In this document: positions 1 through 64,000 of the stretch, one piece after another | Numbering within the stretch: position 1 is the first letter of the stretch | How the letters are laid out: each line of letters opens with the position of its first letter | Assembly (NCBI RefSeq): GCF_030053115.1 | Contig: NZ_CP125619.1 | Location: forward strand, 3,421,501-3,485,500 | Origin: Pseudomonas svalbardensis | Lineage (GTDB): Bacteria > Pseudomonadota > Gammaproteobacteria > Pseudomonadales > Pseudomonadaceae | Length of the DNA stretch: 64,000 bases | Reading direction: 5' to 3' | Translations under genes and position numbers: made by a program | Notes under the pieces: model-generated | What the model saw: the letters and a program-made list of their open reading frames with translations, nothing else | What the model was told of the DNA's origin: nothing | The model's database searches: none

Positions 1-1064
1 GGACCAAAGAACATTATCCGCAGATTTTCGCTCGCATCGCGCGCATCCTGCTGCCCCATGACTACCTCAATTATTGGCTCACCGGCCGCAGTTGCAGCGA
101 GTACGGCGACGCCTCGGGCACCGGGTATTTCAACGTGCGCACCCGCCAATGGGACTTGCAGCTGCTGCGTGACATCGATGCCACCGGACGACTGCAAGCC
201 GCGCTGCCGGAGCTGATCGACGCTCATCAAGCGATCGGCACAATCCTGCCGAGCATTGCCGAACACTTGGGCATCAGCCCGCAGGCGCTGGTCTCCAGCG
301 GCGGTGGCGACAACATGATGGGCGCCATCGGCACCGGCAATATTAAGCCCGGCGCTATCACCATGAGTCTCGGTTCATCGGGGACGGTGTGCGCCTATGC
401 CGACCAGCCGAAAGTCAGTCCGGACTCTTCAGTCGCAACGTTCTGCTCCTCCAGTGGTGGCTGGCTGCCGCTGATCTGCACCATGAACCTGACCAACGCG
501 ACCGGGGTGATTCGCGAGCTGTTCGAGCTGGATATCGAACAGTTCAACGAACTCATCGCGCAAGCACCCATCGGTGCCGAAGGTGTGTGCATGCTGCCGT
601 TCCTCAACGGCGAGCGCGTCCCCGCCCTGCCCCATGCCACCGGCAGTCTGCTGGGGTTGACGATGAGCAACCTGACCCAGGCCAACCTGTGCCGCGCGGT
701 GGTCGAAGGCACGACCTTCGGTTTGCGTTATGGACTGGACCTGCTGCGCCAGAATGGCTTACAAAGCCGCAGCATTTGCCTGATCGGCGGCGGCTCGAAA
801 AGCCCGGTGTGGCGGCAGATCGTCGCTGACATCATGAACACGCCGGTAATCTGCACCGAACAAAGCGAAGCCGCGGCCCTTGGCGCCGCTATTCAGGCGG
901 CGTGGTGCAAGTCCTGGGAAAACGGGCATGAAGACAGCCTCGCGGACCTTTGCGAGCGTTGCGTGAAGCTAGACTCGGCCAGCGAAACCTTGCCGATCGC
1001 AGACAATGTGGCGGCCTGTCAGCAGGCCTACGAACGCTATCAACAGCATGTCGCAACCCTTTAA
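1..1064 (+). CDS. mtlY: Xylulokinase, C-terminal part (gene runs in from the left edge)
   Basis: FGGY-family sugar kinase that would phosphorylate D-xylulose with ATP in the cytosol. The reading frame is already open at base 3 and ends at TAA 1062-1064, so about 353 C-terminal codons are visible and the start lies outside. Recognisable stretches are DYLNYWLTG and EYGDASGTG near the left edge, SLGSSGTVCA in the middle, and the C-terminal ATP-binding segment IGGGSKSPVWRQI. A PfkB-type fructokinase starts 13 bp downstream. In fluorescent pseudomonads xylulokinase (mtlY) and fructokinase (mtlZ) close the mannitol/arabitol catabolic operon, which is the basis for the symbol. The transporter and mannitol dehydrogenase genes would lie to the left of the window. 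No defect is visible in the part seen. Confidence 0.93.
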   Translation, partial: TKEHYPQIFARIARILLPHDYLNYWLTGRSCSEYGDASGTGYFNVRTRQWDLQLLRDIDATGRLQAALPELIDAHQAIGTILPSIAEHLGISPQALVSSGGGDNMMGAIGTGNIKPGAITMSLGSSGTVCAYADQPKVSPDSSVATFCSSSGGWLPLICTMNLTNATGVIRELFELDIEQFNELIAQAPIGAEGVCMLPFLNGERVPALPHATGSLLGLTMSNLTQANLCRAVVEGTTFGLRYGLDLLRQNGLQSRSICLIGGGSKSPVWRQIVADIMNTPVICTEQSEAAALGAAIQAAWCKSWENGHEDSLADLCERCVKLDSASETLPIADNVAACQQAYERYQQHVATL

Positions 1065-1077
1065 AGAGTGAATAACT

Positions 1078-2022
1078 ATGTACCTGGTGTGTGGCGAAGC
1101 GCTGTTCGATTTCTTCAGTGAAGACGATGCCAGCGGCCTGGCTTCAAAAGTGAATTTCAAGGCGATTGCCGGCGGCTCGCCGTTCAACGTCGCGGTGGGT
1201 TTGCGCCGTTTGGGCGTGGACGCGGCGCTGTTTGCCGGGTTGTCGACCGACTACCTCGGCCGGCGCTTGCAGCAGGTGCTGCAGGATGAAGGCGTGCGCT
1301 CGGATTACCTGGTGGATTTCGCTGCGCCTACGACCCTGGCGATGGTGGCCGTCGGTGCCAATGGTTCACCGCATTACAGCTTCCGGGGCGAAGGCTGCGC
1401 GGATCGTCAGCTGAAAACCGAGCATCTGCCGGAACTGAGACCTGAAGTGCGCGGCTTGCACATCGGTTCGTTTTCGCTGGTGGTGCAACCGATTGCCGAC
1501 ACGCTGTTGGCATTGGTGCAGCGGGAAAGCGGCAAACGCTTGATCAGCCTTGATCCCAACGTGCGGCTCAATCCTGAGCCGAATATCGACCTGTGGCGCT
1601 CGCGGATTGCCACCTTGGTTGAGCTGGCCGACCTGATCAAAGTCAGCGATGAGGATTTGAGCCTGCTGTACCCCGAGCAGGATCCGCAACGGGTGATCGA
1701 AGGCTGGCTGCAGCATCGCTGTCAGTTAGTGTTTCTGACCCGTGGTGGCGAGGGGGCGACTGTGTTCAGCCGTGCCCATGGTTCATGGTCGGTGCCGGCG
1801 AGCTCAGTGAAAATCGCCGACACCGTGGGCGCTGGCGATACGTTCCAGGCAGCGCTGATTACCTCGCTGACCGAGCAGCAGCTGGATTCGGTTGAGGGCG
1901 TGCAATCGCTCGACCGCGAGCAGATCGACGGGATGTTGAAGTTTGCGGTGCAAGCTGCGGCGCTGACGTGCAGCAAGACCGGGCCGGACTTGCCGTATCG
2001 CCAGCAGTTGGATCTTCGCTGA
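1078..2022 (+). CDS. mtlZ: Fructokinase, PfkB family
   Basis: Cytosolic sugar kinase of the ribokinase/PfkB family, expected to convert fructose (from mannitol oxidation) to fructose-6-phosphate. The 314 residues match the usual family length. The N-terminal family signature GGSPFNVAVGLRRLG is near residue 30. The C-terminal signature DTVGAGDTF starts at residue 248, with the catalytic base Asp in GAGD. The ATG at 1078 is 13 bp after the xylulokinase stop, and MYLVCGEALFDFF is the normal family start. It is the last gene of the mannitol operon, followed at once by a REP pair. Which sugar it prefers is inferred from context. Confidence 0.93.
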   Translation: MYLVCGEALFDFFSEDDASGLASKVNFKAIAGGSPFNVAVGLRRLGVDAALFAGLSTDYLGRRLQQVLQDEGVRSDYLVDFAAPTTLAMVAVGANGSPHYSFRGEGCADRQLKTEHLPELRPEVRGLHIGSFSLVVQPIADTLLALVQRESGKRLISLDPNVRLNPEPNIDLWRSRIATLVELADLIKVSDEDLSLLYPEQDPQRVIEGWLQHRCQLVFLTRGGEGATVFSRAHGSWSVPASSVKIADTVGAGDTFQAALITSLTEQQLDSVEGVQSLDREQIDGMLKFAVQAAALTCSKTGPDLPYRQQLDLR

Positions 2023-2035
2023 GGCTGAAGGCCTC

Positions 2036-2128
2036 TTCGCGAGCAGGCTCGCTCCCACAGTAGATCTTCAGTGGACACAGGTTTTGTGTTCGGCAACGAT
2101 CCAATGTGGGAGCGAGCCTGCTCGCGAA
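2036..2128. repeat. REP pair (inverted, REPIN-like), family 1
   Basis: Two inverted copies of a palindromic unit, TCGCGAGCAGGCTCGC then CTCCCACA, at 2036-2059 and 2105-2128, face each other across a 45-bp spacer. The same unit recurs at 24513-24574 and 27658-27721, and a variant flanks the IS110 element near 47572 and 48747. This is the common intergenic REP type of fluorescent pseudomonads. The remaining 211 bp up to vgrG hold no gene I can recognise. Confidence 0.92.
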
Positions 2129-2339
2129 GGCGGTGTCACTTACACCGCTAATCTTCCGACGCTGGAGTCGTGTGACTGGAGAACGGGGATTAGAACACGG
2201 GGGTGAGCGGCAATAAGAGTAGAAGGCTGTTACGGGCTACAGACGACTTTAGTCGGTAAATGACTGCTCGTTTCCTTGAACGAGGCGCTTTAATCCTGCA
2301 CCATCCGCCCCAGCTTATTCAAAGGACGGAATTAAAGGC

Positions 2340-4388
2340 ATGCTGGACGCGAACGCAACCCATATTTCCCTGACGCTGGAAGGCGTTTCCGTTGACCTTC
2401 AGGTACTCAGCTTCGTCGGTCGCGAAACCCTCAATCAGCCGTTCTGTTTCGACATCGAACTGGTCAGCGCGCGCCCCGACCTGAAACTCGAAGAGTTGCT
2501 GCACAAGCCTGGCTGCCTGACCTTCGGCGCCACCGGCAAAGGCATCATCCACGGTCTGGTGTACCGCATCGAGCAAGGCGACTCCGGCAAAAGCCTGACC
2601 CGTTACAGCATCAGCCTGGTGCCGCAACTCGCCTACCTGCGCCACAACCATGACCAGCAGGTTTTCCAGCATTTAAGTGTGCCGAAGATCATCGTTCAGG
2701 TCCTCGAAGCGCGCGGCATTCTGGCCGACGCCTACAGCTTCCAGCTCGGCGCCATCTACCCGGAGCGCGATTACTGCGTGCAGTACGACGAATCCGACCT
2801 GCATTTCATCCAGCGCCTGTGCGAAGAAGAAGGCATCCACTTCCACTTCCAGCACAGTGCCAGCGGCCACAAACTGGTGTTTGGCGATGACCAGACGGTG
2901 TTCCGCAAACTCGCGCCCGTGGCCTACCAGCAAGACTCCGGCATGGCTGCCGAGAAACCGGTGATCAAGCGCTTCAACCTGCGCCTGGAAACCCGCACCA
3001 CCCGCGTCAGCCGTCGCGATTACGACTTCGAGAAACCGCGCATCCTTCCCGAAGGCGCCGCCAAAAGCGAATTCGCCCCGGACCTGGAAGACTACGACTA
3101 CCCCGGCCGCTTCACCGACCGCGAACGCGGAAAGCAACTGGCGACCCGCGCCCTGGAACGCCATCGCAGCGACTACAAACTTGCCGAAGGCAAAGGCGAC
3201 GAGCCGACCCTGGTCAGCGGCCACTTCATGGCCCTGAGCGAACACCCGCGCGCCGAGTGGAACGACCTCTGGCTGCTGCTGGAAGTGGTGCACGAAGGCA
3301 AACAGCCGCAAGTGCTCGGCGCAAACGTCACCAGCGACGTCACCCAGAACAAAGACGATTTCCACCAGGGCTACCGCAACCGCTTCCTCGCCACCCCGTG
3401 GGACGCGCACTTCCGCCCTGCCCTCGAACACCCGAAACCCAAAGTCCTGGGCAGCCAGACCGCCATCGTCACCGGCCCAGCAGGTGAAGAAATCCACTGC
3501 GACGAGTACGGCCGCGTCAAAGTCCAGTTCTACTGGGACCGCGAAGGCCAGGCCGACGACAAGACCAGTTGCTGGCTGCGCGTCGCCACCGGCTGGGCCG
3601 GCAACGCCTACGGCGGCATCGCCATCCCGCGCATCGGCATGGAAGTGCTGGTGTCGTTTATGGAAGGCGACCCCGACCAACCACTGATCACCGGCTGCCT
3701 GTACCACAAGGAAAACGTCGTCCCGTACGACCTGCCGGCGAACAAAACCCGCAGCACCTTCAAGACCCTGAGTTCACCGGGCGGCAAGGGTTACAACGAG
3801 TTTCGGATTGAAGACAAGAAAGGTGCGGAACAGATCTACCTGCATGCCCAGCGGGATTGGGATGAAAACATTGAGCATGACCAGAAGATTCGCATCGGCA
3901 ACGAGCGACATGACACCGTTGAAGCGAATGTTTTCAGCGAGTTCAAGGTTGAAGAGCATCGGATTACCCATCTGGATCGCAAGACTGAGACCCGGGCGAA
4001 TGATCACCTGACGGTTGCCGTGACTCAGCATGTAAAGGTGGGGACCGCGCAGTTTGTTGAGGCGGGTCAGGAGATTCACTACAACGCTGGGGAAAAGGTT
4101 GTGGTTGAGGGCGGCATGGAGCTGACGGCCAAGGCTGGCGGGAGCTTTGTGAAGATAGATGCCGGGGGCGTGACGATCAGTGGCGCGCAGGTGAAGGTTA
4201 ACTCGGGGGGTGGACCGGGTTCGGGGACGCCTGCTGCGCCGTTGTTGCCGGGGCCGATGAAGGTGGCGGATGCGGATGTAGCGGGCAAGGCCCCTCTCCC
4301 CAGCCGCCTCAACGAATCGGGCATTACGCCGTTGTGCGGCAAACAGAGCAACGGCGCCTGCAGCCGTAAGGATTGCACATGCATGTAA
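2340..4388 (+). CDS. vgrG: Type VI secretion tip protein VgrG
   Basis: VgrG trimers cap the Hcp tube of the T6SS and carry effectors into target cells. The 682-residue protein has a gp27-like N-terminal half, with the typical YDESDLHFIQRLCEEEG near residue 155, then a gp5-type OB fold from about residue 378 (CDEYGRVKVQFYWDREG), then the repetitive beta-helix needle. It ends in a short Pro/Gly-rich linker and a Cys-containing tail without a toxin domain, so it needs a cargo adaptor. The ATG at 2340 follows an AAGGA-type ribosome site. Its 3' end overlaps the DUF4123 adaptor by 16 bases, which ties the two translationally. No other T6SS structural genes are in the window, so this is an orphan vgrG island. 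Confidence 0.96.
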   Translation: MLDANATHISLTLEGVSVDLQVLSFVGRETLNQPFCFDIELVSARPDLKLEELLHKPGCLTFGATGKGIIHGLVYRIEQGDSGKSLTRYSISLVPQLAYLRHNHDQQVFQHLSVPKIIVQVLEARGILADAYSFQLGAIYPERDYCVQYDESDLHFIQRLCEEEGIHFHFQHSASGHKLVFGDDQTVFRKLAPVAYQQDSGMAAEKPVIKRFNLRLETRTTRVSRRDYDFEKPRILPEGAAKSEFAPDLEDYDYPGRFTDRERGKQLATRALERHRSDYKLAEGKGDEPTLVSGHFMALSEHPRAEWNDLWLLLEVVHEGKQPQVLGANVTSDVTQNKDDFHQGYRNRFLATPWDAHFRPALEHPKPKVLGSQTAIVTGPAGEEIHCDEYGRVKVQFYWDREGQADDKTSCWLRVATGWAGNAYGGIAIPRIGMEVLVSFMEGDPDQPLITGCLYHKENVVPYDLPANKTRSTFKTLSSPGGKGYNEFRIEDKKGAEQIYLHAQRDWDENIEHDQKIRIGNERHDTVEANVFSEFKVEEHRITHLDRKTETRANDHLTVAVTQHVKVGTAQFVEAGQEIHYNAGEKVVVEGGMELTAKAGGSFVKIDAGGVTISGAQVKVNSGGGPGSGTPAAPLLPGPMKVADADVAGKAPLPSRLNESGITPLCGKQSNGACSRKDCTCM

Positions 4389-5245
4389 CCGCCATGAACA
4401 CCCTGCTGGCCGCACCTCGATATGGATTCGAGTCGCTGCCCAGGGAGCAGTCCAGTCAGGTCCTGTGTTTCATCATCGATCGCGTACGCCAACCCGAGGC
4501 GATGTCGCGTCTGTATCGCATCGGCGAACCGATGAATGCTCAAGCCTTGTTCAGCAGCACTGACTTTGCGGAAATCGCCAATGAAGGTCCGCTCTGGCTC
4601 ACAGCACCTTGGGGCAGCCGGTTGGCAGTCGAAGCCACGCGATTGTGCGAAGAAAACCACTCGGGCATTGCCCTGGTCGCAGAAGACGCCACTCAGGCCC
4701 TCGCACACGCGCGCTGGTTGCTACGAGCCAACGACGGTTCCGGCGGCCAAAGCCTACTGAGCTATCACAAACCGAGCCTCTGGGCTGCGTTGGCCTACAC
4801 CGCAGGTGACGCGTCCATTCAATTGTTCGGTCCTTGGCAAGCGGTGTACAGCCCTGCCCCGAGCCACTTCGGCAAAGAGCGTGGCGCGTGGCTGTCGTGG
4901 ACGGCGAAATCGGAACTGAAGTGGCGTGGCGATGGCCCGGCGTTCAACCTCCCCGACAACGCAGCAAAGATTCAAGCGCAACTGGGGTGGTTGTACTGGG
5001 TCGATGAGCAATATGCCGCGTTCGGTGAGCCCGCTGATGATCGGATCAATGAAATTGCCGAGAACCTGGACCTTTTGCTCAAAAACAACATCTACGAAGG
5101 TGACCATTTGCTCAAGCTCGCCTCTGTCGTCGACGGACCGCTGCTTGAAACCCGGCCAGAAGCAATGGCCATCCTGCAATCCAGGGAAGAGTCGTTCATC
5201 AAGGTTGAACAGCTGATGCAAACAGCATCCGGCAATCCCCAATGA
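4373..5245 (+). CDS. DUF4123 T6SS effector adaptor (Tap-1/TEC type)
   Basis: DUF4123 proteins are cytosolic chaperones that dock a specific effector onto the C-terminus of the VgrG encoded next to them. The 290-residue product has the expected N-terminal part (LCFIIDRVRQPEAMSRLYRIGE and on to the FGPW region near residue 150), followed by a more variable C-terminal half. The chosen ATG at 4373 overlaps vgrG. Later in-frame ATGs at 4379 and 4394 are possible, since the ribosome site is not decisive. Its stop overlaps the effector start (ATGA at 5242-5245). The order vgrG, adaptor, effector, immunity is the standard cargo cassette, so the partner is most likely the interrupted LysM protein. Confidence 0.9.
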   Translation: MHMHVTAMNTLLAAPRYGFESLPREQSSQVLCFIIDRVRQPEAMSRLYRIGEPMNAQALFSSTDFAEIANEGPLWLTAPWGSRLAVEATRLCEENHSGIALVAEDATQALAHARWLLRANDGSGGQSLLSYHKPSLWAALAYTAGDASIQLFGPWQAVYSPAPSHFGKERGAWLSWTAKSELKWRGDGPAFNLPDNAAKIQAQLGWLYWVDEQYAAFGEPADDRINEIAENLDLLLKNNIYEGDHLLKLASVVDGPLLETRPEAMAILQSREESFIKVEQLMQTASGNPQ

Positions 5246-6585
5246 ACCCGACGCAACAACAGAACGGAAGCACCATGGAAATTACCAATCATTCAGTCAG
5301 TCTTGGTGAAACCCTCAGCGAGATTGCTGTTCGCTACAAAACTACTGTTGCGCAGTTGCGCCAGTTGAATCCCTTTATTGCCTACCCGGATGTGATTATG
5401 CCGGGCTGGAATCTTAGTGTTCCCAAGAGTGCTCAGGCTGAAGTGGTTGCAACGCCCGCGGCCGCTCCACCAGCGTCCTCCGAACAAGCTCCACAGGCCC
5501 AAAGCGCAGGTGCGCCAGGCCCTGAACCCATTGACTTGGGACCCAAAAAGGACTTTACAGAAACGTGTGCGCCCAGCTTCAAGGATCAGCCAAAGCCTTG
5601 TTCCAGTACATTTGGCACCGCCATCTACGCGACGGAAGAGGAGGAATTCTGGTTACTGCCAGAACGCGCCTCTTCCTCGATGAAAGAGGCGATGCATGCA
5701 CTGGATAAACAGATTGCCCCTAGCAAATCCCGCGAGGAGCGCCTCAAAGGATTAGACGATAGCGGATTGCTGAGTTACTTCCTTGAGCCAAAACTGAGTA
5801 ATTTCCTCGAAGGCGAACAGCGCCAGAGAATGGAGGCCATTGAAGCTCAGGAACCGAATATCGAAATGGACCCAGGAATGGTCCTTCGCAGTCGACAAGA
5901 AGTAAAACGCGCCAAAGAAAAAGATGCACCAAAGGCAGAAGCGCCAAAAACCGATACTCAACGCTCGCGGATAGATCAACTTCAGGCGGATAACGATACT
6001 CAGAACCGCATTCGCAATGATTACAGCGAACTACATAAGTTACGCAGCGAATGGTTGGCGCTTAAAAAAATAGCTATCGCCGCTGCTGTAAAGACGGGGC
6101 ATTCCTATGAGAACGGCACGTTGTTCGCTCCTGCGGCAATTGAAGCCCGCACCCGCGTCCAGAATTATCTGGAACAACGCAAAGCGTTGATCAGCAAGGG
6201 CGGCATCCAGCCAAAGGCGCAGGAAGATATCGCCAAGCTCCTTGAAACAGACAAGAAAAAACGAGATGAGCTGCAGAAGTGCCTATACACCTGCGAAGGT
6301 GATACGTACGCCTATCTGGCGTGGAAGCACGGCGAAGCCAAGTCGTTTGCCTATCACGAATACACCGACGCGATTATCAAAGTAGCGGAGTATGGGATTG
6401 CCCTGCCTGAATATGCGTTGATCAGTGGCAATGACATCACTTCAGGTATCGAGCAGTTCAAGTTGTACCTCGATACAGAAAAACAGCAGTCGGAAATCAA
6501 TGACCGTCTGCGTAAAAAGTACAAAAACTGGATCGAAGCGACCGGTCAAAATGCCCAGGCACCGGCCGCAATGCTGTTCACTTAA
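5242..6585 (+). pseudogene. T6SS effector with LysM domain, 5' fragment (split by IS4-family insertion)
   Basis: This is the N-terminal 442 codons of a large effector, up to the insertion point at 6567, followed by a few codons of IS sequence and a stop at 6585. A LysM peptidoglycan-binding domain occupies about residues 15-59 (SVSLGETLSEIAVRYKTTV...PGWNLSVP). Then come a Pro/Ala-rich linker and a long charged, probably helical region with coiled-coil character. The gene starts at ATG 5242, overlapping the adaptor stop. An in-frame ATG at 5275 has a better ribosome site (GGAAG) and could be the true start. Without the IS and one copy of the 11-bp duplication the frame continues exactly into the ORF at 8009-10267, giving 1194 residues. 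The truncated product lacks the presumed toxic C-terminal part. Confidence 0.88.
6557..6567. repeat. Target-site duplication, left copy
   Basis: AGGCACCGGCC lies directly outside the left terminal repeat of the IS and is repeated exactly at 7998-8008. Eleven to twelve bases is the usual duplication size for the IS4 group. Confidence 0.95.
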
Positions 6586-7915
6586 GCGGAGCAGCCTTGC
6601 GGTTAACCGGATACCGGGTTTTTGACATCTTCACCGCCCTAGGCCTCGCAGGCCTGGGGCGTTTTGCTATGAAGAGCACACCAATGCTGCCGCGAAGCTC
6701 GTCCAGGCGTCTTGGCGTGTGTGAGGGCGAGACCGCTCCGGCCATGACCACCAGATGGCTGGCGATGTGCTGACAGGCAAACTTGAAACTCACCTCGCTG
6801 GGAGCCCGCTTATGAGCTACAGCCGCCTGACTGGCTTCTCGACGCACTACGTTATAAGCCAGTAACAGCCCCCATAATTCTTGATACACCAGGTCTACAG
6901 TCTTGCTGCGAAGGGTCAAGGCATTGTCTTGCATTGAGCTTTTGATATCCCTGAAACCCAGTTCGATTTCCCATCGCTCGTGATAAAGGGTGGCGACCTG
7001 CTCAGCGCTAAAGTGCGAGGCTGGCAGGGAGGTGAAGACGGTTTTTTCTTTCCCGGCGACCTCGTAGGTGACCGCCCGTACTTGCCAGTACTCAGGCAAC
7101 AGTGGGTTCTTTTTACGCGCTTGCTGCGAGACCTTCATCTGGACTAGGTAATCACCATCGCCGTAGTGTTCAATTTCCGTGCGAACAGTACCCTTACGCT
7201 CCGGGATCATCCAATGCCGGTTTTTTTCAGTACTTTGGATACTCAACAATAGGTCCGCACTGAAAAACCCTTTGTCCAGCAGGGTCACTGAGTGGTTGGG
7301 TATGCTCTCGATGAAGTCCTTGGCCAGCGGGATCTCCCCTTTGCGGTAAGGGCTGATGGCCGCGTTGGCGATGATATGAGAACGGGCGTTCATCAACGCA
7401 ACAAGGCGCAGCACCGGATAAGGGGTTTGACGATCGGAGGAGGTATTGCCGGAGCCAAAATGGTCCCGCAATGACGACGTTTCCGGGGTTCGAAACAAGG
7501 CACCGTCGACGGCAAAGACTTGAAGACCGTGCCAGTCATCTTGCGGGTAGCGCTCGTATCCCCAGACATTGGCGCACTGTTGAAATAACCAAGCGACAGG
7601 CTGATTCCCCAGACGCTGGCGCGCCTGCGACAACCCGCTTTTGGCTAACAGCACCTCATTAGCAAGACCGTCGGCACAAATATTCAGTCGGCGAGCGACC
7701 TCGACTATTGGCTCACCTCTGAAAAGTGCCATCCCGACTACCAGCCAAAGGACTATGTCCGAAGGCAAGCGCCGACGTCGGATCGTGGCTTTATCCGCCA
7801 GAGCGGCCGCTGCGGTGATCCAATCATGAGGAATATGATCGGTGAACACCTCAAGGCGAGAGAGCGGTTGCTTAGCAAAATCCAAAACCGCGCTTAAATC
7901 CTGAGCAACAGACAT
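6578..7915 (-). CDS. IS4-family transposase
   Basis: This DDE transposase of 445 residues catalyses cut-and-paste movement of the element. The N-terminal IS4-type domain (DHIPHDWITAAAALADKAT) is followed by the RNase-H-like core. The first Asp is in VFAVDGALFRTP and the second in LLDKGFFSADLL. The YREK signature Y-2-R-3-E-6-K is present as YHERWEIELGFRDIK, carrying the catalytic Glu. The TGA stop lies inside the left inverted repeat. The start at 7915 is immediately preceded by a strong hairpin with a T tract (7917-7950). No frameshift is visible, so the enzyme should be active. Confidence 0.95.
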   Translation of the reverse strand: MSVAQDLSAVLDFAKQPLSRLEVFTDHIPHDWITAAAALADKATIRRRRLPSDIVLWLVVGMALFRGEPIVEVARRLNICADGLANEVLLAKSGLSQARQRLGNQPVAWLFQQCANVWGYERYPQDDWHGLQVFAVDGALFRTPETSSLRDHFGSGNTSSDRQTPYPVLRLVALMNARSHIIANAAISPYRKGEIPLAKDFIESIPNHSVTLLDKGFFSADLLLSIQSTEKNRHWMIPERKGTVRTEIEHYGDGDYLVQMKVSQQARKKNPLLPEYWQVRAVTYEVAGKEKTVFTSLPASHFSAEQVATLYHERWEIELGFRDIKSSMQDNALTLRSKTVDLVYQELWGLLLAYNVVRREASQAAVAHKRAPSEVSFKFACQHIASHLVVMAGAVSPSHTPRRLDELRGSIGVLFIAKRPRPARPRAVKMSKTRYPVNRKAAPLK

Positions 7916-7916
7916 A

Positions 7917-7950
7917 AAAAATCCGGAATCCTTATCAGATTCCGGATTTT
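7917..7950 (-). terminator. Hairpin just upstream of the transposase start, read-in barrier
   Basis: A perfect 13-bp stem (AAAATCCGGAATC / GATTCCGGATTTT, 7-base loop) is followed on the minus strand by TTTTTT and then at once by the transposase ATG. The AAGGA that would serve as ribosome site lies in its loop and stem. Transcripts entering from outside would be terminated or have the ribosome site masked, as described for other IS elements. Function is inferred from position. Confidence 0.7.
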
Positions 7951-7997
7951 CCGGCTGCCTGAGGATTAGTCAACAATCCTTAAGTGAACAGCATTGC

Positions 7998-8008
7998 AGG
8001 CACCGGCC
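7998..8008. repeat. Target-site duplication, right copy
   Basis: Second exact copy of AGGCACCGGCC. Joining 6567 directly to 8009 leaves one copy and keeps the effector reading frame (codons for Q-A-P-A-G-L-V-E). Confidence 0.95.
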
Positions 8009-10267
8009 GGGCTTGTCGAGGTCGAACGTACTGAATGGGACCGGTTGCAAGTTGTGAAACAAGGTTTGCACGAAAAAGCCAAGCAAAAAGTCACCGCGGA
8101 CCCTATTCGACGTCACTTGCTATGGGAACCAGAGCAGTTTGAGCCGCAGCCTATTGATCGGCTCGTCAAGGATGGCTTCCCGCTGAGGGAAGTCAGCACG
8201 CTGGGTGCAAGCGGGACACCATTGAAATGGTTCAGTTTACTGACCCTCAAGGGTGCGCCAAAACTGCTTGAGGAAGACTTGAAAAAAGCAGGTAAGAGCA
8301 TCAGCAAAGTGGTTGAAGGTATTCCCGCAAATGGCGGCGGTGGCGCGAGTAAAAACAGTGCGCAGAAGGTATTCGGGCAGTGGCTTGAAAGCCAGGGTGC
8401 ACTAAGAATTGGAGACCAGGTCGGCGATTGGTTTGACACCACTGGCTGGTTCAATATCGACAAGTTTTACAGCTTCCTCCAAAGCAGTGGCTATAAAGTG
8501 ACCGAGCTCGAGGATGCCGGCGCGCGCAAAGAATGGGGCGAGCATCTCAAGCAAGTAGTCTTCAAAAAAAGTGTTCGTGGTGAGGTGAGGCTCTTCGATA
8601 AGAGTCCACAAGCGCAATTCGTCCGCTGCCTGGCACCGCCGCAAAAAAAACTGCATGGCGAAGTGAAGCTGGAAGGCCCCTCCTACTCCGCCGCTGAAGG
8701 CTTTAAGACGTCGGCAAGCGCGTCGCTGAGCTTTGACTTGGCACGAGGTGAAGTGGAACTGCTAAAAATCGATATGCCGACGCGTGAGAAGGCCAAGGAT
8801 GTGACTGTCGATTACTACCTTGAAGGTAATCCTCAGCTTCAAACCTTGAACCTTGGCCGGATGTCCTTCCACTTCGGAGCCCGTGCCTGGGGATACGCCG
8901 GTGCGTCTCTGATGCTCGCCGGTAGCATTGAACTGTCCCCTATAAACGGCAACGCCAAATATGGCGCCACACTAAGCCCTGTCAAACCGGCACAGCGCGA
9001 AGATGCCGAAGCAAAAGCGGAACGTAAGACCCACGATGAAATGATCCAAACCAAAGCCGCCAACGGTGACACCAGCCCTACTCCAGACCTTGTATACCAA
9101 TCCAAGGCTCTGACTGCTGTCGATACCAAATCCAGTGGCCAAGTCCTGTCCGGCAGGGCCGCCAAAGTACAAATTGCAGATGGCATGAAGGCCAAATTCG
9201 ATCTGTTCGCCGGCGTGCAAGCAGGTATCCAACTGACAGGGGCTTTGAATTGGGCTCCGCCTAAAGCATTGGCTGTATTGCGGGCAGGTCCCGCCACGGG
9301 AATCAACAACAGCAAGGAGGCTACAAGCGCTGGCCAATGGCTAACGCTTGCCAACCTTAGCGGATCTTTAGGCGCTGCCTATGGCGCGGGCTTGCAGGGC
9401 AATGCTGGAATTTCTCTGGATAAGGGAAAATTCATCCTCAATCTTAAAGCAACGGTTGTACTTGGACCGGGTGCGACTGGTAGTTTCAAGTTTGAGGTGG
9501 GTTACGAGGCTGTTGTAGAACTCATCAATATTTATCGACGTGAGCTGTATAAAGCTAAAGGCGCTTCTATTAGTTGGATGACGCCGGAGGCTGCTGAACA
9601 AGCTTCTGCACTGAACATGCTCGGCGCGGTTGGGTTGGATGTTGCAATGGTCTACATGATGGGCATCAACGTCATTATGAATCTATATGACGCGATGACC
9701 AGTAGTGGAAAAGGAGGGCCCATTGCTCATACAATTGTTGAATATCACAACCAAGAGGAAATGGAGAAATGGTTCGTTCAGGCGACGCCAGCAGCTTTAG
9801 GTCCTATATTTATGACACTGACATCTGTACCACAAGCCTTTGCCGTAACCTCGACGAAGGAAGGTGAAGGTGATCCAAATGATGAGAAGCACGAGTACCT
9901 CAGAGATGAGGCATATCTGTTACAACAACAAGCAATAAGTAAGATAGTAAACTGGATAGGTAAAAACTCCAGTGCTTCTGGGACATTGACCGAGGCTCAA
10001 CAGCAGTTTGAAGACGCATGCAAAAGCATGAATAAATTTGGCGAAATCGCCGAAACCTCAGGGCAAGCATACTGTGAAAACAAATACAAACTAGACAACT
10101 TCATGCAAAATCCCGTATTGAGATTTTCTCGACAAGATAGCGACCAAATTCGAGCAGCTTATGTGAGAGAGAGCAAAAAACTGGGTCAACGTCTAGATGG
10201 CTCATGCAAACTAGACTTTCATGAAAACAGCTATATCCCAAGAACCACCATGAAATACACAGGCTAA
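8009..10267 (+). pseudogene. T6SS effector, 3' fragment (C-terminal 752 codons)
   Basis: This is the continuation of the LysM effector beyond the IS. The frame is open through the right end of the IS (a TTG at 7994 could start it), but no proper start signal is seen, so expression is doubtful. The middle is beta-rich and glycine-rich (SGSLGAAYGAGLQGNAGISL, VVLGPGATGSFKFEVGYE), a pattern I associate with large membrane-acting T6SS effectors of the VasX/BTH_I2691 kind. The last third has two hydrophobic stretches (around LDVAMVYMMGINVIMNLY and AALGPIFMTL) and a charged tail. No nuclease, lipase or amidase motif is recognisable. Base composition becomes visibly A+T-richer after about 9500, like the following immunity genes. 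The membrane-toxin idea is an inference. Confidence 0.82.
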
Positions 10268-10286
10268 TAAACCTCGAGAAATTAAC

Positions 10287-11264
10287 ATGATTTATTCAAA
10301 GTCATTCTTATGCACTATAATATTTTCTTTCATTATTAGCTTTAATTCGTTAGCTGCCCCTCCACAACAGCAACTTGAAGAAAAAGAAAAAGGCATTATT
10401 CTTTACAATCAGTTTAAGACTTTGTCTGCGATCTCTCATCTAGAAATCGCCGCAGAAGCAGGAGATCACGAAGCCCAGTATTATCTGGGCGAAGCGCTGC
10501 GCAAAGTCAAACGGTATATTACACCTGAGGCACAGAGCGCTTATGAAGCATCTGCACTTCAAGGCGATATATATTCAATGATTAGACTCTCTGGAAACAA
10601 GAACGATCTGTGTATTGTTATGAAGAACTGTCCAAAAGGTCGAAAAGAACCAGCTGAATGGCGAAAAATGGCATTAGATGCTGCTAAAAAAGAAGCGGCC
10701 AAAGGAGATGCAGAAGCCATGTATCTGTTGTTTCGCCTAACTGGAGACGACAAGTGGCTTGAGCAATCAGCGGAGAGTGGATATGCCTTCGCACAGTATT
10801 ACCTGGCAACCGGGTACCGTGATGGAAAAGGGTTTTTCCTGCTTCCATCAAAGAGAGCAGAAGTAGTTGAACGCTTAATGAAAGCATCTGCTGAAGGTGG
10901 CTACCCTTTAGGTATGATGGGGTATGTAGAAGTTCTTGCGTACAAAAAAGATTTTGAAACGCTCAGATTCTGGAATGAAAAGGCTGCGAAAGCTGGATAT
11001 GCAAGTGCTGTATTCGGATATGGTTCTTTTTTATCTAAGAACCCATCAGAACTCGGATTCCCTTATGACCCAGTAAAATCATACGCTTTAATTTACACGC
11101 TACTTGAGCTTGACGGTGGTGGCGGCTTGCAAGATTACGCTAACGACATGCTCCCTGAAATTGCAGCAAAACTAACGCCTGAACAAATCGAACAAGCAAA
11201 GCAGATGTCGAAAGAATGGAAAGCAACACACCCGCCGCTATCATATTTCCCAGATAAATTATGA
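10287..11264 (+). CDS. Sel1-repeat secreted protein, probable T6SS immunity (copy 1)
   Basis: The 325-residue protein has a cleavable signal peptide (hydrophobic IIFSFIISF, cut near SLA-AP) and helical Sel1/TPR-like repeats, visible as A-x-x-G-x-x-x-A-Q-Y-Y-L-G units (AEAGDHEAQYYLGEAL, AESGYAFAQYYLATGY). It starts 19 bp after the effector and heads a run of three paralogues. Tandem Sel1-repeat proteins next to a secreted effector are known as immunity proteins, for example behind the T6SS phospholipases of P. aeruginosa. By analogy it would sit in the periplasm and bind the effector. Copies 1 and 3 are more alike than either is to copy 2. The gene is clearly A+T-rich compared with the flanking chromosome, which suggests transfer with the effector C-terminus. 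Confidence 0.85.
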   Translation: MIYSKSFLCTIIFSFIISFNSLAAPPQQQLEEKEKGIILYNQFKTLSAISHLEIAAEAGDHEAQYYLGEALRKVKRYITPEAQSAYEASALQGDIYSMIRLSGNKNDLCIVMKNCPKGRKEPAEWRKMALDAAKKEAAKGDAEAMYLLFRLTGDDKWLEQSAESGYAFAQYYLATGYRDGKGFFLLPSKRAEVVERLMKASAEGGYPLGMMGYVEVLAYKKDFETLRFWNEKAAKAGYASAVFGYGSFLSKNPSELGFPYDPVKSYALIYTLLELDGGGGLQDYANDMLPEIAAKLTPEQIEQAKQMSKEWKATHPPLSYFPDKL

Positions 11265-12250
11265 AGCAGCGATCAGCACGAGCATTGTGCTTTATAGCCT
11301 TTTTCTTGGCAGGAATATCCTCACCAGTTTGCGCAAAGCTTACGAGCGAGCAGCAGTCTGCCAAGAGTCGAGGTATTGAGCTTTACACCCAGTTCAAGGC
11401 TATCTCTGCACTCCCCTACCTACAAATCGCTGCCGCTGCCGGTGACAGCGAAGCTCAATACTATCTAGGCGAAGCAATACAAAAAAACAAACGATATATC
11501 GACACAGCGGCCAAAGATGCTTACGAGGATTCTGCTAAGCAAGGCAATATTTATTCAATGATTCGACTTGGCCAGATGGAGGGTGATCTCTGTGCAACCA
11601 TGAATAACTGCCTAAAAAGTCAAAAAACCCCTAAGGAATGGCTGGCAAGCGCAAAATCATTGGCCGCTAAGGAAGCCGCGCAAGGCAACGCCGAATCAAT
11701 GTATTTAATGTACGAGATTACTGGCGATAAAAAATGGCTTGAGCAATCAGCGGAAAACGGCTTCGCACTATCACAATACTTATTAGCAACTGATTATCGC
11801 GAAGGAGGAGGTTTTTTTCTATTGCCTTCAAATCGAGCAGATGCAGTTGAACGCTGGTTTAAAGTCTCCGCGGAAGGTGGTTATCCTAGGGCAATGAGTG
11901 GACTGGCAGCAGCCTTGCTAGAAAAAAATGACCCTGAAGGCGCTAGAAACTGGACCGAACGGGCTGCTGCTACAGGATATGTGGAGGCAATTTTTAACTA
12001 CGGCTACTATTTATCTGGAAAAAACACCGACTTTGAATTTCCAGTAGATTTTGTTAAATCGTACGCACTGCTTTCGCTCCTCCTTGAACTTGATGGCGGC
12101 GGCGGTGCTAAGGAAGATGCAGAGTACGTCATATCCAAAATCAAAGAGAAAATGAACCAAGCTCAATTAGATGAGGCCGATAGGTTTGCATTCAACTGGA
12201 AAAAAACCCATCCAGCTCTTTCGTTTTTCCCTTTCAAGCTGAGCCGCTAA
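11261..12250 (+). CDS. Sel1-repeat secreted protein, probable T6SS immunity (copy 2)
   Basis: The 329-residue paralogue of its neighbours has a signal peptide (LCFIAFFLAGISSPVCA) and the same series of Sel1-like helical repeats. Family landmarks are shared with copies 1 and 3: AQYYLGEAI, QGNIYSMIRL, GGGFFLLPSNRA, LLELDGGGG and the C-terminal WKKTHPALSFFPFKL. The ATG overlaps the stop of copy 1 (ATGA at 11261-11264), so the two are translationally coupled. It is the most divergent of the three and could recognise a different effector variant. Immunity function is inferred from position and fold, not demonstrated by the sequence. Confidence 0.84.
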   Translation: MKQRSARALCFIAFFLAGISSPVCAKLTSEQQSAKSRGIELYTQFKAISALPYLQIAAAAGDSEAQYYLGEAIQKNKRYIDTAAKDAYEDSAKQGNIYSMIRLGQMEGDLCATMNNCLKSQKTPKEWLASAKSLAAKEAAQGNAESMYLMYEITGDKKWLEQSAENGFALSQYLLATDYREGGGFFLLPSNRADAVERWFKVSAEGGYPRAMSGLAAALLEKNDPEGARNWTERAAATGYVEAIFNYGYYLSGKNTDFEFPVDFVKSYALLSLLLELDGGGGAKEDAEYVISKIKEKMNQAQLDEADRFAFNWKKTHPALSFFPFKLSR

Positions 12251-12257
12251 ACAACCC

Positions 12258-13223
12258 ATGAAACAAAAATTAGTAATCGCTATTATCTGGATATTCTCAG
12301 CGGTGGCACATGCGCATGTTTCCGCAGATTCGCAGCTTGCAAAAAATCAAGGCTTGGCGCTTTACAATCAATTCAAAGCCATTACTGCAGTACCCTATCT
12401 GAAAGCAGCAGCTGAAAGTGGCGATCATGAAGCCCAATATTATCTCGGCGAGGCAATTCGTAAAAACAAAAAATATATGACTCCTGAAGCTATGAGTGCC
12501 TATGAAGCATCGGCCCTCCAAGGCGATATATACTCGATGATAAGGCTTGCAGGAGAGAAAAATGATCTCTGCGTAGCTATGGGTAACTGCCCAAAAGGCC
12601 GAAAGGAACCTGGCGTTTGGGGGAAGTTGGCGTTAGATACCGCTAGCGTAGAAGCTGCGAAAGGAAACGCAGAAGCGATGTATCTTATGTTTATCGTTAC
12701 CGGCGATGATGAATGGCTGAAAAAGTCCGCAGAAAACGGGTACGCATATGCACAATACTTTTTAGGGGTAAGCTATCGTGAAGGGAGAGGTTTTTTCCTA
12801 CTACCATCGAATCGGGCGGAAGTTGTTGAGCGTTTACTGAAATCTTCCGCAGAAGGCGGCTACCCTCAAGGCATGTTGGCGTATGGAGCTATCCTGGCGG
12901 AAAAAAAAGACTTGCAAGGATTTAGACTCTGGAACGAGAAAGCGGCGGAAACTGGATACGCGACTGCAGTATTTGGATATGGATCTTACCTCGGAGAAGA
13001 GTCATCAGAGTTTGGGTTCACTTACGACCCCGTCAAATCCTATGCCTTACTTCACTTGTTACTTGAGTTAGATGGTGGAGGCGGAATGCCAGACTATGTG
13101 AATTTTGCGCTACCTGAGATTGCCGCCAAGATGACTCCGGAGCAAATAGAAAAAGCAATGGTATTCTCTAGAGAATGGAAAGCAACCCGCCCACCACTAT
13201 CCTTCTTCCCTGACAAGCTATGA
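12258..13223 (+). CDS. Sel1-repeat secreted protein, probable T6SS immunity (copy 3)
   Basis: The 321-residue protein has a signal peptide (LVIAIIWIFSAVAHA) and Sel1-like repeats, very close to copy 1 (shared DHEAQYYLGEA, YEASALQGDIYSMIRL, NCPKGRKEP, LPEIAAK). It starts 7 bp after copy 2 in the same operon. The near-identity with copy 1 points to duplication within the locus. Like its neighbours it is A+T-rich. The gene is intact although the cognate effector is broken, so the strain may stay protected while no longer attacking with this toxin. Confidence 0.85.
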   Translation: MKQKLVIAIIWIFSAVAHAHVSADSQLAKNQGLALYNQFKAITAVPYLKAAAESGDHEAQYYLGEAIRKNKKYMTPEAMSAYEASALQGDIYSMIRLAGEKNDLCVAMGNCPKGRKEPGVWGKLALDTASVEAAKGNAEAMYLMFIVTGDDEWLKKSAENGYAYAQYFLGVSYREGRGFFLLPSNRAEVVERLLKSSAEGGYPQGMLAYGAILAEKKDLQGFRLWNEKAAETGYATAVFGYGSYLGEESSEFGFTYDPVKSYALLHLLLELDGGGGMPDYVNFALPEIAAKMTPEQIEKAMVFSREWKATRPPLSFFPDKL

Positions 13224-13235
13224 ACTATTAACACT

Positions 13236-13385
13236 ATGAGAGCGTATTGTTTTCGTCGCCTTCTTCATGATCGGAAATGCCGAAAAATGAAGGTTGAACG
13301 GATCGAACACTCGAAGAAAGTGGCACAAAGGTTAAAAGCTATTTATCCGTCCCTCTCGTTTTTTGCTGAGAAGTGGGGCCGCTAA
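13236..13385 (+). pseudogene. Remnant of a fourth Sel1-type immunity gene (C-terminal end)
   Basis: This short ORF of 49 codons starts 12 bp after copy 3. Its end, LKAIYPSLSFFAEKWGR, lines up with the C-termini of the three complete copies (W-K-x-T-H-P-x-L-S-F-F-P). The signal peptide and repeat body are missing. It looks like the leftover of an unequal exchange in the array. It could still be translated as a tiny peptide, but I see no strong ribosome site. Confidence 0.6.
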
Positions 13386-13474
13386 AATCACCGCGCCCAC
13401 ATAGCAGAGAGCAGCACAAGCGGAAGAGTGAGTTCCCGTATTTTGCTGCTCCCTTTCTTACGATAAAAACTTCG

Positions 13475-13771
13475 TCAGACCGGCGCCTTCCACCCCATCA
13501 TCTGCTGCTGCGCAACCAGCAGCAAATCGGACCCATCCTGCGTCAGCAGATAAAGCGCGTGGGTAATGTGCGGAATATCTTGAACATCACCGTTCTTGAA
13601 GCATTGGCAATGGAGCGTTTCAAGTAACTGGCTGGCGGCTCGGACACGCTGTAAAGCGGCTTCGAGAATGTCTTGGGGATTGGCCTCGGTATCGATGACC
13701 ATTGGGTTTGTGTCGGTAACGCTGCTTTTGATTGAGCGATAGCGATCGGGGAATGGATTTAGCGTTGGCAT
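13475..13771 (-). CDS. DUF6124-like small protein
   Basis: The small soluble protein of 98 residues begins MPTLNPFPDRYR and contains the helical segment DILEAALQRVRAASQLLETL followed by ITHALYLLTQDGSDLLL. This resembles a Pseudomonas-restricted family of unknown function (DUF6124) typified by an N-terminal NPP/FPD stretch and a 'DxLxxA' helix. The frame extends upstream to 13852, but the ATG at 13771 is preferred because it gives the family start and has a GAG ribosome site. It lies just beyond the T6SS island and is transcribed towards it. Confidence 0.65.
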   Translation of the reverse strand: MPTLNPFPDRYRSIKSSVTDTNPMVIDTEANPQDILEAALQRVRAASQLLETLHCQCFKNGDVQDIPHITHALYLLTQDGSDLLLVAQQQMMGWKAPV

Positions 13772-14279
13772 AGTAATTACTCGATGATTAGTAAATAACC
13801 GCCAGTACCGTGACCAAACGATGGGAGGCGGACTGTGTACAGGCTTGGTCAACCGATACCATCAAATCGGCTCGCCCGGAGGCGTCCAGCACACAGCCGC
13901 CATTGCAACGCACTACGAGGACATAGATGTCCGCAGCGCGAATGATGGCACACATAAGTGTGATGGCATCAGGTGACCAAACCTGTTCGCTGATTTTGCA
14001 GCGAGGTCAAACAGTAAACGCTGGTAGCCTGCCGGCGAAAGACGACAAAGAGTCCGACCGTGTAGGAACGGGCCGAACCTCCCTCTGTTTTTTTACCTGC
14101 ATGAAACCTCTGACAGAAACCTCCTCACGACAGGCGGCATTCAGTCGGGTTAACCATTGCTTAACCCCGCGGTCCAAATCTTTACTGGACCGCACGCCCT
14201 CAGAGCTCTCTGACGCCCAGTGCGGCAGGTTCGACGCCTAAACGTCGAGCTGACTTTAAGCCTGCATCGGAGATCGTTC
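13772..14279. other. Intergenic stretch without a convincing gene
   Basis: About 500 bp separate the DUF6124 and DUF2790 genes. Short ORFs on both strands (13927-14241 plus, 14007-14195 minus) have no ribosome site and no recognisable content. A small inverted repeat (GGTCCA...TGGACC, near 14171-14191) is present without a T tract. Promoters for both flanking genes must lie here, but I cannot place them. Confidence 0.5.
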
Positions 14280-14549
14280 ATGAACATGCGCACCTTGCTG
14301 ATCACCACCGCCCTCGCCTGCACCGCGTTTGCCGGTCTGGCCCAGGCCAATGACACTTCGAGCTCTCAGGCGGTGCCGTACCACTATGGTATGCCGCTGC
14401 ACGTGGGCAAGGTCATTGCCTTGACCGAACCGTCGACGCTGGACTGCAAAGTGGTCACAGCCAACATGAAGTACATCGATAGCACCTCGGGCAAGCCTGC
14501 GGAAATCTCCTACCGTAAACTTTCCGACGCCTGCAGTTATCAGAACTGA
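14280..14549 (+). CDS. DUF2790 periplasmic protein
   Basis: The 89-residue protein has a clear signal peptide (MRTLLITTALACTAFAGLAQA) and a mature part of about 65 residues. That part carries the DUF2790 features: PYHYGMPLHVGKVIALTEP, then LDCKVVTANMKYIDSTSG and a terminal Cys (DACSYQN), so one disulfide is likely. DUF2790 proteins are abundant, often copper- or stress-responsive small secreted proteins of Pseudomonas with unknown function. The ATG at 14280 is chosen over an upstream in-frame ATG (14220) because GGAG sits at the right distance and the signal peptide starts there. Confidence 0.85.
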   Translation: MNMRTLLITTALACTAFAGLAQANDTSSSQAVPYHYGMPLHVGKVIALTEPSTLDCKVVTANMKYIDSTSGKPAEISYRKLSDACSYQN

Positions 14550-14640
14550 CTGAAAGGTCTGATTCAACACTTTACGGTATTCCTGTGAGGGGTTCTGGCG
14601 CTATGCTCTGCGCCTCCCCCCACTGCCGCAAGGATTCGCC

Positions 14641-15036
14641 ATGCAGTTATCGTTTCGTGCCTTGTCGACTTTTACCGCAGCGCTGTGTTTTCTGTTGGCC
14701 CTGGTCTGGGGTTTGATGCCGGACAGGTTGCTGTCAATCTGGAGTATCGAGTACTCGTTGGCGGTGGGCGTTGTCGCGCGGCGCAGTGCAATGCTGTTCG
14801 CGGCATTGGGCGTGATGTTTTATCTGGTTCGAAACGAGTCGCCTTCGATCACCCGCCATGCGCTGAGCAATGGTTTCATGGTCGGCTGCTGGGGGCTGGC
14901 AGCACTGGGATTCGGCGAATGGCTCAATGGCCATGCCGGTCCGGGCATTTTGCTTGCGGTGGTGGTCGAACTGGCGCTGGGCCTGGCGTTTCTCCAGACC
15001 AAGCGCGTGTCGATGGAACTCGAAACCGTGGGTTAA
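14641..15036 (+). CDS. Small integral membrane protein, four predicted helices
   Basis: The 131-residue hydrophobic protein has about four membrane segments (FTAALCFLLALVWGLMP, SAMLFAALGVMFYLV, GFMVGCWGLAALGF, GILLAVVVELALGLAFL). I do not recognise a functional motif. Similar unannotated small membrane proteins are common in Pseudomonas. The start ATG at 14641 follows AAGGA at a normal distance. The gene converges on the DUF1652 gene with a 4-bp overlap of the 3' ends. Confidence 0.72.
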   Translation: MQLSFRALSTFTAALCFLLALVWGLMPDRLLSIWSIEYSLAVGVVARRSAMLFAALGVMFYLVRNESPSITRHALSNGFMVGCWGLAALGFGEWLNGHAGPGILLAVVVELALGLAFLQTKRVSMELETVG

Positions 15037-15302
15037 AGCGCTTTTCTGTCTGGATGCAGAGTCTGGGCAATGGTTTGCTGATGCATGTCAGAGCGCAGCC
15101 CGGCAATCAGGTCATTGATTTCTCGACAACCATTTAGCTGTTTGGCATTTATTCCTGTCTTCATTAGATCGAGATGATCGGTTTCACGGTCGGAATACAC
15201 CTTGACGGTCATCGACAGGTCCGGCGACAGCGTGCATTGACAACGTTTTGGCAAAAAACTGCTTTCAATGATATTGCGAAGTTCCAAGGCAGAAAGAAAC
15301 AT
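15033..15302 (-). CDS. DUF1652 protein
   Basis: The 89-residue protein begins MFLSALELRNIIESSFLPKR and continues CQCTLSPDLSMTVKVYSD, then REINDLIAGLRSDM, the signature of the Pseudomonas family DUF1652 (function unknown, probably cytosolic). The frame is open to 15398, but the ATG at 15302 matches the family start and is preceded by GGAGAGG. Two Cys in CQC are conserved-looking. It stands alone on the minus strand. Confidence 0.83.
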   Translation of the reverse strand: MFLSALELRNIIESSFLPKRCQCTLSPDLSMTVKVYSDRETDHLDLMKTGINAKQLNGCREINDLIAGLRSDMHQQTIAQTLHPDRKAL

Positions 15303-15607
15303 GGCGACCCTCTCCTTAATGTGAGACTGCCAATCAACGATCGATACTGACGCAATGAAATCCCCGGTCAGCTTAAGACCAGCTACAGCATAAAACATGC
15401 CTTGGATTTCGCACTGCAGCTCATCGGTAAATCAACGATTTAGCGAAACCGCGCGTAAATAGCCCATGCAATATGCAAGAAAGGCGTTGTGGCGCCCCTG
15501 CAATTTGCATACATCCAGCGACAGGTTTGCATTGGCCGACGACGCCAGTAAGAATGCGGCCAATCAATTCAGTATCCGCTGACCCCACTCGCACGCAAGG
15601 AGGCATC
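15303..15607. other. Divergent promoter region between DUF1652 and ecotin genes
   Basis: About 305 bp hold no gene I can support. The frames reaching in from both neighbours lack start signals here. The promoters of the DUF1652 gene (minus) and ecotin (plus) should lie inside, but no clear -35/-10 pair stands out to me. Confidence 0.5.
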
Positions 15608-16090
15608 ATGGGTTCTTTGACCTGTATCACTACCGTCGGGCTGATTCTTGCCGGGCTGTCGACCATCGCTCACGCCGCGAAACTCGAAGACGTTGCGCCG
15701 TTCCCGAAGCCCGAGAGCGGTTTCACCCGCCAGGTCATTCACCTTGCCCCACAGACTCAGGAAGACAGTTTCCAGGTCGAAATCCTCGCCGGCAAAACCC
15801 TGACCGTCGACTGCAATCGCCAACGCCTGGGCGGCATTCTCGAGGAGAAGAACCTCGAAGGCTGGGGCTACCCGTTCTACCGACTGGAAAAAGTCATCGG
15901 GCCGATGAGTACGCTGATGGCCTGCCCGGACGGCAAGAGTAAAAAGGACTTTGTGCCGGTGGTCGGTGACGGTTTCATGCTGCGCTACAACAGCAAACTG
16001 CCGATCGTGCTCTACGTGCCCAAAGACGTCGAAGTCCGCTACCGGATCTGGTCGGCGTCGAGCAAGGTCGAGAAAGCCATCCAGGAATAA
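15608..16090 (+). CDS. eco: Ecotin, periplasmic serine protease inhibitor
   Basis: Ecotin dimers block trypsin-fold serine proteases in the periplasm and outside the cell. The 160-residue precursor has a signal peptide ending near [13 protein letters not shown]. The mature part carries the family pattern [14 protein letters not shown] and the reactive loop STLMACPDG, where Met104 is the P1 residue as in the E. coli protein (STMMACP). Cys69 and Cys106 would form the conserved disulfide. The C-terminal dimerisation strand ends [18 protein letters not shown]. Start ATG 15608 has a strong AAGGAGG site, and the upstream frame extension to 15473 is not needed. NIPSNAP follows 29 bp later. Confidence 0.95.
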
Positions 16091-16119
16091 CCGTTCTGTC
16101 CCTCTACAGGAGCGCCATT

Positions 16120-16425
16120 TTGATTACCTGCCACGTCAAATATGTGATCGATCCGTATCAACTGAGCGAATTCGAAGCCTACGCCAAAGCCTGGCTCGGC
16201 ATCGTCGAGCGTTTGGGTGGTACGCACCACGGGTACTTCCTGCCTTCCGAGGGCGCGAGCAATATCGCCTACTGCCTGTTCAGCTTTCCTTCGCTGGCGG
16301 ACTACGAAAGCTACCGCCATATCGCGATGACTGATGCCGAAAGCACCGCGCTCGTAGCTTCGCTGGTCGAGAAGAAGTTTATTGTCAGTTACGAGCGGGC
16401 CTTCCTGCGCCCGCTGCTGGCCTGA
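16120..16425 (+). CDS. NIPSNAP-family protein
   Basis: The 101-residue cytosolic protein with a ferredoxin-like dimeric alpha/beta-barrel fold starts MITCHVKYVIDPYQLSEFEAYAK and has the family segment ERLGGTHHGYFLPSEGASNIAYCLFSF. NIPSNAP proteins are of unclear function and may bind small ligands. The start is TTG at 16120 with GGAG upstream. The gene is probably co-transcribed with ecotin and converges on the threonine dehydratase gene, leaving 6 bp between stops. Confidence 0.88.
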   Translation: MITCHVKYVIDPYQLSEFEAYAKAWLGIVERLGGTHHGYFLPSEGASNIAYCLFSFPSLADYESYRHIAMTDAESTALVASLVEKKFIVSYERAFLRPLLA

Positions 16426-16431
16426 TACCGC

Positions 16432-17445
16432 TCACGCCGGGGCGTCGCTCAACGCGGCGCGCTCGGCCACATGGCGCAAACTGTCGAAATTGATGTTGGC
16501 GCCCGAGTCGATCGCTACCAGTGTCTGACCCCGGGCACCGGTTTGCGCCACGTATTTCTTGATTCCGGCTACGGCCAAGGCTCCGGAAGGTTCGGTGATC
16601 GAGCGGGTATCGTCGTAGATATTCTTGATGGCGGCGCAGAGCTCGTCGTTGCTGACCGTCAACACCTCATCGACGCAAAACCGGCAGACCTCGAAACCAT
16701 AAGCACCGATCTGGGCGACGGCGACACCGTCGGCGAAAGTGCCTACGTTCGGCAGGACAACTCGCTCGCCGGCCTGCAATGCAGCATATAAACAGGCAGA
16801 ATGCTCCGACTCGACGCCGATGATGCGGACTTCAGGTCGCAGGTACTTGACGTACGCCGCGATGCCGGCGATCAGGCCGCCACCACCCACCGGGACGAAG
16901 ATCGCGTCTAGCGGACCTTGATGCTGACGCAGGATTTCCATGGCGACGGTGCCCTGCCCCGCGATCACGTCCGGATCGTCAAAGGGCGAGACAAAGGTGC
17001 GACCGGTTTGCCGCGCCAGGTTCAATGCATATTCCAGCGCAAACGGAAAACTCTCGCCATGCAGCACGGCATCGGCGCCCCGACTGCGCACACCCAGCAC
17101 CTTCAGTTCCGGCGTCGTGCACGGCATCACAATGGTCGCGGCGATCCCCAGTTCACGCGCCGCCAGCGCCACGCCCTGGGCATGATTGCCCGCCGAAGCG
17201 GTGATCACGCCTCGAACCTTTTGCTCATCGCTCAACTGCACCAATTTGTTGTAGGCGCCGCGGATCTTGAAGGAAAAGGTCGGTTGCAAGTCTTCGCGCT
17301 TGAGCAGGATCTGATTCTCGAGCGTCTCGGACAACGCTGGCGCCGGTTGCAGCGGCGTACGCACCGCGAGCTCATACACGGGCGCGGCGAGGATCTTTTT
17401 CACGTAGTGCTCAAGCAAGGTCTGCTGGGCGGTGGTGCTGCTCAT
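16432..17445 (-). CDS. ilvA: Threonine ammonia-lyase, catalytic domain only
   Basis: This PLP enzyme converts threonine to 2-oxobutyrate, the first step to isoleucine. In 337 residues it shows the PLP-lysine motif SFKIRGAYNK, the phosphate-binding loop GGGGLIAG and the substrate loop SAGNHAQG. The sequence is of the biosynthetic type (LAAPVYELAVRTPLQ), but it ends at RHVAERAALSDAPA, where the full-length enzyme of about 500 residues goes on into the ACT-like regulatory domain. It should therefore lack isoleucine feedback inhibition. An attenuator with a leader peptide precedes it on the same strand (17483-17595). The ATG at 17445 has AGGAG upstream. Another full-length ilvA probably exists elsewhere in the genome (inference). 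Confidence 0.9.
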   Translation of the reverse strand: MSSTTAQQTLLEHYVKKILAAPVYELAVRTPLQPAPALSETLENQILLKREDLQPTFSFKIRGAYNKLVQLSDEQKVRGVITASAGNHAQGVALAARELGIAATIVMPCTTPELKVLGVRSRGADAVLHGESFPFALEYALNLARQTGRTFVSPFDDPDVIAGQGTVAMEILRQHQGPLDAIFVPVGGGGLIAGIAAYVKYLRPEVRIIGVESEHSACLYAALQAGERVVLPNVGTFADGVAVAQIGAYGFEVCRFCVDEVLTVSNDELCAAIKNIYDDTRSITEPSGALAVAGIKKYVAQTGARGQTLVAIDSGANINFDSLRHVAERAALSDAPA

Positions 17446-17482
17446 GGTCGTCTCCTGACGTTGATCGGAACCCAGGAGGCAG

Positions 17483-17511
17483 AAAGTAAAAACCCGCCTC
17501 TAGGGCGGGTT
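17483..17511 (-). terminator. Attenuator terminator upstream of ilvA
   Basis: On the minus strand an 8-bp perfect stem, AACCCGCC / GGCGGGTT with loop CTAGA, is followed by TTTTTACTTT and then, about 40 bp later, by the ilvA ATG. It lies between the leader peptide and the structural gene, so it would stop transcripts before ilvA unless an alternative fold prevents it. Confidence 0.82.
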
Positions 17512-17529
17512 GGGTGCTGCAGTCGTGAG

Positions 17530-17595
17530 CTAGCCCGCCAAATAAGGAATGGCGGTAATAATGCTTGGCTGGCAGCGCAATACAGTGGAAGTCAT
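17530..17595 (-). CDS. Leader peptide of the ilvA attenuator (21 residues)
   Basis: This short ORF on the minus strand is rich in codons for the pathway's amino acids: T, T, V, L near the start and I-I-T-A-I-P-Y-L just before the TAG. The Ile/Thr codons overlap the 5' arm of a CCGCC/GGCGG hairpin (17551-17555 with 17535-17539). The second arm, GGCGGG (17534-17539), can instead pair with CCCGCC of the terminator (17504-17509), forming an antiterminator. Ribosome stalling at Ile or Thr codons would favour that fold and let RNA polymerase reach ilvA. The ribosome site is weak, and a GCCCGG/CCGGGC hairpin lies just upstream of the ATG. Confidence 0.68.
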   Translation of the reverse strand: MTSTVLRCQPSIITAIPYLAG

Positions 17596-17693
17596 GCCCG
17601 GAAATTAGCCGGGCGCTGATGGCAAGTCAATGGCCAATTTTACTCGGCCTCTGTAGGCTGGCGACTCTGCTCATCGTCCCAAGGAAGGAAACC

Positions 17694-18026
17694 ATGAAGT
17701 CTGTCGTCCTGCCCCTCATTGCCCTGATCACGTTCGCCGGCTACACCGTTTCGGTGATGCTTCAGGCCGAACAGTCATTGATCGACTTCGGCATCAGCCT
17801 GATGTCGCGCCCCGACACCGCGCAGGTGGTGATTGATTTGTACCTGCTGGCGACGCTCGCGGGCATCTGGATGTACACGGATGCGCGCAAGCGTGGGCAG
17901 TCGGGATGGTCGGTGGTTCCCTACCTTTTGATCACCGCTATTTTCGTCTCCATCGGGCCGCTGTTGTACCTCGTGGTTCGTGGCCTGCAAGATCGGAGAA
18001 AGTCCGTCACTTCGCCAACCGCCTGA
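17694..18026 (+). CDS. DUF2834-type small membrane protein
   Basis: The 110-residue protein has about three membrane helices (VVLPLIALITFAGYTVSVML, VVIDLYLLATLAGIWMYT, VVPYLLITAIFVSIGPLLYLVV) and a short basic tail. The pattern DLYLLATLAGIWMYTDARKRG and the overall size fit DUF2834, an inner-membrane family without known function. The frame is open further upstream, but ATG 17694 has AAGGAAGG in front of it. It converges on the CorA-type gene, overlapping its end by 20 bp. Confidence 0.75.
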   Translation: MKSVVLPLIALITFAGYTVSVMLQAEQSLIDFGISLMSRPDTAQVVIDLYLLATLAGIWMYTDARKRGQSGWSVVPYLLITAIFVSIGPLLYLVVRGLQDRRKSVTSPTA

Positions 18027-18930
18027 GCCCGAGCACCATCACTCCAGCCCCCATTATCATCGCGGTCAGAAACAGCGGATACGAAACCCACCACGGCACG
18101 CCCGCCGTCATCATGCTGAACTCGGACATGCCGCCGATACTTGCAATCAGGTTCAGCGGCAGAAACACCACATTGATCAACGTCAGTTTGCGCAACAGGT
18201 TGTTCATGCTGTTGTTCATCAGGTTGCCCCGGGCGTCGATCAGCCCGGAGAACACCGTGGAGTAGATTTCCGCCTGTTTGTAGCACTGGTTGTTTTCGAT
18301 GATCAGGTCGTCGATCAGGCCAATGGCTTCGGCGCTGAAATGTTCCTTTGCGGCGTGATTGCGCAACCGGGTCAGGACTGCGCCGTTGCTGTGAATCGCA
18401 TTGATGTAATAGATCAGGCTTTCGCTGAGGTTGAACATCTGAATCAGGTGCTGGTTCTGCATCGACGCGTTGAATTTCTGCTGCAACTCCCGGGCTACCA
18501 GCTTGATCACCTTCAGGTGGCCCAAATAGTGATGGATGTTGTTGAACAACAGGTCGAGCAACACATCCAGCGGCGTGTTCAGAGGTTGGCGCATGCCGAG
18601 GCCACTGAGTGGCGAGTCATCGGTGGCGATCACCAGCAAACGATGCTCGGAAAACAGCAAACCGCACGACGACACTTCAAAAGCCAGGCTGCCGGCACCG
18701 GAATAGTTTTCCGGGCGTTTCCAGATCAGGAACAGGTTGTCGGGGTGAAACTCGATGCGTGACACCTCGTCCGGATCCAGGGCCGAGGCCAGCGCGTGTT
18801 CATCAACTTTGAAATGGCTGTGCAGCAGATCCCGTTCGGCCGCATCGGGGTTGCTGAACAACATCACGTCGGCGTCCAGCCGTTCGACCGCTTGCAGGGC
18901 ACCTTGGCTCAGTTGAAAGCTCTTGATCAT
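18007..18930 (-). CDS. CorA-family divalent cation transporter
   Basis: The 307-residue inner-membrane channel protein of the CorA/ZntB superfamily has a large cytosolic N-terminal domain with long helices and two C-terminal membrane helices (LTLINVVFLPLNLIASIGGM and the last, YPLFLTAMIMGAGVMVLGL). The loop that is normally G-M-N reads G-G-M-S-E-F here, so Asn of the signature is replaced by Ser, and ion selectivity may differ from classic Mg2+ CorA. It starts 7 bp after the RimK-like gene and is very likely in one operon with it. Confidence 0.87.
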   Translation of the reverse strand: MIKSFQLSQGALQAVERLDADVMLFSNPDAAERDLLHSHFKVDEHALASALDPDEVSRIEFHPDNLFLIWKRPENYSGAGSLAFEVSSCGLLFSEHRLLVIATDDSPLSGLGMRQPLNTPLDVLLDLLFNNIHHYLGHLKVIKLVARELQQKFNASMQNQHLIQMFNLSESLIYYINAIHSNGAVLTRLRNHAAKEHFSAEAIGLIDDLIIENNQCYKQAEIYSTVFSGLIDARGNLMNNSMNNLLRKLTLINVVFLPLNLIASIGGMSEFSMMTAGVPWWVSYPLFLTAMIMGAGVMVLGLRRLAK

Positions 18931-18937
18931 CCGCCGT

Positions 18938-20512
18938 TCACCAGGCCTGGCCGCGGCGCTTGAGTTCCAGGCGACGGACGAACTCTTCCAGCACCAGTGA
19001 ATACAGATCGTCCTGCAAGTAAGCGTCTTCGATGCCGGCGTCCATGTTCGGGTTGTCGTTGACCTCGATCACCACCACTTTGTCGCCGGATTGCTTGAGG
19101 TCGACACCGTAGAGGCCATCGCCGATCAGGTTCGCGGTCTTCACCGCCAACTCCACCACCGCCCGCGGTGCTTCGTGAACCGCCAGGGTGCGGCATTCGC
19201 CGTTGATGTCCTGGCCCTTGGCCTTGTGGTTGTAGATCTGCCAATGACCCTTGGACATGAAGTACTGGCAGGCAAAGATGGGTTTGCGGTTGAGCACGCC
19301 GATACGCCAGTCGTATTCGGTGTAGAAGAATTCCTGCGCCAGCAACAGCACCGAATGCTCGAACAGTTCGGCCGTGGCTTCGAGCAAGGCTTGCTGGCTT
19401 TCGACCTTGATCACGCCCCGAGAGAAACAGCCGTCGGGGATCTTCAGCACCAACGGAAAACCGAGGCGCTCGCCGACCCGTTCAAAGTCTTCCGGTCGCT
19501 CTTTGTAGAGAATCTCGGTGGCGGGCATGCCCAGTTGATGGCTCTTGAGCAGATCGGTCAGGTACACCTTGTTGGTGCAACGCAGAATCGACGCCGGGTC
19601 GTCCATCACCACCAGCCCTTCGCTCTCGGCTTTCTTGGCAAAACGGTAGGTGTGGTTATCGACACTGGTCGTCTCGCGGATCAGCAGCCCGTCGTATTCG
19701 GCAATACGTGCGTAGTCCTTGCGCTCGATCAGCTCGACGTCGATGCCCAACGTCTTGCCAACCCTGACGAAGTTGTCCAGCGCCTTGGCATTAGACGGCG
19801 GCAACGCTTCCTGGGGATCGTGCAGGATGGCCAGGTCATACCGGGCCAAACGCCGGGAACGTGGTACGCGCCAGATCTTGCGACTGAAACTGTCGAGTGA
19901 GTGGGCGAACTGGTCTTCCTGGTCTTCGCGCAACTTATGTAAGGCGCCGGACTTTATCCCTTCAATGTGCCAGCCGTTAGTTCGACGAAACTCAACTAAC
20001 AATATCGGGCACGGAAAAACTTCAAACAACTGTCGCGCCAGATCCTGCAACGGTTCGATATGAGTCTTGCCAAAGTACAGTGTCAGGGTAAAGCCTTCGG
20101 TATCGCTGTAAAGATGATGACTGAGGGCTTTTTCCAGGGTTTTATCCAGATCATCCAGGGCCAGGCCGTACAAGGATTTTCGAGTCAGTTCGCTGATGGT
20201 CCGCACCGACGGAATCACCTTGTGCCCGCGGGCCTCGGCCAGCAGCGAGCAGTAGTAACCGTGCCCCAGATACTTGTAGCTGCGGCACAGGTTGATCACC
20301 TGCACCCGCTTGCCCTGCTCGTTGGCCCGGGGTTTCTCGAGGTATTCCTGGGCGCTGACGATGTCTTCACTGGGAAAGTAGGAGGCCCAGTCTTCCTTGC
20401 GTTCGACGATGATAATCAACTGGCTAGAAGTTTTAACACCGTCATTTAAATAAGTTGCTGCCGGCAAAGTTTGCTCGGATACTTCGCGCCAATGACCCTG
20501 TACCGCTGACAT
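18938..20512 (-). CDS. RimK-like ATP-grasp ligase
   Basis: The 524-residue protein has an N-terminal region of unknown role (about 1-290, containing NLCRSYKYLGHGYYCSLLAEARG) and a C-terminal ATP-grasp domain of the RimK type (LGFPLVLKIPDGCFSRGVIKVE, ACQYFMSKGHWQIYNH, and the metal-binding VVVIEVNDNPNMDAGIED). RimK homologues join amino acids to peptides or proteins with ATP. The substrate here is unknown. The ATG at 20512 is preferred to the open frame up to 20650, since GGAT lies at the right distance. It is divergent, with a 92-bp gap, from a gene fusing a GNAT acetyltransferase with a C39-type peptidase, a pairing that suggests peptide modification. Confidence 0.88.
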   Translation of the reverse strand: MSAVQGHWREVSEQTLPAATYLNDGVKTSSQLIIIVERKEDWASYFPSEDIVSAQEYLEKPRANEQGKRVQVINLCRSYKYLGHGYYCSLLAEARGHKVIPSVRTISELTRKSLYGLALDDLDKTLEKALSHHLYSDTEGFTLTLYFGKTHIEPLQDLARQLFEVFPCPILLVEFRRTNGWHIEGIKSGALHKLREDQEDQFAHSLDSFSRKIWRVPRSRRLARYDLAILHDPQEALPPSNAKALDNFVRVGKTLGIDVELIERKDYARIAEYDGLLIRETTSVDNHTYRFAKKAESEGLVVMDDPASILRCTNKVYLTDLLKSHQLGMPATEILYKERPEDFERVGERLGFPLVLKIPDGCFSRGVIKVESQQALLEATAELFEHSVLLLAQEFFYTEYDWRIGVLNRKPIFACQYFMSKGHWQIYNHKAKGQDINGECRTLAVHEAPRAVVELAVKTANLIGDGLYGVDLKQSGDKVVVIEVNDNPNMDAGIEDAYLQDDLYSLVLEEFVRRLELKRRGQAW

Positions 20513-20604
20513 AGTGATTGATCCGTTGGAGAACAAGACCTTTCCTATTAAGCACGAACTTTTTAGAAAGTCCCGTTTCGTTACGCAACTTTTACGGTGG
20601 TCAT

Positions 20605-21702
20605 ATGAATCTGGTTTTTCGCCTGGCGGTGGTTGAAGACTTGCCGGCACTGCTGGAACTCGAACAACACTGTTTCACCACGGATCGGCTTAACCGTCGC
20701 AGCTTTCAATGGATGATCACTCGGGCCCACGGGCAACTGCTGGTGGCCCAGCGTGGCGAGCACCTCGTTGGTTACGCCGTGGTGCTGTTTCACCGGGGTA
20801 CTTCGCTGGCGCGCCTTTACTCGATTGCGATCGCCAGCGAAGCACGCGGCAGCGGACTGGGCAGGCAGTTGCTCGAACGGATTGAGGCCTGCGCCCTTGA
20901 GCACGACTGCGCCTACCTGCGGCTGGAAGTTCGCATCGACAACCCGACGGCGATTGCCCTGTATGAGCGCAACGGTTACCGACGCTTTGCCCTGATTCAC
21001 GACTATTACCAGGACCATGCCGATGCGCTGCGGCTAGAGAAGCGCATCCTCCAGCACCGCGACTCGCGCAACATCAAGGTGCCCTGGTATCCGCAGACCA
21101 CCGATTTCACCTGCGGCCCGGCCTGTCTGCTGATGGCCATGGGCGCGCTGCAAGCGGGTCGCGTGCTGGAGCGTCGCGAAGAACTGCAGATCTGGCGGGA
21201 GGCGACCACCGTGTTCATGACCTCGGGCCATGGTGGCTGCAGCCCTCAAGGCCTGGCGCTGGCGGCATGGCGACGAGGGTTTCGGGTGCGACTGCAACTG
21301 AGCATGGCTGGGCCACTGTTTCTCGATGGCGTACGCGATGCGCATAAAAAAGAGGTAATGCGGTTAGTACACGAAGAGTTCACCACGCAGCTACAAGAGA
21401 CTGATGTGGAGCGAGTGATCGGCGGACCACTGAACCTTCCACGGTTACTGGATGATGGCGGACAACCGCTGGTGCTCATCAGTTGCTATCGACTGACCCG
21501 TTCCAAATCGCCGCATTGGGTGATCGTCACCGATTGCGATGAAGAGTTCGTCTACCTGCATGACCCGGATGTCGATCACAGCCAGCATCGCCAACCCATG
21601 GACTGCCAGCATTTGCCGGTCAGTCATGGGGAATTTGAAAAGATGTGCAGTTTCGGTCGAGGCAAGCTTCGGGCGGCAGTGATCCTGTACGCCCGAACGT
21701 GA
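20605..21702 (+). CDS. GNAT acetyltransferase fused to a C39-type cysteine peptidase
   Basis: This is a two-domain protein of 365 residues. Residues 1-150 form a GNAT domain with the acetyl-CoA loop EARGSGLGRQLL near residue 80 and NPTAIALYERNGYRRFA. Residues 155-365 form a papain-like C39 domain with nucleophile Cys170 (TDFTCGPACL), His304 (SPHWVIVTD) and Asp320 (HDP). All catalytic positions are present. There is no signal peptide, so it should act in the cytosol. ATG 20605 follows a GGTGG site and fits the GNAT start MNLVFRLAVVEDLPAL. It is divergent from the RimK-like gene. Together they could add, acetylate and cleave a peptide, but the substrate is unknown. Confidence 0.88.
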   Translation: MNLVFRLAVVEDLPALLELEQHCFTTDRLNRRSFQWMITRAHGQLLVAQRGEHLVGYAVVLFHRGTSLARLYSIAIASEARGSGLGRQLLERIEACALEHDCAYLRLEVRIDNPTAIALYERNGYRRFALIHDYYQDHADALRLEKRILQHRDSRNIKVPWYPQTTDFTCGPACLLMAMGALQAGRVLERREELQIWREATTVFMTSGHGGCSPQGLALAAWRRGFRVRLQLSMAGPLFLDGVRDAHKKEVMRLVHEEFTTQLQETDVERVIGGPLNLPRLLDDGGQPLVLISCYRLTRSKSPHWVIVTDCDEEFVYLHDPDVDHSQHRQPMDCQHLPVSHGEFEKMCSFGRGKLRAAVILYART

Positions 21703-21714
21703 GTTTCACAATCC

Positions 21715-21849
21715 CTGTAGCAGCTGCCGAAGGCTGCGTTCGGCTGCGCAGCAGTCGTAAATCCAGGCCCCTCGGTCTAACTGAGCTGCCGCGGCGGATG
21801 ATTTTACGACTGCTGCGCAGCCGAACGCAGGCTTCGGCAGCTGCTACAG
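21715..21849. repeat. Long inverted repeat, REP family 2
   Basis: Two nearly perfect inverted arms (CTGTAGCAGCTGCCGA... at 21715-21762, complement at 21800-21849) contain an inner palindrome, CTGCGTTCGGCTGCGCAG. A related copy with the same outer arms is at 35421-35566. It fills the gap between two convergent genes and may end both transcripts. Confidence 0.88.
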
Positions 21850-21856
21850 GTACCGG

Positions 21857-23008
21857 TTACTTCAGTCCAATCTTGTACAGGGCACCATCGTCCTCATCGG
21901 TCAGCACATACAAGTACCCGTCCGGGCCTTGCCGCACATCGCGAATGCGCTTGTTGAGTTCGCCCAGCAATCGCTCTTCGTGAACGACCTTGTCGCCCTC
22001 GAACTGCAAGCGGATCAACTCCTGGCTCACTAACGCGCCGATAAACACGTTGTGCTGCCAGGCCTTGAAGCGGTCAGCGTCGTAGAACGCCATGCCGCTG
22101 AGGCCGGGGGACTTTTCCCAGACGTGGCGCGGGGCGATGGTGCCTTCGGTGGTCTTGCCCTTGGCTTCCGGAATCGGCTGGCCGGAATAGTTGATGCCAT
22201 GAGTTGCCATCGGCCAGCCATAGTTCTTGCCACGCTCGATGATGTTGATTTCATCGCCACCCAGAGGACCGTGCTCGTTTTCCCAGAGAGTGCCGGTCCA
22301 GGGGTTGAGCGCCGCGCCTTGCGGATTGCGCTGGCCGTAGGACCAGATTTCCGGGCGTACGCCGGCCTGACCGACAAAAGGGTTGTCATCCGGCACCTTG
22401 CCGTCCGGGTAAATCCGCACGACCTTGCCTTGCAGTTTGTCGAGGTCTTGGGCGGTCGGCCGGTCGTTGTTCTCGCCAAGGGTGATGAACAGATAGCCGT
22501 CGCGGTCGAACACCAAGCGCGAACCAAAGTGGTTACCGACCGAAAGCTTGGGCTCCTGGCGAAAGATCACTTTGAAATCCTTGAGGGCCGTCAGGTCGTC
22601 AGACAGACGTCCACGACCGACCGCGGTCCCGGCCTTGCCGCCCTCACCACCGCCTTCGGCATACGACAGATAGACCGTGCGGTCTTGCTTGAAGTCGGGC
22701 GATAACACCACATCCAGCAAGCCGCCCTGTCCCTTGGACCAGACCTTTGGCACGCCACTGAGCGGAGCGGAAAGTTTACCGTCGGCGCTGACCACTCGCA
22801 GGTTGCCGGGCCGTTCGGTCACCAGCATCCCTTGACGATCGGGAAGAAACGCCAAGGCCCAGGGATGTTCGAGCCCCTTGGTCATTGTCGTCACCTCAAG
22901 GGTGCCCTGTTCGCTTTTAAAATTCTGGGTTGGCGCTGCGAAAACGGGCGCCGTGACGGTGATCAGTGCGCTGGCACACAGTGTGGCCAGAAGGGTTTTA
23001 CGCAACAT
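21857..23008 (-). CDS. PQQ-dependent aldose sugar dehydrogenase (YliI type)
   Basis: The secreted six-bladed beta-propeller enzyme is expected to oxidise aldoses in the periplasm with PQQ. The 383-residue precursor has a signal peptide (LLATLCASALITVTAPVFA). Family motifs are LEHPWALAFLPD, NHFGSRLVFDRDGYLFITLG, SYGQRNPQG with LWENEHGPLGGDE, and near the end DVRQGPDGYLYVLTDE. These include the basic and His residues that hold PQQ and the active site in soluble glucose dehydrogenase relatives. A small Pro-rich secreted protein gene lies just upstream on the same strand. Confidence 0.93.
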   Translation of the reverse strand: MLRKTLLATLCASALITVTAPVFAAPTQNFKSEQGTLEVTTMTKGLEHPWALAFLPDRQGMLVTERPGNLRVVSADGKLSAPLSGVPKVWSKGQGGLLDVVLSPDFKQDRTVYLSYAEGGGEGGKAGTAVGRGRLSDDLTALKDFKVIFRQEPKLSVGNHFGSRLVFDRDGYLFITLGENNDRPTAQDLDKLQGKVVRIYPDGKVPDDNPFVGQAGVRPEIWSYGQRNPQGAALNPWTGTLWENEHGPLGGDEINIIERGKNYGWPMATHGINYSGQPIPEAKGKTTEGTIAPRHVWEKSPGLSGMAFYDADRFKAWQHNVFIGALVSQELIRLQFEGDKVVHEERLLGELNKRIRDVRQGPDGYLYVLTDEDDGALYKIGLK

Positions 23009-23059
23009 GCACGATTCCTTTTGTCGTTCGAATGGCTGGCAAGAACGCTGTCGTGCCGT

Positions 23060-23416
23060 TCAACGGTTGCTGGTGTCTGCGTCTCGATGAGGTGGATTGG
23101 GAATGAATTTCGGTGGGGTAGCGGGAGGCGAGCGATCCTGGGGATAGCGGTTGCCGACACCACCATTGTCAAGCGTCGGAGGGCGCGGCACGGGCACTGT
23201 GTTCGGCCCACGAATGGCCGGCGCGCTGGGTTGCGTGCCTTGCATGCTGTTGGGATTGGCCCGGCGAATCGGGCTGTTGTAAGGATTGCTGGTGTGGCCC
23301 GTCGGGCTCTGGGCCAACAGCAATGAAGAAGTTGGCGATGCGGTGTCAGCCTGGGCCAGATTGCTCAGCACGCCACTCAACGCCAACGCGGTGCAGCCGA
23401 GCACAAATCTGTTCAT
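23060..23416 (-). CDS. Small secreted Pro/Asn/Ser-rich protein
   Basis: The 118-residue protein has a signal peptide (FVLGCTALALSGVLSNLAQA). The rest is low-complexity, rich in Pro, Asn, Ser and Arg (TGHTSNPYNSPIRRANPN, GPNTVPVPRPPTL), and probably disordered in the periplasm. I do not recognise a family. GAGG lies upstream of ATG 23416. It is 51 bp upstream of the sugar dehydrogenase on the same strand and may share its transcript. Confidence 0.68.
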   Translation of the reverse strand: MNRFVLGCTALALSGVLSNLAQADTASPTSSLLLAQSPTGHTSNPYNSPIRRANPNSMQGTQPSAPAIRGPNTVPVPRPPTLDNGGVGNRYPQDRSPPATPPKFIPNPPHRDADTSNR

Positions 23417-23619
23417 GGGGAGCCTCTCGACATCAGCGTGGATAGGAACTTCGATATCACGCTACGCCCGGGGTTCGGATTTGTTAACTAAAACCTCCTT
23501 CACAAGATGTAACACGAGTTGACCCGACCGCCGATACGCCCGCAGGACCGGGTCGCCGCCCGCTGAAACTTTTGCACAGCGTCACAGGTCACCTGAACAT
23601 CACTCGCGAGAAGACGACC

Positions 23620-24480
23620 ATGGCACGGGCAATCTGGAAAGGCGCGATCAGTTTCGGTCTGGTGCATATCCCTGTGGCGCTGGTCTCGGCGACGTCCTCG
23701 CAAGGGGTGGATTTCGACTGGCTCGACAGCCGCAGCATGGACCCGGTGGGCTACAAGCGCGTCAACAAGGTCACCGGCAAGGAAGTGACCAAGGAACACA
23801 TCGTTAAAGGTGTGCAGTATGAAAAGGGTCGGTATGTGGTCCTCAGCGAAGAGGAAATCAAGTCGGCGCACCCGCTGTCCACTCAGACCATCGACATCTT
23901 TTCCTTTGTCGACAGCGAGCAGATTCCCCTGCAAAACATCGATACGCCCTACTACCTCGCACCGGATAAACGTGGCGGCAAGGTGTATGCGCTATTGCGC
24001 GAAACGTTAAGCAAGACCAATAAAGTCGCCCTGGCTCTTGTTGTGCTGCACACGCGCCAGCACCTCGCTGCGCTGATGCCGCTGGAATCGGCGATGGTAT
24101 TGGTGATGCTGCGCTGGCCCGCCGAAGTGCGAAGTCTGGATACCCTCGAGTTGGGTAGTGAAGTCACCAAGCCCGAACTGGCCAAAGGTGAACTCGATAT
24201 GGCCAAACGACTGGTTCAGGACATGAGCGCAGACTGGAAACCCGAGGATTATCGCGACAGTTTTGAAGACAAGATCATGGCGTTGGTTGAGAAGAAGGCT
24301 AATGAAGGCAAGATCGAGGATGTGGAAACGGCGACGGGTGAAGAGGAGCGTAAAACCGCAGATGTTATCGATCTGACCGAGCTGCTTAAACGTAGCCTCG
24401 GGGGCAAGAGTGCCGGTAAAACCAAACCGGCGGCTAAACCGGCCGCAAACAAAAAAGCCACGAAGACGTCTCGTGGCTGA
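23620..24480 (+). CDS. ku: DNA end-binding protein Ku
   Basis: Bacterial Ku homodimers encircle broken DNA ends and recruit ligase LigD for non-homologous end joining. The 286-residue protein starts MARAIWKGAISFGLVHIPVAL, the hallmark Ku N-terminus, and continues through the beta-barrel core (YYLAPDKRGGKVYALLRETL, HLAALMPLESAMVLVMLRWP). A Lys/Ala-rich C-terminal tail (KPAAKPAANKKATK) is typical of DNA-binding extensions. The ATG at 23620 is chosen over an open frame starting at 23572. No ligD is in the window. Confidence 0.95.
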   Translation: MARAIWKGAISFGLVHIPVALVSATSSQGVDFDWLDSRSMDPVGYKRVNKVTGKEVTKEHIVKGVQYEKGRYVVLSEEEIKSAHPLSTQTIDIFSFVDSEQIPLQNIDTPYYLAPDKRGGKVYALLRETLSKTNKVALALVVLHTRQHLAALMPLESAMVLVMLRWPAEVRSLDTLELGSEVTKPELAKGELDMAKRLVQDMSADWKPEDYRDSFEDKIMALVEKKANEGKIEDVETATGEEERKTADVIDLTELLKRSLGGKSAGKTKPAAKPAANKKATKTSRG

Positions 24481-24512
24481 TTGAGGGCTGTGCGGTGAAT
24501 GTTTTGGCCCCA

Positions 24513-24574
24513 TCGCGAGCAGGCTCGCTCCCACAGGGGATCGCGGTTAACTGTGGGAGCGAGCCTGCTCGCGA
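24513..24574. repeat. REP pair, family 1
   Basis: Inverted copies of TCGCGAGCAGGCTCGC-TCCCACA (24513-24535 and 24552-24574) are separated by 16 bp. They lie between the convergent ku and lpxO genes. Confidence 0.92.
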
Positions 24575-24600
24575 AGGCTTTATACGCCGAAACACTGCAT

Positions 24601-25500
24601 TTAAATCAGAACGAAAATCGCCAGCAAGCCACCAAAAATCGCCCACTTCTCCAGGTAATAGAGCTTGCGGTTGCGCTTCTTGAGCGCTTTGCCGCGAAGG
24701 CGAATCGTGTAGATTTTGGCGAACAAGCGGTTGATGCCGCCGGTCTTGTCACCCGCATCGTTCGGTGCGCCCGCCGCCGACATCACATTACGGCTGAACC
24801 AGCCATTGAACGCCGCCGCCCAGCGATACTTCATCGGCCGCTCTACGTCGCAGAACAAAATGATGCGGTTCTGCTCGGTGGTGTTTTCGGCGTAATGAAT
24901 GAAGGTCTCGTCGAACATGACCGCTTCACCGTCACGCCAGTGGTAGTTCTCGCCATCGACGTTGATGTAGCAACCGGCATCGTTCGGTGTTTCCAGGCCC
25001 AGGTGATAGCGGTAGGAACCGGCATACGGATCGCGGTGACGGACCAGTTTCGAACCCGGTGGCAGCTCCGCGAACATCGCTGCCTTGATCGAGCCGATGC
25101 TTTGCACCAGTTCGGTGGTGCGCGGGCAGAGTTTCATGGCCGAAGGATGGCTGTCGCCATACCACTTCAGGTAGAAACGTTTCCAGCCCGTCTTGAAGAA
25201 CGAGTTGAAGCCGACGTCGTCGTATTGATTCGAGCGTTTGATCTCCCCGGCCCTGAGCAGGTTCTGGCCCTCGGCGCGAATTTCTTCCCAATGGTCCTGC
25301 AACGGACTCAGATCAGGAAAGTCGGCCGGGTTGAGATAAGGCTTGTTGGGGATTTTCGAGAACAGATAAAGGAAGCAATTGATCGGCGCCAGAAACGTCG
25401 AGTGGTCGCTCAGTTGGCGGCCCAGCTTGTGGCGCACGCGTCCGCGCAAGTGGACGTACGCAATGGATACAACGTAAATAGCGGCAATGATCAATTTCAC
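24601..25500 (-). CDS. lpxO: Lipid A 2-hydroxylase LpxO
   Basis: This Fe(II)/2-oxoglutarate dioxygenase hydroxylates a secondary acyl chain of lipid A at the inner membrane. The 299 residues match the family length. An N-terminal hydrophobic segment (MKLIIAAIYVVSIAYVHL) anchors it, and a second hydrophobic segment ends the protein (WAIFGGLLAIFVLI). The aspartyl/asparaginyl hydroxylase core has HRDPYAGSYRYHLGL with an iron-binding His, and DGEAVMFDETFIHYAENTT with the second His. The gene is monocistronic as far as visible. Confidence 0.93.
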   Translation of the reverse strand: MKLIIAAIYVVSIAYVHLRGRVRHKLGRQLSDHSTFLAPINCFLYLFSKIPNKPYLNPADFPDLSPLQDHWEEIRAEGQNLLRAGEIKRSNQYDDVGFNSFFKTGWKRFYLKWYGDSHPSAMKLCPRTTELVQSIGSIKAAMFAELPPGSKLVRHRDPYAGSYRYHLGLETPNDAGCYINVDGENYHWRDGEAVMFDETFIHYAENTTEQNRIILFCDVERPMKYRWAAAFNGWFSRNVMSAAGAPNDAGDKTGGINRLFAKIYTIRLRGKALKKRNRKLYYLEKWAIFGGLLAIFVLI

Positions 25501-25984
25501 AAAAAATCGTCACACGTCAGAAGTGAACAAACTGCGTCCCTTGCCGATCGATCGGCCCGAGGGTCTTGTGCAGCGTCTGAAGACGAAACAGCGCGTCCTT
25601 GAGCCTATGCCGCCTGTCGGCATCAGGTGACAGATGGCATTTTAGCCACAGTTTGTAACCAATAGTTAACCTTCAACTGTGAAAATCTGTCCACTGATGC
25701 TGCCAAAGTGGCCGTGCGGCCTTAACGCCCTATCGTTTAAAGAGCCAGACCAGTACAATCGCCGCCAAACATTACGCGCCCCCCTTGGTTGATGACGGGA
25801 ATGAACCCCGTCTCAGCGCACTTCGACTCGGGCCAAGCGCTCCATATGCTGCTGTCCACTTATTGCCAGATGGACCTTCCGCTTCTGACCGGGATGCATT
25901 TCCTGTGGTTCGAATACCGGAAACAGGTACTGAATCGGTACTGCCGCAACCCTAGCTACTCTGAATGCTTCGCAGGAAAAACCT
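25501..25984. other. Divergent intergenic region between lpxO and the ABC-F gene
   Basis: This stretch of 484 bp must hold the promoters of both genes. A 66- to 70-codon frame (ATG at 25789 or 25801, stop 26001) overlaps the ABC-F start but has only a weak ribosome site and no recognisable content, so I do not call it a gene. An upstream-ORF role in controlling the ABC-F gene cannot be excluded. Confidence 0.5.
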
Positions 25985-27574
25985 TTGATCTCTACAGCTA
26001 ACATCACGATGCAGTTCGGCGCCAAGCCGCTATTCGAAAACGTTTCGGTCAAATTCGCCGCGGGCAACCGCTACGGCCTGATCGGCGCCAACGGTTGCGG
26101 CAAGTCGACGTTCATGAAAATCCTCGGCGACGACCTCGAGCCATCCGGCGGCCAGGTCATGCTCGAGCCGAACGTGCGTCTGGGTAAACTGCGCCAGGAC
26201 CAGTTCGCTTACGAAGAATTCACCGTGATCGATACCGTGATCATGGGTCACGAAGAACTGTGGAAGGTCAAGGCCGAGCGCGACCGCATCTACTCGCTGC
26301 CGGAAATGACCGAAGAAGACGGCATGGCCGTTGCGGAACTGGAAACCGAGTTCGCCGAAATGGACGGCTACACCGCCGAATCCCGCGCCGGCGAACTGCT
26401 GCTGGGCCTGGGTATCGGCATCGAGCAACACTTTGGCCCGATGAGCGAGGTTTCCCCAGGCTGGAAACTGCGCGTATTGCTGGCTCAGGCGCTGTTCTCC
26501 GATCCTGAAGTGTTGTTGCTCGACGAACCGACCAACCACCTGGACATCAACACCATCCGCTGGCTGGAAAACATTCTGACCCAGCGCTCCAGCCTGATGA
26601 TCATCATCTCCCACGACCGTCACTTCCTGAACAGCGTGTGCACCCACATGGCTGACCTGGACTACGGCGAGTTGCGCCTGTTCCCGGGCAACTACGACGA
26701 GTACATGACCGTGGCGACCCAGTCCCGCGAGCAACTGCTGTCGGACAACGCCAAGAAGAAGGCGCAGATCTCAGAACTGCAATCGTTCGTCAGCCGCTTC
26801 TCGGCCAACGCCTCGAAAGCCAAGCAAGCGACCTCCCGCGCCAAGGCGATCGACAAGATCCAGCTGGCCGAGGTCAAGCCTTCGAGCCGTGTGAGCCCGT
26901 TCATCCGTTTCGAACAAACCAAGAAGCTGCACCGTCAGGCGGTCATCGTCGAGCGCATGGCCAAAGGCTTCGACGGCAAGACACTGTTCAAGGACTTCAG
27001 CTTCCAGGTTGAAGCTGGCGAGCGCGTGGCGATCATCGGCCCGAACGGCATCGGCAAAACCACCCTGCTGCGCACCCTGGTCAATGAACTGACCCCAGAT
27101 GCCGGCACCGTGAAGTGGACCGACGCCGCAGAACTGGGCTACTACGCCCAGGACCACGCGCACGACTTCGAAGACGACTGCAACCTGTTCGACTGGATGG
27201 GCCAATGGACCCAGGGCGGCGAGCAAATCGTTCGCGGCACCCTCGGCCGTATGCTGTTCTCCAACGACGAGATCCTCAAGTCGGTCAAGGTCATCTCCGG
27301 TGGTGAGCAAGGTCGCATGCTGTTCGGCAAGCTGATCCTGCAAAAGCCGAACGTGCTGATCATGGACGAACCGACCAACCACTTGGACATGGAATCCATC
27401 GAGGCGCTGAACCTGGCGCTGGAGAACTACCCGGGCACGCTGATCTTCGTCAGCCACGACCGTGAGTTCGTATCGTCGTTGGCCACCCGCATTATCGAAC
27501 TCAGCCCTAGCGGCGTGATCGACTTCAGCGGTACTTATGATGACTACCTGCGTAGCCAGGGCGTTGTGTTCTAA
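25985..27574 (+). CDS. ybiT: ABC-F ribosome-associated ATPase, YbiT type
   Basis: ABC-F proteins act on the ribosomal E site to rescue or regulate translation and have no membrane domain. The 529-residue protein has two nucleotide-binding domains. The first carries Walker [10 protein letters not shown] (about residue 36) and [11 protein letters not shown]; the second carries [22 protein letters not shown] and [12 protein letters not shown] linker rich in Lys/Ala joins them ([19 protein letters not shown]). Length and sequence fit YbiT. The start is TTG at 25985 ([12 protein letters not shown]) with AGGA in front. A hairpin terminator follows at 27593. Confidence 0.95.
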
Positions 27575-27592
27575 ATAGCTGCTGAAACTGAG

Positions 27593-27619
27593 AAGCCCTG
27601 TCCTTGCGACGGGGCTTTT
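27593..27619 (+). terminator. Intrinsic terminator of the ABC-F gene
   Basis: The stem AAGCCCTGTC / GACGGGGCTT with a short CTTGC loop is followed by a run of T. It lies 18 bp after the stop codon. Confidence 0.88.
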
Positions 27620-27657
27620 TGCATTTCATGGCCAAGGAATGCGTTGGTGCTGAAACC

Positions 27658-27721
27658 TTCGCGAGCAGGCTCGCTCCCACATTAGATTGCGGTCTACTGT
27701 GGGAGCGAGCCTGCTCGCGAA
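27658..27721. repeat. REP pair, family 1
   Basis: Two inverted copies of the TTCGCGAGCAGGCTCGC unit (27658-27681, 27698-27721) are separated by 16 bp, as at 24513. Confidence 0.92.
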
Positions 27722-27820
27722 GAGGCCCTCAAACTCTACGAATATAGTTAGCCTGCTTTCTTTTATTTCATGCCCGCGCCATGATGCAGTTCTCCTACCG
27801 CCGCCCGCGAACGAGCCCTC

Positions 27821-29011
27821 ATGTCTGTGCAGCAACTGCCACCGCAAAGCTCCATGGCGATCACTCTGCAGATCGTCTCCATCGTCTTTTATACCTTTAT
27901 TGCCTTCCTCTGCATTGGCCTGCCGATTGCGGTATTGCCGGGCTACGTCCACGAACAGCTGGGTTTCAGCGCGATCATCGCGGGGCTGACCATCGGCTCG
28001 CAGTACCTGGCCACCCTGCTCAGCCGCCCGATGGCCGGACGCCTGTCGGACAGCATCGGCACCAAACGGGCGATTGTTTACGGGTTATCGGGGATTGTGT
28101 TGAGCGGTGCGCTGACGTGGATTTCAACGCTGCTGCAAAGTTTTCCGTTGCTGAGCCTGTTGATCCTGATCGCCGGCCGCTTGTTGCTGGGGATCGCCCA
28201 AGGCTTGATCGGGGTTGGGACGATCAGTTGGTGCATGGGTCAGGTGGGCGCTGAACATACCGCGCGATCGATCTCCTGGAACGGCATCGCCTCCTACGGC
28301 GCCATCGCCATTGGTGCGCCGCTGGGCGTGGTGATGGTCGGCGAGCTGGGGTTCGCCAGTCTTGGGATCGCGCTGTCGGTGCTTGCGCTGGCAGCGTTGT
28401 TGCTGATCCGAAGCAAACCCTCGGTGCCGGTGATTCGCGGCGAGCGCCTGCCGTTCTGGGCGGTGTTTGGGCGCATTGCGCCGTTCGGTGTGAGCCTGAG
28501 CCTCGCCTCCATCGGTTACGGCACCCTGACCACTTTTATTACCCTGTATTACGTCAGCCGTGGCTGGGCCGGCGCGGCTTACTGCCTGACGGTGTTCGGG
28601 GTGTGTTTCATTCTGGCGCGACTGTTGTTCATCTCCAGCATCAGCCGTTTCGGTGGGTTCACCTCGGCCATTGCCTGTATGAGCATTGAAACGGTGGGCC
28701 TTGCATTGCTATGGCTTGCACCTTCGACCGGTTATGCGCTGATCGGCGCAGGCCTGACCGGGTTCGGTTTGTCGCTGGTGTATCCGGCGCTGGGGGTCGA
28801 AGCGATCAAGCAAGTGCCCAACGCCAGCCGCGGGGCGGGATTGAGTGCTTACGCGGTGTTTTTCGATCTGGCGCTGGCGATTGCCGGGCCATTGATGGGC
28901 GCGGTGGCGTTGAACCTGGGGTACACGTGGATTTTCTTCAGCGCGGCGTTGTTGTCGATAACAGGATTGGGCCTGACGCTGTTGTTGAAACGTCGTGCGA
29001 TGAACGCCTGA
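27821..29011 (+). CDS. MFS transporter, YhhS/YfcJ type
   Basis: The inner-membrane secondary transporter has 396 residues and about 12 hydrophobic segments. The MFS loop 2-3 motif appears as RPMAGRLSDSIGTKRA, and GIAQGLIGVGTISW marks the fifth helix. The overall sequence resembles the YhhS/YfcJ drug- and arabinose-efflux-like group, but the substrate cannot be read from the sequence. It ends next to a convergent secreted hydrolase gene, with the two stops directly adjacent (29011/29012). Confidence 0.88.
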   Translation: MSVQQLPPQSSMAITLQIVSIVFYTFIAFLCIGLPIAVLPGYVHEQLGFSAIIAGLTIGSQYLATLLSRPMAGRLSDSIGTKRAIVYGLSGIVLSGALTWISTLLQSFPLLSLLILIAGRLLLGIAQGLIGVGTISWCMGQVGAEHTARSISWNGIASYGAIAIGAPLGVVMVGELGFASLGIALSVLALAALLLIRSKPSVPVIRGERLPFWAVFGRIAPFGVSLSLASIGYGTLTTFITLYYVSRGWAGAAYCLTVFGVCFILARLLFISSISRFGGFTSAIACMSIETVGLALLWLAPSTGYALIGAGLTGFGLSLVYPALGVEAIKQVPNASRGAGLSAYAVFFDLALAIAGPLMGAVALNLGYTWIFFSAALLSITGLGLTLLLKRRAMNA

Positions 29012-30049
29012 TTACTGATCGGCGGTCTGCATCCCGGCCCGGGTCGATTTGCCAAGCGCATGAGAGAAGAAATGCCCGGCTTCGGACACCAGGGTGCGGT
29101 GGATGTCTTTGCGATCGACGCCATCGGCATCGGTGCACAGCGCCGGCATGGCGATGATCTGCTCTTCGTTGCAAGGCGCCATGAACACGAAGTGCCCTGC
29201 CCCGGCCAGCAACTTGAAGTCCGGTGCGATCGGCAGTTTGCGCGCCAGGGCGGCGGCATTCTTGTCGAATGCCACCAGTTTGTCGCCGTCGCCACTGTAG
29301 AGCAGCACCGGCACATGCACGTCGGCCAGGGTATGGCGGCCAAACTTCAGGCTCAGCGGCGCCATGAGCAACAAGGCGCGAACCCGAGGGTCAGCCACCG
29401 GTTGCAAGTCATCACGGTCAGCAATCAATTCGCCTTGGGTGTTGCAGGCATCGCGGTCGTCCGGGCGTTCCTGACAATAGCGGCGCAGACGGTCCAGGTC
29501 TGGTGTCGCGCCGGACAGAATCAGCGCCGTCTCTCCGCCCGCCGAATAACCGATCACACCCACCTGATCGGCATTGACGAAAGGCGCGAGCATTCGATCG
29601 CCAAGCGTCGCGGTAATGGCTTCGGAAATCTGGATGGGCCGACCGTAAAGGTTACTCAACGTACCGAGGCGGCTGTGGTCTTTGGAGTTGTCACCGGGGT
29701 GGATCACCGCCACCACCACAAACCCTTTGCGTGCCAGCGACGTGGCGAGGTCGTGCAAGGCCAGGGGGGTTCCGGTGTTGCCGTGGGACAGCATCAGCAT
29801 CGGGAAACTACCGATGGCGACTCGGGTGTCTTCGCCCGCTTCGACCGTGTAGCCCTCGAGGATGCTGGAGTGTTCCTTGTCGCTGGAGGGATAGAAGGCG
29901 ATGGCGCGCATCGGCTGCAAGTCCAGAGGGTCAAGAAAGCTCATCTCATGGAAGCCGACGCTCCAGTGAGGAGGCGGCGCAGGCGCGGCGTGCACTGAGT
30001 TCAGGCTGCTGAGCAGGCAAATCAGTAAAGTTGCACAAAGACGCACCAT
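29012..30049 (-). CDS. Secreted alpha/beta hydrolase (dienelactone hydrolase-like)
   Basis: The precursor of 345 residues has a signal peptide (LCATLLICLLSSLNSVHA). It has the alpha/beta hydrolase fold: PMLMLSHGNTG (oxyanion side), nucleophile Ser in VGVIGYSAGGETAL, acid in LLYSGDGDKLVAFD, and His in LAGAGHFVFMAP. Six Cys occur in the lid/cap region and tail (for example RYCQERPDDRDACNTQ), which suggests disulfides. The substrate is unknown. The start ATG at 30049 is preferred to the GTG at 30061 because GGAG lies between them at proper spacing. Confidence 0.85.
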   Translation of the reverse strand: MVRLCATLLICLLSSLNSVHAAPAPPPHWSVGFHEMSFLDPLDLQPMRAIAFYPSSDKEHSSILEGYTVEAGEDTRVAIGSFPMLMLSHGNTGTPLALHDLATSLARKGFVVVAVIHPGDNSKDHSRLGTLSNLYGRPIQISEAITATLGDRMLAPFVNADQVGVIGYSAGGETALILSGATPDLDRLRRYCQERPDDRDACNTQGELIADRDDLQPVADPRVRALLLMAPLSLKFGRHTLADVHVPVLLYSGDGDKLVAFDKNAAALARKLPIAPDFKLLAGAGHFVFMAPCNEEQIIAMPALCTDADGVDRKDIHRTLVSEAGHFFSHALGKSTRAGMQTADQ

Positions 30050-30141
30050 GGGAGGCTCCACTTGGCTATTGACCGGGGACGTTAACCCTCGACGGCATAA
30101 CTCGGGCCACTATTTAATGAAATTCCGAAACATCCAGAAAC

Positions 30142-30188
30142 AAAAAACTCCGTATCTGGCACTTGCGTGATCAGAATACAGAGTTTTG
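30142..30188 (-). terminator. Intrinsic terminator downstream of azoR
   Basis: On the minus strand the arms AAAACTCTGTATTCTG and CCAGATACGGAGTTTT form an imperfect hairpin followed by a T tract. It lies 40 bp beyond the azoR stop and separates azoR from the hydrolase gene. Confidence 0.72.
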
Positions 30189-30228
30189 GGGATGTTGCTC
30201 GAGCTGTTTGATTTTCTTTACACACGCC

Positions 30229-30840
30229 TTACGCGGCGGCGAACAACTGCTCGCTGATTTGCGTGTGAGCGTCGCTCATGGCTTTGGTACGGACGTCGTC
30301 ACCGTAGGCAAGGCCATGGGCACGGACGAACTCAAGGTCGGTGATACCGATGAAGCCGAACAGCACCTTCAAGTACTCTTCGTGAGCCACACCTGTGGCC
30401 TGACCGGCATGCAGACCGCCGGAAGTCGATACGATCACGACTTTCTTGCCACCGCAGAGGCCTTCAGGGCCGGCTTCGGTGTAACGGAAGGTCTGACCGG
30501 CAACGGCGATGCGATCGATCCAGGCCTTGAGTTGGGTCGGAATGGTGAAGTTGTACATCGGAGCTGCAATCACCACGGCATCGGCGGCGAGGAATTCGGC
30601 CAGGGTGGTGGTACTCAGATCGGCTTCGTGTTGCTGCGCGGCGTTACGCAGTTCAGCGGTGGTGCCGGCGGCAACCAGAGTCGTGGCAGAGAAATGGCTG
30701 ATGGCATCGGCGGCCAGGTCGCGGTAGGTCACCACCGCAGTCGGCTCGGCGGTTTGCCAGGCTTTAACGACTTCGCTGCTCAGCTGACGGGAAGCCGAGT
30801 TGTCACCAAGAATGCTCGAATCGATATGCAGCAGTTTCAT
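30229..30840 (-). CDS. azoR: FMN-dependent NADH-azoreductase
   Basis: The cytosolic flavodoxin-fold homodimer reduces quinones and azo compounds with NADH. The 203-residue product starts [21 protein letters not shown] (the FMN phosphate loop). It contains [19 protein letters not shown] and STSGGLHAG, both typical of the AzoR family. The ATG at 30840 is chosen; the open frame upstream to 30966 runs through the promoter. It is divergent from a LysR-type gene 128 bp away, the usual arrangement for LysR control. An inverted repeat in the gap could be the operator. Confidence 0.94.
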
Positions 30841-30858
30841 GTGGGATCTCCAGGTGAG

Positions 30859-30876
30859 GATCGCTACGAGGCGATC
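30859..30876. promoter_or_regulatory. Candidate LysR operator (inverted repeat)
   Basis: GATCGC-TACGAG-GCGATC, a perfect 6-bp inverted repeat, lies 18 bp upstream of azoR in the shared azoR/lysR intergenic region. Position and symmetry suit a LysR-type site, though the exact T-N11-A form is not met. Confidence 0.4.
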
Positions 30877-30968
30877 TGATGGGGAGAATCCTACAGGCGA
30901 AACCAATAGCTGATTAGACTGCAACAATGCGATAGTTCGTCCCACTGATAGAACAATCGAGCCCAACC

Positions 30969-31877
30969 ATGCAAGACCTCAATGATCTTTACTACTTCGC
31001 CAAGGTGGTTGAAGCCGGTGGCTTCGCGGCGGCCGGGCGTTTGCTCGGGATTCCCAAGTCGCGGTTGTCGCGGCGCATCGCCGAGCTGGAAGAGCGCCTC
31101 GGCGCGCGCTTGCTGCAACGCACTACCCGACAACTGAAGCTGACTGCCGTGGGTGAACGTTATCTGCGGCACTGTCAGGCGATGCTGCTGGAAGCCGAGA
31201 TGGCGGATGAAGCCGTCGCCAGCATGTCCAGCGAACCTCGCGGACGTTTGCGGGTGTCCTGCCCCGTCGGGCTGGCCCACGAAATTCTGCCGACAGTGAT
31301 TAGCGACTTTCTTGAAAAGTTTCCTCAGGTACAACTGGAAGTCATGTTGCTCAACCGCCGCGTTGACCTGGTGACTGAGGGCATCGATGTCGCGCTGCGG
31401 GTGCGTGAGTTGGGCGACGAAGACCCACTGTTGGTCACCCGACGTTTGCGCCAGGCGCAGATGGCGATGGTCGCCAGCCCCGGTTTTTTGCACGGACTTG
31501 AAATCAACCACCCCGAAGACTTGAAACACCTGCCCGTGCTCGGCGCCCTGGAAGCCGACCGCCTGGTGCATATCCGCATGCTCGACCAGCAGGGTAAAAG
31601 CTGCGATCTCACCCTCGAAGCGCGATTGGGCATTGATGACTTTATCGTGCGCAAGGCCTGCACCCTCGCTGGCCAGGGTTTTACGATGCTGCCGATGATG
31701 TATTGCGAGCAGGAACTGGAAAACGGCTCGCTGATACAGTTGCTGCCCGACTGGTCGTTGCCTGGCGGCTGGCTGCAAGCGGTCTACCCTCATCGGCGCG
31801 GGGTGATGCCGGCCGTGCGCGCCTGGCTCGACCATTTGATCGAATCATTCAATGCCTGTGGGGACCGACTGATATGA
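30969..31877 (+). CDS. LysR-family transcriptional regulator
   Basis: The 302-residue DNA-binding regulator has an N-terminal winged helix-turn-helix ([25 protein letters not shown], then [24 protein letters not shown]). The C-terminal periplasmic-binding-protein-like effector domain starts near [12 protein letters not shown]. It is divergently placed from azoR and is the likely regulator of it, responding to quinone-type or electrophilic compounds as in related systems (inference). The stop overlaps the start of the YjbR gene. Confidence 0.92.
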
Positions 31878-32233
31878 AGGCTGGACGTATGAGCGAAGAG
31901 GATGTCGCGCAATTCTGTCTCGCGCTGCCGGGTGCGCGGGAAGACTACAAGTGGGGTGGCGTACGGGTGTTTTCGATTGCAGGGAACAAGATGTTTGCCT
32001 TGCAGAATCTGAGGGGCGAATCCCTGGCCTTCAAGGTCGACAAGGACTTGTTTCTTGGCCATTGCGACCGCCCGGGAATCCGCCCGGCGCCTTATCTGGC
32101 GCGGGCTCAGTGGATCATCATGGAAACGCCCTACCCGTTGGGCCCTGAAGAGCTGCAAGGCTTGTTGCAGCGTTCCCATCAATTGGTGGTGAGCAAGTTG
32201 CCCAAGCGCACTCAGGTCGGACTGCTGCTTTAA
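31874..32233 (+). CDS. MmcQ/YjbR family protein
   Basis: The small cytosolic protein (about 119 residues) has the CyaY-like fold of the YjbR family: EEDVAQFCLALPGAREDYKW, VFSIAGNKMFAL, SLAFKVD and a C-terminal helix HQLVVSKLPKR. Members are often called DNA-binding proteins, but evidence is thin. ATG 31874 overlaps the LysR stop. ATG 31889 (MSEEDV...) is an equally good family start with AAGG in front. The gene is convergent with the DUF1294 gene, overlapping by 4 bp. Confidence 0.85.
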   Translation: MKAGRMSEEDVAQFCLALPGAREDYKWGGVRVFSIAGNKMFALQNLRGESLAFKVDKDLFLGHCDRPGIRPAPYLARAQWIIMETPYPLGPEELQGLLQRSHQLVVSKLPKRTQVGLLL

Positions 32234-32658
32234 AGCAACGCGAACAGATGGGCGCCGAGAAACAGCTGGTCGATCCAGAACACTTGGTGCAGCAGCACAA
32301 TGATCCAGAACACCAACTGAAACGAGAGCTTGCGCGTCTTGTGCCGAAACAGCTGCTGCGCCAGTAAGGCGCCCGGCCAGCCCCCGGCGAGTTCCACCGC
32401 ATGCAACACGTTCTCCGGGGTGCGCCAATGGTCGGCGCGCGCCTTGCGCTTGTCGCTCCAGTACAGCAAGAACGCCAGCAGGCTGATGCCCCCGTACGCT
32501 GCCAAGGGAATCACGGAACCCCCGCGCAGCCACAACGACATCGAGCCGTACAGCGGCAGCGCGCACAGGACCGCAAACACCAACAATTTCAGCTGAAGAT
32601 TGCGAATCTCTCCTGCGGGTTTGCGTCCGGGGTTGTTGCGCGAGCTGCCATCATTCAT
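32230..32658 (-). CDS. DUF1294 membrane protein
   Basis: The 142-residue inner-membrane protein has a basic N-terminus and three to four hydrophobic helices ([61 protein letters not shown]). The pair WSDKRKA and [19 protein letters not shown] is the DUF1294 signature; in longer homologues it is fused to a cold-shock domain, which is absent here. It overlaps the uppP stop (ATGA), so the two are translationally coupled. Confidence 0.88.
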
Positions 32659-33488
32659 GGCTTGACCGCGGCCCAGTCAACCCAGCCAAACTGCCAGGTG
32701 GCCAGGATGACCAGGCCGAATGCGATGCGATACCAGGCAAACGCCGCATAGCTGTGGCTGCCGATGAACACCAGCAAGGCTCTGACGGCAATCATCGCGA
32801 AGATGAACGCCGTGACGAAACCGATCGCGAACACCGGAAAATCAGACGGAACGAACAGGTCGCGATACTTGTAGCCCGAGTACACCGCCGCGCCGACCAT
32901 GGTCGGCATCGCCAGGAAGAAAGAAAACTCGGTGGCGGTCTTGCGCGACAAGCCGAACAGCAAACCGCCAATGATCGTCGAGCCGGAACGCGAGGTCCCG
33001 GGAATCATTGCCAGGCACTGGGCAAAGCCAACTTTCAGCGCGTCTTTCCAGGTGATTTCGTCGACGGTGTGGGCATGCACTTCATGCTGACGCTGCTCAG
33101 CCCACAGCATGACGATACCGCCCACGACCAACGCCGTGGCCACGGTGATCGGGTTGAACAGATACTCGTGGATCAGATCAGCGAAAATCACCCCCAATAC
33201 CACGGCCGGCAGGAAGGCGATCAGCAGGTTCGCGGTAAAGCGTCGAGCGCTCGGCTGCGTCGGCAAACCGATGACCACATCAAATATCTTGCGACGAAAC
33301 TCCCACACCACCGCCAGAATCGCGCCCAACTGGATAATGATGTTGAAGGCCATGGCCCGCTCGCCACCGAAGTCGAGCAGGTCAGCCACGATGATCTGGT
33401 GGCCGGTACTGGAAATCGGCAAAAACTCCGTCAGCCCTTCTACAACCCCAAGAATCAATGCCGAAAAGGCAGTCCAAAGATCCATCAA
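32655..33488 (-). CDS. uppP: Undecaprenyl-diphosphate phosphatase UppP/BacA
   Basis: This integral membrane enzyme recycles undecaprenyl pyrophosphate for cell-wall synthesis and confers bacitracin tolerance. The 277 residues match the family. Key motifs are [19 protein letters not shown] (acidic Glu and Ser/His cluster) near the N-terminus and [22 protein letters not shown] in the middle, the catalytic loop with Arg. Seven to eight membrane helices are visible. It is first in an operon with the DUF1294 gene. Confidence 0.95.
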
Positions 33489-33778
33489 TCCCCCAAGAAG
33501 CGATGCGCCACGGCATGCCCGTAAGTATTTTTTTCAGAACGTTGACTGCGGTCAGCGTCGCTGCTGCACCGCGCGCATAGAATCCAGACGAAATCATAAA
33601 AATTCCGTGAAAAATCAACTTGGATTCAGGTTTTTCCGTGCGGGGCCGAAATCCTATCAGACAAGTCTGATTAACGCTGCGCGTTATTGGACTTGGGTCG
33701 GATATGACCGATTGGCAAAGTGTGGTTGGATGCTGGCGATCATTTATTACAAGAAAAAGAAACCGGAGTGACAGCATT

Positions 33779-35413
33779 ATGAACAGCTTGCGCAGTATGT
33801 CGATCAGCCGACGCTTGTGGCTTATCTTGATCGTGGCCGTCCTGATGCTAATGACGTTGGGCGTCTTGATGCTCAAGCAGATTCACGATGACCTGTACCA
33901 CGCCAAGGCTCAGAAAACCCAGCATGTGGTGCAAACCGCCAGCGGTATTCTGACCTATTACCACGACCTCGAAACCGCCGGCACGCTCACCCGCGATGCT
34001 GCGCAGAAGCAGGCTCTGAGCGCCGTTCGTGGTCTGCGTTATGACCAGAATGACTACTTCTGGATCAATGACCTGACGCCGGTGATGATCATGCACCCGG
34101 CCAACCCGAAACTCGATGGCCAGAACCTATCGGCGATCCGCGACCCCGACGGTTTTGCCCTGTTTAACGAAATGGTCGCCGTCGCCAAGACCAAGGGTGC
34201 CGGCACCGTCGACTATCGCTGGCCGAAACCGGGCGCCAGCGCGCCGGTAGAAAAAACTTCCTACATCAAACTCTTCGAGCCCTGGGGTTGGGTAATCGGT
34301 TCGGGCGTGTATATCGATGACATGCAGGCCGAGTTCTATGGTCAGGTCTGGAAGGCCTCGTTCGTGGGGCTGGTGATTGCCCTGATCATGGCGCCGCTGG
34401 TCATCCTGATTGCCCGCAGCATCGTGCGTCCACTGCAGGAAACCGTGAACGCCATGGCCAACATCGCCAGCGGCGAGAGCGACCTGACCCGCAGCCTCGA
34501 CACACATGGCCAGGATGAAGTCACGCAACTGGCACGCCACTTCAACGCCTTCACCGCCAAGCTGCGACTGGTGATCAGGGAACTGCAAGTGTCCGCCAGT
34601 GCCCTGGGCCAGTCTTCCAGCGAACTGGGCAACGACGCCGCCCAGGCCCAGCAACGCAGTCAGCAACAGTCCCAGCAAATGGAACTGGTGGCCACTGCCA
34701 TCAATGAAGTGACGTATGGCGTGCACGACGTCGCGAAAAACGCCGAGCACGCCGCCAGCGAAATGCGCGATGCCGAGTCTCAGGCGCAGCAAGGCCAGGT
34801 CAACATCGATGGCAGCCTGCAACAGATCGACAAGCTGTCTTCGACCATCGATCAGGCGGTAGAAGTGATTCGCACCCTGGCCGCCGAAAGCACGCAGATC
34901 GGCAGCGTCCTTGAAGTGATCCGCTCCATCGCCGAGCAAACCAACTTGCTGGCCCTCAACGCGGCCATCGAAGCCGCCCGGGCCGGCGAGCAAGGTCGCG
35001 GTTTTGCGGTGGTGGCCGATGAAGTGCGACTGCTGGCCCAGCGTACCCAGAAGTCCACGGCCGAGATCCAGTCGATGATCGAACGCCTGCAAAGCCACTC
35101 CGAAGCGGCGGTCAAAGTGATCGGCGACAGCAGCCGTGCATCGCAGTTGACCATCGAGCAGGCCGGCCTGGCCGGTGCAAGCCTGAATGCCATTGCCCAG
35201 GCGCTGCGCAACCTCAACGGGTTGAACGCCTCCATCGCCAGCGCGACCTTGCAACAGGCGCATGTGGTCGAGGACATCAACCAGAACGTCACCCAGGCGG
35301 CCGGTTTGTCCCACAGCACGGCGCTGGCGGCCGAACAGTCGAGCGCGGCCAGCGTTCACCTGAAGGAATTGAGTGAGCAATTGAACGGGCTGCTCAAGCA
35401 GTTCCGGGTGTAA
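33779..35413 (+). CDS. Methyl-accepting chemotaxis protein with sCache sensor
   Basis: The 544-residue inner-membrane chemoreceptor has TM1 ([20 protein letters not shown]), then a periplasmic single-Cache domain of about 150 residues ([36 protein letters not shown]-like), TM2 ([18 protein letters not shown]), HAMP, and the signalling hairpin tip [20 protein letters not shown] followed by [15 protein letters not shown]. sCache_2 receptors often sense small carboxylates, but the ligand is not readable here. ATG 33779 follows GGAG. No CheB/CheR-binding pentapeptide is seen at the C-terminus. Confidence 0.92.
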
Positions 35414-35420
35414 CCACCTT

Positions 35421-35566
35421 TGTAGCAGCTGCCGAGCCTGCGAGGCTGCGTTCGGCTACGGAGCAGTCGTAAACCTGGGCACCGCGGTGTATCAGAACGA
35501 TCCTGCATACCGGATTCACGACTGCTGCGCAGCCGAACGCAGCCTCGCAGGCTCGGCAGCTGCTAC
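35421..35566. repeat. Long inverted repeat, REP family 2
   Basis: This is the second copy of the TGTAGCAGCTGCCGA...TCGGCAGCTGCTAC element, with the inner palindrome around GCTGCGTTCGGCT, as at 21715-21849. It lies directly after the chemoreceptor gene. Confidence 0.88.
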
Positions 35567-35646
35567 TTAGGGCGGCGCACGCTGTTCTACTTGGCAGCGC
35601 CTGCCGTTACAATCCGCTCCTCTTCGACTTCCCCCAAGGAACCTCC

Positions 35647-36210
35647 ATGTCCGGGCTTGAACTGTTTGCCGCTACCCTCGGTGTCATTGCCGTCTGGTTG
35701 ACGGTCAAACAGAACCCTTGGTGCTGGCCGATCGGTCTGGTCATGGTGCTGCTTTATAGCTGGATCTTTTTTGAGGTGAAGCTCTACTCGGACATGCTCC
35801 TGCAGGTGATCTACGCCGCATTGCAGCTCTATGGCTGGTGGCAGTGGACGCATGCGGGGGGCGCGCGCCATGGTCGGCAGGTCAGCCTGCTCGACGGTAA
35901 ATCGGTCGCTATCAGTCTGGTCATTGGAGCGGTCGGCAGTCTGTTGCTGGGCGCTGCAATGGCGAACTGGACCGATGCCGCACAACCCTGGCTCGATGCG
36001 GCACTGACTGGCTTCAGCCTGGTGGCGCAGTTATGGATGGCGCAAAAACGCATTCAATGCTGGCCGCTGTGGTTCATCCTGGATGTGATCTTCGTCGGGC
36101 TGTTTATCTACAAAGACCTGTACCTGACCGCCGGGCTCTACGCGCTGTTCGCCCTGATTGCCGTCCAAGGCTGGCGGGAATGGCGGGCCGATCCGGCGTT
36201 GCGCACATGA
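35647..36210 (+). CDS. pnuC: Nicotinamide riboside transporter PnuC
   Basis: The inner-membrane facilitator imports nicotinamide riboside for NAD synthesis. The 187-residue protein has about seven helices and the PnuC signature: WLTVKQNPWCWPIGLVMVLL near the start, LLQVIYAALQLYGWWQW in the middle, and WFILDVIFVGLFIYKDLYLTAGLYA at the end. Its stop overlaps the ATG of a P-loop kinase of the NadR type, which would phosphorylate the imported riboside and trap it. That coupling supports nicotinamide riboside rather than thiamine as substrate. Confidence 0.93.
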   Translation: MSGLELFAATLGVIAVWLTVKQNPWCWPIGLVMVLLYSWIFFEVKLYSDMLLQVIYAALQLYGWWQWTHAGGARHGRQVSLLDGKSVAISLVIGAVGSLLLGAAMANWTDAAQPWLDAALTGFSLVAQLWMAQKRIQCWPLWFILDVIFVGLFIYKDLYLTAGLYALFALIAVQGWREWRADPALRT

Positions 36211-36731
36211 AAGTTCTGGTACTCACAGGCCCAGAATCCAGCGGCAAGAGTTGGCTGGCAGCCGAGTTACAGCAGCATTTCGGCGGGGTCCTGGTAGACG
36301 AATATGTACGCTGGTTCATCGAACAGAATCCTCGAGACACCTGCCTGGCCGACATTCCGGAAATCGCCCGCGGACAGCTGAAATGGGAGGACGAGGCACG
36401 CGCCCGGCAGCCGCATTTGCTGATTCTCGACACTCACTTGCTGAGCAACATCCTCTGGAGCCAGACCTTGTTTGGTGATTGCCCGACGTGGATCGAGCAA
36501 GCATTGCTGGCACGGCACTACGACCTGCATTTGCTGCTGAGCCCTGAAACCGTGGCCTGGCATGACGACGGTCAGCGTTGCCAACCGCAACTGGCAGAAC
36601 GCCAGGCGTTTTTCCACGCCAGCCGCCAATGGCTTGACCTGCACCACCAGCCTTGCCAGGTGCTGCAAGGTGATTGGCAACAGCGCAAGGACGCGGCATT
36701 CGAGGCTGTGACCCGCTTGCTCAAGCCCTGA
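36207..36731 (+). CDS. NadR-type nicotinamide riboside kinase-like ATPase
   Basis: The 174-residue P-loop protein has Walker A GPESSGKSWLA at residues 8-18, VDEYVRWF (the family's acceptor/Tyr-Val region), LLILDTHLLSNILW (Walker B side), and the lid segment HDDGQR. This matches the C-terminal ribosylnicotinamide kinase domain of NadR, without the adenylyltransferase and DNA-binding parts. It would convert nicotinamide riboside to NMN in the cytosol. The start overlaps pnuC by 4 bases. The exact reaction is inferred. Confidence 0.88.
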   Translation: MKVLVLTGPESSGKSWLAAELQQHFGGVLVDEYVRWFIEQNPRDTCLADIPEIARGQLKWEDEARARQPHLLILDTHLLSNILWSQTLFGDCPTWIEQALLARHYDLHLLLSPETVAWHDDGQRCQPQLAERQAFFHASRQWLDLHHQPCQVLQGDWQQRKDAAFEAVTRLLKP

Positions 36732-37062
36732 CCGGGGTACCCCGCCCTGCCGCAAATGTCCATTCCTGAAACACCCCCCCCTGCGCGAACCCGCGAACTA
36801 AAGCGGCTCAAGCACTCCAGCAAGAAAATGTTAAGCCACTGATACAACCTACCTTCAGCGCCCTTTAGCGAGCAATGCCGCCAGCATGGATGGCACTTTT
36901 GCGTGGCTCTGTCTCAGTGGCGTTACAATTTTTTTTTGACAACCTCGACAATTAAAGCCAACCAACTGTTTTTAAAAGAAAAACAAAAACCGGCACACCT
37001 TCTGCTCTCTTCCTCGAAACGCTGATCAGGGCCAGCGTCCATTTACAGAAGGAATTGCCGCC
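36732..37062. other. fap promoter region
   Basis: The gap of 331 bp changes from GC-rich to markedly A+T-rich from about 36925 (runs of T and A), just before a sigma-54-type element at 36991. The A+T-rich tract would suit IHF bending and activator loops. No gene is seen. Confidence 0.6.
36991..37006 (+). promoter_or_regulatory. Sigma-54-type promoter of the fap operon
   Basis: CGGCACACCTTCTGCT fits the -24/-12 pattern: GG and GC are separated by exactly 10 bp (GG at 36992-36993, GC at 37004-37005), with GGCAC and TGCT preserved. It lies 57 bp upstream of the fapA start, a sensible leader length. A sigma-54 activator gene sits at the other end of the operon. Confidence 0.65.
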
Positions 37063-37500
37063 GTGGGGAAATTTGATAACAAAATTTATAGCCTCCTGCT
37101 GATCGGATGCGCACTGGGCTCAAGTCTCTGCCTGCCTGTACAAGCTGACAACGGCATCATCATTATCAAGCGTGATGTCCAGCCGCGCATGGCAACGCGT
37201 GCGCCGCTGATTCCCGACCCTAGCCCCACGACCGCCAATGCCAACCCGTCCAAACACATCATCAGTCAAACGAACGAGTTGAGCGACGGCGACTTTGCCG
37301 GTGTCGCCAGTGGTGCAGGCATCTCCCGCCTGGTCACTCAAAACACCAACAACCTGGGCGGCAACATCAGCAACCAGACCCAGCTTTCCAACCTCCCCGC
37401 CGGGCGTTCGGGAAATGCCGGCAACGGTATTGCCAACATGGTCAATTCAAGCGTCCAGCAAGGCCTGGGTGCTCTGAAAGTCATACCGGGAGACCGTTAA
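37063..37500 (+). CDS. fapA: FapA, amyloid system chaperone/regulatory subunit
   Basis: This is the first gene of the functional amyloid operon. The 145-residue product has a signal peptide (SLLLIGCALGSSLCLPVQA) and a mature domain rich in Asn, Gly and Ser (QNTNNLGGNISNQTQLSNL). FapA is periplasmic and modulates the FapB/FapC composition of the fibre. It starts with GTG at 37063 behind AAGGA and is separated from fapB by 1 bp. The identity rests on position in a complete fapABCDEF set and on the repeat-like C-terminal part. Confidence 0.9.
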   Translation: MGKFDNKIYSLLLIGCALGSSLCLPVQADNGIIIIKRDVQPRMATRAPLIPDPSPTTANANPSKHIISQTNELSDGDFAGVASGAGISRLVTQNTNNLGGNISNQTQLSNLPAGRSGNAGNGIANMVNSSVQQGLGALKVIPGDR

Positions 37501-37501
37501 G

Positions 37502-38074
37502 ATGAATCGTACGCTGCTGATTATCGCCATGTTTTGCAGTGCATCGACCTTTGCCCAACCTCCCGTCATCAACAACGCCGAAATCGACGGTTCGGGCACG
37601 CAGTACAACGGCAACCTCGGGGTCAACCAGGCTGCCGGCGATTTACAGCAACAGGCTAACGCACGGGCCATCGCCGTTGGCCATGGAGCCAGCGCGACCA
37701 CACAGATTCGCCAACGGTTGCGTACGGTGGTCGACCCCAGGATCGATGCTCGATCCAGCATTCAAGGCGACTCCTTCAGCCACGGCAACGGCGTACTGGG
37801 CGTCAACCAGAGCGCGGGCGCCAGCAACCAGCAAGCCAATGCCCTGCGGATAAGCATCAGCACGCAGCCGCAAAGTATCGACGACAGCGTCCTCAGGCAA
37901 CAGAACGTGGCGCTGATCACTAACTCCGATCCAACTGACTCTGCACCAGGCTATCGCCAGGTCGCTACCAGCGATCAGGCCTTCACCGGCAGCCGTGGGG
38001 TGATCCAGTTGAATCAGAGCGCCGGGGTGGGAAACCGAACGGCCAATACCCTGAGCGTACGGGTCATGGATTGA
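37502..38074 (+). CDS. fapB: FapB, minor amyloid fibre subunit (nucleator)
   Basis: The 190-residue exported protein has a signal peptide (LLIIAMFCSASTFA) and three imperfect amyloid repeats built on GVNQ-A-A/S-G-x-x-x-QQAN: GNLGVNQAAGDLQQQANARA, VLGVNQSAGASNQQANALRI and VIQLNQSAGVGNRTANTLSV. In the Fap system FapB is thought to nucleate FapC fibres at the surface. Linkers between repeats are short, in contrast to FapC. The ATG follows GGAGACC overlapping the fapA stop. Confidence 0.92.
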   Translation: MNRTLLIIAMFCSASTFAQPPVINNAEIDGSGTQYNGNLGVNQAAGDLQQQANARAIAVGHGASATTQIRQRLRTVVDPRIDARSSIQGDSFSHGNGVLGVNQSAGASNQQANALRISISTQPQSIDDSVLRQQNVALITNSDPTDSAPGYRQVATSDQAFTGSRGVIQLNQSAGVGNRTANTLSVRVMD

Positions 38075-38125
38075 CCCAAACAGGTAAGAACAACACTTAA
38101 CCTAAAATAAGTACGGAGAATCACC

Positions 38126-39598
38126 ATGAAACCTTCGATGGCAATAAAGCCTCTGGTTTTTGCAATTGCTGCGGTCTTGGCTGTTGCTGCACAAGCGGGT
38201 CAGAACGATCGACGTGGTAACCATAATGGTCATCATAACGGTGGCCACCACACTCCTCCTCCAACATGGATCCATACCGACGCGACCGCCAACGCGAACG
38301 ATAGGCAGACCAGTACCGGCAACCGCATCCACAACGAAGGGACTCAGAACTCAGCCGAGATGAGCAGCTCTGCCTCAGGCGCGAGCGGCAACGTCGGCGT
38401 CAACGTGGCAGCAGGCGCCGGCAACCAACAAGACAACGCGGCCGCCATCGCAAACGCTGGCTCCACCTCCAGCCTCGATAACAGCTTCGTGTTCGGCACT
38501 TCCGAAGCCAGCGCTCGAGTCTCGCAATACAGCAACAATAACAAGGTCAACAACTACGGCGTCACAAACTCTGCCGTGATGAGCGGATCTGGCGATGGCA
38601 GCAGCGGCAATATGGGTATCAACATTGCTGGCGGCGACCTCAACCAACAGAAAAACACCATGGCAATTGCCAACTCCAATGCTCCCCTGGGTAACGCAAG
38701 AGCCACTGCCTCTGCCAATCAAAACGGTCCTGGCCTGATAGTGAATAACACCGCTGATCGGACCTACCGCGTGGATACGATTACCGTTACCAACACGGCC
38801 AGCGGTAGTTTCTCTAAAGATAAGTCATTCGAGGTTAGCGGCAGTGAAAGCGCTTCTTCGAGCTGGGCCGCGGCCGGTGCCAATAGCTCTAATTCCAGCG
38901 GTTCCCTTAGCGTTGATATAAGCGGTTCGAAGAGCAGCAATGCGAGCGGTTCCAACAGCAGTTCTGCGAGCGGTTCTAACAGCAGTTCTGCAAGCGGTTC
39001 CAACAGCAGCAGTGCAAGCGGTTCTTCGAGTGCATCCTTGAACGCTTCCCTGGGCGCTACTTTGGACATTGATACGGCGGCTTCCAGCTCCACTACCGTC
39101 AACAATGGCTTTGGAGATCGCACCCGCAGCAGGAGTTCCGAGGCATCGCTTAACGCATCGCTTGACGCAACGCTTGACGTAGCGGTGAACAAATCGTTCG
39201 ACAAATCGCGCGAATCCTCGTTCGACAGATCTCGCGACTCCTCGTACGACAGATCTCACGAATCCTCGTACGACCAATCGCGCGATTCCTCGTTCGAAAA
39301 ATCGTTCGATAAGTCGTTCGAGAAATCGAACGCCTCCTCGTTCGAAAAATCGGCCAGTCAATCGTCCGAATCCGAGTTCGCAAAAGCGGGAAGCTTCAGT
39401 GAGAGCAGTTCATTTGATTTGAGCAACACCTACTCCTATCAAGTGCTGACTCCAACTGGCTGGGCAAACCCTGTGACCAACACTGCAACCCTGAGCGGTT
39501 CGGTGAATGGTGGCAGTGGCAACCTGGGCGTCAACGTAGCTGCCGGTGTGGGTAACCAACAAAGCAACTCGCTGGCCATTTCCAATCAGTCGTTCTAA
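38126..39598 (+). CDS. fapC: FapC, major amyloid fibre subunit with long low-complexity linker
   Basis: This is the main extracellular biofilm amyloid. The 490-residue precursor has a signal peptide (LVFAIAAVLAVAAQA), a His/Asn-rich stretch (NHNGHHNGGHHTPPP), and three repeats: GNVGVNVAAGAGNQQDNAAA, GNMGINIAGGDLNQQKNTMA and, near the C-terminus, GNLGVNVAAGVGNQQSNSLA. Repeats 2 and 3 are separated by a linker of about 250 residues. The linker first has four units of SGSNSSSA type (codons 266-297), then an acidic/basic period-8 region such as SSFDRSRD, SSYDRSHE, SSYDQSRD. No Cys is present. RBS GGAGAA precedes ATG 38126. A terminator follows directly. Confidence 0.93.
   Translation: MKPSMAIKPLVFAIAAVLAVAAQAGQNDRRGNHNGHHNGGHHTPPPTWIHTDATANANDRQTSTGNRIHNEGTQNSAEMSSSASGASGNVGVNVAAGAGNQQDNAAAIANAGSTSSLDNSFVFGTSEASARVSQYSNNNKVNNYGVTNSAVMSGSGDGSSGNMGINIAGGDLNQQKNTMAIANSNAPLGNARATASANQNGPGLIVNNTADRTYRVDTITVTNTASGSFSKDKSFEVSGSESASSSWAAAGANSSNSSGSLSVDISGSKSSNASGSNSSSASGSNSSSASGSNSSSASGSSSASLNASLGATLDIDTAASSSTTVNNGFGDRTRSRSSEASLNASLDATLDVAVNKSFDKSRESSFDRSRDSSYDRSHESSYDQSRDSSFEKSFDKSFEKSNASSFEKSASQSSESEFAKAGSFSESSSFDLSNTYSYQVLTPTGWANPVTNTATLSGSVNGGSGNLGVNVAAGVGNQQSNSLAISNQSF
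38921..39016 (+). repeat. Tandem 24-bp repeats inside fapC (4 units)
   Basis: Four head-to-tail 24-bp units of the form AGCGGTTCxAACAGCAGTTC + TGCR encode SGSKSSNA and three times SGSNSSSA. Unit borders are 38921, 38945, 38969 and 38993. Such perfect DNA repeats can change copy number by slippage while keeping the frame. Confidence 0.88.
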
Positions 39599-39611
39599 TT
39601 GCTGTCTCTGG

Positions 39612-39636
39612 AGGCCCCCTTATGGGGGCCTTTTTT
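39612..39636 (+). terminator. Intrinsic terminator between fapC and fapD
   Basis: A perfect 8-bp stem, AGGCCCCC / GGGGGCCT with loop TTAT, is followed by TTTTT, 13 bp after the fapC stop and 26 bp before fapD. It should end most transcripts after the fibre subunits and let a minority through to fapDEF. Confidence 0.88.
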
Positions 39637-39661
39637 CAACACAACCAGAAGGCATCCCACT

Positions 39662-40342
39662 ATGCGCATTATCGCCTTGGCATTTTTGCTTTGCGTGACC
39701 AGTGTGAGCGAGGCTGCACAAATACCGCTTTCCGTCCTGCCGGGCGGCGCGGTGGTGTTCAAGCCGATCCAAAGCGTGCGCGAGCGCAAGTTTGCCGACC
39801 TGGTCCAACAGAAAAGCGACTTCAGTTGCGGCGCAGCTGCGCTGGCAACGGTATTGCGTCAGGCGTATTGGCTTGACGTGGACGAAGAACAAATCATCGA
39901 AGGCATGCTGGCACACTCCGATCAGGATCTTGTCCGCGTCCAGGGCTTTTCCATGCTCGACATGAAGCGCTACGTGGAAAGTATCGGCATGCGGGCCCGT
40001 GGTTACCGGGTAGCGCAGGAAACGTTGAGCGAGATCAAAATTCCGGTTGTGGTACTCATGGATATCCGTGGCTACAAACATTTTGTGGTCATGCAAAGAG
40101 TTCATAAGGGCTGGGTCTATATCGGAGATCCGGTACTCGGTCATAAACGTTACAAAGTCGAAGACTTTGTAAAAGGCTGGAACGGCATCATCTTTGCCAT
40201 CATCGGCCAGGGCTACGACAAAACCAATGCGTTGCTCGACCCACCCCTGCCACTGACCGCCAAGAACCGCATCAACACCTTCAGCCCGGTGCAAGACGCA
40301 GAGTTGATGGATTTCGGATTCATCCAAAGCGACTTCTTCTAA
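39662..40342 (+). CDS. fapD: FapD, C39-like cysteine peptidase
   Basis: The peptidase of the Fap system is required for fibre export. The 226-residue protein has a signal peptide (IIALAFLLCVTSVSEA) and the C39/papain-like triad: Cys56 in SDFSCGAAAL, His140 in RGYKHFVVM and Asp156 in GDPVLG. It is therefore expected in the periplasm, unlike ABC-transporter C39 domains. ATG 39662 has AGAAGG in front and is preferred over the open frame to 39599, which crosses the terminator. Confidence 0.92.
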   Translation: MRIIALAFLLCVTSVSEAAQIPLSVLPGGAVVFKPIQSVRERKFADLVQQKSDFSCGAAALATVLRQAYWLDVDEEQIIEGMLAHSDQDLVRVQGFSMLDMKRYVESIGMRARGYRVAQETLSEIKIPVVVLMDIRGYKHFVVMQRVHKGWVYIGDPVLGHKRYKVEDFVKGWNGIIFAIIGQGYDKTNALLDPPLPLTAKNRINTFSPVQDAELMDFGFIQSDFF

Positions 40343-40376
40343 TAACAAGGGAGCACGACGCTCCGGGAGCATTCCA

Positions 40377-41117
40377 ATGAAGACTCCAATCTGGCTGGCC
40401 GTGGTTTGCCTGGCCGCCAGCCTGCCGACCCAGGCACAGATATTCAAACCCATTGAACTGAACGATCACGAATTGGCGAGCCTGCGAGGCCGCTATGTCA
40501 TGCCGGGACGGATCGTCAGTTTCGGCATTGTCATGACCAGCACTTGGCAAAATGCCAACGGTGAAGTGATCGGGGCAACTTCCTCGATGCAAATTCAACA
40601 ATCGACCATCACGCCACAGTTCTATGTGTCGATAATCAACGAAAAAGGTAATGGCTCCGCAATTTCGCAAGGCACCGGTACCGTCATTGGCGGCAGCGGC
40701 CTCAACAGCACCGAAGGCGTCACTCAAGTCGTGCGTGCTGCCGGCGACCATAACACTGCCTACAACAACGTTGATATCAACGTCACAAGGGCTAACCAAG
40801 CGCCAACAACGCAACAGCAGGGCCAGGCATTGGCCGCAGGCTCGACGTTGGTGGACGCCAATGGCGCGGGCTCGCTGAGCATTTCCTCGACCGGTACGGG
40901 TGTGCAACTCAACATCGTGGCCAACAACAACCAGGGCAGTACCGTACAACGCCTGGCCCAGGGTGGGCTGATGCAGAACACGACTTTGCTCGGCGGTGGC
41001 AACCAGGTCCGCAACCTCACGTCCCTTAATGTCGTGCTGCGTGACAACGTGGCGACAGCCGGGTCGCTGAACGGCAACCTGGACCAGCTCAAAGGTCTTC
41101 GCACTCAAGGATTCTGA
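40377..41117 (+). CDS. fapE: FapE, exported amyloid-associated protein
   Basis: The 246-residue secreted protein has a signal peptide (LAVVCLAASLPTQA). Its C-terminal part is rich in Asn, Gly, Thr and Gln (GQALAAGSTLVDANGAGSLS, NIVANNNQGSTVQRLAQGG), resembling fibre repeats. FapE is a minor component found with fibres. GGGAGC precedes ATG 40377. It sits between fapD and fapF in the normal order. Confidence 0.9.
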   Translation: MKTPIWLAVVCLAASLPTQAQIFKPIELNDHELASLRGRYVMPGRIVSFGIVMTSTWQNANGEVIGATSSMQIQQSTITPQFYVSIINEKGNGSAISQGTGTVIGGSGLNSTEGVTQVVRAAGDHNTAYNNVDINVTRANQAPTTQQQGQALAAGSTLVDANGAGSLSISSTGTGVQLNIVANNNQGSTVQRLAQGGLMQNTTLLGGGNQVRNLTSLNVVLRDNVATAGSLNGNLDQLKGLRTQGF

Positions 41118-41163
41118 TCTACGCTCAGTCTCATCAGATGAAGTCAGAAGGGACGGCTAATCC

Positions 41164-42444
41164 ATGCACCGATCGTTAACGTTCAAAGCTATCGTTTGTT
41201 TGAGTAGCCTGGCCCCGGCAACACTGCTATACGCAGCACCGGACCCCCAGGTCGAGATGCTAAAACAAGAACTCATGGAGTTGAAACAGCGTTACGAAGC
41301 ACAACAGAACGCGCTGATGGTACTCGAGCAACGCGTTCGCCAAGTTGAAGAAACACCTGCGACACCGGCTCCCAAACGCCTGACCAAATCCCCTGCCGAA
41401 ACGACCAGGGGTGGCCAAACGGTGGCCGCCGGTGCGCCGGGAACCACAGGCAGCTCATACGGCCAATCGCTCAAAGATGATTCGGAGCCTGCGCAAAGCG
41501 TTTCCAACCTGTATGACGAAGCCAGCGGCTTCTTCGGTGGCGGCAAGTTCAGCCTCGAAACGGGCGTGACCTACACGCACTACGATACCCGTGCGTTGGT
41601 ACTCAACGGCTTCCTGGCACTGGACTCGATTTTCCTCGGCAACATCAACATCGACCGTATCAAGGCGGATAACTGGACCCTGGACCTGACCGCCCGCTAC
41701 AACACGGGACAACGCTGGCAGTTCGACATTAACGTCCCCGTGGTTTATCGCGAATCAACGTATTCCTCCGGTGGCGCCGGAGGCGCAGGCCCGGTGACGT
41801 CGGACGCCACCGTTACCCGCGACCCGACCATTGGCGATGTGAACGTTGGCGTTGCTTACAAGTTTCTGGATGAGTCGGCCAATCTACCCGATGCAGTCGT
41901 TACCCTGCGCGTCAAGGCGCCGACCGGTGATGACCCTTACGGCATCAAGCTGATCAATGACCCAGCCAACGATAACCTCTCGGTACCCGAGGACTTGCCT
42001 ACCGGCAATGGTGTCTGGTCGATCACCCCGGGTATCTCGTTGGTCAAGACCTTCGACCCGGCCGTGCTGTTCGGCAGCCTGTCCTACACCTATAACATTG
42101 AAGACTCTTTCAGCGACATCAGCCCTCAGATCAACTCCAAGGTGCCCGGGGATGTGAAACTGGGCAACTCCTGGCAGGTCGGCGCCGGTATTGCATTCGC
42201 CTTGAACGAGAAGATGAGTATGTCGTTCTCGTTCACCGACCAGTTCGCCCGCAAGAGCAAGATCAAGCCGGACGGTGGCGATTGGCAGTCGATTACCAAC
42301 AGCGATTACAACTCGGCCAACTTCAACATCGGCATGACCCTGGCAGCAACCGATAACCTGACGATCGTTCCCAACCTGTCCATCGGCCTGACCGACGACT
42401 CGCCAGACTTTTCCTTCAGCCTGAAATTCCCGTACTACTTCTAA
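41164..42444 (+). CDS. fapF: FapF, outer-membrane amyloid secretion channel
   Basis: The trimeric beta-barrel pore exports FapB, FapC and FapE across the outer membrane. The 426-residue precursor has a signal peptide ([15 protein letters not shown]), a periplasmic coiled coil ([20 protein letters not shown]), a linker, and a C-terminal barrel of alternating strands ending FSLKFPYYF, with the terminal aromatic residue typical of outer-membrane proteins. GAAGGGA lies upstream of ATG 41164. A bidirectional terminator follows. Confidence 0.93.
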
Positions 42445-42455
42445 TCCACAACAAC

Positions 42456-42495
42456 AAAGCCCCGCTGCGACTTCAATCCCAGCGGGGCTTTTTTT
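42456..42495. terminator. Bidirectional terminator between fapF and the sigma-54 regulator gene
   Basis: AAAGCCCCGCTG / CAGCGGGGCTTT form a perfect 12-bp stem around a 12-base loop, with T-rich sequence on both outer sides (TTTTTTT on plus, TTTGTTGTTG on minus). It ends both convergent genes. Confidence 0.92.
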
Positions 42496-42512
42496 GTCTT
42501 TAGATCTTGCGT

Positions 42513-43838
42513 CTAACGTATCTGATGCTTGTGCAGCAAACGGTAGAAGGTAGGCCTGGATATCCCCAGCACCTTGGCGGCGATGCTCAAATTATCGCTG
42601 TGGCGGTTAAGTACATCGCACAAGGCCTGGCGCTCTGCCCGGTGCTTGTAGTTTTCCAGCGTGCCCATCGGCGCAGCAACGGCCTGCTGGCTGATCAGCC
42701 CCAGGTCTCGCGCTTCGATCTGCCGACCTTCGGCCAGTACCAACCCGCGACGTACCCGGTTGGCCAGCTCGCGCACATTGCCCGGCCAGTCATGCTTGCC
42801 CATGGCAATCAAGGCGTCTTCACTGAAGCTGCGCGGACGGCGACCGGTTTCATGGCTGTAGAAATGGGAAAAGTGGTTGGCCAGCATCGACAGATCGCCA
42901 TTGCGCTCACGCAGGGGCGCGGTCGCGACTTGCAACACGTTCAGGCGATAATACAGATCTTCGCGAAAGCGTTTCTTCTCGATCGCTGCCTCAAGATCGA
43001 CATGGGTCGCGGCCAACACCCGCACATCCACGGAAATCGGCTGACTGCCGCCCACCCGCTCGATATGCTTTTCCTGGAGGAAACGCAACAGGTTCGCCTG
43101 CAGCTCCAGGGGCAGATCACCGATTTCGTCGAGAAACAGCGTGCCGCCGTTAGCCGCTTCGATCCGCCCGACCTTGCGTTGATGGGCGCCAGTAAAAGCC
43201 CCCTTCTCGTGGCCAAACAGTTCGGACTGGATCAAGTGTTCAGGAATTGCTCCGCAATTGATCGCGACAAAGGGTTTGCTGTGACGTTGGGATTGTCGAT
43301 GGAGCGTGCGGGCGACCAGTTCTTTACCGGTACCGCTTTCACCACGGATCAATACCGGAGACTCGGTGGGCGCCAGCTTGCTCAGCAACTTGCGCAGTTC
43401 GCGAATGGGTTTGCTGTCGCCAAGCAGCTCGTGTTCGGGCTGATCAATGTGAACCGTGCCCTGCCCACGCAGGCGTGCCATCCCGAATGCCCGGCCCAGC
43501 GTCACCTGAACCCGGGACACATCGAATGGCAAGGTATGGAAATCGAAGAACCATTCGCAGACAAAGTCCCCGACATTCTGCAATCGCAGGACTTCCTGGT
43601 TGAGTACGGCGATCCACTCGGTACCGCTACGGCTGATCAGCTCTTTGACGGCTTCCGGGCGTTCGAGGTGAAAAGGCTGCAAACGCAACAGGCCGACATC
43701 GCAGGTTTTGTCGGCAACGTTTTCCAGGGTGCAGCTGTCAACGTCCCAACCCCCAGCGCGCAAAACCGGCAGCAGACGATGACAGTCGTCGCAAGGGTCC
43801 ACTACTAACAGACGTCGTAAGGCAGGCGCTTCGATCAT
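42513..43838 (-). CDS. Sigma-54-dependent activator with VpsR-like N-terminal domain
   Basis: The 441-residue enhancer-binding protein has residues 1-130 forming a degenerate receiver/VpsR-type domain, with the typical CEWFFDFHTLPFDVSR and LGRAFGMA. An AAA+ core follows: Walker A GESGTGKE, the sigma-54 contact loop GAFTGAHQ, Walker B GGTLFLDEIGDLP and the arginine-finger region. The C-terminal Fis-type helix-turn-helix is NLSIAAKVLGISRPTFYRLL. VpsR proteins control biofilm matrix genes and can respond to cyclic di-GMP. Lying convergent to fapF, and with a sigma-54-type promoter before fapA, it is a good candidate fap activator (inference). Confidence 0.9.
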   Translation of the reverse strand: MIEAPALRRLLVVDPCDDCHRLLPVLRAGGWDVDSCTLENVADKTCDVGLLRLQPFHLERPEAVKELISRSGTEWIAVLNQEVLRLQNVGDFVCEWFFDFHTLPFDVSRVQVTLGRAFGMARLRGQGTVHIDQPEHELLGDSKPIRELRKLLSKLAPTESPVLIRGESGTGKELVARTLHRQSQRHSKPFVAINCGAIPEHLIQSELFGHEKGAFTGAHQRKVGRIEAANGGTLFLDEIGDLPLELQANLLRFLQEKHIERVGGSQPISVDVRVLAATHVDLEAAIEKKRFREDLYYRLNVLQVATAPLRERNGDLSMLANHFSHFYSHETGRRPRSFSEDALIAMGKHDWPGNVRELANRVRRGLVLAEGRQIEARDLGLISQQAVAAPMGTLENYKHRAERQALCDVLNRHSDNLSIAAKVLGISRPTFYRLLHKHQIR

Positions 43839-44179
43839 GACTGTTCCTTGGCGCCAAAGTTATGAAATATTATTAAAAACAATCGTTTGGCGGACCTGGC
43901 TGTAACGTTAGCAATAATTTGACATGACCTTGTACCGTTTGACTATAGAGCGGTTGCGTTATTAGTTATAAGAAGCGACTTAGTTAGTTACCTAACGAGT
44001 CCTGCCTTTCATTCAGCTTTCAAAGCCTGTCCACACCTTGAGCCAATGAAAGAAAGTTGATATTTCTTTTAATTGTATGTGACCCGCCCCCCGGTTGCGG
44101 GCATCAGTACAAGTAACCAGCCGAACGGTAGCCCAACCGACGGCACATCACTTGATTGGGCATACAGAGAGAAAACCCC
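43839..44179. other. A+T-rich divergent region between regulator and small protein genes
   Basis: No gene is seen in these 341 bp. The part next to the regulator is A+T-rich. TTGACA (from about 43918) with TATAGA 19 bp further on could be a plus-strand promoter for the small protein, but the spacing is long and confidence is low. Confidence 0.45.
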
Positions 44180-44449
44180 ATGAACGCCCCGCTCCGCATC
44201 AACGAAGCTCTTTTGATTGCCGACCGCGCATTCCAACCGTTCCAATGCGTGGCCTGGGCCCCACAAGACGGCAATGGCGAACTCAGCCTGACCGTTATCG
44301 ATCGCACCAACACCCGCAGCATCGGCCGCAAGCAGATCCCAAGCAGTGCCTATACCGATCCTGCGCAACTTGAATGCCTGCTTGAAGCGGCACGTGCGGA
44401 ATTGAGAGAGGAGGGTTACAAACTCCAATCGTGGTCGATGCCACACTAA
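44180..44449 (+). CDS. Small conserved-looking cytosolic protein, unknown function
   Basis: The 89-residue protein (MNAPLRINEALLIADRAFQP...) has no signal peptide or membrane helix. It has a mixed beta/alpha pattern: CVAWAPQDGNGELSLTVIDR, then a C-terminal helix LECLLEAARAELREEGY. I do not recognise a named family, but the balanced composition and good codon use suggest a real gene. GAGAGAAAA precedes ATG 44180. An in-frame ATG at 44156 would add eight residues. A perfect inverted repeat follows its stop. Confidence 0.68.
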   Translation: MNAPLRINEALLIADRAFQPFQCVAWAPQDGNGELSLTVIDRTNTRSIGRKQIPSSAYTDPAQLECLLEAARAELREEGYKLQSWSMPH

Positions 44450-44456
44450 GTGTTTT

Positions 44457-44480
44457 GCGGGTTACCAAACGGTAACCCGC
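44457..44480. repeat. Perfect inverted repeat after the small gene
   Basis: GCGGGTTACC-AAAC-GGTAACCCGC forms a 10-bp stem with a 4-base loop, 7 bp after the stop. There is no T tract on either side, so it may be a weak terminator, an mRNA-stabilising hairpin or a protein site. Confidence 0.6.
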
Positions 44481-44687
44481 ACCCTCCCCGATTATTCTTC
44501 GAACTTGCACGCGCCCAACTACTTGGCAGGCTTGTCAGTGGGTCGAAAAGACACTGTTCTGGCACACAGCGACCCTCCGTCTGTTAGTTATGACAGTTGT
44601 GCATCCAGGCGTTCAGGGATTGAATGTTTCCTTATACAGTCGCCACCCAAACTCCCGGTTCAGGACGACTCGCAAGGAGCTGCGTGC

Positions 44688-45977
44688 ATGTCAATCCAGA
44701 CCGCGTTTGCATTACGGGCAACCCTGAACAACGCCGGCAAACTTGATACAACCTTTGCCTCGTCTGGCAAAACCCAGGTGTATTTCGCTGGCAGCCTCTC
44801 AAGCATGGCCAACGGGGTCGCGATTGATTCACGCGGCAGGTTGTTAGTCGCGGCGAAGGTCGGAACGCCAGGCGGCAGCCGCTTCGGCCTGGCTCGCTTG
44901 CTCGAGGACGGCTCGGCGGATCTGGCGTTCGGCAATCAAGGCAGCGTCATCGGGCAATTTGAACACGGCTTCGAGGCCATGGCCGGCAAAGTCCACGTAT
45001 TGCCCGATGGGCACATTCTGGTAGCCGGCCTGCACTACGAAAATGCTCACCGGACACTGCCCGCCCTCGCCCTTTTCGATCAGCATGGTCGGCCTGTTCA
45101 ATGTTTTGGCGACAATGGCCGCTGCGTCGTGCGTCTGCCGGGCGGTCTTTCCCAAGGCGTGCGTGACACCTGGCTACCCCCCGGCGTATCGGGCACAGAA
45201 GGTTGTGATATCTGCGTGCAGGAGGACGGTCGAGTCCTGCTGCAGGCCAATCATCACTTCGAACTGTCCAATCATGTCGGCATTCTGATACGACTCAACA
45301 CCGACGGCTCGCTGGACGACACCTTCAACGGTCGTGGCTTCGTGATTGTCAGGCACTTGCTGATGAATACCTGGCTCAGCAGCCTGATGGTGCAACGAGA
45401 CGGCCGGATCCTGGTGGGCGGGTCGATCAACTTCCCTGAAGAAGGTCTGCTGGCCCGCTATCAAACCGACGGCAGGCTCGACGATTGTTTCGCCGTGGAT
45501 GGTTTCATGACCTTCAAGGCATGTGGGTATAGCGCTCAGGTCAGCCGGATCATCCAACAGGAAAATGGCGATGTGCAGTGCTTTGGCAGCAGCCGCGACC
45601 CGATGCATTGCCTGGCACTGAAAGTACACAGCAACGGCCGCCCGGACATTCATTGCAATGGAGGCCAGGCCCAACTGCTGGAGATCGGTCACAGCGGCTG
45701 CCAGTGGACCGACGCACAGGCACTGCCGGACGGCTGCGTGGTGACGGTTGGGGCCACGATCGGCGGCGTCGAGGCGGATTTCATTCTGGCGCGGCATCTG
45801 CCCGACGGGCAACTTGATCGCAGCTTCGGCAATGGCACCGGCTGGATTCGCACCCGCCTGGGCCGCAGCCTGGATACCGCGACTTCAGTGGCCATGCAGG
45901 CCGATGGAAACATCGTAGTCGGAGGCTATTCACTGGACGGCAACTATCGAGCGATCGTCGCACGCTATCTGGGGTAG
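44688..45977 (+). CDS. Delta-60 repeat protein (beta-propeller-like)
   Basis: The 429-residue protein is made of about 50-60-residue repeats of the type GxLDxxFxxxG ... xQxDGxIlVxGxx, for example DGSLDDTFNGRGFV, QRDGRILVGGSINF, DGQLDRSFGNGTGW and QADGNIVVGGYSL. These delta-60 repeats are predicted to form a beta-propeller. The role in Pseudomonas is unknown, possibly surface or toxin-delivery associated. There is no obvious signal peptide at the chosen start (ATG 44688, strong AAGGAG). The frame is open to 44505 without a start signal. Confidence 0.85.
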   Translation: MSIQTAFALRATLNNAGKLDTTFASSGKTQVYFAGSLSSMANGVAIDSRGRLLVAAKVGTPGGSRFGLARLLEDGSADLAFGNQGSVIGQFEHGFEAMAGKVHVLPDGHILVAGLHYENAHRTLPALALFDQHGRPVQCFGDNGRCVVRLPGGLSQGVRDTWLPPGVSGTEGCDICVQEDGRVLLQANHHFELSNHVGILIRLNTDGSLDDTFNGRGFVIVRHLLMNTWLSSLMVQRDGRILVGGSINFPEEGLLARYQTDGRLDDCFAVDGFMTFKACGYSAQVSRIIQQENGDVQCFGSSRDPMHCLALKVHSNGRPDIHCNGGQAQLLEIGHSGCQWTDAQALPDGCVVTVGATIGGVEADFILARHLPDGQLDRSFGNGTGWIRTRLGRSLDTATSVAMQADGNIVVGGYSLDGNYRAIVARYLG

Positions 45978-46055
45978 GCCTGCACAGTTTTCCTACACTT
46001 GATCTTCCCTTCCGCTTACGGCAAGTTGCGCGCTTCTTAATACAAGGAGTAGCCG

Positions 46056-47558
46056 ATGCCCGGTTCAATGGCTCAGGCGTTCGCGCACAATTTTCTCGGG
46101 CATTCACCCCGCTGGTACAAGGCAAGCATTGTCGGTTTCCTGATTCTCAACGCGCTGGTGTTGTGGACCGTCGGCCCGACGGCGGCTGGCTGGCTGCTGG
46201 TGCTGGAGTTCATCTTCACCCTGGCCATGGCGCTCAAGTGTTATCCGTTAATGCCCGGCGGCCTGCTGTTGATCGAAGCACTGTTGCTGAAGATGACCAC
46301 GCCCCAGGCACTCTACGACGAGCTGGTGCACAACTTCCCGGTGATCCTGCTGCTGATGTTCATGGTGGCCGGCATCTACTTCATGAAAGACCTGCTGCTG
46401 TTTCTGTTCTCACGACTCCTGCTCGGGGTTCGCTCCAAGGCTCTGCTGGCGTTGATGTTCTGCTTCCTGTCGGCGTTTCTGTCAGCGTTTCTCGATGCCT
46501 TGACCGTGACCGCCGTGATCATCAGTGCAGCCGTCGGGTTTTACTCGGTGTATCACCGCGTCGCATCCGGCAATGATCCGCGTCAGGACAGCGAGTTTGG
46601 CGATGACCAGCACCTGCCCACACTCCATCACGCCGACCTCGAACAATTCCGCGCCTTTCTGCGCAGTCTGCTGATGCACGGTGCCGTGGGTACCGCACTG
46701 GGCGGTGTTTGCACATTGGTCGGTGAGCCGCAGAACCTGCTGATCGGCCACGAGATGGGCTGGCACTTCTCTGAGTTCTTTCTGAAAGTCGCCCCGGTTT
46801 CATTGCCGGTCCTGGTGGCAGGCCTGGTGACCTGCGTCCTGCTGGAGAAACTTCGCTGGTTCGGTTACGGCACGCTGTTACCGGAGAACGTGCGTGCAGT
46901 TCTGGCCAATCACGCGGCAGAAGACAATGCCGAACGCACCTCGCGCCAACGTGCAGCGCTCGTCGTGCAGGGATTGGCAGCGCTGATTCTGATTGCGGGG
47001 TTGGCGTTCCATATTGCTGAGGTCGGCCTGATCGGCTTGATGGTGATCGTGCTGATCACCGCATTCACTGGCATCACCGACGAGCACCGTATCGGCAACG
47101 CGTTCAAGGACGCCATGCCGTTCACAGCACTGCTGGTGGTGTTTTTCGCGGTAGTGGCGGTGATTCACGATCAGCAACTGTTCACGCCTTTGATCCAGTG
47201 GGTGCTGGCGCTGCCAGCGGATCAACAACCGGGCATGCTGTTTATTGCCAACGGCTTGCTGTCAGCCATCAGCGATAACGTGTTCGTCGCGACCATTTAC
47301 ATCACCGAAGTCAAACAGGCTTTCATCTCTGGCCACATGAGCCGTGAGCATTTCGAGACGCTGGCGATTGCGATCAACACCGGCACCAACCTGCCGAGCG
47401 TGGCGACGCCCAATGGTCAGGCTGCGTTTCTGTTCCTGCTGACCTCGGCGATTGCACCGCTGATTCGACTGTCGTACGGACGGATGGTGTGGATGGCGTT
47501 GCCGTACACCGTGGTGATGGGTGTTCTTGGCTGGTATGCAGTGAGTTTCTGGCTGTAA
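46056..47558 (+). CDS. nhaB: Na+/H+ antiporter NhaB
   Basis: The inner-membrane antiporter exports sodium for pH and salt homeostasis. The 500-residue protein has about 12 membrane segments and starts [22 protein letters not shown], typical for NhaB. Also typical are [27 protein letters not shown] and [23 protein letters not shown], which carry the conserved Asp and Gly-Glu-Pro motifs. GGAG lies upstream of the ATG. It precedes the IS110-element insertion point by only 21 bp. Confidence 0.95.
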
Positions 47559-47608
47559 ACCCAGAACAAAATGTGGGAGATTCTATGTTGCAGGGCAACC
47601 CCGCAACC

Positions 47609-48544
47609 TCAGGCCGGGTGGTATTCGCTCTGATTTTTCATCAGGGCAAATGCCACCCGGCAGAGTTTCCGGGCAAGGGCCACCAAGGCCTGGGTTTTCG
47701 AGAAGCCTCTTGCAAAATACGACTCGTAAAACGGTTTCCATTTAGCTGAGCGACAGGCTGCCATTGCGGCGTTGTAAGCCAACCGGCGGACTTCCGGATC
47801 CCCTTTTTTTGTCAGGTGCCGGGGGCCGTTCTTCTTCCCGGAGTCATCGACCGTAAGGTCCATCCCTAGAAACGCGATGAACGCATCACTATTGGCAAAA
47901 TCACCGCGCATAAAGGTCGTCGCCAACCCGGTTGCAGTCAGTTCGCCAACCCCTTCGATGGCTTTGCAGCGGTCGATATTCTCTTCAATACCCGCCTCTT
48001 TGCTGACCTTGCGCAGCAGTTTCTGAATGGCCTGATCCGCTTGCTTGAAGGCCTTTTGCTGGGCGCTCTGTACTTTCTTCAACAAGGGTTCATTGGCCCA
48101 GCTCAGCATCAGACCGGCATGGTTCTGGATCAGCGTTGCACGTCTGTGGAGCAGGCTTTTCAGCGAGGTGTAGGCCTTGGGTGGTGGGCTCCAGATCCGC
48201 AGTCCGTCTTGTTCGTTCGTCAAATAACGCGCCAGCAGACGGGCATCGCAGGGATCGTTCTTGGCTCGTTGGCCGATGCCGCGGCGATAGTTGCTCACCC
48301 GATAAGCATCCACGACATAGACCTGGTGCCCCATCGCATGGGCCAGCTCGACGGTGTCCAGGTGGTAGATGTTGGTGGCTTCAACGGCGATAGCGCTTTG
48401 GGCGGGCAATGTTTTAAGCCAGCGTTTGAGGGCTGTTCGATCGTTCTTGATGGTGTCAGTGGTTAGCCGGTCGGAGCGATAGACAACTATTTCGGCCTTG
48501 GCGATATCGACGCCAACCACCGTCTGCGAAGTAAGGATTGTCAT
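47609..48544 (-). CDS. IS110-family transposase (recombinase)
   Basis: The 311-residue protein has an N-terminal RuvC-like DEDD domain, with the first Asp in VVGVDIAKAEIVVY, Glu in IAVEATNIYHLDTVELA, and the DD pair in KNDPCDARLLARYL. The C-terminal Transposase_20 domain has EGVGELTATGLAT, and a catalytic Ser is expected in the segment AAMAACRSAKWKPFYESYFARG. Such enzymes use a structured RNA from the element's noncoding end to choose target and donor sites. No disruption is visible. Confidence 0.93.
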   Translation of the reverse strand: MTILTSQTVVGVDIAKAEIVVYRSDRLTTDTIKNDRTALKRWLKTLPAQSAIAVEATNIYHLDTVELAHAMGHQVYVVDAYRVSNYRRGIGQRAKNDPCDARLLARYLTNEQDGLRIWSPPPKAYTSLKSLLHRRATLIQNHAGLMLSWANEPLLKKVQSAQQKAFKQADQAIQKLLRKVSKEAGIEENIDRCKAIEGVGELTATGLATTFMRGDFANSDAFIAFLGMDLTVDDSGKKNGPRHLTKKGDPEVRRLAYNAAMAACRSAKWKPFYESYFARGFSKTQALVALARKLCRVAFALMKNQSEYHPA

Positions 48545-48746
48545 GACGAATCCTCGGAGCTAGGGTTTAAGAGCTTGTCGGGGTCTACCGTTGCGCTGGC
48601 TTGCCTCTATCGTCGGTTTTACCGATGAATTCCTTATCGGCGCTTTGGGTAGAAGGGGCGGGATGAGAAGTCTCCCACGGTCTGTACTGGTCAGAGTCAG
48701 AATCGAGCTTTTAGTCCCGCCCACCCCTTCAAGTCTAAACATACAA
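48545..48746 (-). ncRNA. Candidate bridge RNA region of the IS110 element
   Basis: In the IS110 group the noncoding end 5' of the transposase encodes the bridge RNA. This 202-bp stretch contains clear stem-loops: TCGGT/ACCGA around 48614-48627, and a large hairpin with GGGCGGGA / TCCCGCCC arms extended by AAGG/CCTT, spanning about 48651-48731. Exact ends and guide loops cannot be fixed by eye. The REP target provides a test, since a guide loop should match GAGCGAGC-like sequence. Confidence 0.5.
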
Positions 48747-48820
48747 GCGAGCTTGCTCGCGATGAGGTCGTGTCAGCCAACATCATTGTTGAATGACAGA
48801 CCGCTATCGCGAGCAAGCTC
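48747..48820. repeat. REP pair remnant flanking the IS110 element
   Basis: GCGAGCTTGCTCGCGAT (from 48747) and the inverted ATCGCGAGCAAGCTC (ending 48820) form a REP pair of family 1, with TT/AA in place of CC/GG at the centre. The left REP is interrupted by the IS; its TGTGGGAG head is at 47572-47579. Confidence 0.85.
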
Positions 48821-49361
48821 AACGCCTCAAGTGATCGGGGGCCGAATTTTTGGTCAAGACAGTGACAGCCTGCCGATCACCTGTTCTCCGTCCACCCATG
48901 CGAGCGGCGGCTGGGGCTCAGCGAACCAGGTTATGAAAATACTTTGGCGGGCACAGGAGTTTGCCAAGTCCCTGGTGCGCTTTTGAAAGAACAAACCTGA
49001 TGGCTTCGCCTGCGTCTGCCATGCCTTGGGCGAACCTGGCCATCCCCACGCGTTGGAGTTTTGCGAGAACGGCGCCTAGGCCGCAGCCTGGAAGCTGATG
49101 TTTATGAAGACCGACCCAGCGTTCTTTGTTGTCGGAATGGCCGAAACTCTAAATCCAGCAATTATCGAGGGCTATACCGAAATTTTCGGTTCTGCCCACC
49201 ATCTCCTTTTCTAGCAAAGCTGCGCTGTGGCAGGTTCTCCGAGTCGGGTACCGGCAAAAGGTTGATTACAGCCTGACAATACCCCCCCCGGTTTTATCGT
49301 ATAAAACCGCGCTAACTAGCAGGTACTTGGCTCACTAGGCTGAAAAAGTGCTGCGCTTTAA
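48821..49361. other. Gene-free accessory DNA
   Basis: About 540 bp contain no ORF with start signals or recognisable content. Composition and frame use look like decayed coding DNA, but I cannot assign a source. Near its right end a perfect inverted repeat, GGTTTTAT-CGT-ATAAAACC (49290-49308), follows a run of eight C, and could be a terminator or a mobile-element end. Confidence 0.5.
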
Positions 49362-50501
49362 TCAACGCGGGACGCTTTGCACCTGCGCCGTTTCCATCAG
49401 CAATAGATCAACGACTCGTGAGAGCGCGCCATCAACACTCCTTCCGTTGCGTGAGGCGGATTCGTAAGCATTGCGCTGCCGCTCTGCGCTGGAGCCGTTA
49501 TGCACAATTCGACGAGCCTGGGAAAATACGCCCTCCACTCCCATTTTTTGGGCGGTGTCACCTAAGATCTGTTCTGCCAGGAACAACCATTGCTCAATCG
49601 TAAACGGTCGGTCGTAATTCTCGATTAGAAACGCAGCATGTGTTCCATACCGTTTGGCACGCCAGCGATTCTCCTTGAGGATCCATAGAGATCTCTGTGA
49701 GTAAGTTGATCCTGGATGAGGTTGGATGATGGCGTGAGCGATCATCAAGCGAAACAAAGAGGCGATGCACAACGTATCTTCTACACGTGGGCACGCATCC
49801 GTCATTCGCAGCTCCAAGGTCGGATAATTGGTAGAGGGTCGAACGCCCCACCAGCATTCGCTTGGATGCTTAATCGAGCCAGTTGACATCAAAAAGGAGA
49901 TGTAGGCGTCGTAGGAAATCTGATCTCCAAAAAATTCAGGAACACCCATCCGAGGCCACTCATCGCACGCGGCTTGGCGATAGCTCATAAAGCCGGTGTC
50001 AGCTCCATCCCAAAAAGGTGATGAACTGCTTAGGGCCAGTAATAAAGGCGTCCAAGGCAACACCTCGTTCATCACTTGAATACGATCCAAGTGTTCCGCA
50101 ACCTCCACGTGCACGTGCAAACCCGATAGCAGGCTGCGCTGGGCGACACGTTGGTAATCTTCGAATAACTTAAGAAAATGGTCGTGGGCTGTGGCGTGTT
50201 GTATGCGCCAATCAGCCAAGGGATGGCTGCCTGCACTGAGCAAGCCCAAGCCGAAAGGTTCGAGTGCGTGGTTTAACGTAAGACGTGCGTGAGCTAAATA
50301 ATCCCCTGCTTCCGGTAGCGTATTGAAAACCGGCGAAGCTACTTCGATTTGTCCCTGGAACATCTCATAGGCGAAAAAATCACCCAAAAGTGCCTTGCAC
50401 CGTTCAACCGCTGCGAAGGGGATATTGCCAGGCATCTGTCGAGTGGCAAGGTCGGTAATGAAATACTCTTCCTCAATACCAAACTTAAGGCATCTGATCA
50501 T
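49362..50501 (-). CDS. ybdK: YbdK-type carboxylate-amine ligase
   Basis: This is a member of the GCS2 family, related to glutamate-cysteine ligase, with ATP-dependent amide bond formation in the cytosol. The 379-residue protein starts LKFGIEEEYFITDLATRQM (the GxEEE metal/ATP motif). It contains SGLHVHVEVAEHLDRIQVMN and WWGVRPSTNYPTLELRMTDACP, all typical of YbdK. The biological substrate of YbdK proteins is unclear, and the glutamate-cysteine ligase activity reported for them is weak. It starts at ATG 50501 and lies with small stress-type genes in the accessory region. Confidence 0.9.
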   Translation of the reverse strand: MIRCLKFGIEEEYFITDLATRQMPGNIPFAAVERCKALLGDFFAYEMFQGQIEVASPVFNTLPEAGDYLAHARLTLNHALEPFGLGLLSAGSHPLADWRIQHATAHDHFLKLFEDYQRVAQRSLLSGLHVHVEVAEHLDRIQVMNEVLPWTPLLLALSSSSPFWDGADTGFMSYRQAACDEWPRMGVPEFFGDQISYDAYISFLMSTGSIKHPSECWWGVRPSTNYPTLELRMTDACPRVEDTLCIASLFRLMIAHAIIQPHPGSTYSQRSLWILKENRWRAKRYGTHAAFLIENYDRPFTIEQWLFLAEQILGDTAQKMGVEGVFSQARRIVHNGSSAERQRNAYESASRNGRSVDGALSRVVDLLLMETAQVQSVPR

Positions 50502-50577
50502 CGTCCCTCCCCGTGCTTGACTGTCGCTTTTATCGACGACCTCATCCGAAATTTATAGCCCCATTAAGCGACCACAC

Positions 50578-50826
50578 TCAGTGATAATCCGCTCCCGCGA
50601 CCGCAAGCAAATATGCTTGATCCGCCTCAACTCGAAGGTCTCGCCATTCCAACCAATTAACTATTCCCAGACGATCCATTTCATCAGCCTGCCGAAGCAA
50701 TTCCTCATGATAGGCATCAGGACAATCCCTTCGGAGGGTGTAGTTTTCGAGCGCACAGTGCCAAGAGTCCATCGCGCAGAGTCGCCTTTCTTGCGCCGGC
50801 GTCAGCAGGTTTCTAAATGAGTTCAT
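50578..50826 (-). CDS. Small hypothetical protein
   Basis: The 82-residue soluble protein (MNSFRNLLTPAQERRLCAM...) is rich in helix-forming and aromatic residues, with DSWHCALENYTLRRDCPDAYHEELLRQADEM-like content and two or three Cys. I do not recognise a family. ATG 50826 is taken rather than an upstream frame start at 50868, although the ribosome site is poor in both. It is upstream of and co-directional with ybdK (76 bp apart), and may share its transcript. Confidence 0.6.
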   Translation of the reverse strand: MNSFRNLLTPAQERRLCAMDSWHCALENYTLRRDCPDAYHEELLRQADEMDRLGIVNWLEWRDLRVEADQAYLLAVAGADYH

Positions 50827-51046
50827 GGCTATAGGAATCCAAAAGTATTTCCTAATGGATCGGGACACTTCGGCTCAGGTTCATGAGGGCCGACAAGAGG
50901 TGTTCATTTGCTACACGTGGGCCGTTTTTTTTAATGCTACTTTCACTGCAACATCCGCAGATTCAGACGCCTACGATTGTCCGACAAACGTTTTGAATTT
51001 TTTTGGGCGCGCTCACTTCTTTGTCTATGAGCATAAGGAGGGCCTC

Positions 51047-51148
51047 ATGAGCCGCACTGATCTTTTCGTCATTGACCCCTCGAACTCCAACCACACCGCT
51101 GCGTCCAATTTAAAAGTCAATAGAGGTAAGCGAAATGAACAACGATGA
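51047..51148 (+). CDS. Candidate microprotein of 33 residues
   Basis: ATG 51047 has a very strong ribosome site (AAGGAGG, 7 bases away). The peptide starts MSRTDLFVIDPSNSNHTAAS and ends basic (NRGKRNEQR). The end overlaps the start of the next gene by 14 bases, suggesting translational coupling. It might be only a leader that delivers ribosomes to the 79-residue gene. No homologue is recognised. Confidence 0.5.
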   Translation: MSRTDLFVIDPSNSNHTAASNLKVNRGKRNEQR

Positions 51149-51374
51149 CCGTGATAACGACGCCGGATCGCAAGCAACGTCAAACGCCCCGCCCACCGAT
51201 ACATTGGGCAAACCCGTGAATGTGGTCGAAAGAGATTTACAGGATGCGGACAGCGACACCAAAGGCGTCGATGAAACCATTACGCCCTCTTCAACCCAAA
51301 CCAAAGAGCAGGACACTGAGGAGCGCAATCGAAAAACAGCAGAGATAGAGCGCAAGGTCGCGGATGGCAAATAG
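51135..51374 (+). CDS. Small, highly charged, probably disordered protein
   Basis: The 79-residue protein is almost free of hydrophobic residues and full of Asp, Glu, Thr, Lys and Asn (MNNDDRDNDAGSQATSNAPP, DTKGVDETITPSSTQTKEQD). It resembles hydrophilin-like stress proteins in character, but no family is recognised. GAGG precedes the ATG. It converges on the DUF3618 gene, leaving about 75 bp. Confidence 0.65.
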   Translation: MNNDDRDNDAGSQATSNAPPTDTLGKPVNVVERDLQDADSDTKGVDETITPSSTQTKEQDTEERNRKTAEIERKVADGK

Positions 51375-51448
51375 AAGAGGACTTGATACATTAATCCGGA
51401 TGAAAAGAGGGAGGTCAACGTCAGACCTCCCGTCTTTCATTCAACCTG

Positions 51449-52273
51449 TTACGGAGTACCTAATCCTCTTGATAGATCGGCTGGTGCATCGGATGGTGCG
51501 CGGTGATCCCCTTCCGGTTTCGCATCCACCTCCGAATGTTCGGTCGTTTTTGTCACCGTATCGCGCACCGCCTCAAAGCCCTCCCGCGCCTGCTGCTTGA
51601 CCTTGTCGGCCAGTCCCGCGCTGGTCTTGCCAAGATATCGTTGCTCGGTTGCCGTCGAAGGCAATGCCGCCCCCAGCATGGCGCCTAACGCGATGCCCGC
51701 AGCGGCTACCATCAAGGGTTGCTCCTTCAGCAACTGGCTGAGCTGATTGCTGATCACTTGGGAACTGCGCACCAATCGGTCACCTGCGTCGTGAACGGCG
51801 TGGCTGATGTTTTCAGTAGCATCACCCAAACTATCACCTAAATGCGCTGCCTTGTCTTTGACCGTCTGGTAACCCTCCTTAAGCGTGTCCGCTGTCTGGT
51901 GCAAATGATCACGGGCACTGTCCAAGCCATCAGCGAGGCCATCGGCCCACTCCCCTGCTTTATCCTGATCCGGGCCGACGCGATAACTTGGGCGAGCAGT
52001 CGGCGGACGGTTCTGACTCATCATCAACCACAGCAAACCAACCGAAGTCAGCACTGCCGGAACGGGGTTATTACGCACGCTGGTTCCTAGGTTGGTCAAG
52101 AATGTCGTTCCATTGCTCTGCATGAAAGACAACGCCTGATCGAACACCTGTCCAGGCGTGAATTTGCTTTCCAGCGCATCGACAATATTGCCAATGCTCG
52201 CTCGCTGCGCGTTGATTTCACGCTCGATGGCTTCAGGGCTCTTCTGCGACTCGGTTTCGAATTCACTATTCAT
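51449..52273 (-). CDS. DUF3618 membrane-anchored protein
   Basis: The 274-residue protein has an N-terminal DUF3618 segment (SPEAIEREINAQRASIGNIVDALESK), one hydrophobic stretch (VPAVLTSVGLLWLMM), then a long amphipathic region of 11-mer-like helical repeats (ARDHLHQTADTLKEGYQTVKDKAAHL, as in LEA-type proteins). A second hydrophobic stretch follows (LMVAAAGIALGAMLGAAL), then a charged tail. It is last in a three-gene operon with a holin-like DUF1469 protein and another membrane-anchored protein; starts and stops overlap. This trio is common in stress-related clusters of proteobacteria. The function is unknown. Confidence 0.83.
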   Translation of the reverse strand: MNSEFETESQKSPEAIEREINAQRASIGNIVDALESKFTPGQVFDQALSFMQSNGTTFLTNLGTSVRNNPVPAVLTSVGLLWLMMSQNRPPTARPSYRVGPDQDKAGEWADGLADGLDSARDHLHQTADTLKEGYQTVKDKAAHLGDSLGDATENISHAVHDAGDRLVRSSQVISNQLSQLLKEQPLMVAAAGIALGAMLGAALPSTATEQRYLGKTSAGLADKVKQQAREGFEAVRDTVTKTTEHSEVDAKPEGDHRAPSDAPADLSRGLGTP

Positions 52274-52701
52274 GAGACTTTCCTCCGCAGCGCTTCCTGG
52301 TCTTTGTTCAAGGCATCCAGCGTGCGATCAGGCTTGAAGTGGGACGAATCAAATTGTTTCTTCCCGGACTGCAGCATGACGAACCCGATGATCATCACAA
52401 CAACGCCAACAATCAGGGCTGCTAGCCACGGAGCCACGACGGTACTCAGGCCGTAAACAGCGGACATCAACAAGATGATGAACCCCGCTAGCAGCACAAT
52501 TGCCCCGCCGGCAACACCCGCGATGCCCGCTTTCAGCGTCGTGAGGCTGGCCTGAAACTCAGCCTTGGCCAAGGCAAGTTCTTTTGTGAACAGCGCAGGC
52601 ACTTCTCGGGATAGCTGCCGTATCAGTCCGACGACAGAAACGTCAGGGTCAGGTACGGGAACTGGTCTTGAGCCCGACAAACCTGGATCTTCTCTATTCA
52701 T
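52270..52701 (-). CDS. Phage-holin-superfamily (DUF1469/YqjE-like) membrane protein
   Basis: The 143-residue protein has an N-terminal amphipathic part (VGLIRQLSREVPALFTKELALAKAE) and two adjacent membrane helices (IAGVAGGAIVLLAGFIILLMSAVYGL, LAALIVGVVVMIIGFVML), the layout of DUF1469/YqjE. ATG 52701 overlaps the stop of the upstream gene (TGATG), and its own stop overlaps the DUF3618 start, so three genes are translationally coupled. It is probably an inner-membrane organiser rather than a phage holin. Confidence 0.85.
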   Translation of the reverse strand: MNREDPGLSGSRPVPVPDPDVSVVGLIRQLSREVPALFTKELALAKAEFQASLTTLKAGIAGVAGGAIVLLAGFIILLMSAVYGLSTVVAPWLAALIVGVVVMIIGFVMLQSGKKQFDSSHFKPDRTLDALNKDQEALRRKVS

Positions 52702-53354
52702 CACAGTGCTCCTTTGAACGATGTTGAACCGGGTGTAGAGTTCGTCGCGAAGTCCGAAGGATGGTCTTGTTCATTTGGCGAAGCCGGCGTAATGCCAGTG
52801 GCCAGGCCCGGGTCTTGATCGGCGCGTGACGGAACTGAAGTTTCATAGGGTCTTTGCGCGCCGAAACCCCCAGATGGAGGCATTGAGTTGCCTGCTGCCG
52901 GGTCGCTGGAATCGGTAAATGTCGCCGCAGGCGAACTACCGGCCTTGAGAAAGCGCGACAGGCCAAATCCCAACGCAATACTGCCGGCGACGAACAATGC
53001 CGGGTTGTTACGAGCAAGCTCAGCCCCGTCATGAAGCAATTGTTCGGCACTCTTTCCACGCAGACTCCCGGCTAAGCCGCTCATGGACTCCGCCATGTCC
53101 GCGAGGTAAGCGGACATGCCGAGCGTGTCCTTGCTTTCCAGTTCGGAGACGACGGATTTCGCTCCCTTTGCCAATGCCTCAATCTGGTCTGCTGCCGTGT
53201 CGCGATATTGACCAAACTGCGCATCAGCCTGCTGCCTGGCGCCGCCAAGCGCCTCAGTAACGTTTTCTTTCAAGTGTTCGAAGTTCTGCTCTGGCCCTTC
53301 GGAGTCGGGTTTTACTGACTGATTCCCGGTGGTGCTGCTGTCTGAAGTATTCAT
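52701..53354 (-). CDS. Membrane-anchored protein with helical N-terminus (stress-type, unknown function)
   Basis: The 217-residue protein has a charged helical N-terminus (FEHLKENVTEALGGARQQADAQFGQ, and on through AKGAKSVVSELESKD), one membrane segment (NPALFVAGSIALGFGLSRFL), and a Pro/Ser/Gly-rich disordered tail ending TSFKGAL. It is the first gene of the trio with the holin-like and DUF3618 genes. Similar architectures are annotated as nutrient-deprivation or osmotic-stress proteins; I cannot name the family with confidence. Confidence 0.78.
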   Translation of the reverse strand: MNTSDSSTTGNQSVKPDSEGPEQNFEHLKENVTEALGGARQQADAQFGQYRDTAADQIEALAKGAKSVVSELESKDTLGMSAYLADMAESMSGLAGSLRGKSAEQLLHDGAELARNNPALFVAGSIALGFGLSRFLKAGSSPAATFTDSSDPAAGNSMPPSGGFGAQRPYETSVPSRADQDPGLATGITPASPNEQDHPSDFATNSTPGSTSFKGAL

Positions 53355-53700
53355 GTCGTCCCTCGCCTTCTGAATGAAAAAGCGTAATCAGGGTTCGCCA
53401 CGAAATGCCCGCAGCCCCCCTCATTCCAGATGACGGAGCAGTTTTAGGGGAGTTCCAATGGAATGATGAATGAAATGCTACGTCCGACGCATGCCCCGCT
53501 CTACAGCGCGCTAACCGCGCATATAGTCCTGCTAAGCCCGGATCCAATGCGTTGCTTTACCAGAAAAATGAATACGGCTTTTGAGAAATCGAACATGTTC
53601 CAGCTCATTCCACGCGCTACGCTGCAATCTGTGTTCAACTTCATACCGGGTAGCCTAGCCACTGTCCCGGCCTCAATTACGCTCCCTCTGGATTACCGGC
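53355..53700. other. Divergent region between the stress trio and the histidine kinase
   Basis: These 346 bp hold no supported gene. On the minus strand a GGAACT box (near 53452) resembles the -35 of an extracytoplasmic-function sigma factor, but no matching -10 lies at the right distance. Promoters for both sides should lie here. Confidence 0.45.
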
Positions 53701-54828
53701 ATGCGCCTAGCTGATTTCATCCTTGAAAACCTTGAGCCGATTCTGCAGGCTTGGGAAGATTTTGCGCGAACCATAGAAACACCTGGAGTTGCGCTTGATA
53801 GCGAGGCTCTCCGGGATCATGCCGAACAAATGCTGCGAGCTATCGCTCTTGATCTGCGGACAACTCAATCTGTGCAGGAACAAATTGACAAGGCCCGAGG
53901 AAACGGGCCACTAGACGAACAAGAAACCGCCGCCGAAACACATGCCGTCACACGGTTAATGTCAGGATTCACTATTGATCAAATGGTGTCGGAGTATCGT
54001 GCTTTGAGAACGAGTGTTCTCAGTCAGTGGATGAAACAAGTAAAGTCTGGCGCGCCATTAGATATGGACGATATGACCCGCTTCCATGAAGCCATTGACC
54101 AAGCGCTCGCTGAATCTATCGCTAGCTACTCGCGGGCCGTGGAGGCATCGCGCAACGTTTTCCTTGGTATTCTTGGTCATGATTTGCGCACTCCACTTGG
54201 CGCGATATTACTTGGCGCCGACATGCTGAGGCGTTCAGAGGGAATCGGTACGCGTGCAACGAAAGTTGCCACTCAGATTTACACTAGCGTCCGGCGCGCC
54301 AGCCAAATCGTTGGAGACCTGCTGGATTTGACTCGCTGTCAGATGGGCCCAGGGATTCCTGTTAAGAAAGCGGTCGTAGATCTGTCGCCGTTATGTGAAC
54401 ACATCGTAGAAGAAATTCGTGCGTTTCATCCAACAGCGAACGTGCTGTTCGAATCGCAAACTCCCGCCTCTGGGGAATTTGATGGCGCTCGAATGGAACA
54501 AGTATTTTCCAATATCATCAGTAACGCTGTGCAACACGGTAATCTTCAATTTCCGATAAGGGTGAAATTAGAGGCCACGGAAGAACATGTAGTTTTCACC
54601 GTCCACAACGGCGGCGAACCGATACCTGAGGACGTTTTACCGTTCATTTTCAATCCATTGGGGCGTTTTTCTCAACGGTCGATTATCGACCACGGGCCTA
54701 CAGCAGGATTGGGATTGGGCCTGTTCATTGCCTCGGAAATCGTGGCCTCACACGCTGGCGTAATCACCGTAGACTCGGAAACGGAACGTGGCACTACATT
54801 TTTCGTGAAGGTTCCGAAAAGAACTTGA
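53701..54828 (+). CDS. Sensor histidine kinase with RsbRD-type N-terminal domain
   Basis: The 375-residue soluble kinase has residues 1-145 forming an RsbRD-like helical domain (LADFILENLEPILQAWEDFARTI, VSEYRALRTSVLSQWMKQV), followed by HisKA with the phosphoacceptor in FLGILGHDLRTPLGAIL. The HATPase domain has N box FSNIISNAVQHG, G1 NGGEPIP and G2 GLGLGLFIASEI. No membrane helix is present. RsbRD-like domains occur in stress-sensing partners, which fits the neighbouring stress trio. No response regulator is adjacent. The ribosome site of ATG 53701 is weak. Its 3' end overlaps a decayed kinase gene on the other strand by 35 bp. Confidence 0.88.
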   Translation: MRLADFILENLEPILQAWEDFARTIETPGVALDSEALRDHAEQMLRAIALDLRTTQSVQEQIDKARGNGPLDEQETAAETHAVTRLMSGFTIDQMVSEYRALRTSVLSQWMKQVKSGAPLDMDDMTRFHEAIDQALAESIASYSRAVEASRNVFLGILGHDLRTPLGAILLGADMLRRSEGIGTRATKVATQIYTSVRRASQIVGDLLDLTRCQMGPGIPVKKAVVDLSPLCEHIVEEIRAFHPTANVLFESQTPASGEFDGARMEQVFSNIISNAVQHGNLQFPIRVKLEATEEHVVFTVHNGGEPIPEDVLPFIFNPLGRFSQRSIIDHGPTAGLGLGLFIASEIVASHAGVITVDSETERGTTFFVKVPKRT

Positions 54829-55540
54829 AAGAATGAGATGATCCGACAGTCCCTGGATTGAGAGATTCGATGCCGTAGCTCTGTGAATTCCTGCCTTCAT
54901 CATGGAAAATAGCCTTAAATGTTGAGGTAACTGAAACCGTGCCGCCGTGTGCCTTCACGATTTTGCTGACGATGAAAAGCCCTAGACCTACGCTGCGGGT
55001 GTCTTGAGGGAGATTGACGCCTCGAGTCATCGGACTGAAGACAGTGGCAAGAACGTCTGGAGGAATCGGTGTACCCCAGTTGTGCGCCATCAATTCGAAA
55101 CCCAGTTCCGTAATGGAGGATGTGACTGTCACGGGACGATCTCCCGCACCGTAAGCAACTGCGTTTGAGATTAAGTTGCCTGCAAGTTGCGCAAGCCTAT
55201 CGCCGTCCGCAATGCATAAACCTTGGCCATGTGTTGAATGGACAAGCTCTCGTTTGGGATAAACGATTCTGAGTTGCTCGACAGCCCCTGCAATGAGCAG
55301 ATGCAGATTGGTGGTCGCTTTTGTAACCCCGATACCACGCCCTATTCGCACCTGCGTGAAATCCAACAAATCGATAATGAGCCAGCGCGCTCTTTGAGCC
55401 GCATCGTGAGCGTGACGAACAAATTTTTGCTGCTTCGGTGTCAGTCCTTGGCGCTCAAGCATTTCGGTGGCCATTGATATCACCGAGAGAGGGCACGCCA
55501 TTGCCGCTTCTTGTATAACGGTCCTGGCCACCCCACGCAT
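54794..55540 (-). pseudogene. Decayed histidine kinase, C-terminal part
   Basis: The open frame of 248 codons shows a HisKA tail (LSVISMATEMLERQGLTPKQ) and a complete-looking HATPase domain (LAGNLISNAVAYG, HNWGTPIPPDVL, SVGLGLFIVSKIVKAHGG). The expected H-box, as in GHDLRTPL of the neighbour, is replaced by QEAAMACPL, with no phosphoacceptor His. No sensor domain is found upstream in any frame, and the start is arbitrary. The sequence continues past the normal kinase end with unrelated residues. It is therefore most likely a truncated relic, although a His-less ATPase regulator cannot be excluded. Confidence 0.65.
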
Positions 55541-55830
55541 GATTGAAAAGTGCGGGTCGTTCAGTTGCAGGGGGGGCTGCCTTAAAACGGCTCACCACTA
55601 CCAGCACCACGTGGTAGGTCTTGGATTCTCCGGGCAAGTTTTACAGGTTACGCTCCAACTGCCTGTCCGGATGGTGTGGAACCCGCACTGACTATCTGGA
55701 GTTCAAGCAAACTCTACTGATTCAATCATTCATCACCAATGAAAACACAGCCTGACCCAACGCCTGCGGGCCTTTTGTTGTACGCCCTCCCCGTTGCGAC
55801 TCTTTCGATTACTCGATCGAAGTAGAAACG
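55541..55830. other. Rearranged gene-poor segment
   Basis: No supported gene is present. The segment holds the 16-bp sequence TTACGCTCCAACTGCC (55648-55663), repeated with one mismatch at 56020-56035 inside the integrase remnant, which suggests another piece of recombinase or shared mobile DNA. Confidence 0.45.
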
Positions 55831-55983
55831 GTGCCCACCGAACATTCGCTACCTGATGCCCTTGAACGCCTGTACCAAAATCAGCTCGCCTTAGAGTTGA
55901 CCTTGAGGGTTGAGAGCCAAGGCTCGACGGATACTAGCGATAATGTCGGCGGCGCGCTTCACACGATCAGTGAAAACGCGGGC
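55831..55983 (+). pseudogene. Truncated small hypothetical gene (5' part)
   Basis: GTG at 55831 opens a frame (LPDALERLYQNQLALELTL, DNVGGALHTISENAG) that looks like the start of a short helical Pseudomonas protein of unknown function. From about 55983 the frame runs into the antisense of the integrase remnant and becomes unlike protein. The junction probably marks a deletion or insertion border. Confidence 0.45.
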
Positions 55984-56288
55984 ACATCAGACAGGGCCTG
56001 GTCAGGCAGGCCCCTAACATTACGCTCCAGCTGCCGATGGACACGCAGATCGATGCCCACAGCGACCAATGCCCTCGCAACATCACGCAGAGCACGAGCA
56101 TCTCCTAAGCTAATTTCAGGATAGGTACCGAGAGAAATACGGGGTTGCTTATCCGCCCAGGAAAAGCGGAAGTGCCAGCACTTTGCGCCTTTCGTATTCA
56201 CGAAAAGGGCGAGGCCGTTGTAGTCAGGGAGGGTGTAGTCCTTGGCACGGGGTTTGGCGTGCCGGACTGCCGTATTGGTGAGAGCCAA
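55959..56288 (-). pseudogene. Integrase (tyrosine recombinase) N-terminal remnant at tRNA-Gly
   Basis: The frame opens with TTG 56288 behind GGAG and gives ALTNTAVRHAKPRAKDYTLP, DYNGLALFVNTKGAKCWHFR and RISLGTYPEISLGDARALRD, the arm-type DNA-binding domain (DUF4102) of P4-like integrases. After about 85 residues the similarity stops and the catalytic core with the R-H-R-Y residues is missing. It lies about 225 bp from tRNA-Gly and is transcribed away from it, the normal position for an integrative element's integrase. It is a scar of an island that has lost its recombinase. Confidence 0.8.
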
Positions 56289-56471
56289 CGTACAATCTCC
56301 GTCTCGTATGAATGGAGGAGATTTGTACGGTTTGCGGTGAGACTGGTGCCACGAGAAAACCGATCTGCCGAGCACCGGATTGATGTACTGGAAAATGTGC
56401 CCATTGGGGCTGGATCTGAGTGTTTTCTGGGGCGGCGCGGCAAAAGCCAAAGAAAGACTTTTCTTTGGCCG

Positions 56472-56507
56472 AAAAAAAATGGACCTCTTTTCAGAGATCC
56501 ATTTTTT
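56472..56507 (-). terminator. Terminator of tRNA-Gly
   Basis: On the minus strand ATGGATCTCT-GAAA-AGAGGTCCAT forms a 10-bp stem with one G-U pair, followed by eight T. It starts a few bases after the tRNA 3' end. Confidence 0.85.
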
Positions 56508-56513
56508 AATGCT

Positions 56514-56589
<76 letters not shown>

Positions 56590-56651
56590 GTCTTGGTGAG
56601 GCGCATTCTATAGAATCAAAATGCCCCGTCAACCCCTTGATTCAAAAAAGT

Positions 56652-57212
56652 TTATTTCTTTTCCACGTCGGTCTTCAGATGCGGCCAGGCAGCCCGCAAA
56701 TATTGGACCATGGACCACAACGTCAGCCCCGCAGATATCAGCAGCAAGGCGTAACCCAGCAGCACCCAGAACGTGAAATCCGACGGATTGGCCAGCAGGA
56801 TCACCAGCGCCAGCATTTGCGCGGCGGTTTTCCATTTGCCCAGGTTCGACACGGCGACGTGAGCGCGGGCGCCGAGTTCGGCCATCCATTCGCGTAGTGC
56901 CGAGACGACAATCTCGCGACCGATGATCACGGCGGCCGGCAGCGTGAGCCACAGGTTGCCATGTTCTTGCACCAGCAATACCAGCGCAACAGCGACCATC
57001 AGCTTGTCAGCCACGGGATCGAGGAAAGCCCCGAACGGTGTGCTTTGTTCCAGTCGGCGGGCCAGATACCCATCCAGCCAGTCTGTGGCGGCGGCAAATG
57101 CGAACACCGAGGCGGACGCCAGGTAGCTCCATTGATACGGCAGGTAGAACAGTAAAATGAAGATCGGAATGAGCAGGACGCGTAGTACGGTAATCAGATT
57201 AGGGATATTCAT
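56652..57212 (-). CDS. pgsA: CDP-diacylglycerol-glycerol-3-phosphate 3-phosphatidyltransferase
   Basis: This inner-membrane enzyme makes phosphatidylglycerophosphate, committing lipids to phosphatidylglycerol and cardiolipin. The 186 residues match the family. The CDP-alcohol phosphotransferase motif D-x2-D-G-x2-A-R-x8-G-x3-D-x3-D is seen as [20 protein letters not shown] then LDPVADK. Four to five hydrophobic helices are present. ATG 57212 ([11 protein letters not shown]) is preferred over GTG 57218. It follows uvrC by 32 bp, completing the gacA-uvrC-pgsA operon. Confidence 0.96.
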
Positions 57213-57244
57213 CGGCACAACTGGCTACGAGGTGAGGGGGCATT

Positions 57245-59068
57245 CTACTCGCTGTGCAGATTGGCATAAATCAACTCTGCGAGCTTTTTACTGATCCCGG
57301 GTGCTTTGGCGATCTCTTCGATGCTGGCACGAGACAGCTCCTGCAATCCACCAAAATGTTTCAACAAATCGCGGCGACGGGTCGGTCCGACACCGGCAAC
57401 GCCCTCCAGGGTAGACGTGCGGCGAGTTTTCCCACGGCGTGCGCGGTGCCCGGTAATTGCGAAACGGTGAGCTTCGTCGCGTATCTGCTGAATCAAATGC
57501 AGCGCGGGGGAATCGCCGCGCAAGGTGAATTCGTGGGCGGCATCGTTCAGGTACAAGGTTTCGAAACCGGCCTTTCGCGTGGCGCCCTTGGCTACGCCCA
57601 GCAGAATCAAATCAGGCACGGCCAGTTCATTGAGCACGTCACGTGCCATGGACAGCTGCCCCTTGCCACCGTCCACTAGCAAGATGTCCGGTAGCTTGCC
57701 CTCCCCGTCCTTCAGTTTGCTGAAGCGTCGGGTCAGGGCCTGATGCATCGCGGCGTAGTCATCGCCCGGGGTGACGCCTTCAATGTTGTAGCGACGGTAG
57801 TCGGACTTGATCGGACCTTCGGGGCCGAACACCACGCAGGACGCCACGGTTGCTTCACCACTGGAGTGACTGATGTCGTAACACTCCAGGCGCTGTGGTG
57901 GCTCATCCAGGTTCAACACTTCCGCCAGGGCATCGAAACGTGCAGCAACGTGTTGACGGTTAGCCAGTCGCGCTCCCAGTGCCTGCTCGGCATTCGTGAC
58001 CGCCAACTGTTGCCAGCGTGCTCGCGTACCACGAACCCGATAACTGATGGTCAATTCGCGACCGCGCAGCTCATCGATGGCCGCGATCAGTGTCGGGAAG
58101 TCTTCGTGAACCACGTTGACGATCAGTTCGCTCGGCAAGTCGCGCTCGGGACTGCTGATGAAGTACTGGCCGAGAAACGCCGCCATGACTTCAGAAACGT
58201 CCTCTTCAATACCCACCTGAGGAAAGAAGTTCTTGCTCCCCAGCACCCGCCCGCCGCGCACACTGATCAAATGAACGCAGGCACCACCCGGATTGACAAA
58301 CGCGGCGATCACGTCGACATCGCCTGTCCCGCCTTCCATGCTCTGCTGATCCTGGACCCGGCGCAGTAATGAAATCTGATCCCGCAACTCGGCCGCCCGT
58401 TCGAACTCGAGATTGATCGCCGCCTCTTCCATTCCTGCGGACAACTCATCCGTCAGCGCATTGCTGCGCCCCTCGAGGAACATCACCGAGTGCCGTACGT
58501 CTTCAGCGTATACCTCGGGCTCCACCAGCCCGACACAGGGCGCCTTGCAGCGTTTGATCTGGTATTGCAGGCAAGGACGCGTGCGGTTCTTGTAATAGCT
58601 CTCTTCGCACTGACGAACAAAAAACGTCTTCTGCAGCAGGCTCAGGCTTTCACGAATGGCGCCGGCGCTGGGATAAGGGCCGAAATATTTGCCCTTGGCC
58701 TTTTTTGCACCGCGATGGATGCTCAAGCGTGGAAACTGACCATCCGAGAGAAAGACGTAGGGGTAGGATTTATCGTCGCGCAGCAGGATGTTGTAGGGCG
58801 GACGCCACTCCTTGATCAGCGTCTGCTCAAGCAACAAGGCTTCGGTTTCATTGGCCGTAATCGTCGTTTCGACCTGGGCGATACGCGCGACCAGCGCCGC
58901 GGTCTTGGGCGCAAGACCGGATTTGCGGAAGTAACTCGACAGACGATTCTTGAGGTTCTTGGCCTTGCCGACATAGAGCAGGCGTGCCTCGCTGTCGAAC
59001 ATGCGATACACACCGGGACGCCCACTGACCGTCGACAGAAAGGCGCTTGGATCGAAGACTTCAGTCAT
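57245..59068 (-). CDS. uvrC: Excinuclease ABC subunit C
   Basis: The nuclease subunit of nucleotide excision repair makes both incisions beside a lesion marked by UvrAB. The 607-residue protein has the GIY-YIG domain ([25 protein letters not shown]), a Cys cluster ([25 protein letters not shown] read in part), a UVR motif ([17 protein letters not shown]), and the RNase-H-like C-terminal nuclease ([24 protein letters not shown]). It ends with helix-hairpin-helix repeats. ATG 59068 is 3 bp after the gacA stop. The open frame to 59194 overlaps gacA and is not the start. Confidence 0.97.
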
Positions 59069-59070
59069 TT

Positions 59071-59712
59071 TCAGAGGCTGGCATCGACCATGCCGTGACG
59101 AACCGCCAACAGCGTCAACTCGACATCGCTGCTGATCGAAAGCTTTTCGAAAATGCGGTAACGGTAAGTGTTCACGGTTTTTGGCGACAGACACAGTTTG
59201 TCGGAAATGATCTGGACCTTCTGACAGCCGACAATCATCAGCGCGATCTGGATTTCCCGCTCCGACAAGGCGTCGAAAGGCGAATCATTGGTCGGCTGGA
59301 AGGATTTGATCGCCAGTTGCTGTGCAATTTGCGGGCTGATGTAGCGCTGCCCGGCAAACACCAGGCGGATGGCCTGGACCATTTCCGGCAGCCCGGCACC
59401 CTTGGTCAGATAACCCGCGGCACCGGCCTGCAACAACCGAGTCGGAAACGGATCTTCTTCGCACACGGTGACCGCGACGACTTTGATATCCGGATGACTG
59501 CGCAACAATTTGCGTGTGGCTTCAAGACCGCCGATACCTGGCATCTTGACGTCCATCAGTACCACATCGGGTTTCAACTCACGCGCCTTGAGCAAGGATT
59601 CTTCGCCTGACTCAGCCTGGCCGACTACTTGCAGGCCATCGATGTCAGCCAGCATTCGTGTAATGCCTGTACGAACGAGATCATGATCATCGACTACTAG
59701 CACCCTAATCAA
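59071..59712 (-). CDS. gacA: Response regulator GacA (UvrY/SirA family)
   Basis: GacA, phosphorylated by GacS, activates small RNAs of the Rsm pathway and so controls secondary metabolism, T6SS and biofilm genes. The 213-residue protein has a receiver with Asp8/Asp9 (VVDDHD), phospho-Asp54 (VLMDVKMPG) and Lys104, and a LuxR-type DNA-binding domain ([36 protein letters not shown]). The start is TTG at 59712 behind GAGG, giving MIRVLVVDD as in other pseudomonads. It is first in an operon with uvrC and pgsA, as in E. coli uvrY-uvrC-pgsA. Confidence 0.96.
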
Positions 59713-59838
59713 GCAGACACCTCGCGATATGGTCTTATTGGGTTGCCGACACCTTAGCAAAAAGCAACTGGCAGACCTAGCGGCAAGCGTCATATAAAAA
59801 GTTTCAATACATCTTGAAAGGCTTGTCGTATGCGTGTT

Positions 59839-60282
59839 TCAGCCAGGCGAGGCATCGATATCACGCTGCATTCTCAGGAAACACTCGTCCGTGCCGACCA
59901 CCTTCAGCCCCTTTCTCTCATACAACGCTTGCGCGGGATTATTTTCAAAAACCGTCAAACGCAATGCCGGACGCCGTTCCTTGCACGCCATGGCGAATAC
60001 CTGATCAATCGTCCAGGAACCGGCGCCCTGCCCTCGAAACGCTTCGATGACGTGCAACTCGCGAATGTACAGGGCTTTGGCATCACGACTCAGACTGACG
60101 TAGCCCACCAATGCCTCACCGCGCACAATCAACCAGTTCTCGCGCCCTGCCCAGCCAACATCGAAACCTTCGTCCTGCCACAGCAGATCGTGCTGAATGT
60201 AATAGCGCAGCATGTTTTTGCGGGTCAGTTCACGAGCGAAGTCGAGGTCCCGAAGCGCCGCCGGGCGTAATTCAAATGCCAT
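59839..60282 (-). CDS. GNAT-family N-acetyltransferase
   Basis: The 147-residue cytosolic acetyltransferase has the acetyl-CoA-binding beta strand and loop LYIRELHVIEAFRGQGAGSW, and the C-terminal NNPAQALYERKGLKVVG. The substrate is not predictable. ATG 60282 overlaps the stop of the nitrilase-family gene (TGATG), so the two genes form one translational unit. A long open frame upstream is the antisense shadow of that gene. Confidence 0.9.
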   Translation of the reverse strand: MAFELRPAALRDLDFARELTRKNMLRYYIQHDLLWQDEGFDVGWAGRENWLIVRGEALVGYVSLSRDAKALYIRELHVIEAFRGQGAGSWTIDQVFAMACKERRPALRLTVFENNPAQALYERKGLKVVGTDECFLRMQRDIDASPG

Positions 60283-61040
60283 CAAGCCTCCGCAACAGCC
60301 ACTATTTGCCCGTTCCAGCCATCTGCATCGCGGCGAGCCACGACCATCAGGCTGCCCGTACCCGGTGCGGCTGCAACCAGCGAGCCGTCCGACGCCCAGA
60401 TCGCGCTGCGTCCTGCCGATTCCCAGCCACCCGTTGCACCGCCATGGTTGGCCATCAGGACCGTCATCGAATGAGCGCTGGCGTAGCCTTGCAACAACGC
60501 GGTATCCGGGGCGTAGCCGTTTTCCGTGATCAGCACGCCCGCCGCATAGAGATCGGCGCCTTGCTGCGCCGCCGCGGCGGCATGACTGGCGTGAGAGAAA
60601 TCTGCGCACACTGCCAACGCGACCGTATCGCCACCGATCGTCAGGGTCGAACCGCCGGTTCCCGGTGCGAATGCCACTTCCTCGCCTGGATGCAGATATT
60701 GCTTGCTGTAGATCCCGAGCGATCCATCAGCGCCCAACGCCAGCGCCCCAATCAATACGGGCGAATCCTGCGACAGGCGAATCGGCATCCCGACGACTGT
60801 CGTCACACCGACTTCCCGCGCGAAATCCCGTAGCGGTTGCAGAACCTCGGCGTCTGGCGCAATGGCCAATTCAGCCGCAAGCCCACGCTCGTACCCGGTC
60901 AACGATAACTCCGGGAACACCAGCAACTGCACGCCCTGCTCAGCGGCACGTTGCATGAAGCGCTGATGCCACACCATGTTTGCGGCAAGGTCACCGGCGA
61001 TGGAGATCGATTGGGCAGCGGCGATGGTCAGTGGCGTCAT
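60282..61040 (-). CDS. Carbon-nitrogen (nitrilase-superfamily) hydrolase
   Basis: The 252-residue cytosolic amidase-like enzyme has the Glu-Lys-Cys triad: Glu44 (LVFPELSLTGYE), Lys113 (YSKQYLHPGEE) and Cys145 (LAVCADFSHASHA). The sequence resembles plant/bacterial omega-amidase or N-carbamoyl hydrolase relatives; the substrate is open. ATG 61040 follows GGA. It is coupled to a GNAT gene downstream and divergent from the aromatic leader/DAHP synthase unit. Confidence 0.9.
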   Translation of the reverse strand: MTPLTIAAAQSISIAGDLAANMVWHQRFMQRAAEQGVQLLVFPELSLTGYERGLAAELAIAPDAEVLQPLRDFAREVGVTTVVGMPIRLSQDSPVLIGALALGADGSLGIYSKQYLHPGEEVAFAPGTGGSTLTIGGDTVALAVCADFSHASHAAAAAQQGADLYAAGVLITENGYAPDTALLQGYASAHSMTVLMANHGGATGGWESAGRSAIWASDGSLVAAAPGTGSLMVVARRDADGWNGQIVAVAEA

Positions 61041-61200
61041 GATTCGTCCTTGTGACGTTGCATGTATGCAAAGCACAAAGTGTGTCACAACCGGCGACGC
61101 ACTCAAGCGATAGAAAACGCCTCCGGTGATCGATAGCATTTTCTGATTGAATCCACGTACCGGCCTCGAGTAAGCTCGGTGCACTCATCGGAGACAAATC

Positions 61201-61329
61201 ATGCTCAACGCCCTCTCACAGCTTCATACCGTCAGCGCCTTGCGCTCGGTGTCGGCTGCCCGGGTGAATGACGTTTGTGCTCCGGTCAGCTTTTATTTTG
61301 GGTATTGGTTTAGCCACTGGCGCGCCTGA
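61201..61329 (+). CDS. Aromatic-rich leader peptide 1 (42 residues)
   Basis: ATG 61201 has GGAG at good spacing. The peptide ends S-F-Y-F-G-Y-W-F-S-H-W-R-A, eight aromatic residues (including two Trp, two Tyr, three Phe) within twelve. GGGTAT in its Gly-Tyr codons (61300-61305) can pair with ATACCC at its stop codon (61329-61334), so a stalled ribosome would change the RNA fold. An intrinsic terminator follows 48 bp later. This is the layout of a transcription attenuator for aromatic amino acid synthesis. A possible promoter is TTGAAT (61147)/TAAGCT (61171). Confidence 0.75.
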   Translation: MLNALSQLHTVSALRSVSAARVNDVCAPVSFYFGYWFSHWRA

Positions 61330-61376
61330 TACCCACACGGCGCCCACTTTATACGGGTCGCCACCAGAGAATTCTC

Positions 61377-61415
61377 AACCCCCGGTCGGCTTCCCGACCG
61401 GGGGTTTTGTTTTTT
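61377..61415 (+). terminator. Attenuator terminator upstream of the DAHP synthase
   Basis: A perfect 13-bp stem, AACCCCCGGTCGG / CCGACCGGGGGTT with loop CTTC, is followed by TTTGTTTTTT. It lies after leader peptide 1 and 250 bp before the structural gene, so it must be bypassed for expression. Confidence 0.93.
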
Positions 61416-61464
61416 CAGCCCCGCACATTTTTAGCGACACACCAGACAACCAGAGGATTCAAAA

Positions 61465-61617
61465 ATGAACTACGCCACTTATTACCGTTACGACAGTTTT
61501 ACCGCCTGGCGATTTAGCAGCCTCCGCTCGGGACAGCCTGCCACCTCCGATCGGTCACCCACAGGTGGCAAGCACACACACGCAGCCAATCCGGCCAATT
61601 GTCGAACACCCCAGTAG
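61465..61617 (+). CDS. Aromatic-rich leader peptide 2 (50 residues)
   Basis: ATG 61465 follows GAGGA. The N-terminal part MNYATYYRYDSFTAWRF contains four Tyr, two Phe and one Trp in 17 codons. The rest is Pro/Thr/Ser/His-rich without character. Downstream structures include GCCACCT/AGGTGGC (61540-61546 with 61563-61569), inside its coding region after the aromatic codons, and GCGGG/CCCGC (61628-61643), just before the DAHP synthase ribosome site AGGAAG. No T-tract follows, so a second level of control, perhaps on translation, is possible. Confidence 0.62.
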   Translation: MNYATYYRYDSFTAWRFSSLRSGQPATSDRSPTGGKHTHAANPANCRTPQ

Positions 61618-61665
61618 GGCCGAGCGCGCGGGAACGAACCCGCCGCCAGCCCAGGAAGCCCGAAT

Positions 61666-62859
61666 ATGAACTCGTCCGTCTCCGCTCTGCCGCTGTCCAC
61701 CTTGAGCCCTGCCAATGAAGCGCTGACCCAGCGTCTGCCCAGCTCATTGCAACTCAAACAGCAATTGCCACTCAGCAACGTCCTGAGCCAGCAAGTCGCC
61801 GCCCACCGCCAAGCGGTTCGCGCGATCCTCAACGGTGAAGACTCCCGTCTGCTGGTCATCGTCGGCCCCTGCTCGATTCACGATCCTCAGTCCGCCCTCG
61901 AATACGCCAGCAACCTCGCCCGCCTCGCCGCCGACGTCAGCGATGAAATGCTGCTGGTGATGCGCGCCTACGTCGAAAAACCCCGCACCACCATCGGCTG
62001 GAAAGGCCTGGCCTACGATCCCCACCTGGATGGCAGCGATGACATGGCGGGCGGTTTGACGTTGTCCCGCGAGTTGATGCGCGAAATGCTCCGCCTGGGA
62101 TTGCCGATTGCCACCGAACTGCTGCAACCGATGGCTGCCGGCTACTTCGACGACCTGCTGAGCTGGGTCGCCATTGGCGCTCGCACCACCGAATCGCAGA
62201 TCCATCGGGAAATGGCCAGCGGCCTGAGCATGCCGGTCGGCTTCAAGAACGGCACCGATGGTGGTGTCGGTGTGGCCAGCGACGCCATGCGCTCCGCCGC
62301 CCATCCGCATCGCCATTTCGGGGTCGACAGCCAGGGTCATCCGGCAATCATTCAGACACCGGGCAATCCCGACACCCACCTGGTGCTGCGTGGCGGACAC
62401 CGTGGGCCGAACTACGACCGCGACAGCGTCGCCCGAGTGAACAGCGATTTGACCAAACTGAAGATCCCGGCCCGGATCATGGTCGACTGCAGCCATGCCA
62501 ACAGCGGCAAAGACCCGTTGCGTCAGCCAGCGGTGTTTAACGATGTGCTTGAACAGCGCCTGCAAGGTGATCGATCACTGATCGGCATGATGATCGAGAG
62601 TCACCTGTTCGAAGGCTGCCAACCGCTGGGCCCGTCAATGCGCTACGGCGTGTCAGTAACGGACGGCTGCCTTGGCTGGAGCGGGACGGAATTATTGTTA
62701 CGCCAGGCAGCCGACCGGCTCAGAGCGCAGAGCGCAGAGCAGGGATCAACAATCGGCGTGAGCCACACCCTCTTCCAGTCCTCCCATCGAGGACTGGACG
62801 TCGGAATCGAGACACTATCAACAGGCAAAGGGTGTTCCCGAAGTAGGCCATCGAAGTAA
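61666..62859 (+). CDS. 3-deoxy-7-phosphoheptulonate (DAHP) synthase, type I
   Basis: This cytosolic enzyme condenses phosphoenolpyruvate with erythrose-4-phosphate, the first step of the shikimate pathway. The type I (AroFGH) signatures are LLVIVGPCSIHDPQSALEYA (residues 62-81), MRAYVEKPRTTIGWKGL, GFKNGTDGG, LRGGHRGPNYD and IMVDCSHANSGKDP, including metal ligands Cys, His and Asp. The catalytic part ends near residue 359. A further 38 residues without family resemblance (starting GSTIGVSHTL) extend the usual length, as if the normal stop were lost. Two aromatic leader peptides and a terminator precede it. Which amino acid inhibits the isozyme cannot be told by eye. Confidence 0.93.
   Translation: MNSSVSALPLSTLSPANEALTQRLPSSLQLKQQLPLSNVLSQQVAAHRQAVRAILNGEDSRLLVIVGPCSIHDPQSALEYASNLARLAADVSDEMLLVMRAYVEKPRTTIGWKGLAYDPHLDGSDDMAGGLTLSRELMREMLRLGLPIATELLQPMAAGYFDDLLSWVAIGARTTESQIHREMASGLSMPVGFKNGTDGGVGVASDAMRSAAHPHRHFGVDSQGHPAIIQTPGNPDTHLVLRGGHRGPNYDRDSVARVNSDLTKLKIPARIMVDCSHANSGKDPLRQPAVFNDVLEQRLQGDRSLIGMMIESHLFEGCQPLGPSMRYGVSVTDGCLGWSGTELLLRQAADRLRAQSAEQGSTIGVSHTLFQSSHRGLDVGIETLSTGKGCSRSRPSK
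62775..62797. repeat. Inverted repeat inside the 3' extension of the DAHP synthase gene
   Basis: CCAGTCCTC-CCATC-GAGGACTGG forms a perfect 9-bp stem with a 5-base loop. No T tract follows. It lies in the unusual C-terminal extension and may be a former intergenic hairpin now inside the reading frame. Confidence 0.6.
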
Positions 62860-63049
62860 AGCGCCGTGTTACAGATAAAAAGATGTCCAAATATTCCGAA
62901 CAAGACCTCATCTACTTTCGAGCTTTCGTACATTTTCTATTCCGTTTTCATCAGGTTACAGCGGCTTTTTCATACAACGCCGAACAGCGGGTGTGCTTTA
63001 GAGTGAGCCCATCAACACACCTCTGAACGACTGCGAAAAAGGAAAGAAC

Positions 63050-63931
63050 ATGCTACGGAATGCAACTACTCAGTATCCGATCCTGTTGGTCCACGGGCTC
63101 TTCGGCTTCGATCGCATCGGCAAGATCGAACTCTTTCATGACGTCAAGCAGGCCCTCAGGAGTGCAGGCGCAAGAGTGCTTATCCCGCACTTGTCGGCTA
63201 CCCATAGCAATGAAGTTCGAGGCGACCAACTTCTGGCGCAGATCGAACGGGTACTGGAAGGAACCGGTGCAAACAAAGTCAACCTGATCGGCCACAGCCA
63301 AGGCGCGCTCGCTGCACGTTATGCGGCAGCGACAGCGCCGGAAGCAATCGCTTCGGTGACGTCCGTCAGCGGACCAAATCACGGCTCGGAACTGGCCGAC
63401 TTCTTGCGCAAGGCGCTGACGCCCGGGCGGCTGCCGGAACACGTCGCCTCGACAGTTGCAACGTTGTTTGCAGACTTTCTATCGTTGCTCAGCGGCCACC
63501 GTCACCTGCCGCAGAACGCCATCGCCGCTCTGAATGCCCTGACCACCGAAGGTGTAGGCGCGTTCAATGATAAGTACCCTCAGGGGTTGCCGAAAACCTG
63601 GGGTGGCAAGGGTCGCGAACTGGTCGACGGCGTACGTTATTACTCCTGGAGCGGCACCCTGCAGGGCGACATCCTCGACAAAGGGCTTGATGCTCTTAGT
63701 CCGCTGCACGGGTTCCTCCGCGCCTTTTCCCACTACTTCACCACCGAACCCGAGCAGAACGATGGCCTGGTTGGCCGCTACAGCTCCCATTTGGGCAAAG
63801 TCATCCGGTCCGACTACCCGCTGGATCATCTGGACAGCCTCAGCCAGACCTCCGGTCCGTTGCGCAAGGGCATCGACCCGATTGCCCTGTATGTGCAGCA
63901 TGCAGAGCGTCTGAGAAATGCCGGCCTATAA
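63050..63931 (+). CDS. lip: Triacylglycerol lipase, family I.1, P. fragi-like
   Basis: The 293-residue lipase starts directly with TTQYPILLVHGLFGFDRIG and follows the P. fragi lipase along its length. Catalytic residues are Ser83 (IGHSQGALAARY), Asp238 (QNDGLVG) and His260 (YPLDHLD). No Cys is present, so the disulfide of larger family I.1 enzymes is absent. There is no N-terminal signal peptide, although such lipases are regarded as secreted. GGAAAG precedes the ATG at 63050, and no in-frame upstream start is seen. No lipase foldase (lif) gene follows within the window. Confidence 0.92.
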   Translation: MLRNATTQYPILLVHGLFGFDRIGKIELFHDVKQALRSAGARVLIPHLSATHSNEVRGDQLLAQIERVLEGTGANKVNLIGHSQGALAARYAAATAPEAIASVTSVSGPNHGSELADFLRKALTPGRLPEHVASTVATLFADFLSLLSGHRHLPQNAIAALNALTTEGVGAFNDKYPQGLPKTWGGKGRELVDGVRYYSWSGTLQGDILDKGLDALSPLHGFLRAFSHYFTTEPEQNDGLVGRYSSHLGKVIRSDYPLDHLDSLSQTSGPLRKGIDPIALYVQHAERLRNAGL

Positions 63932-64000
63932 AGGAATACCGTACCGGCCTGCATAGTCTGTACGGAACTTTGAGAAGAAATAGACCACTGAATCCGGTAG

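Follow-up and report, generated by a model that had tools for sequence, protein, structure and literature searches.

Locus organization

The window (the whole 64,000-nucleotide stretch of Pseudomonas svalbardensis DNA analysed here) carries on its forward strand, like all features described below, a gene for a class I DAHP synthase (DAHPS) of 397 amino acids (61666..62859; TIGR00034, 440.4 bits against a cut-off of 173.2; PF00793). In a structure-chain comparison the nearest solved chain is 6agl, named as a Tyr-sensitive aldolase. Profile matches stop near residue 357 of the 397, short of the end of the C-terminal tail (62722-62859); since several close named relatives match the full 397 residues and others match to about 355 only, the tail appears to be a lineage feature.

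The gene is preceded by two short ORFs, each with an SD sequence. Leader 1 (61201..61329) has 42 codons and reads MLNALSQLHTVSALRSVSAARVNDVCAPVSFYFGYWFSHWRA, ending with SFYFGYWFSHWRA; leader 2 (61465..61617) has 50 codons and reads MNYATYYRYDSFTAWRFSSLRSGQPATSDRSPTGGKHTHAANPANCRTPQ, with a Tyr-rich start, NYATYYRYDSFTAWRF, and the stop codon TAG. Just 3 of the 751 ORFs of 20-80 amino acids in the window hold at least 7 aromatics within 15 residues, and leaders 1 and 2 are two of these three.

The first-pass annotation had read the two ORFs as tandem aromatic leaders before the DAHPS gene, and comparison with related genomes bears this out. All 255 distinct loci parsed from the Pseudomonadaceae (279 in all, from 211 of 211 loci of the genus and 68 of 70 of the family) contain leader 1, then a terminator and an ORF 2 rich in aromatics, and both leaders are visible by eye in the two loci missed by the parser (L259 and L264). 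The aromatic codons and the frames of both ORFs are conserved across the compared loci. Thus, in Pseudomonas and its relatives two conserved aromatic-codon mini-genes precede the first gene of the aromatic pathway. Leader 2 occurs in two sizes, a short form of 27-37 codons (64 of 255 loci) and a long form of 46-54 codons (191 of 255). The genome of P. svalbardensis (6.36 Mb) also encodes a second DAHPS, 53% identical to that of the window; no such leader was found among the ORFs upstream of this paralog.

A candidate promoter for leader 1 (TTGAAT, 18 bp, TAAGCT; 61147..61176) was proposed from conservation. It is kept in 61 sampled long-form loci and less so in 64 short-form loci, and a consensus promoter scan did not report it. 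The leader-2 ATG lies a median of 48 nt beyond the terminator tail (255 distinct loci). A separate promoter in this interval would assign leader 1 to another RNA, as the first-pass annotation had pointed out, but across 61 long-form and 63 short-form loci the stretch from terminator to leader 2 holds no conserved promoter-like block, and a promoter of its own for ORF 2 was rejected as far as sequence can tell.

Leader 1 and the terminator

The end of leader 1 is constrained at the codon level. Its last 13 codons have a pN/pS of 0.37 (pS 0.024, pN 0.009) among 103 distinct copies of 42 codons, compared with 0.81 for codons 2-29 (pS 0.213, pN 0.172). The 13-bp terminator proposed to follow leader 1 was recovered as an intrinsic terminator of 13 pairs (61377-61406) with a T-rich tail (61377..61416 in all). 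It is present in 255 of 255 distinct loci, with 48 distinct stems, and lies 45-63 nt after the leader 1 stop codon. The region 61201-61420 as a whole is more stable than shuffled sequences (z -5.38).

Two alternative sets of helices can be drawn from these sequences. In the first, arm A (61300-61308), which overlaps the GYW codons of leader 1, pairs with arm B (61320-61334) as helix 1 (61300..61334; 88.3% of cells paired), arm C (61339-61345) pairs with arm D (61355-61362) as helix 2 (61339..61362; 96.8% paired, mostly invariant), and arms E and F form the terminator as helix 3 (99.4% paired). In the second, B pairs with C (61320..61345; 87.0% of cells paired, 25-53% when slid), and this helix is mutually exclusive with both A:B and C:D. 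The underlying alignment used 36 of 39 rows, the rest having been dropped by hand and many of the dropped rows being among the most divergent. Across these 36 sequences A:B, C:D and E:F together have 94.9% of cells paired, compared with 35-58% when slid, and 11 cells changed on both sides, compared with 2.4 in shuffles; their pair-type counts are not above those of shuffles (468 of 500). The covariation score of B:C is above that of 500 of 500 shuffles. The GGG of D and the CCCC of E are invariant, and an antiterminator pairing D:E rests on invariant bases only. Folds of partial transcripts from 6 loci gave no clear stall-dependent change in the pairing of the terminator 5' arm.

Leader 1 thus combines the features by which attenuators of the his/trp type are recognized, namely clustered codons for the pathway products, an intrinsic terminator and mutually exclusive upstream helices. 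There is good support for regarding the leader 1 region as a predicted his-type, ribosome-mediated transcription attenuator (module 1).

The RNA P15 overlaps leader 1

The Rfam family RF00627 (P15) matches the window over its full model at 61287..61404 (125.4 bits, gathering score 70, E 9.4e-27). Rfam lists P15 as a Pseudomonas sRNA gene; its source is said to be Livny 2006. Its conserved core is the coding end of leader 1. Of 298 genomes of the genus, 269 carry P15. At the level of the family it matches 113 of 148 genomes, from 14 of 19 genera, and at the level of the order 21 of 244, of which 12 lie outside the family. DAHPS lies downstream of P15 in the parsed loci whose flank reached that far. 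Of the 29 genomes of the genus that are devoid of P15, 15 were tested for the isozyme; 14 of these also lack it and have only a paralog of 51-53% identity. In the fifteenth (G206), an 88% DAHPS copy starts at residue 55 at a contig edge, and the upstream DNA is therefore missing. An Rfam search of three loci at E<=1 gave nothing beyond P15-like and weak sRNA matches. A search of the literature, weak in that it covered open-licence papers, yielded no paper that treats P15 as a leader or describes tandem leaders before DAHPS.

Leader 2 and its invariant codons

Leader 2 is recognizable by its peptide (50-residue query) in 245 of 298 genomes of the genus at E<=1e-3. In each locus the ORF was chosen by a score that favoured aromatics, ATG and SD, which makes the presence of ATG and SD in 255 of 255 loci partly circular. 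The triplet WRF is in frame in 251 of 255 loci (absent from 4), a count that is not circular for the loci of the genus, where the score ignored WRF; for the 68 family loci the score did use it. The codons of WRF are TGGCGATTT, unchanged in 250 of the 251 loci, and with the following A they form the near-invariant TGGCGATTTA (61507..61516).

Among 137 distinct 50-codon copies, codons 15-17 (WRF) show no change at all (pS 0), and the Tyr run at codons 2-9 is constrained at the codon level (pN/pS 0.37). Codons 18-20 have a pN/pS of 4.15, on a small pS, and for codons 37-45 the ratio is 1.03, close to neutral for the peptide. This pattern fits a leader that has to be translated and whose later residues are unimportant. 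The first 18 residues contain on average 3.6 Tyr, 1.7 Phe and 1.0 Trp. TAG serves as the stop codon in 242 of 255 loci.

A conserved CGAACA (61603..61608) lies towards the 3' end of leader 2 and occurs in 234 of the 245 loci with an R[TS] pair after WRF. In TGGCGATTTA and in CGAACA, synonymous sites are kept without a conserved pairing partner, also in loci devoid of the pseudoknot described below. Three pairing partners were considered for UGGCGAUUU, namely the end of ORF 2, the 3' arm of the downstream hairpin and P15; none is conserved, and such pairing was rejected. A combined pattern of TGGCGATTTA and CGAACA, which is unable to match the long form, has one unrelated match in the genome of P. 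svalbardensis. Leader 2 was also rejected as a mobile or repeated element, being single copy in that genome at E<=0.1.

The long-form element

Long-form leaders 2 contain a gapless element of 63 nt, common to the Pseudomonadaceae and a second family (f36); the short form carries TGGCGATTT without this element. From TGGCGATTT to GGYGGC the length is constant in 225 of the 226 loci of the long form and of f36. The element contains a candidate H-type pseudoknot (61525..61569), with stem 1 at 61525-61531/61547-61553 and stem 2 at 61540-61545/61564-61569. All 119 distinct copies entered the pairing tally, and 118 of them form at least 5 of 7 stem-1 pairs and 6 of 6 stem-2 pairs in H-type order. Most f36 copies have all 7 bp of stem 1 intact; in Pseudomonas its third pair is usually mismatched (a non-standard C.U in the window).

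In an alignment of 54 of the 119 copies (the rest dropped by hand, many of the dropped rows being among the most divergent), 28 of 63 columns are invariant and the pseudoknot has 95.3% of cells paired, compared with 22-59% when slid. Most of its pairs never vary, and covariation is weak in these 54 sequences: 27 of 500 shuffles attain its number of both-side changes, 86 of 500 attain its covariation score, and the control slid by +3 has a higher covariation score than the pseudoknot. The element may therefore be described as a candidate pseudoknot. The pseudoknot junction (61540-61551) reads CCTCC, invariant in the 54 sequences; CCUCC is the anti-SD core of 16S rRNA.

The fixed spacing of 8 nt between TGGCGATTTA and the pseudoknot led us to consider a programmed frameshift. 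This was rejected because the frame of leader 2 relative to DAHPS is not fixed (35-50 nt, all phases) and because the ORF continues in frame.

The leader 2 stop codon and the DAHPS ribosome site

The DAHPS SD (AGGAAG at 61653) is separated from the leader 2 stop codon by a hairpin that fills the gap (61617..61652; -22.6 kcal/mol). Stop codon and DAHPS ATG are 35-50 nt apart in 249 of 254 loci (L256 gave no start), and in L260 and L261 a gap of 15 nt has no room for a hairpin. When all distinct gaps were folded, a hairpin below -8 kcal/mol was found in 197 of 200 (54 of 54 short-form and 143 of 146 long-form gaps), with its last pair a median of 1 nt (short form) or 0 nt (long form) before the SD. 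The hairpin has 95.9% of cells paired, compared with 33-58% when slid, in an alignment of 44 of the 54 distinct short-form gaps from which the other rows, many of them among the most divergent, had been dropped by hand; four of its pairs changed on both sides, and its covariation score was reached by 0 of 500 shuffles. Rows were dropped by hand from alignment A1 as well (40 of 50 selected rows used, many of the dropped rows being among the most divergent). In two long-form loci, L091 (1-3000) and L092, the DAHPS SD lies, by eye, in a hairpin loop just before the ATG, unlike the rest.

The hairpins that the first-pass annotation had assigned to ORF 2 are thus confirmed in sharper form, as a hairpin from stop to SD together with a candidate pseudoknot that lies within the long form of ORF 2. 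The region 61418-61700 as a whole folds no better than shuffles (z -0.94). With stop codon and SD brought together in this manner, the behaviour of the leader 2 ribosome at the stop would be expected to bear on DAHPS initiation.

In folds in which a ribosome was masked at the Tyr, W or F codons, the mean energy for opening the SD changed by -0.05 to +0.35 kcal/mol; with the ribosome masked at the stop codon, the SD became harder to open in 21 of 43 short forms and easier in 21 of 45 long forms. Sequestration of the SD by leader 2 was also considered, and for it this model result is mixed, with no consistent switch in 43 short and 45 long loci. The double checkpoint envisaged in the first-pass annotation stands in one part, that of two serial conserved leaders, of which leader 1 has his-type alternative helices and is followed by an intrinsic terminator; for the other part, sensing by leader 2 through translation or Rho, the masked-ribosome folds gave no consistent change at the DAHPS SD.

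Related families

In family f36 a pattern search found the long-form core in 73 of 151 genomes, representing 11 of 24 genera, and the control with the pattern written backwards had no match among the rows listed. DAHPS is downstream in all 35 f36 loci examined. Thirty of these were fetched by a pattern containing part of the 63-nt element. P15 alone led to the other 5, of which 4 contain the element and one, L298, does not. Two locus entries, L294 and L306, are the same place. From the leader 2 stop codon to the DAHPS ATG the distance is -17 to +7 nt in 23 of the 35 loci. One further locus has 17 nt, and the remaining 11 have 26 nt; these 11 are all of one type in which, by eye, the stop codon lies inside a small hairpin. 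The leader 2 stop in the f36 loci inspected is TGA or TAA, unlike the prevailing TAG of the Pseudomonadaceae. A stop near the downstream start, as expected for termination-reinitiation, is therefore found in f36 itself, and in the Pseudomonadaceae only through the hairpin across the 35-50 nt. Adjacency of stop codon and ribosome site has thus been reached in two ways, directly in f36 and by a folded hairpin in the Pseudomonadaceae.

In a further family (f43), two of seven loci (L288, L289) have a leader 2 with WRF and two (L290, L292) a weaker one. The other three (L287, L291, L293) have leader 1 and no leader 2, and DAHPS follows right after the terminator; the second module is therefore separable from the first.

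Proposed mechanism

With leader 1 abutting a transcription stop signal and leader 2 abutting the DAHPS start, the arrangement points to a two-step control of pathway entry. The leader anatomy, its conservation, the alternative helices predicted for module 1 and the gap hairpin are established at the level of the sequences; the steps that follow are our interpretation. The explanation that we consider the most probable, at somewhat better than even, is that of two serial leaders on one RNA, a transcription attenuator followed by a module 2 at the level of translation. A single RNA, started from a promoter just before 61201, would carry both leaders, and ribosomes would translate and stall on each. 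A ribosome that stalls on the terminal Phe/Tyr/Trp codons of leader 1 would cover arm A, and arm B, being freed, would pair with C and disfavour the terminator. Otherwise, the terminator would form and release the short RNA listed as P15. Beyond the terminator, module 2 would act on translation. Leader 2 opens with its Tyr-rich run, its stop is set against the DAHPS ribosome site (directly in f36, through the spacer-folding hairpin in the Pseudomonadaceae), and the position of its ribosome would set the frequency of DAHPS initiation. The Tyr run of the long form ends just before the candidate pseudoknot, which an advancing ribosome would have to open. A Tyr-rich, translation-level leader tied to DAHPS initiation is the best reading of leader 2. 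Against the explanation as a whole stand the mixed masked-ribosome folds, the unremarkable stability of 61418-61700, the pair-type counts of the module 1 helices, the weak covariation of the pseudoknot and the three f43 loci that have leader 1 and no leader 2.

As to the sign of module 2, we tentatively favour a negative effect: with amino acids in good supply, ribosomes that complete leader 2 would keep DAHPS low. Positive coupling by termination-reinitiation is a possibility that we hold more doubtfully; if purely positive, it would cut DAHPS on Tyr shortage, the wrong direction for feedback. More speculative, and on balance doubtful, is the proposal that leader 2 in its long form represents a novel type of RNA switch that is read by the ribosome and predates the split of two Pseudomonadales families. 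It would consist of a Tyr-rich leader, the invariant UGGCGAUUUA and an H-type pseudoknot with a CCUCC junction, 8 nt further along. A ribosome starved of Tyr-tRNA would halt ahead of the pseudoknot and leave it folded, and a passing ribosome would open it and free a decoy for the ribosome site. Pathway entry would then be checked twice on the one RNA, in transcription by all three aromatics and then in translation mainly by Tyr.

Four other explanations were weighed against two serial leaders. Leader 2 and the DAHPS start might be a C-rich, G-poor loading region for Rho, to which leader 2 ribosomes gate access. After WRF, C exceeds G in leader 2 by about 20% (63 short forms) and 16% (191 long forms), and in the sequences inspected the hairpin before the SD has no T run after it; however, the bias fails to single out leader 2, because the first 150 nt of DAHPS have an equal excess (19.5 and 19.1%). 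The direction would also be wrong, as a ribosome stalled early would expose the loading region, not protect it, and we regard control by Rho as unlikely.

Leader 2 might also be a plain coupled uORF, maintaining translation of the 5' region and passing ribosomes on to DAHPS, with aromatic codons that sense nothing. A termination-reinitiation uORF is known for ppe2 (PMC11260477), and the adjacency of stop and SD in two architectures would suit one here. A coupled uORF would account neither for the codon-level conservation of the Tyr run nor for the rank of ORF 2 among the 3 most aromatic-dense of 751 short ORFs, and is rather unlikely.

Invariance of TGGCGATTTA and of 28 columns in a gapless element is what might be expected of a structured RNA that binds a ligand or protein and for which the reading frame is secondary. 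The element nevertheless sits inside an ORF with conserved frame, start, Tyr run and stop, and the short form has TGGCGATTT and no element, which renders this explanation improbable. It is very improbable that P15 is an independent trans-acting sRNA, as catalogued, even if the terminated leader RNA could act in trans, given its leader 1 coding core, the DAHPS downstream of it wherever the flank reached that far, and the joint absence of P15 and isozyme from 14 of 15 genomes.

If two serial leaders do control DAHPS, an RNA listed for years only as an sRNA would become the attenuator of the pathway's entry enzyme. Natural serial leaders that are separable by mutation would make the shares of transcriptional and translational attenuation measurable for one gene. 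The invariant TGGCGATTT inside a leader ORF, with its synonymous sites kept, poses a directly testable question, and the control of DAHP synthase is relevant to the making of aromatic compounds in Pseudomonas.

Comparison with known systems

The attenuator of the enterobacterial his operon has arms A-F, with A:B, C:D and E:F set against B:C. Leader 1 resembles it in its sensor codons over arm A, in the same set of helices and in the intrinsic terminator. It differs in that module 1 is predicted to sense Phe/Tyr/Trp before DAHPS and is then followed by a second leader. P15, in the catalogue an sRNA gene, is here the end of a leader ORF together with the terminator of DAHPS.

For leader 2, the LEU element of actinobacterial leuA offers a partial parallel. 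As described in PMC1262725, it has a leader with runs of Leu codons and a conserved pseudoknot before the first gene of a pathway; it shares with leader 2 a leader ORF of product codons, a pseudoknot (a candidate here) and the lack of a terminator at the element. Its base stem joins Leu codons and SD, whereas no helix between Tyr codons and the DAHPS SD was conserved in helix scans of 40 long-form and 43 short-form sequences. It also differs in gene, phylum and sequence, and leader 2 follows an attenuator.

Two leader peptides, ermBL and ermBL2, precede ermB (PMC8274638), a likeness in that two leader ORFs stand before one gene under control at the level of translation, as we propose here. There the stalling is by antibiotics, and the parts consulted describe no intrinsic terminator between the leaders. 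In Acholeplasma, uORFC-13-1 before aroF is a single Phe leader with a terminator (PMC8632094) and thus places leader and terminator before the same enzyme function; it is one leader, with no second module in the portion consulted. New here are the invariance of TGGCGATTT, the long-form 63-nt element shared with a second family, and the juncture of leader 2 with DAHPS, by a covarying hairpin from stop to SD in the Pseudomonadaceae and by a stop codon at the DAHPS start in 23 of 35 f36 loci.
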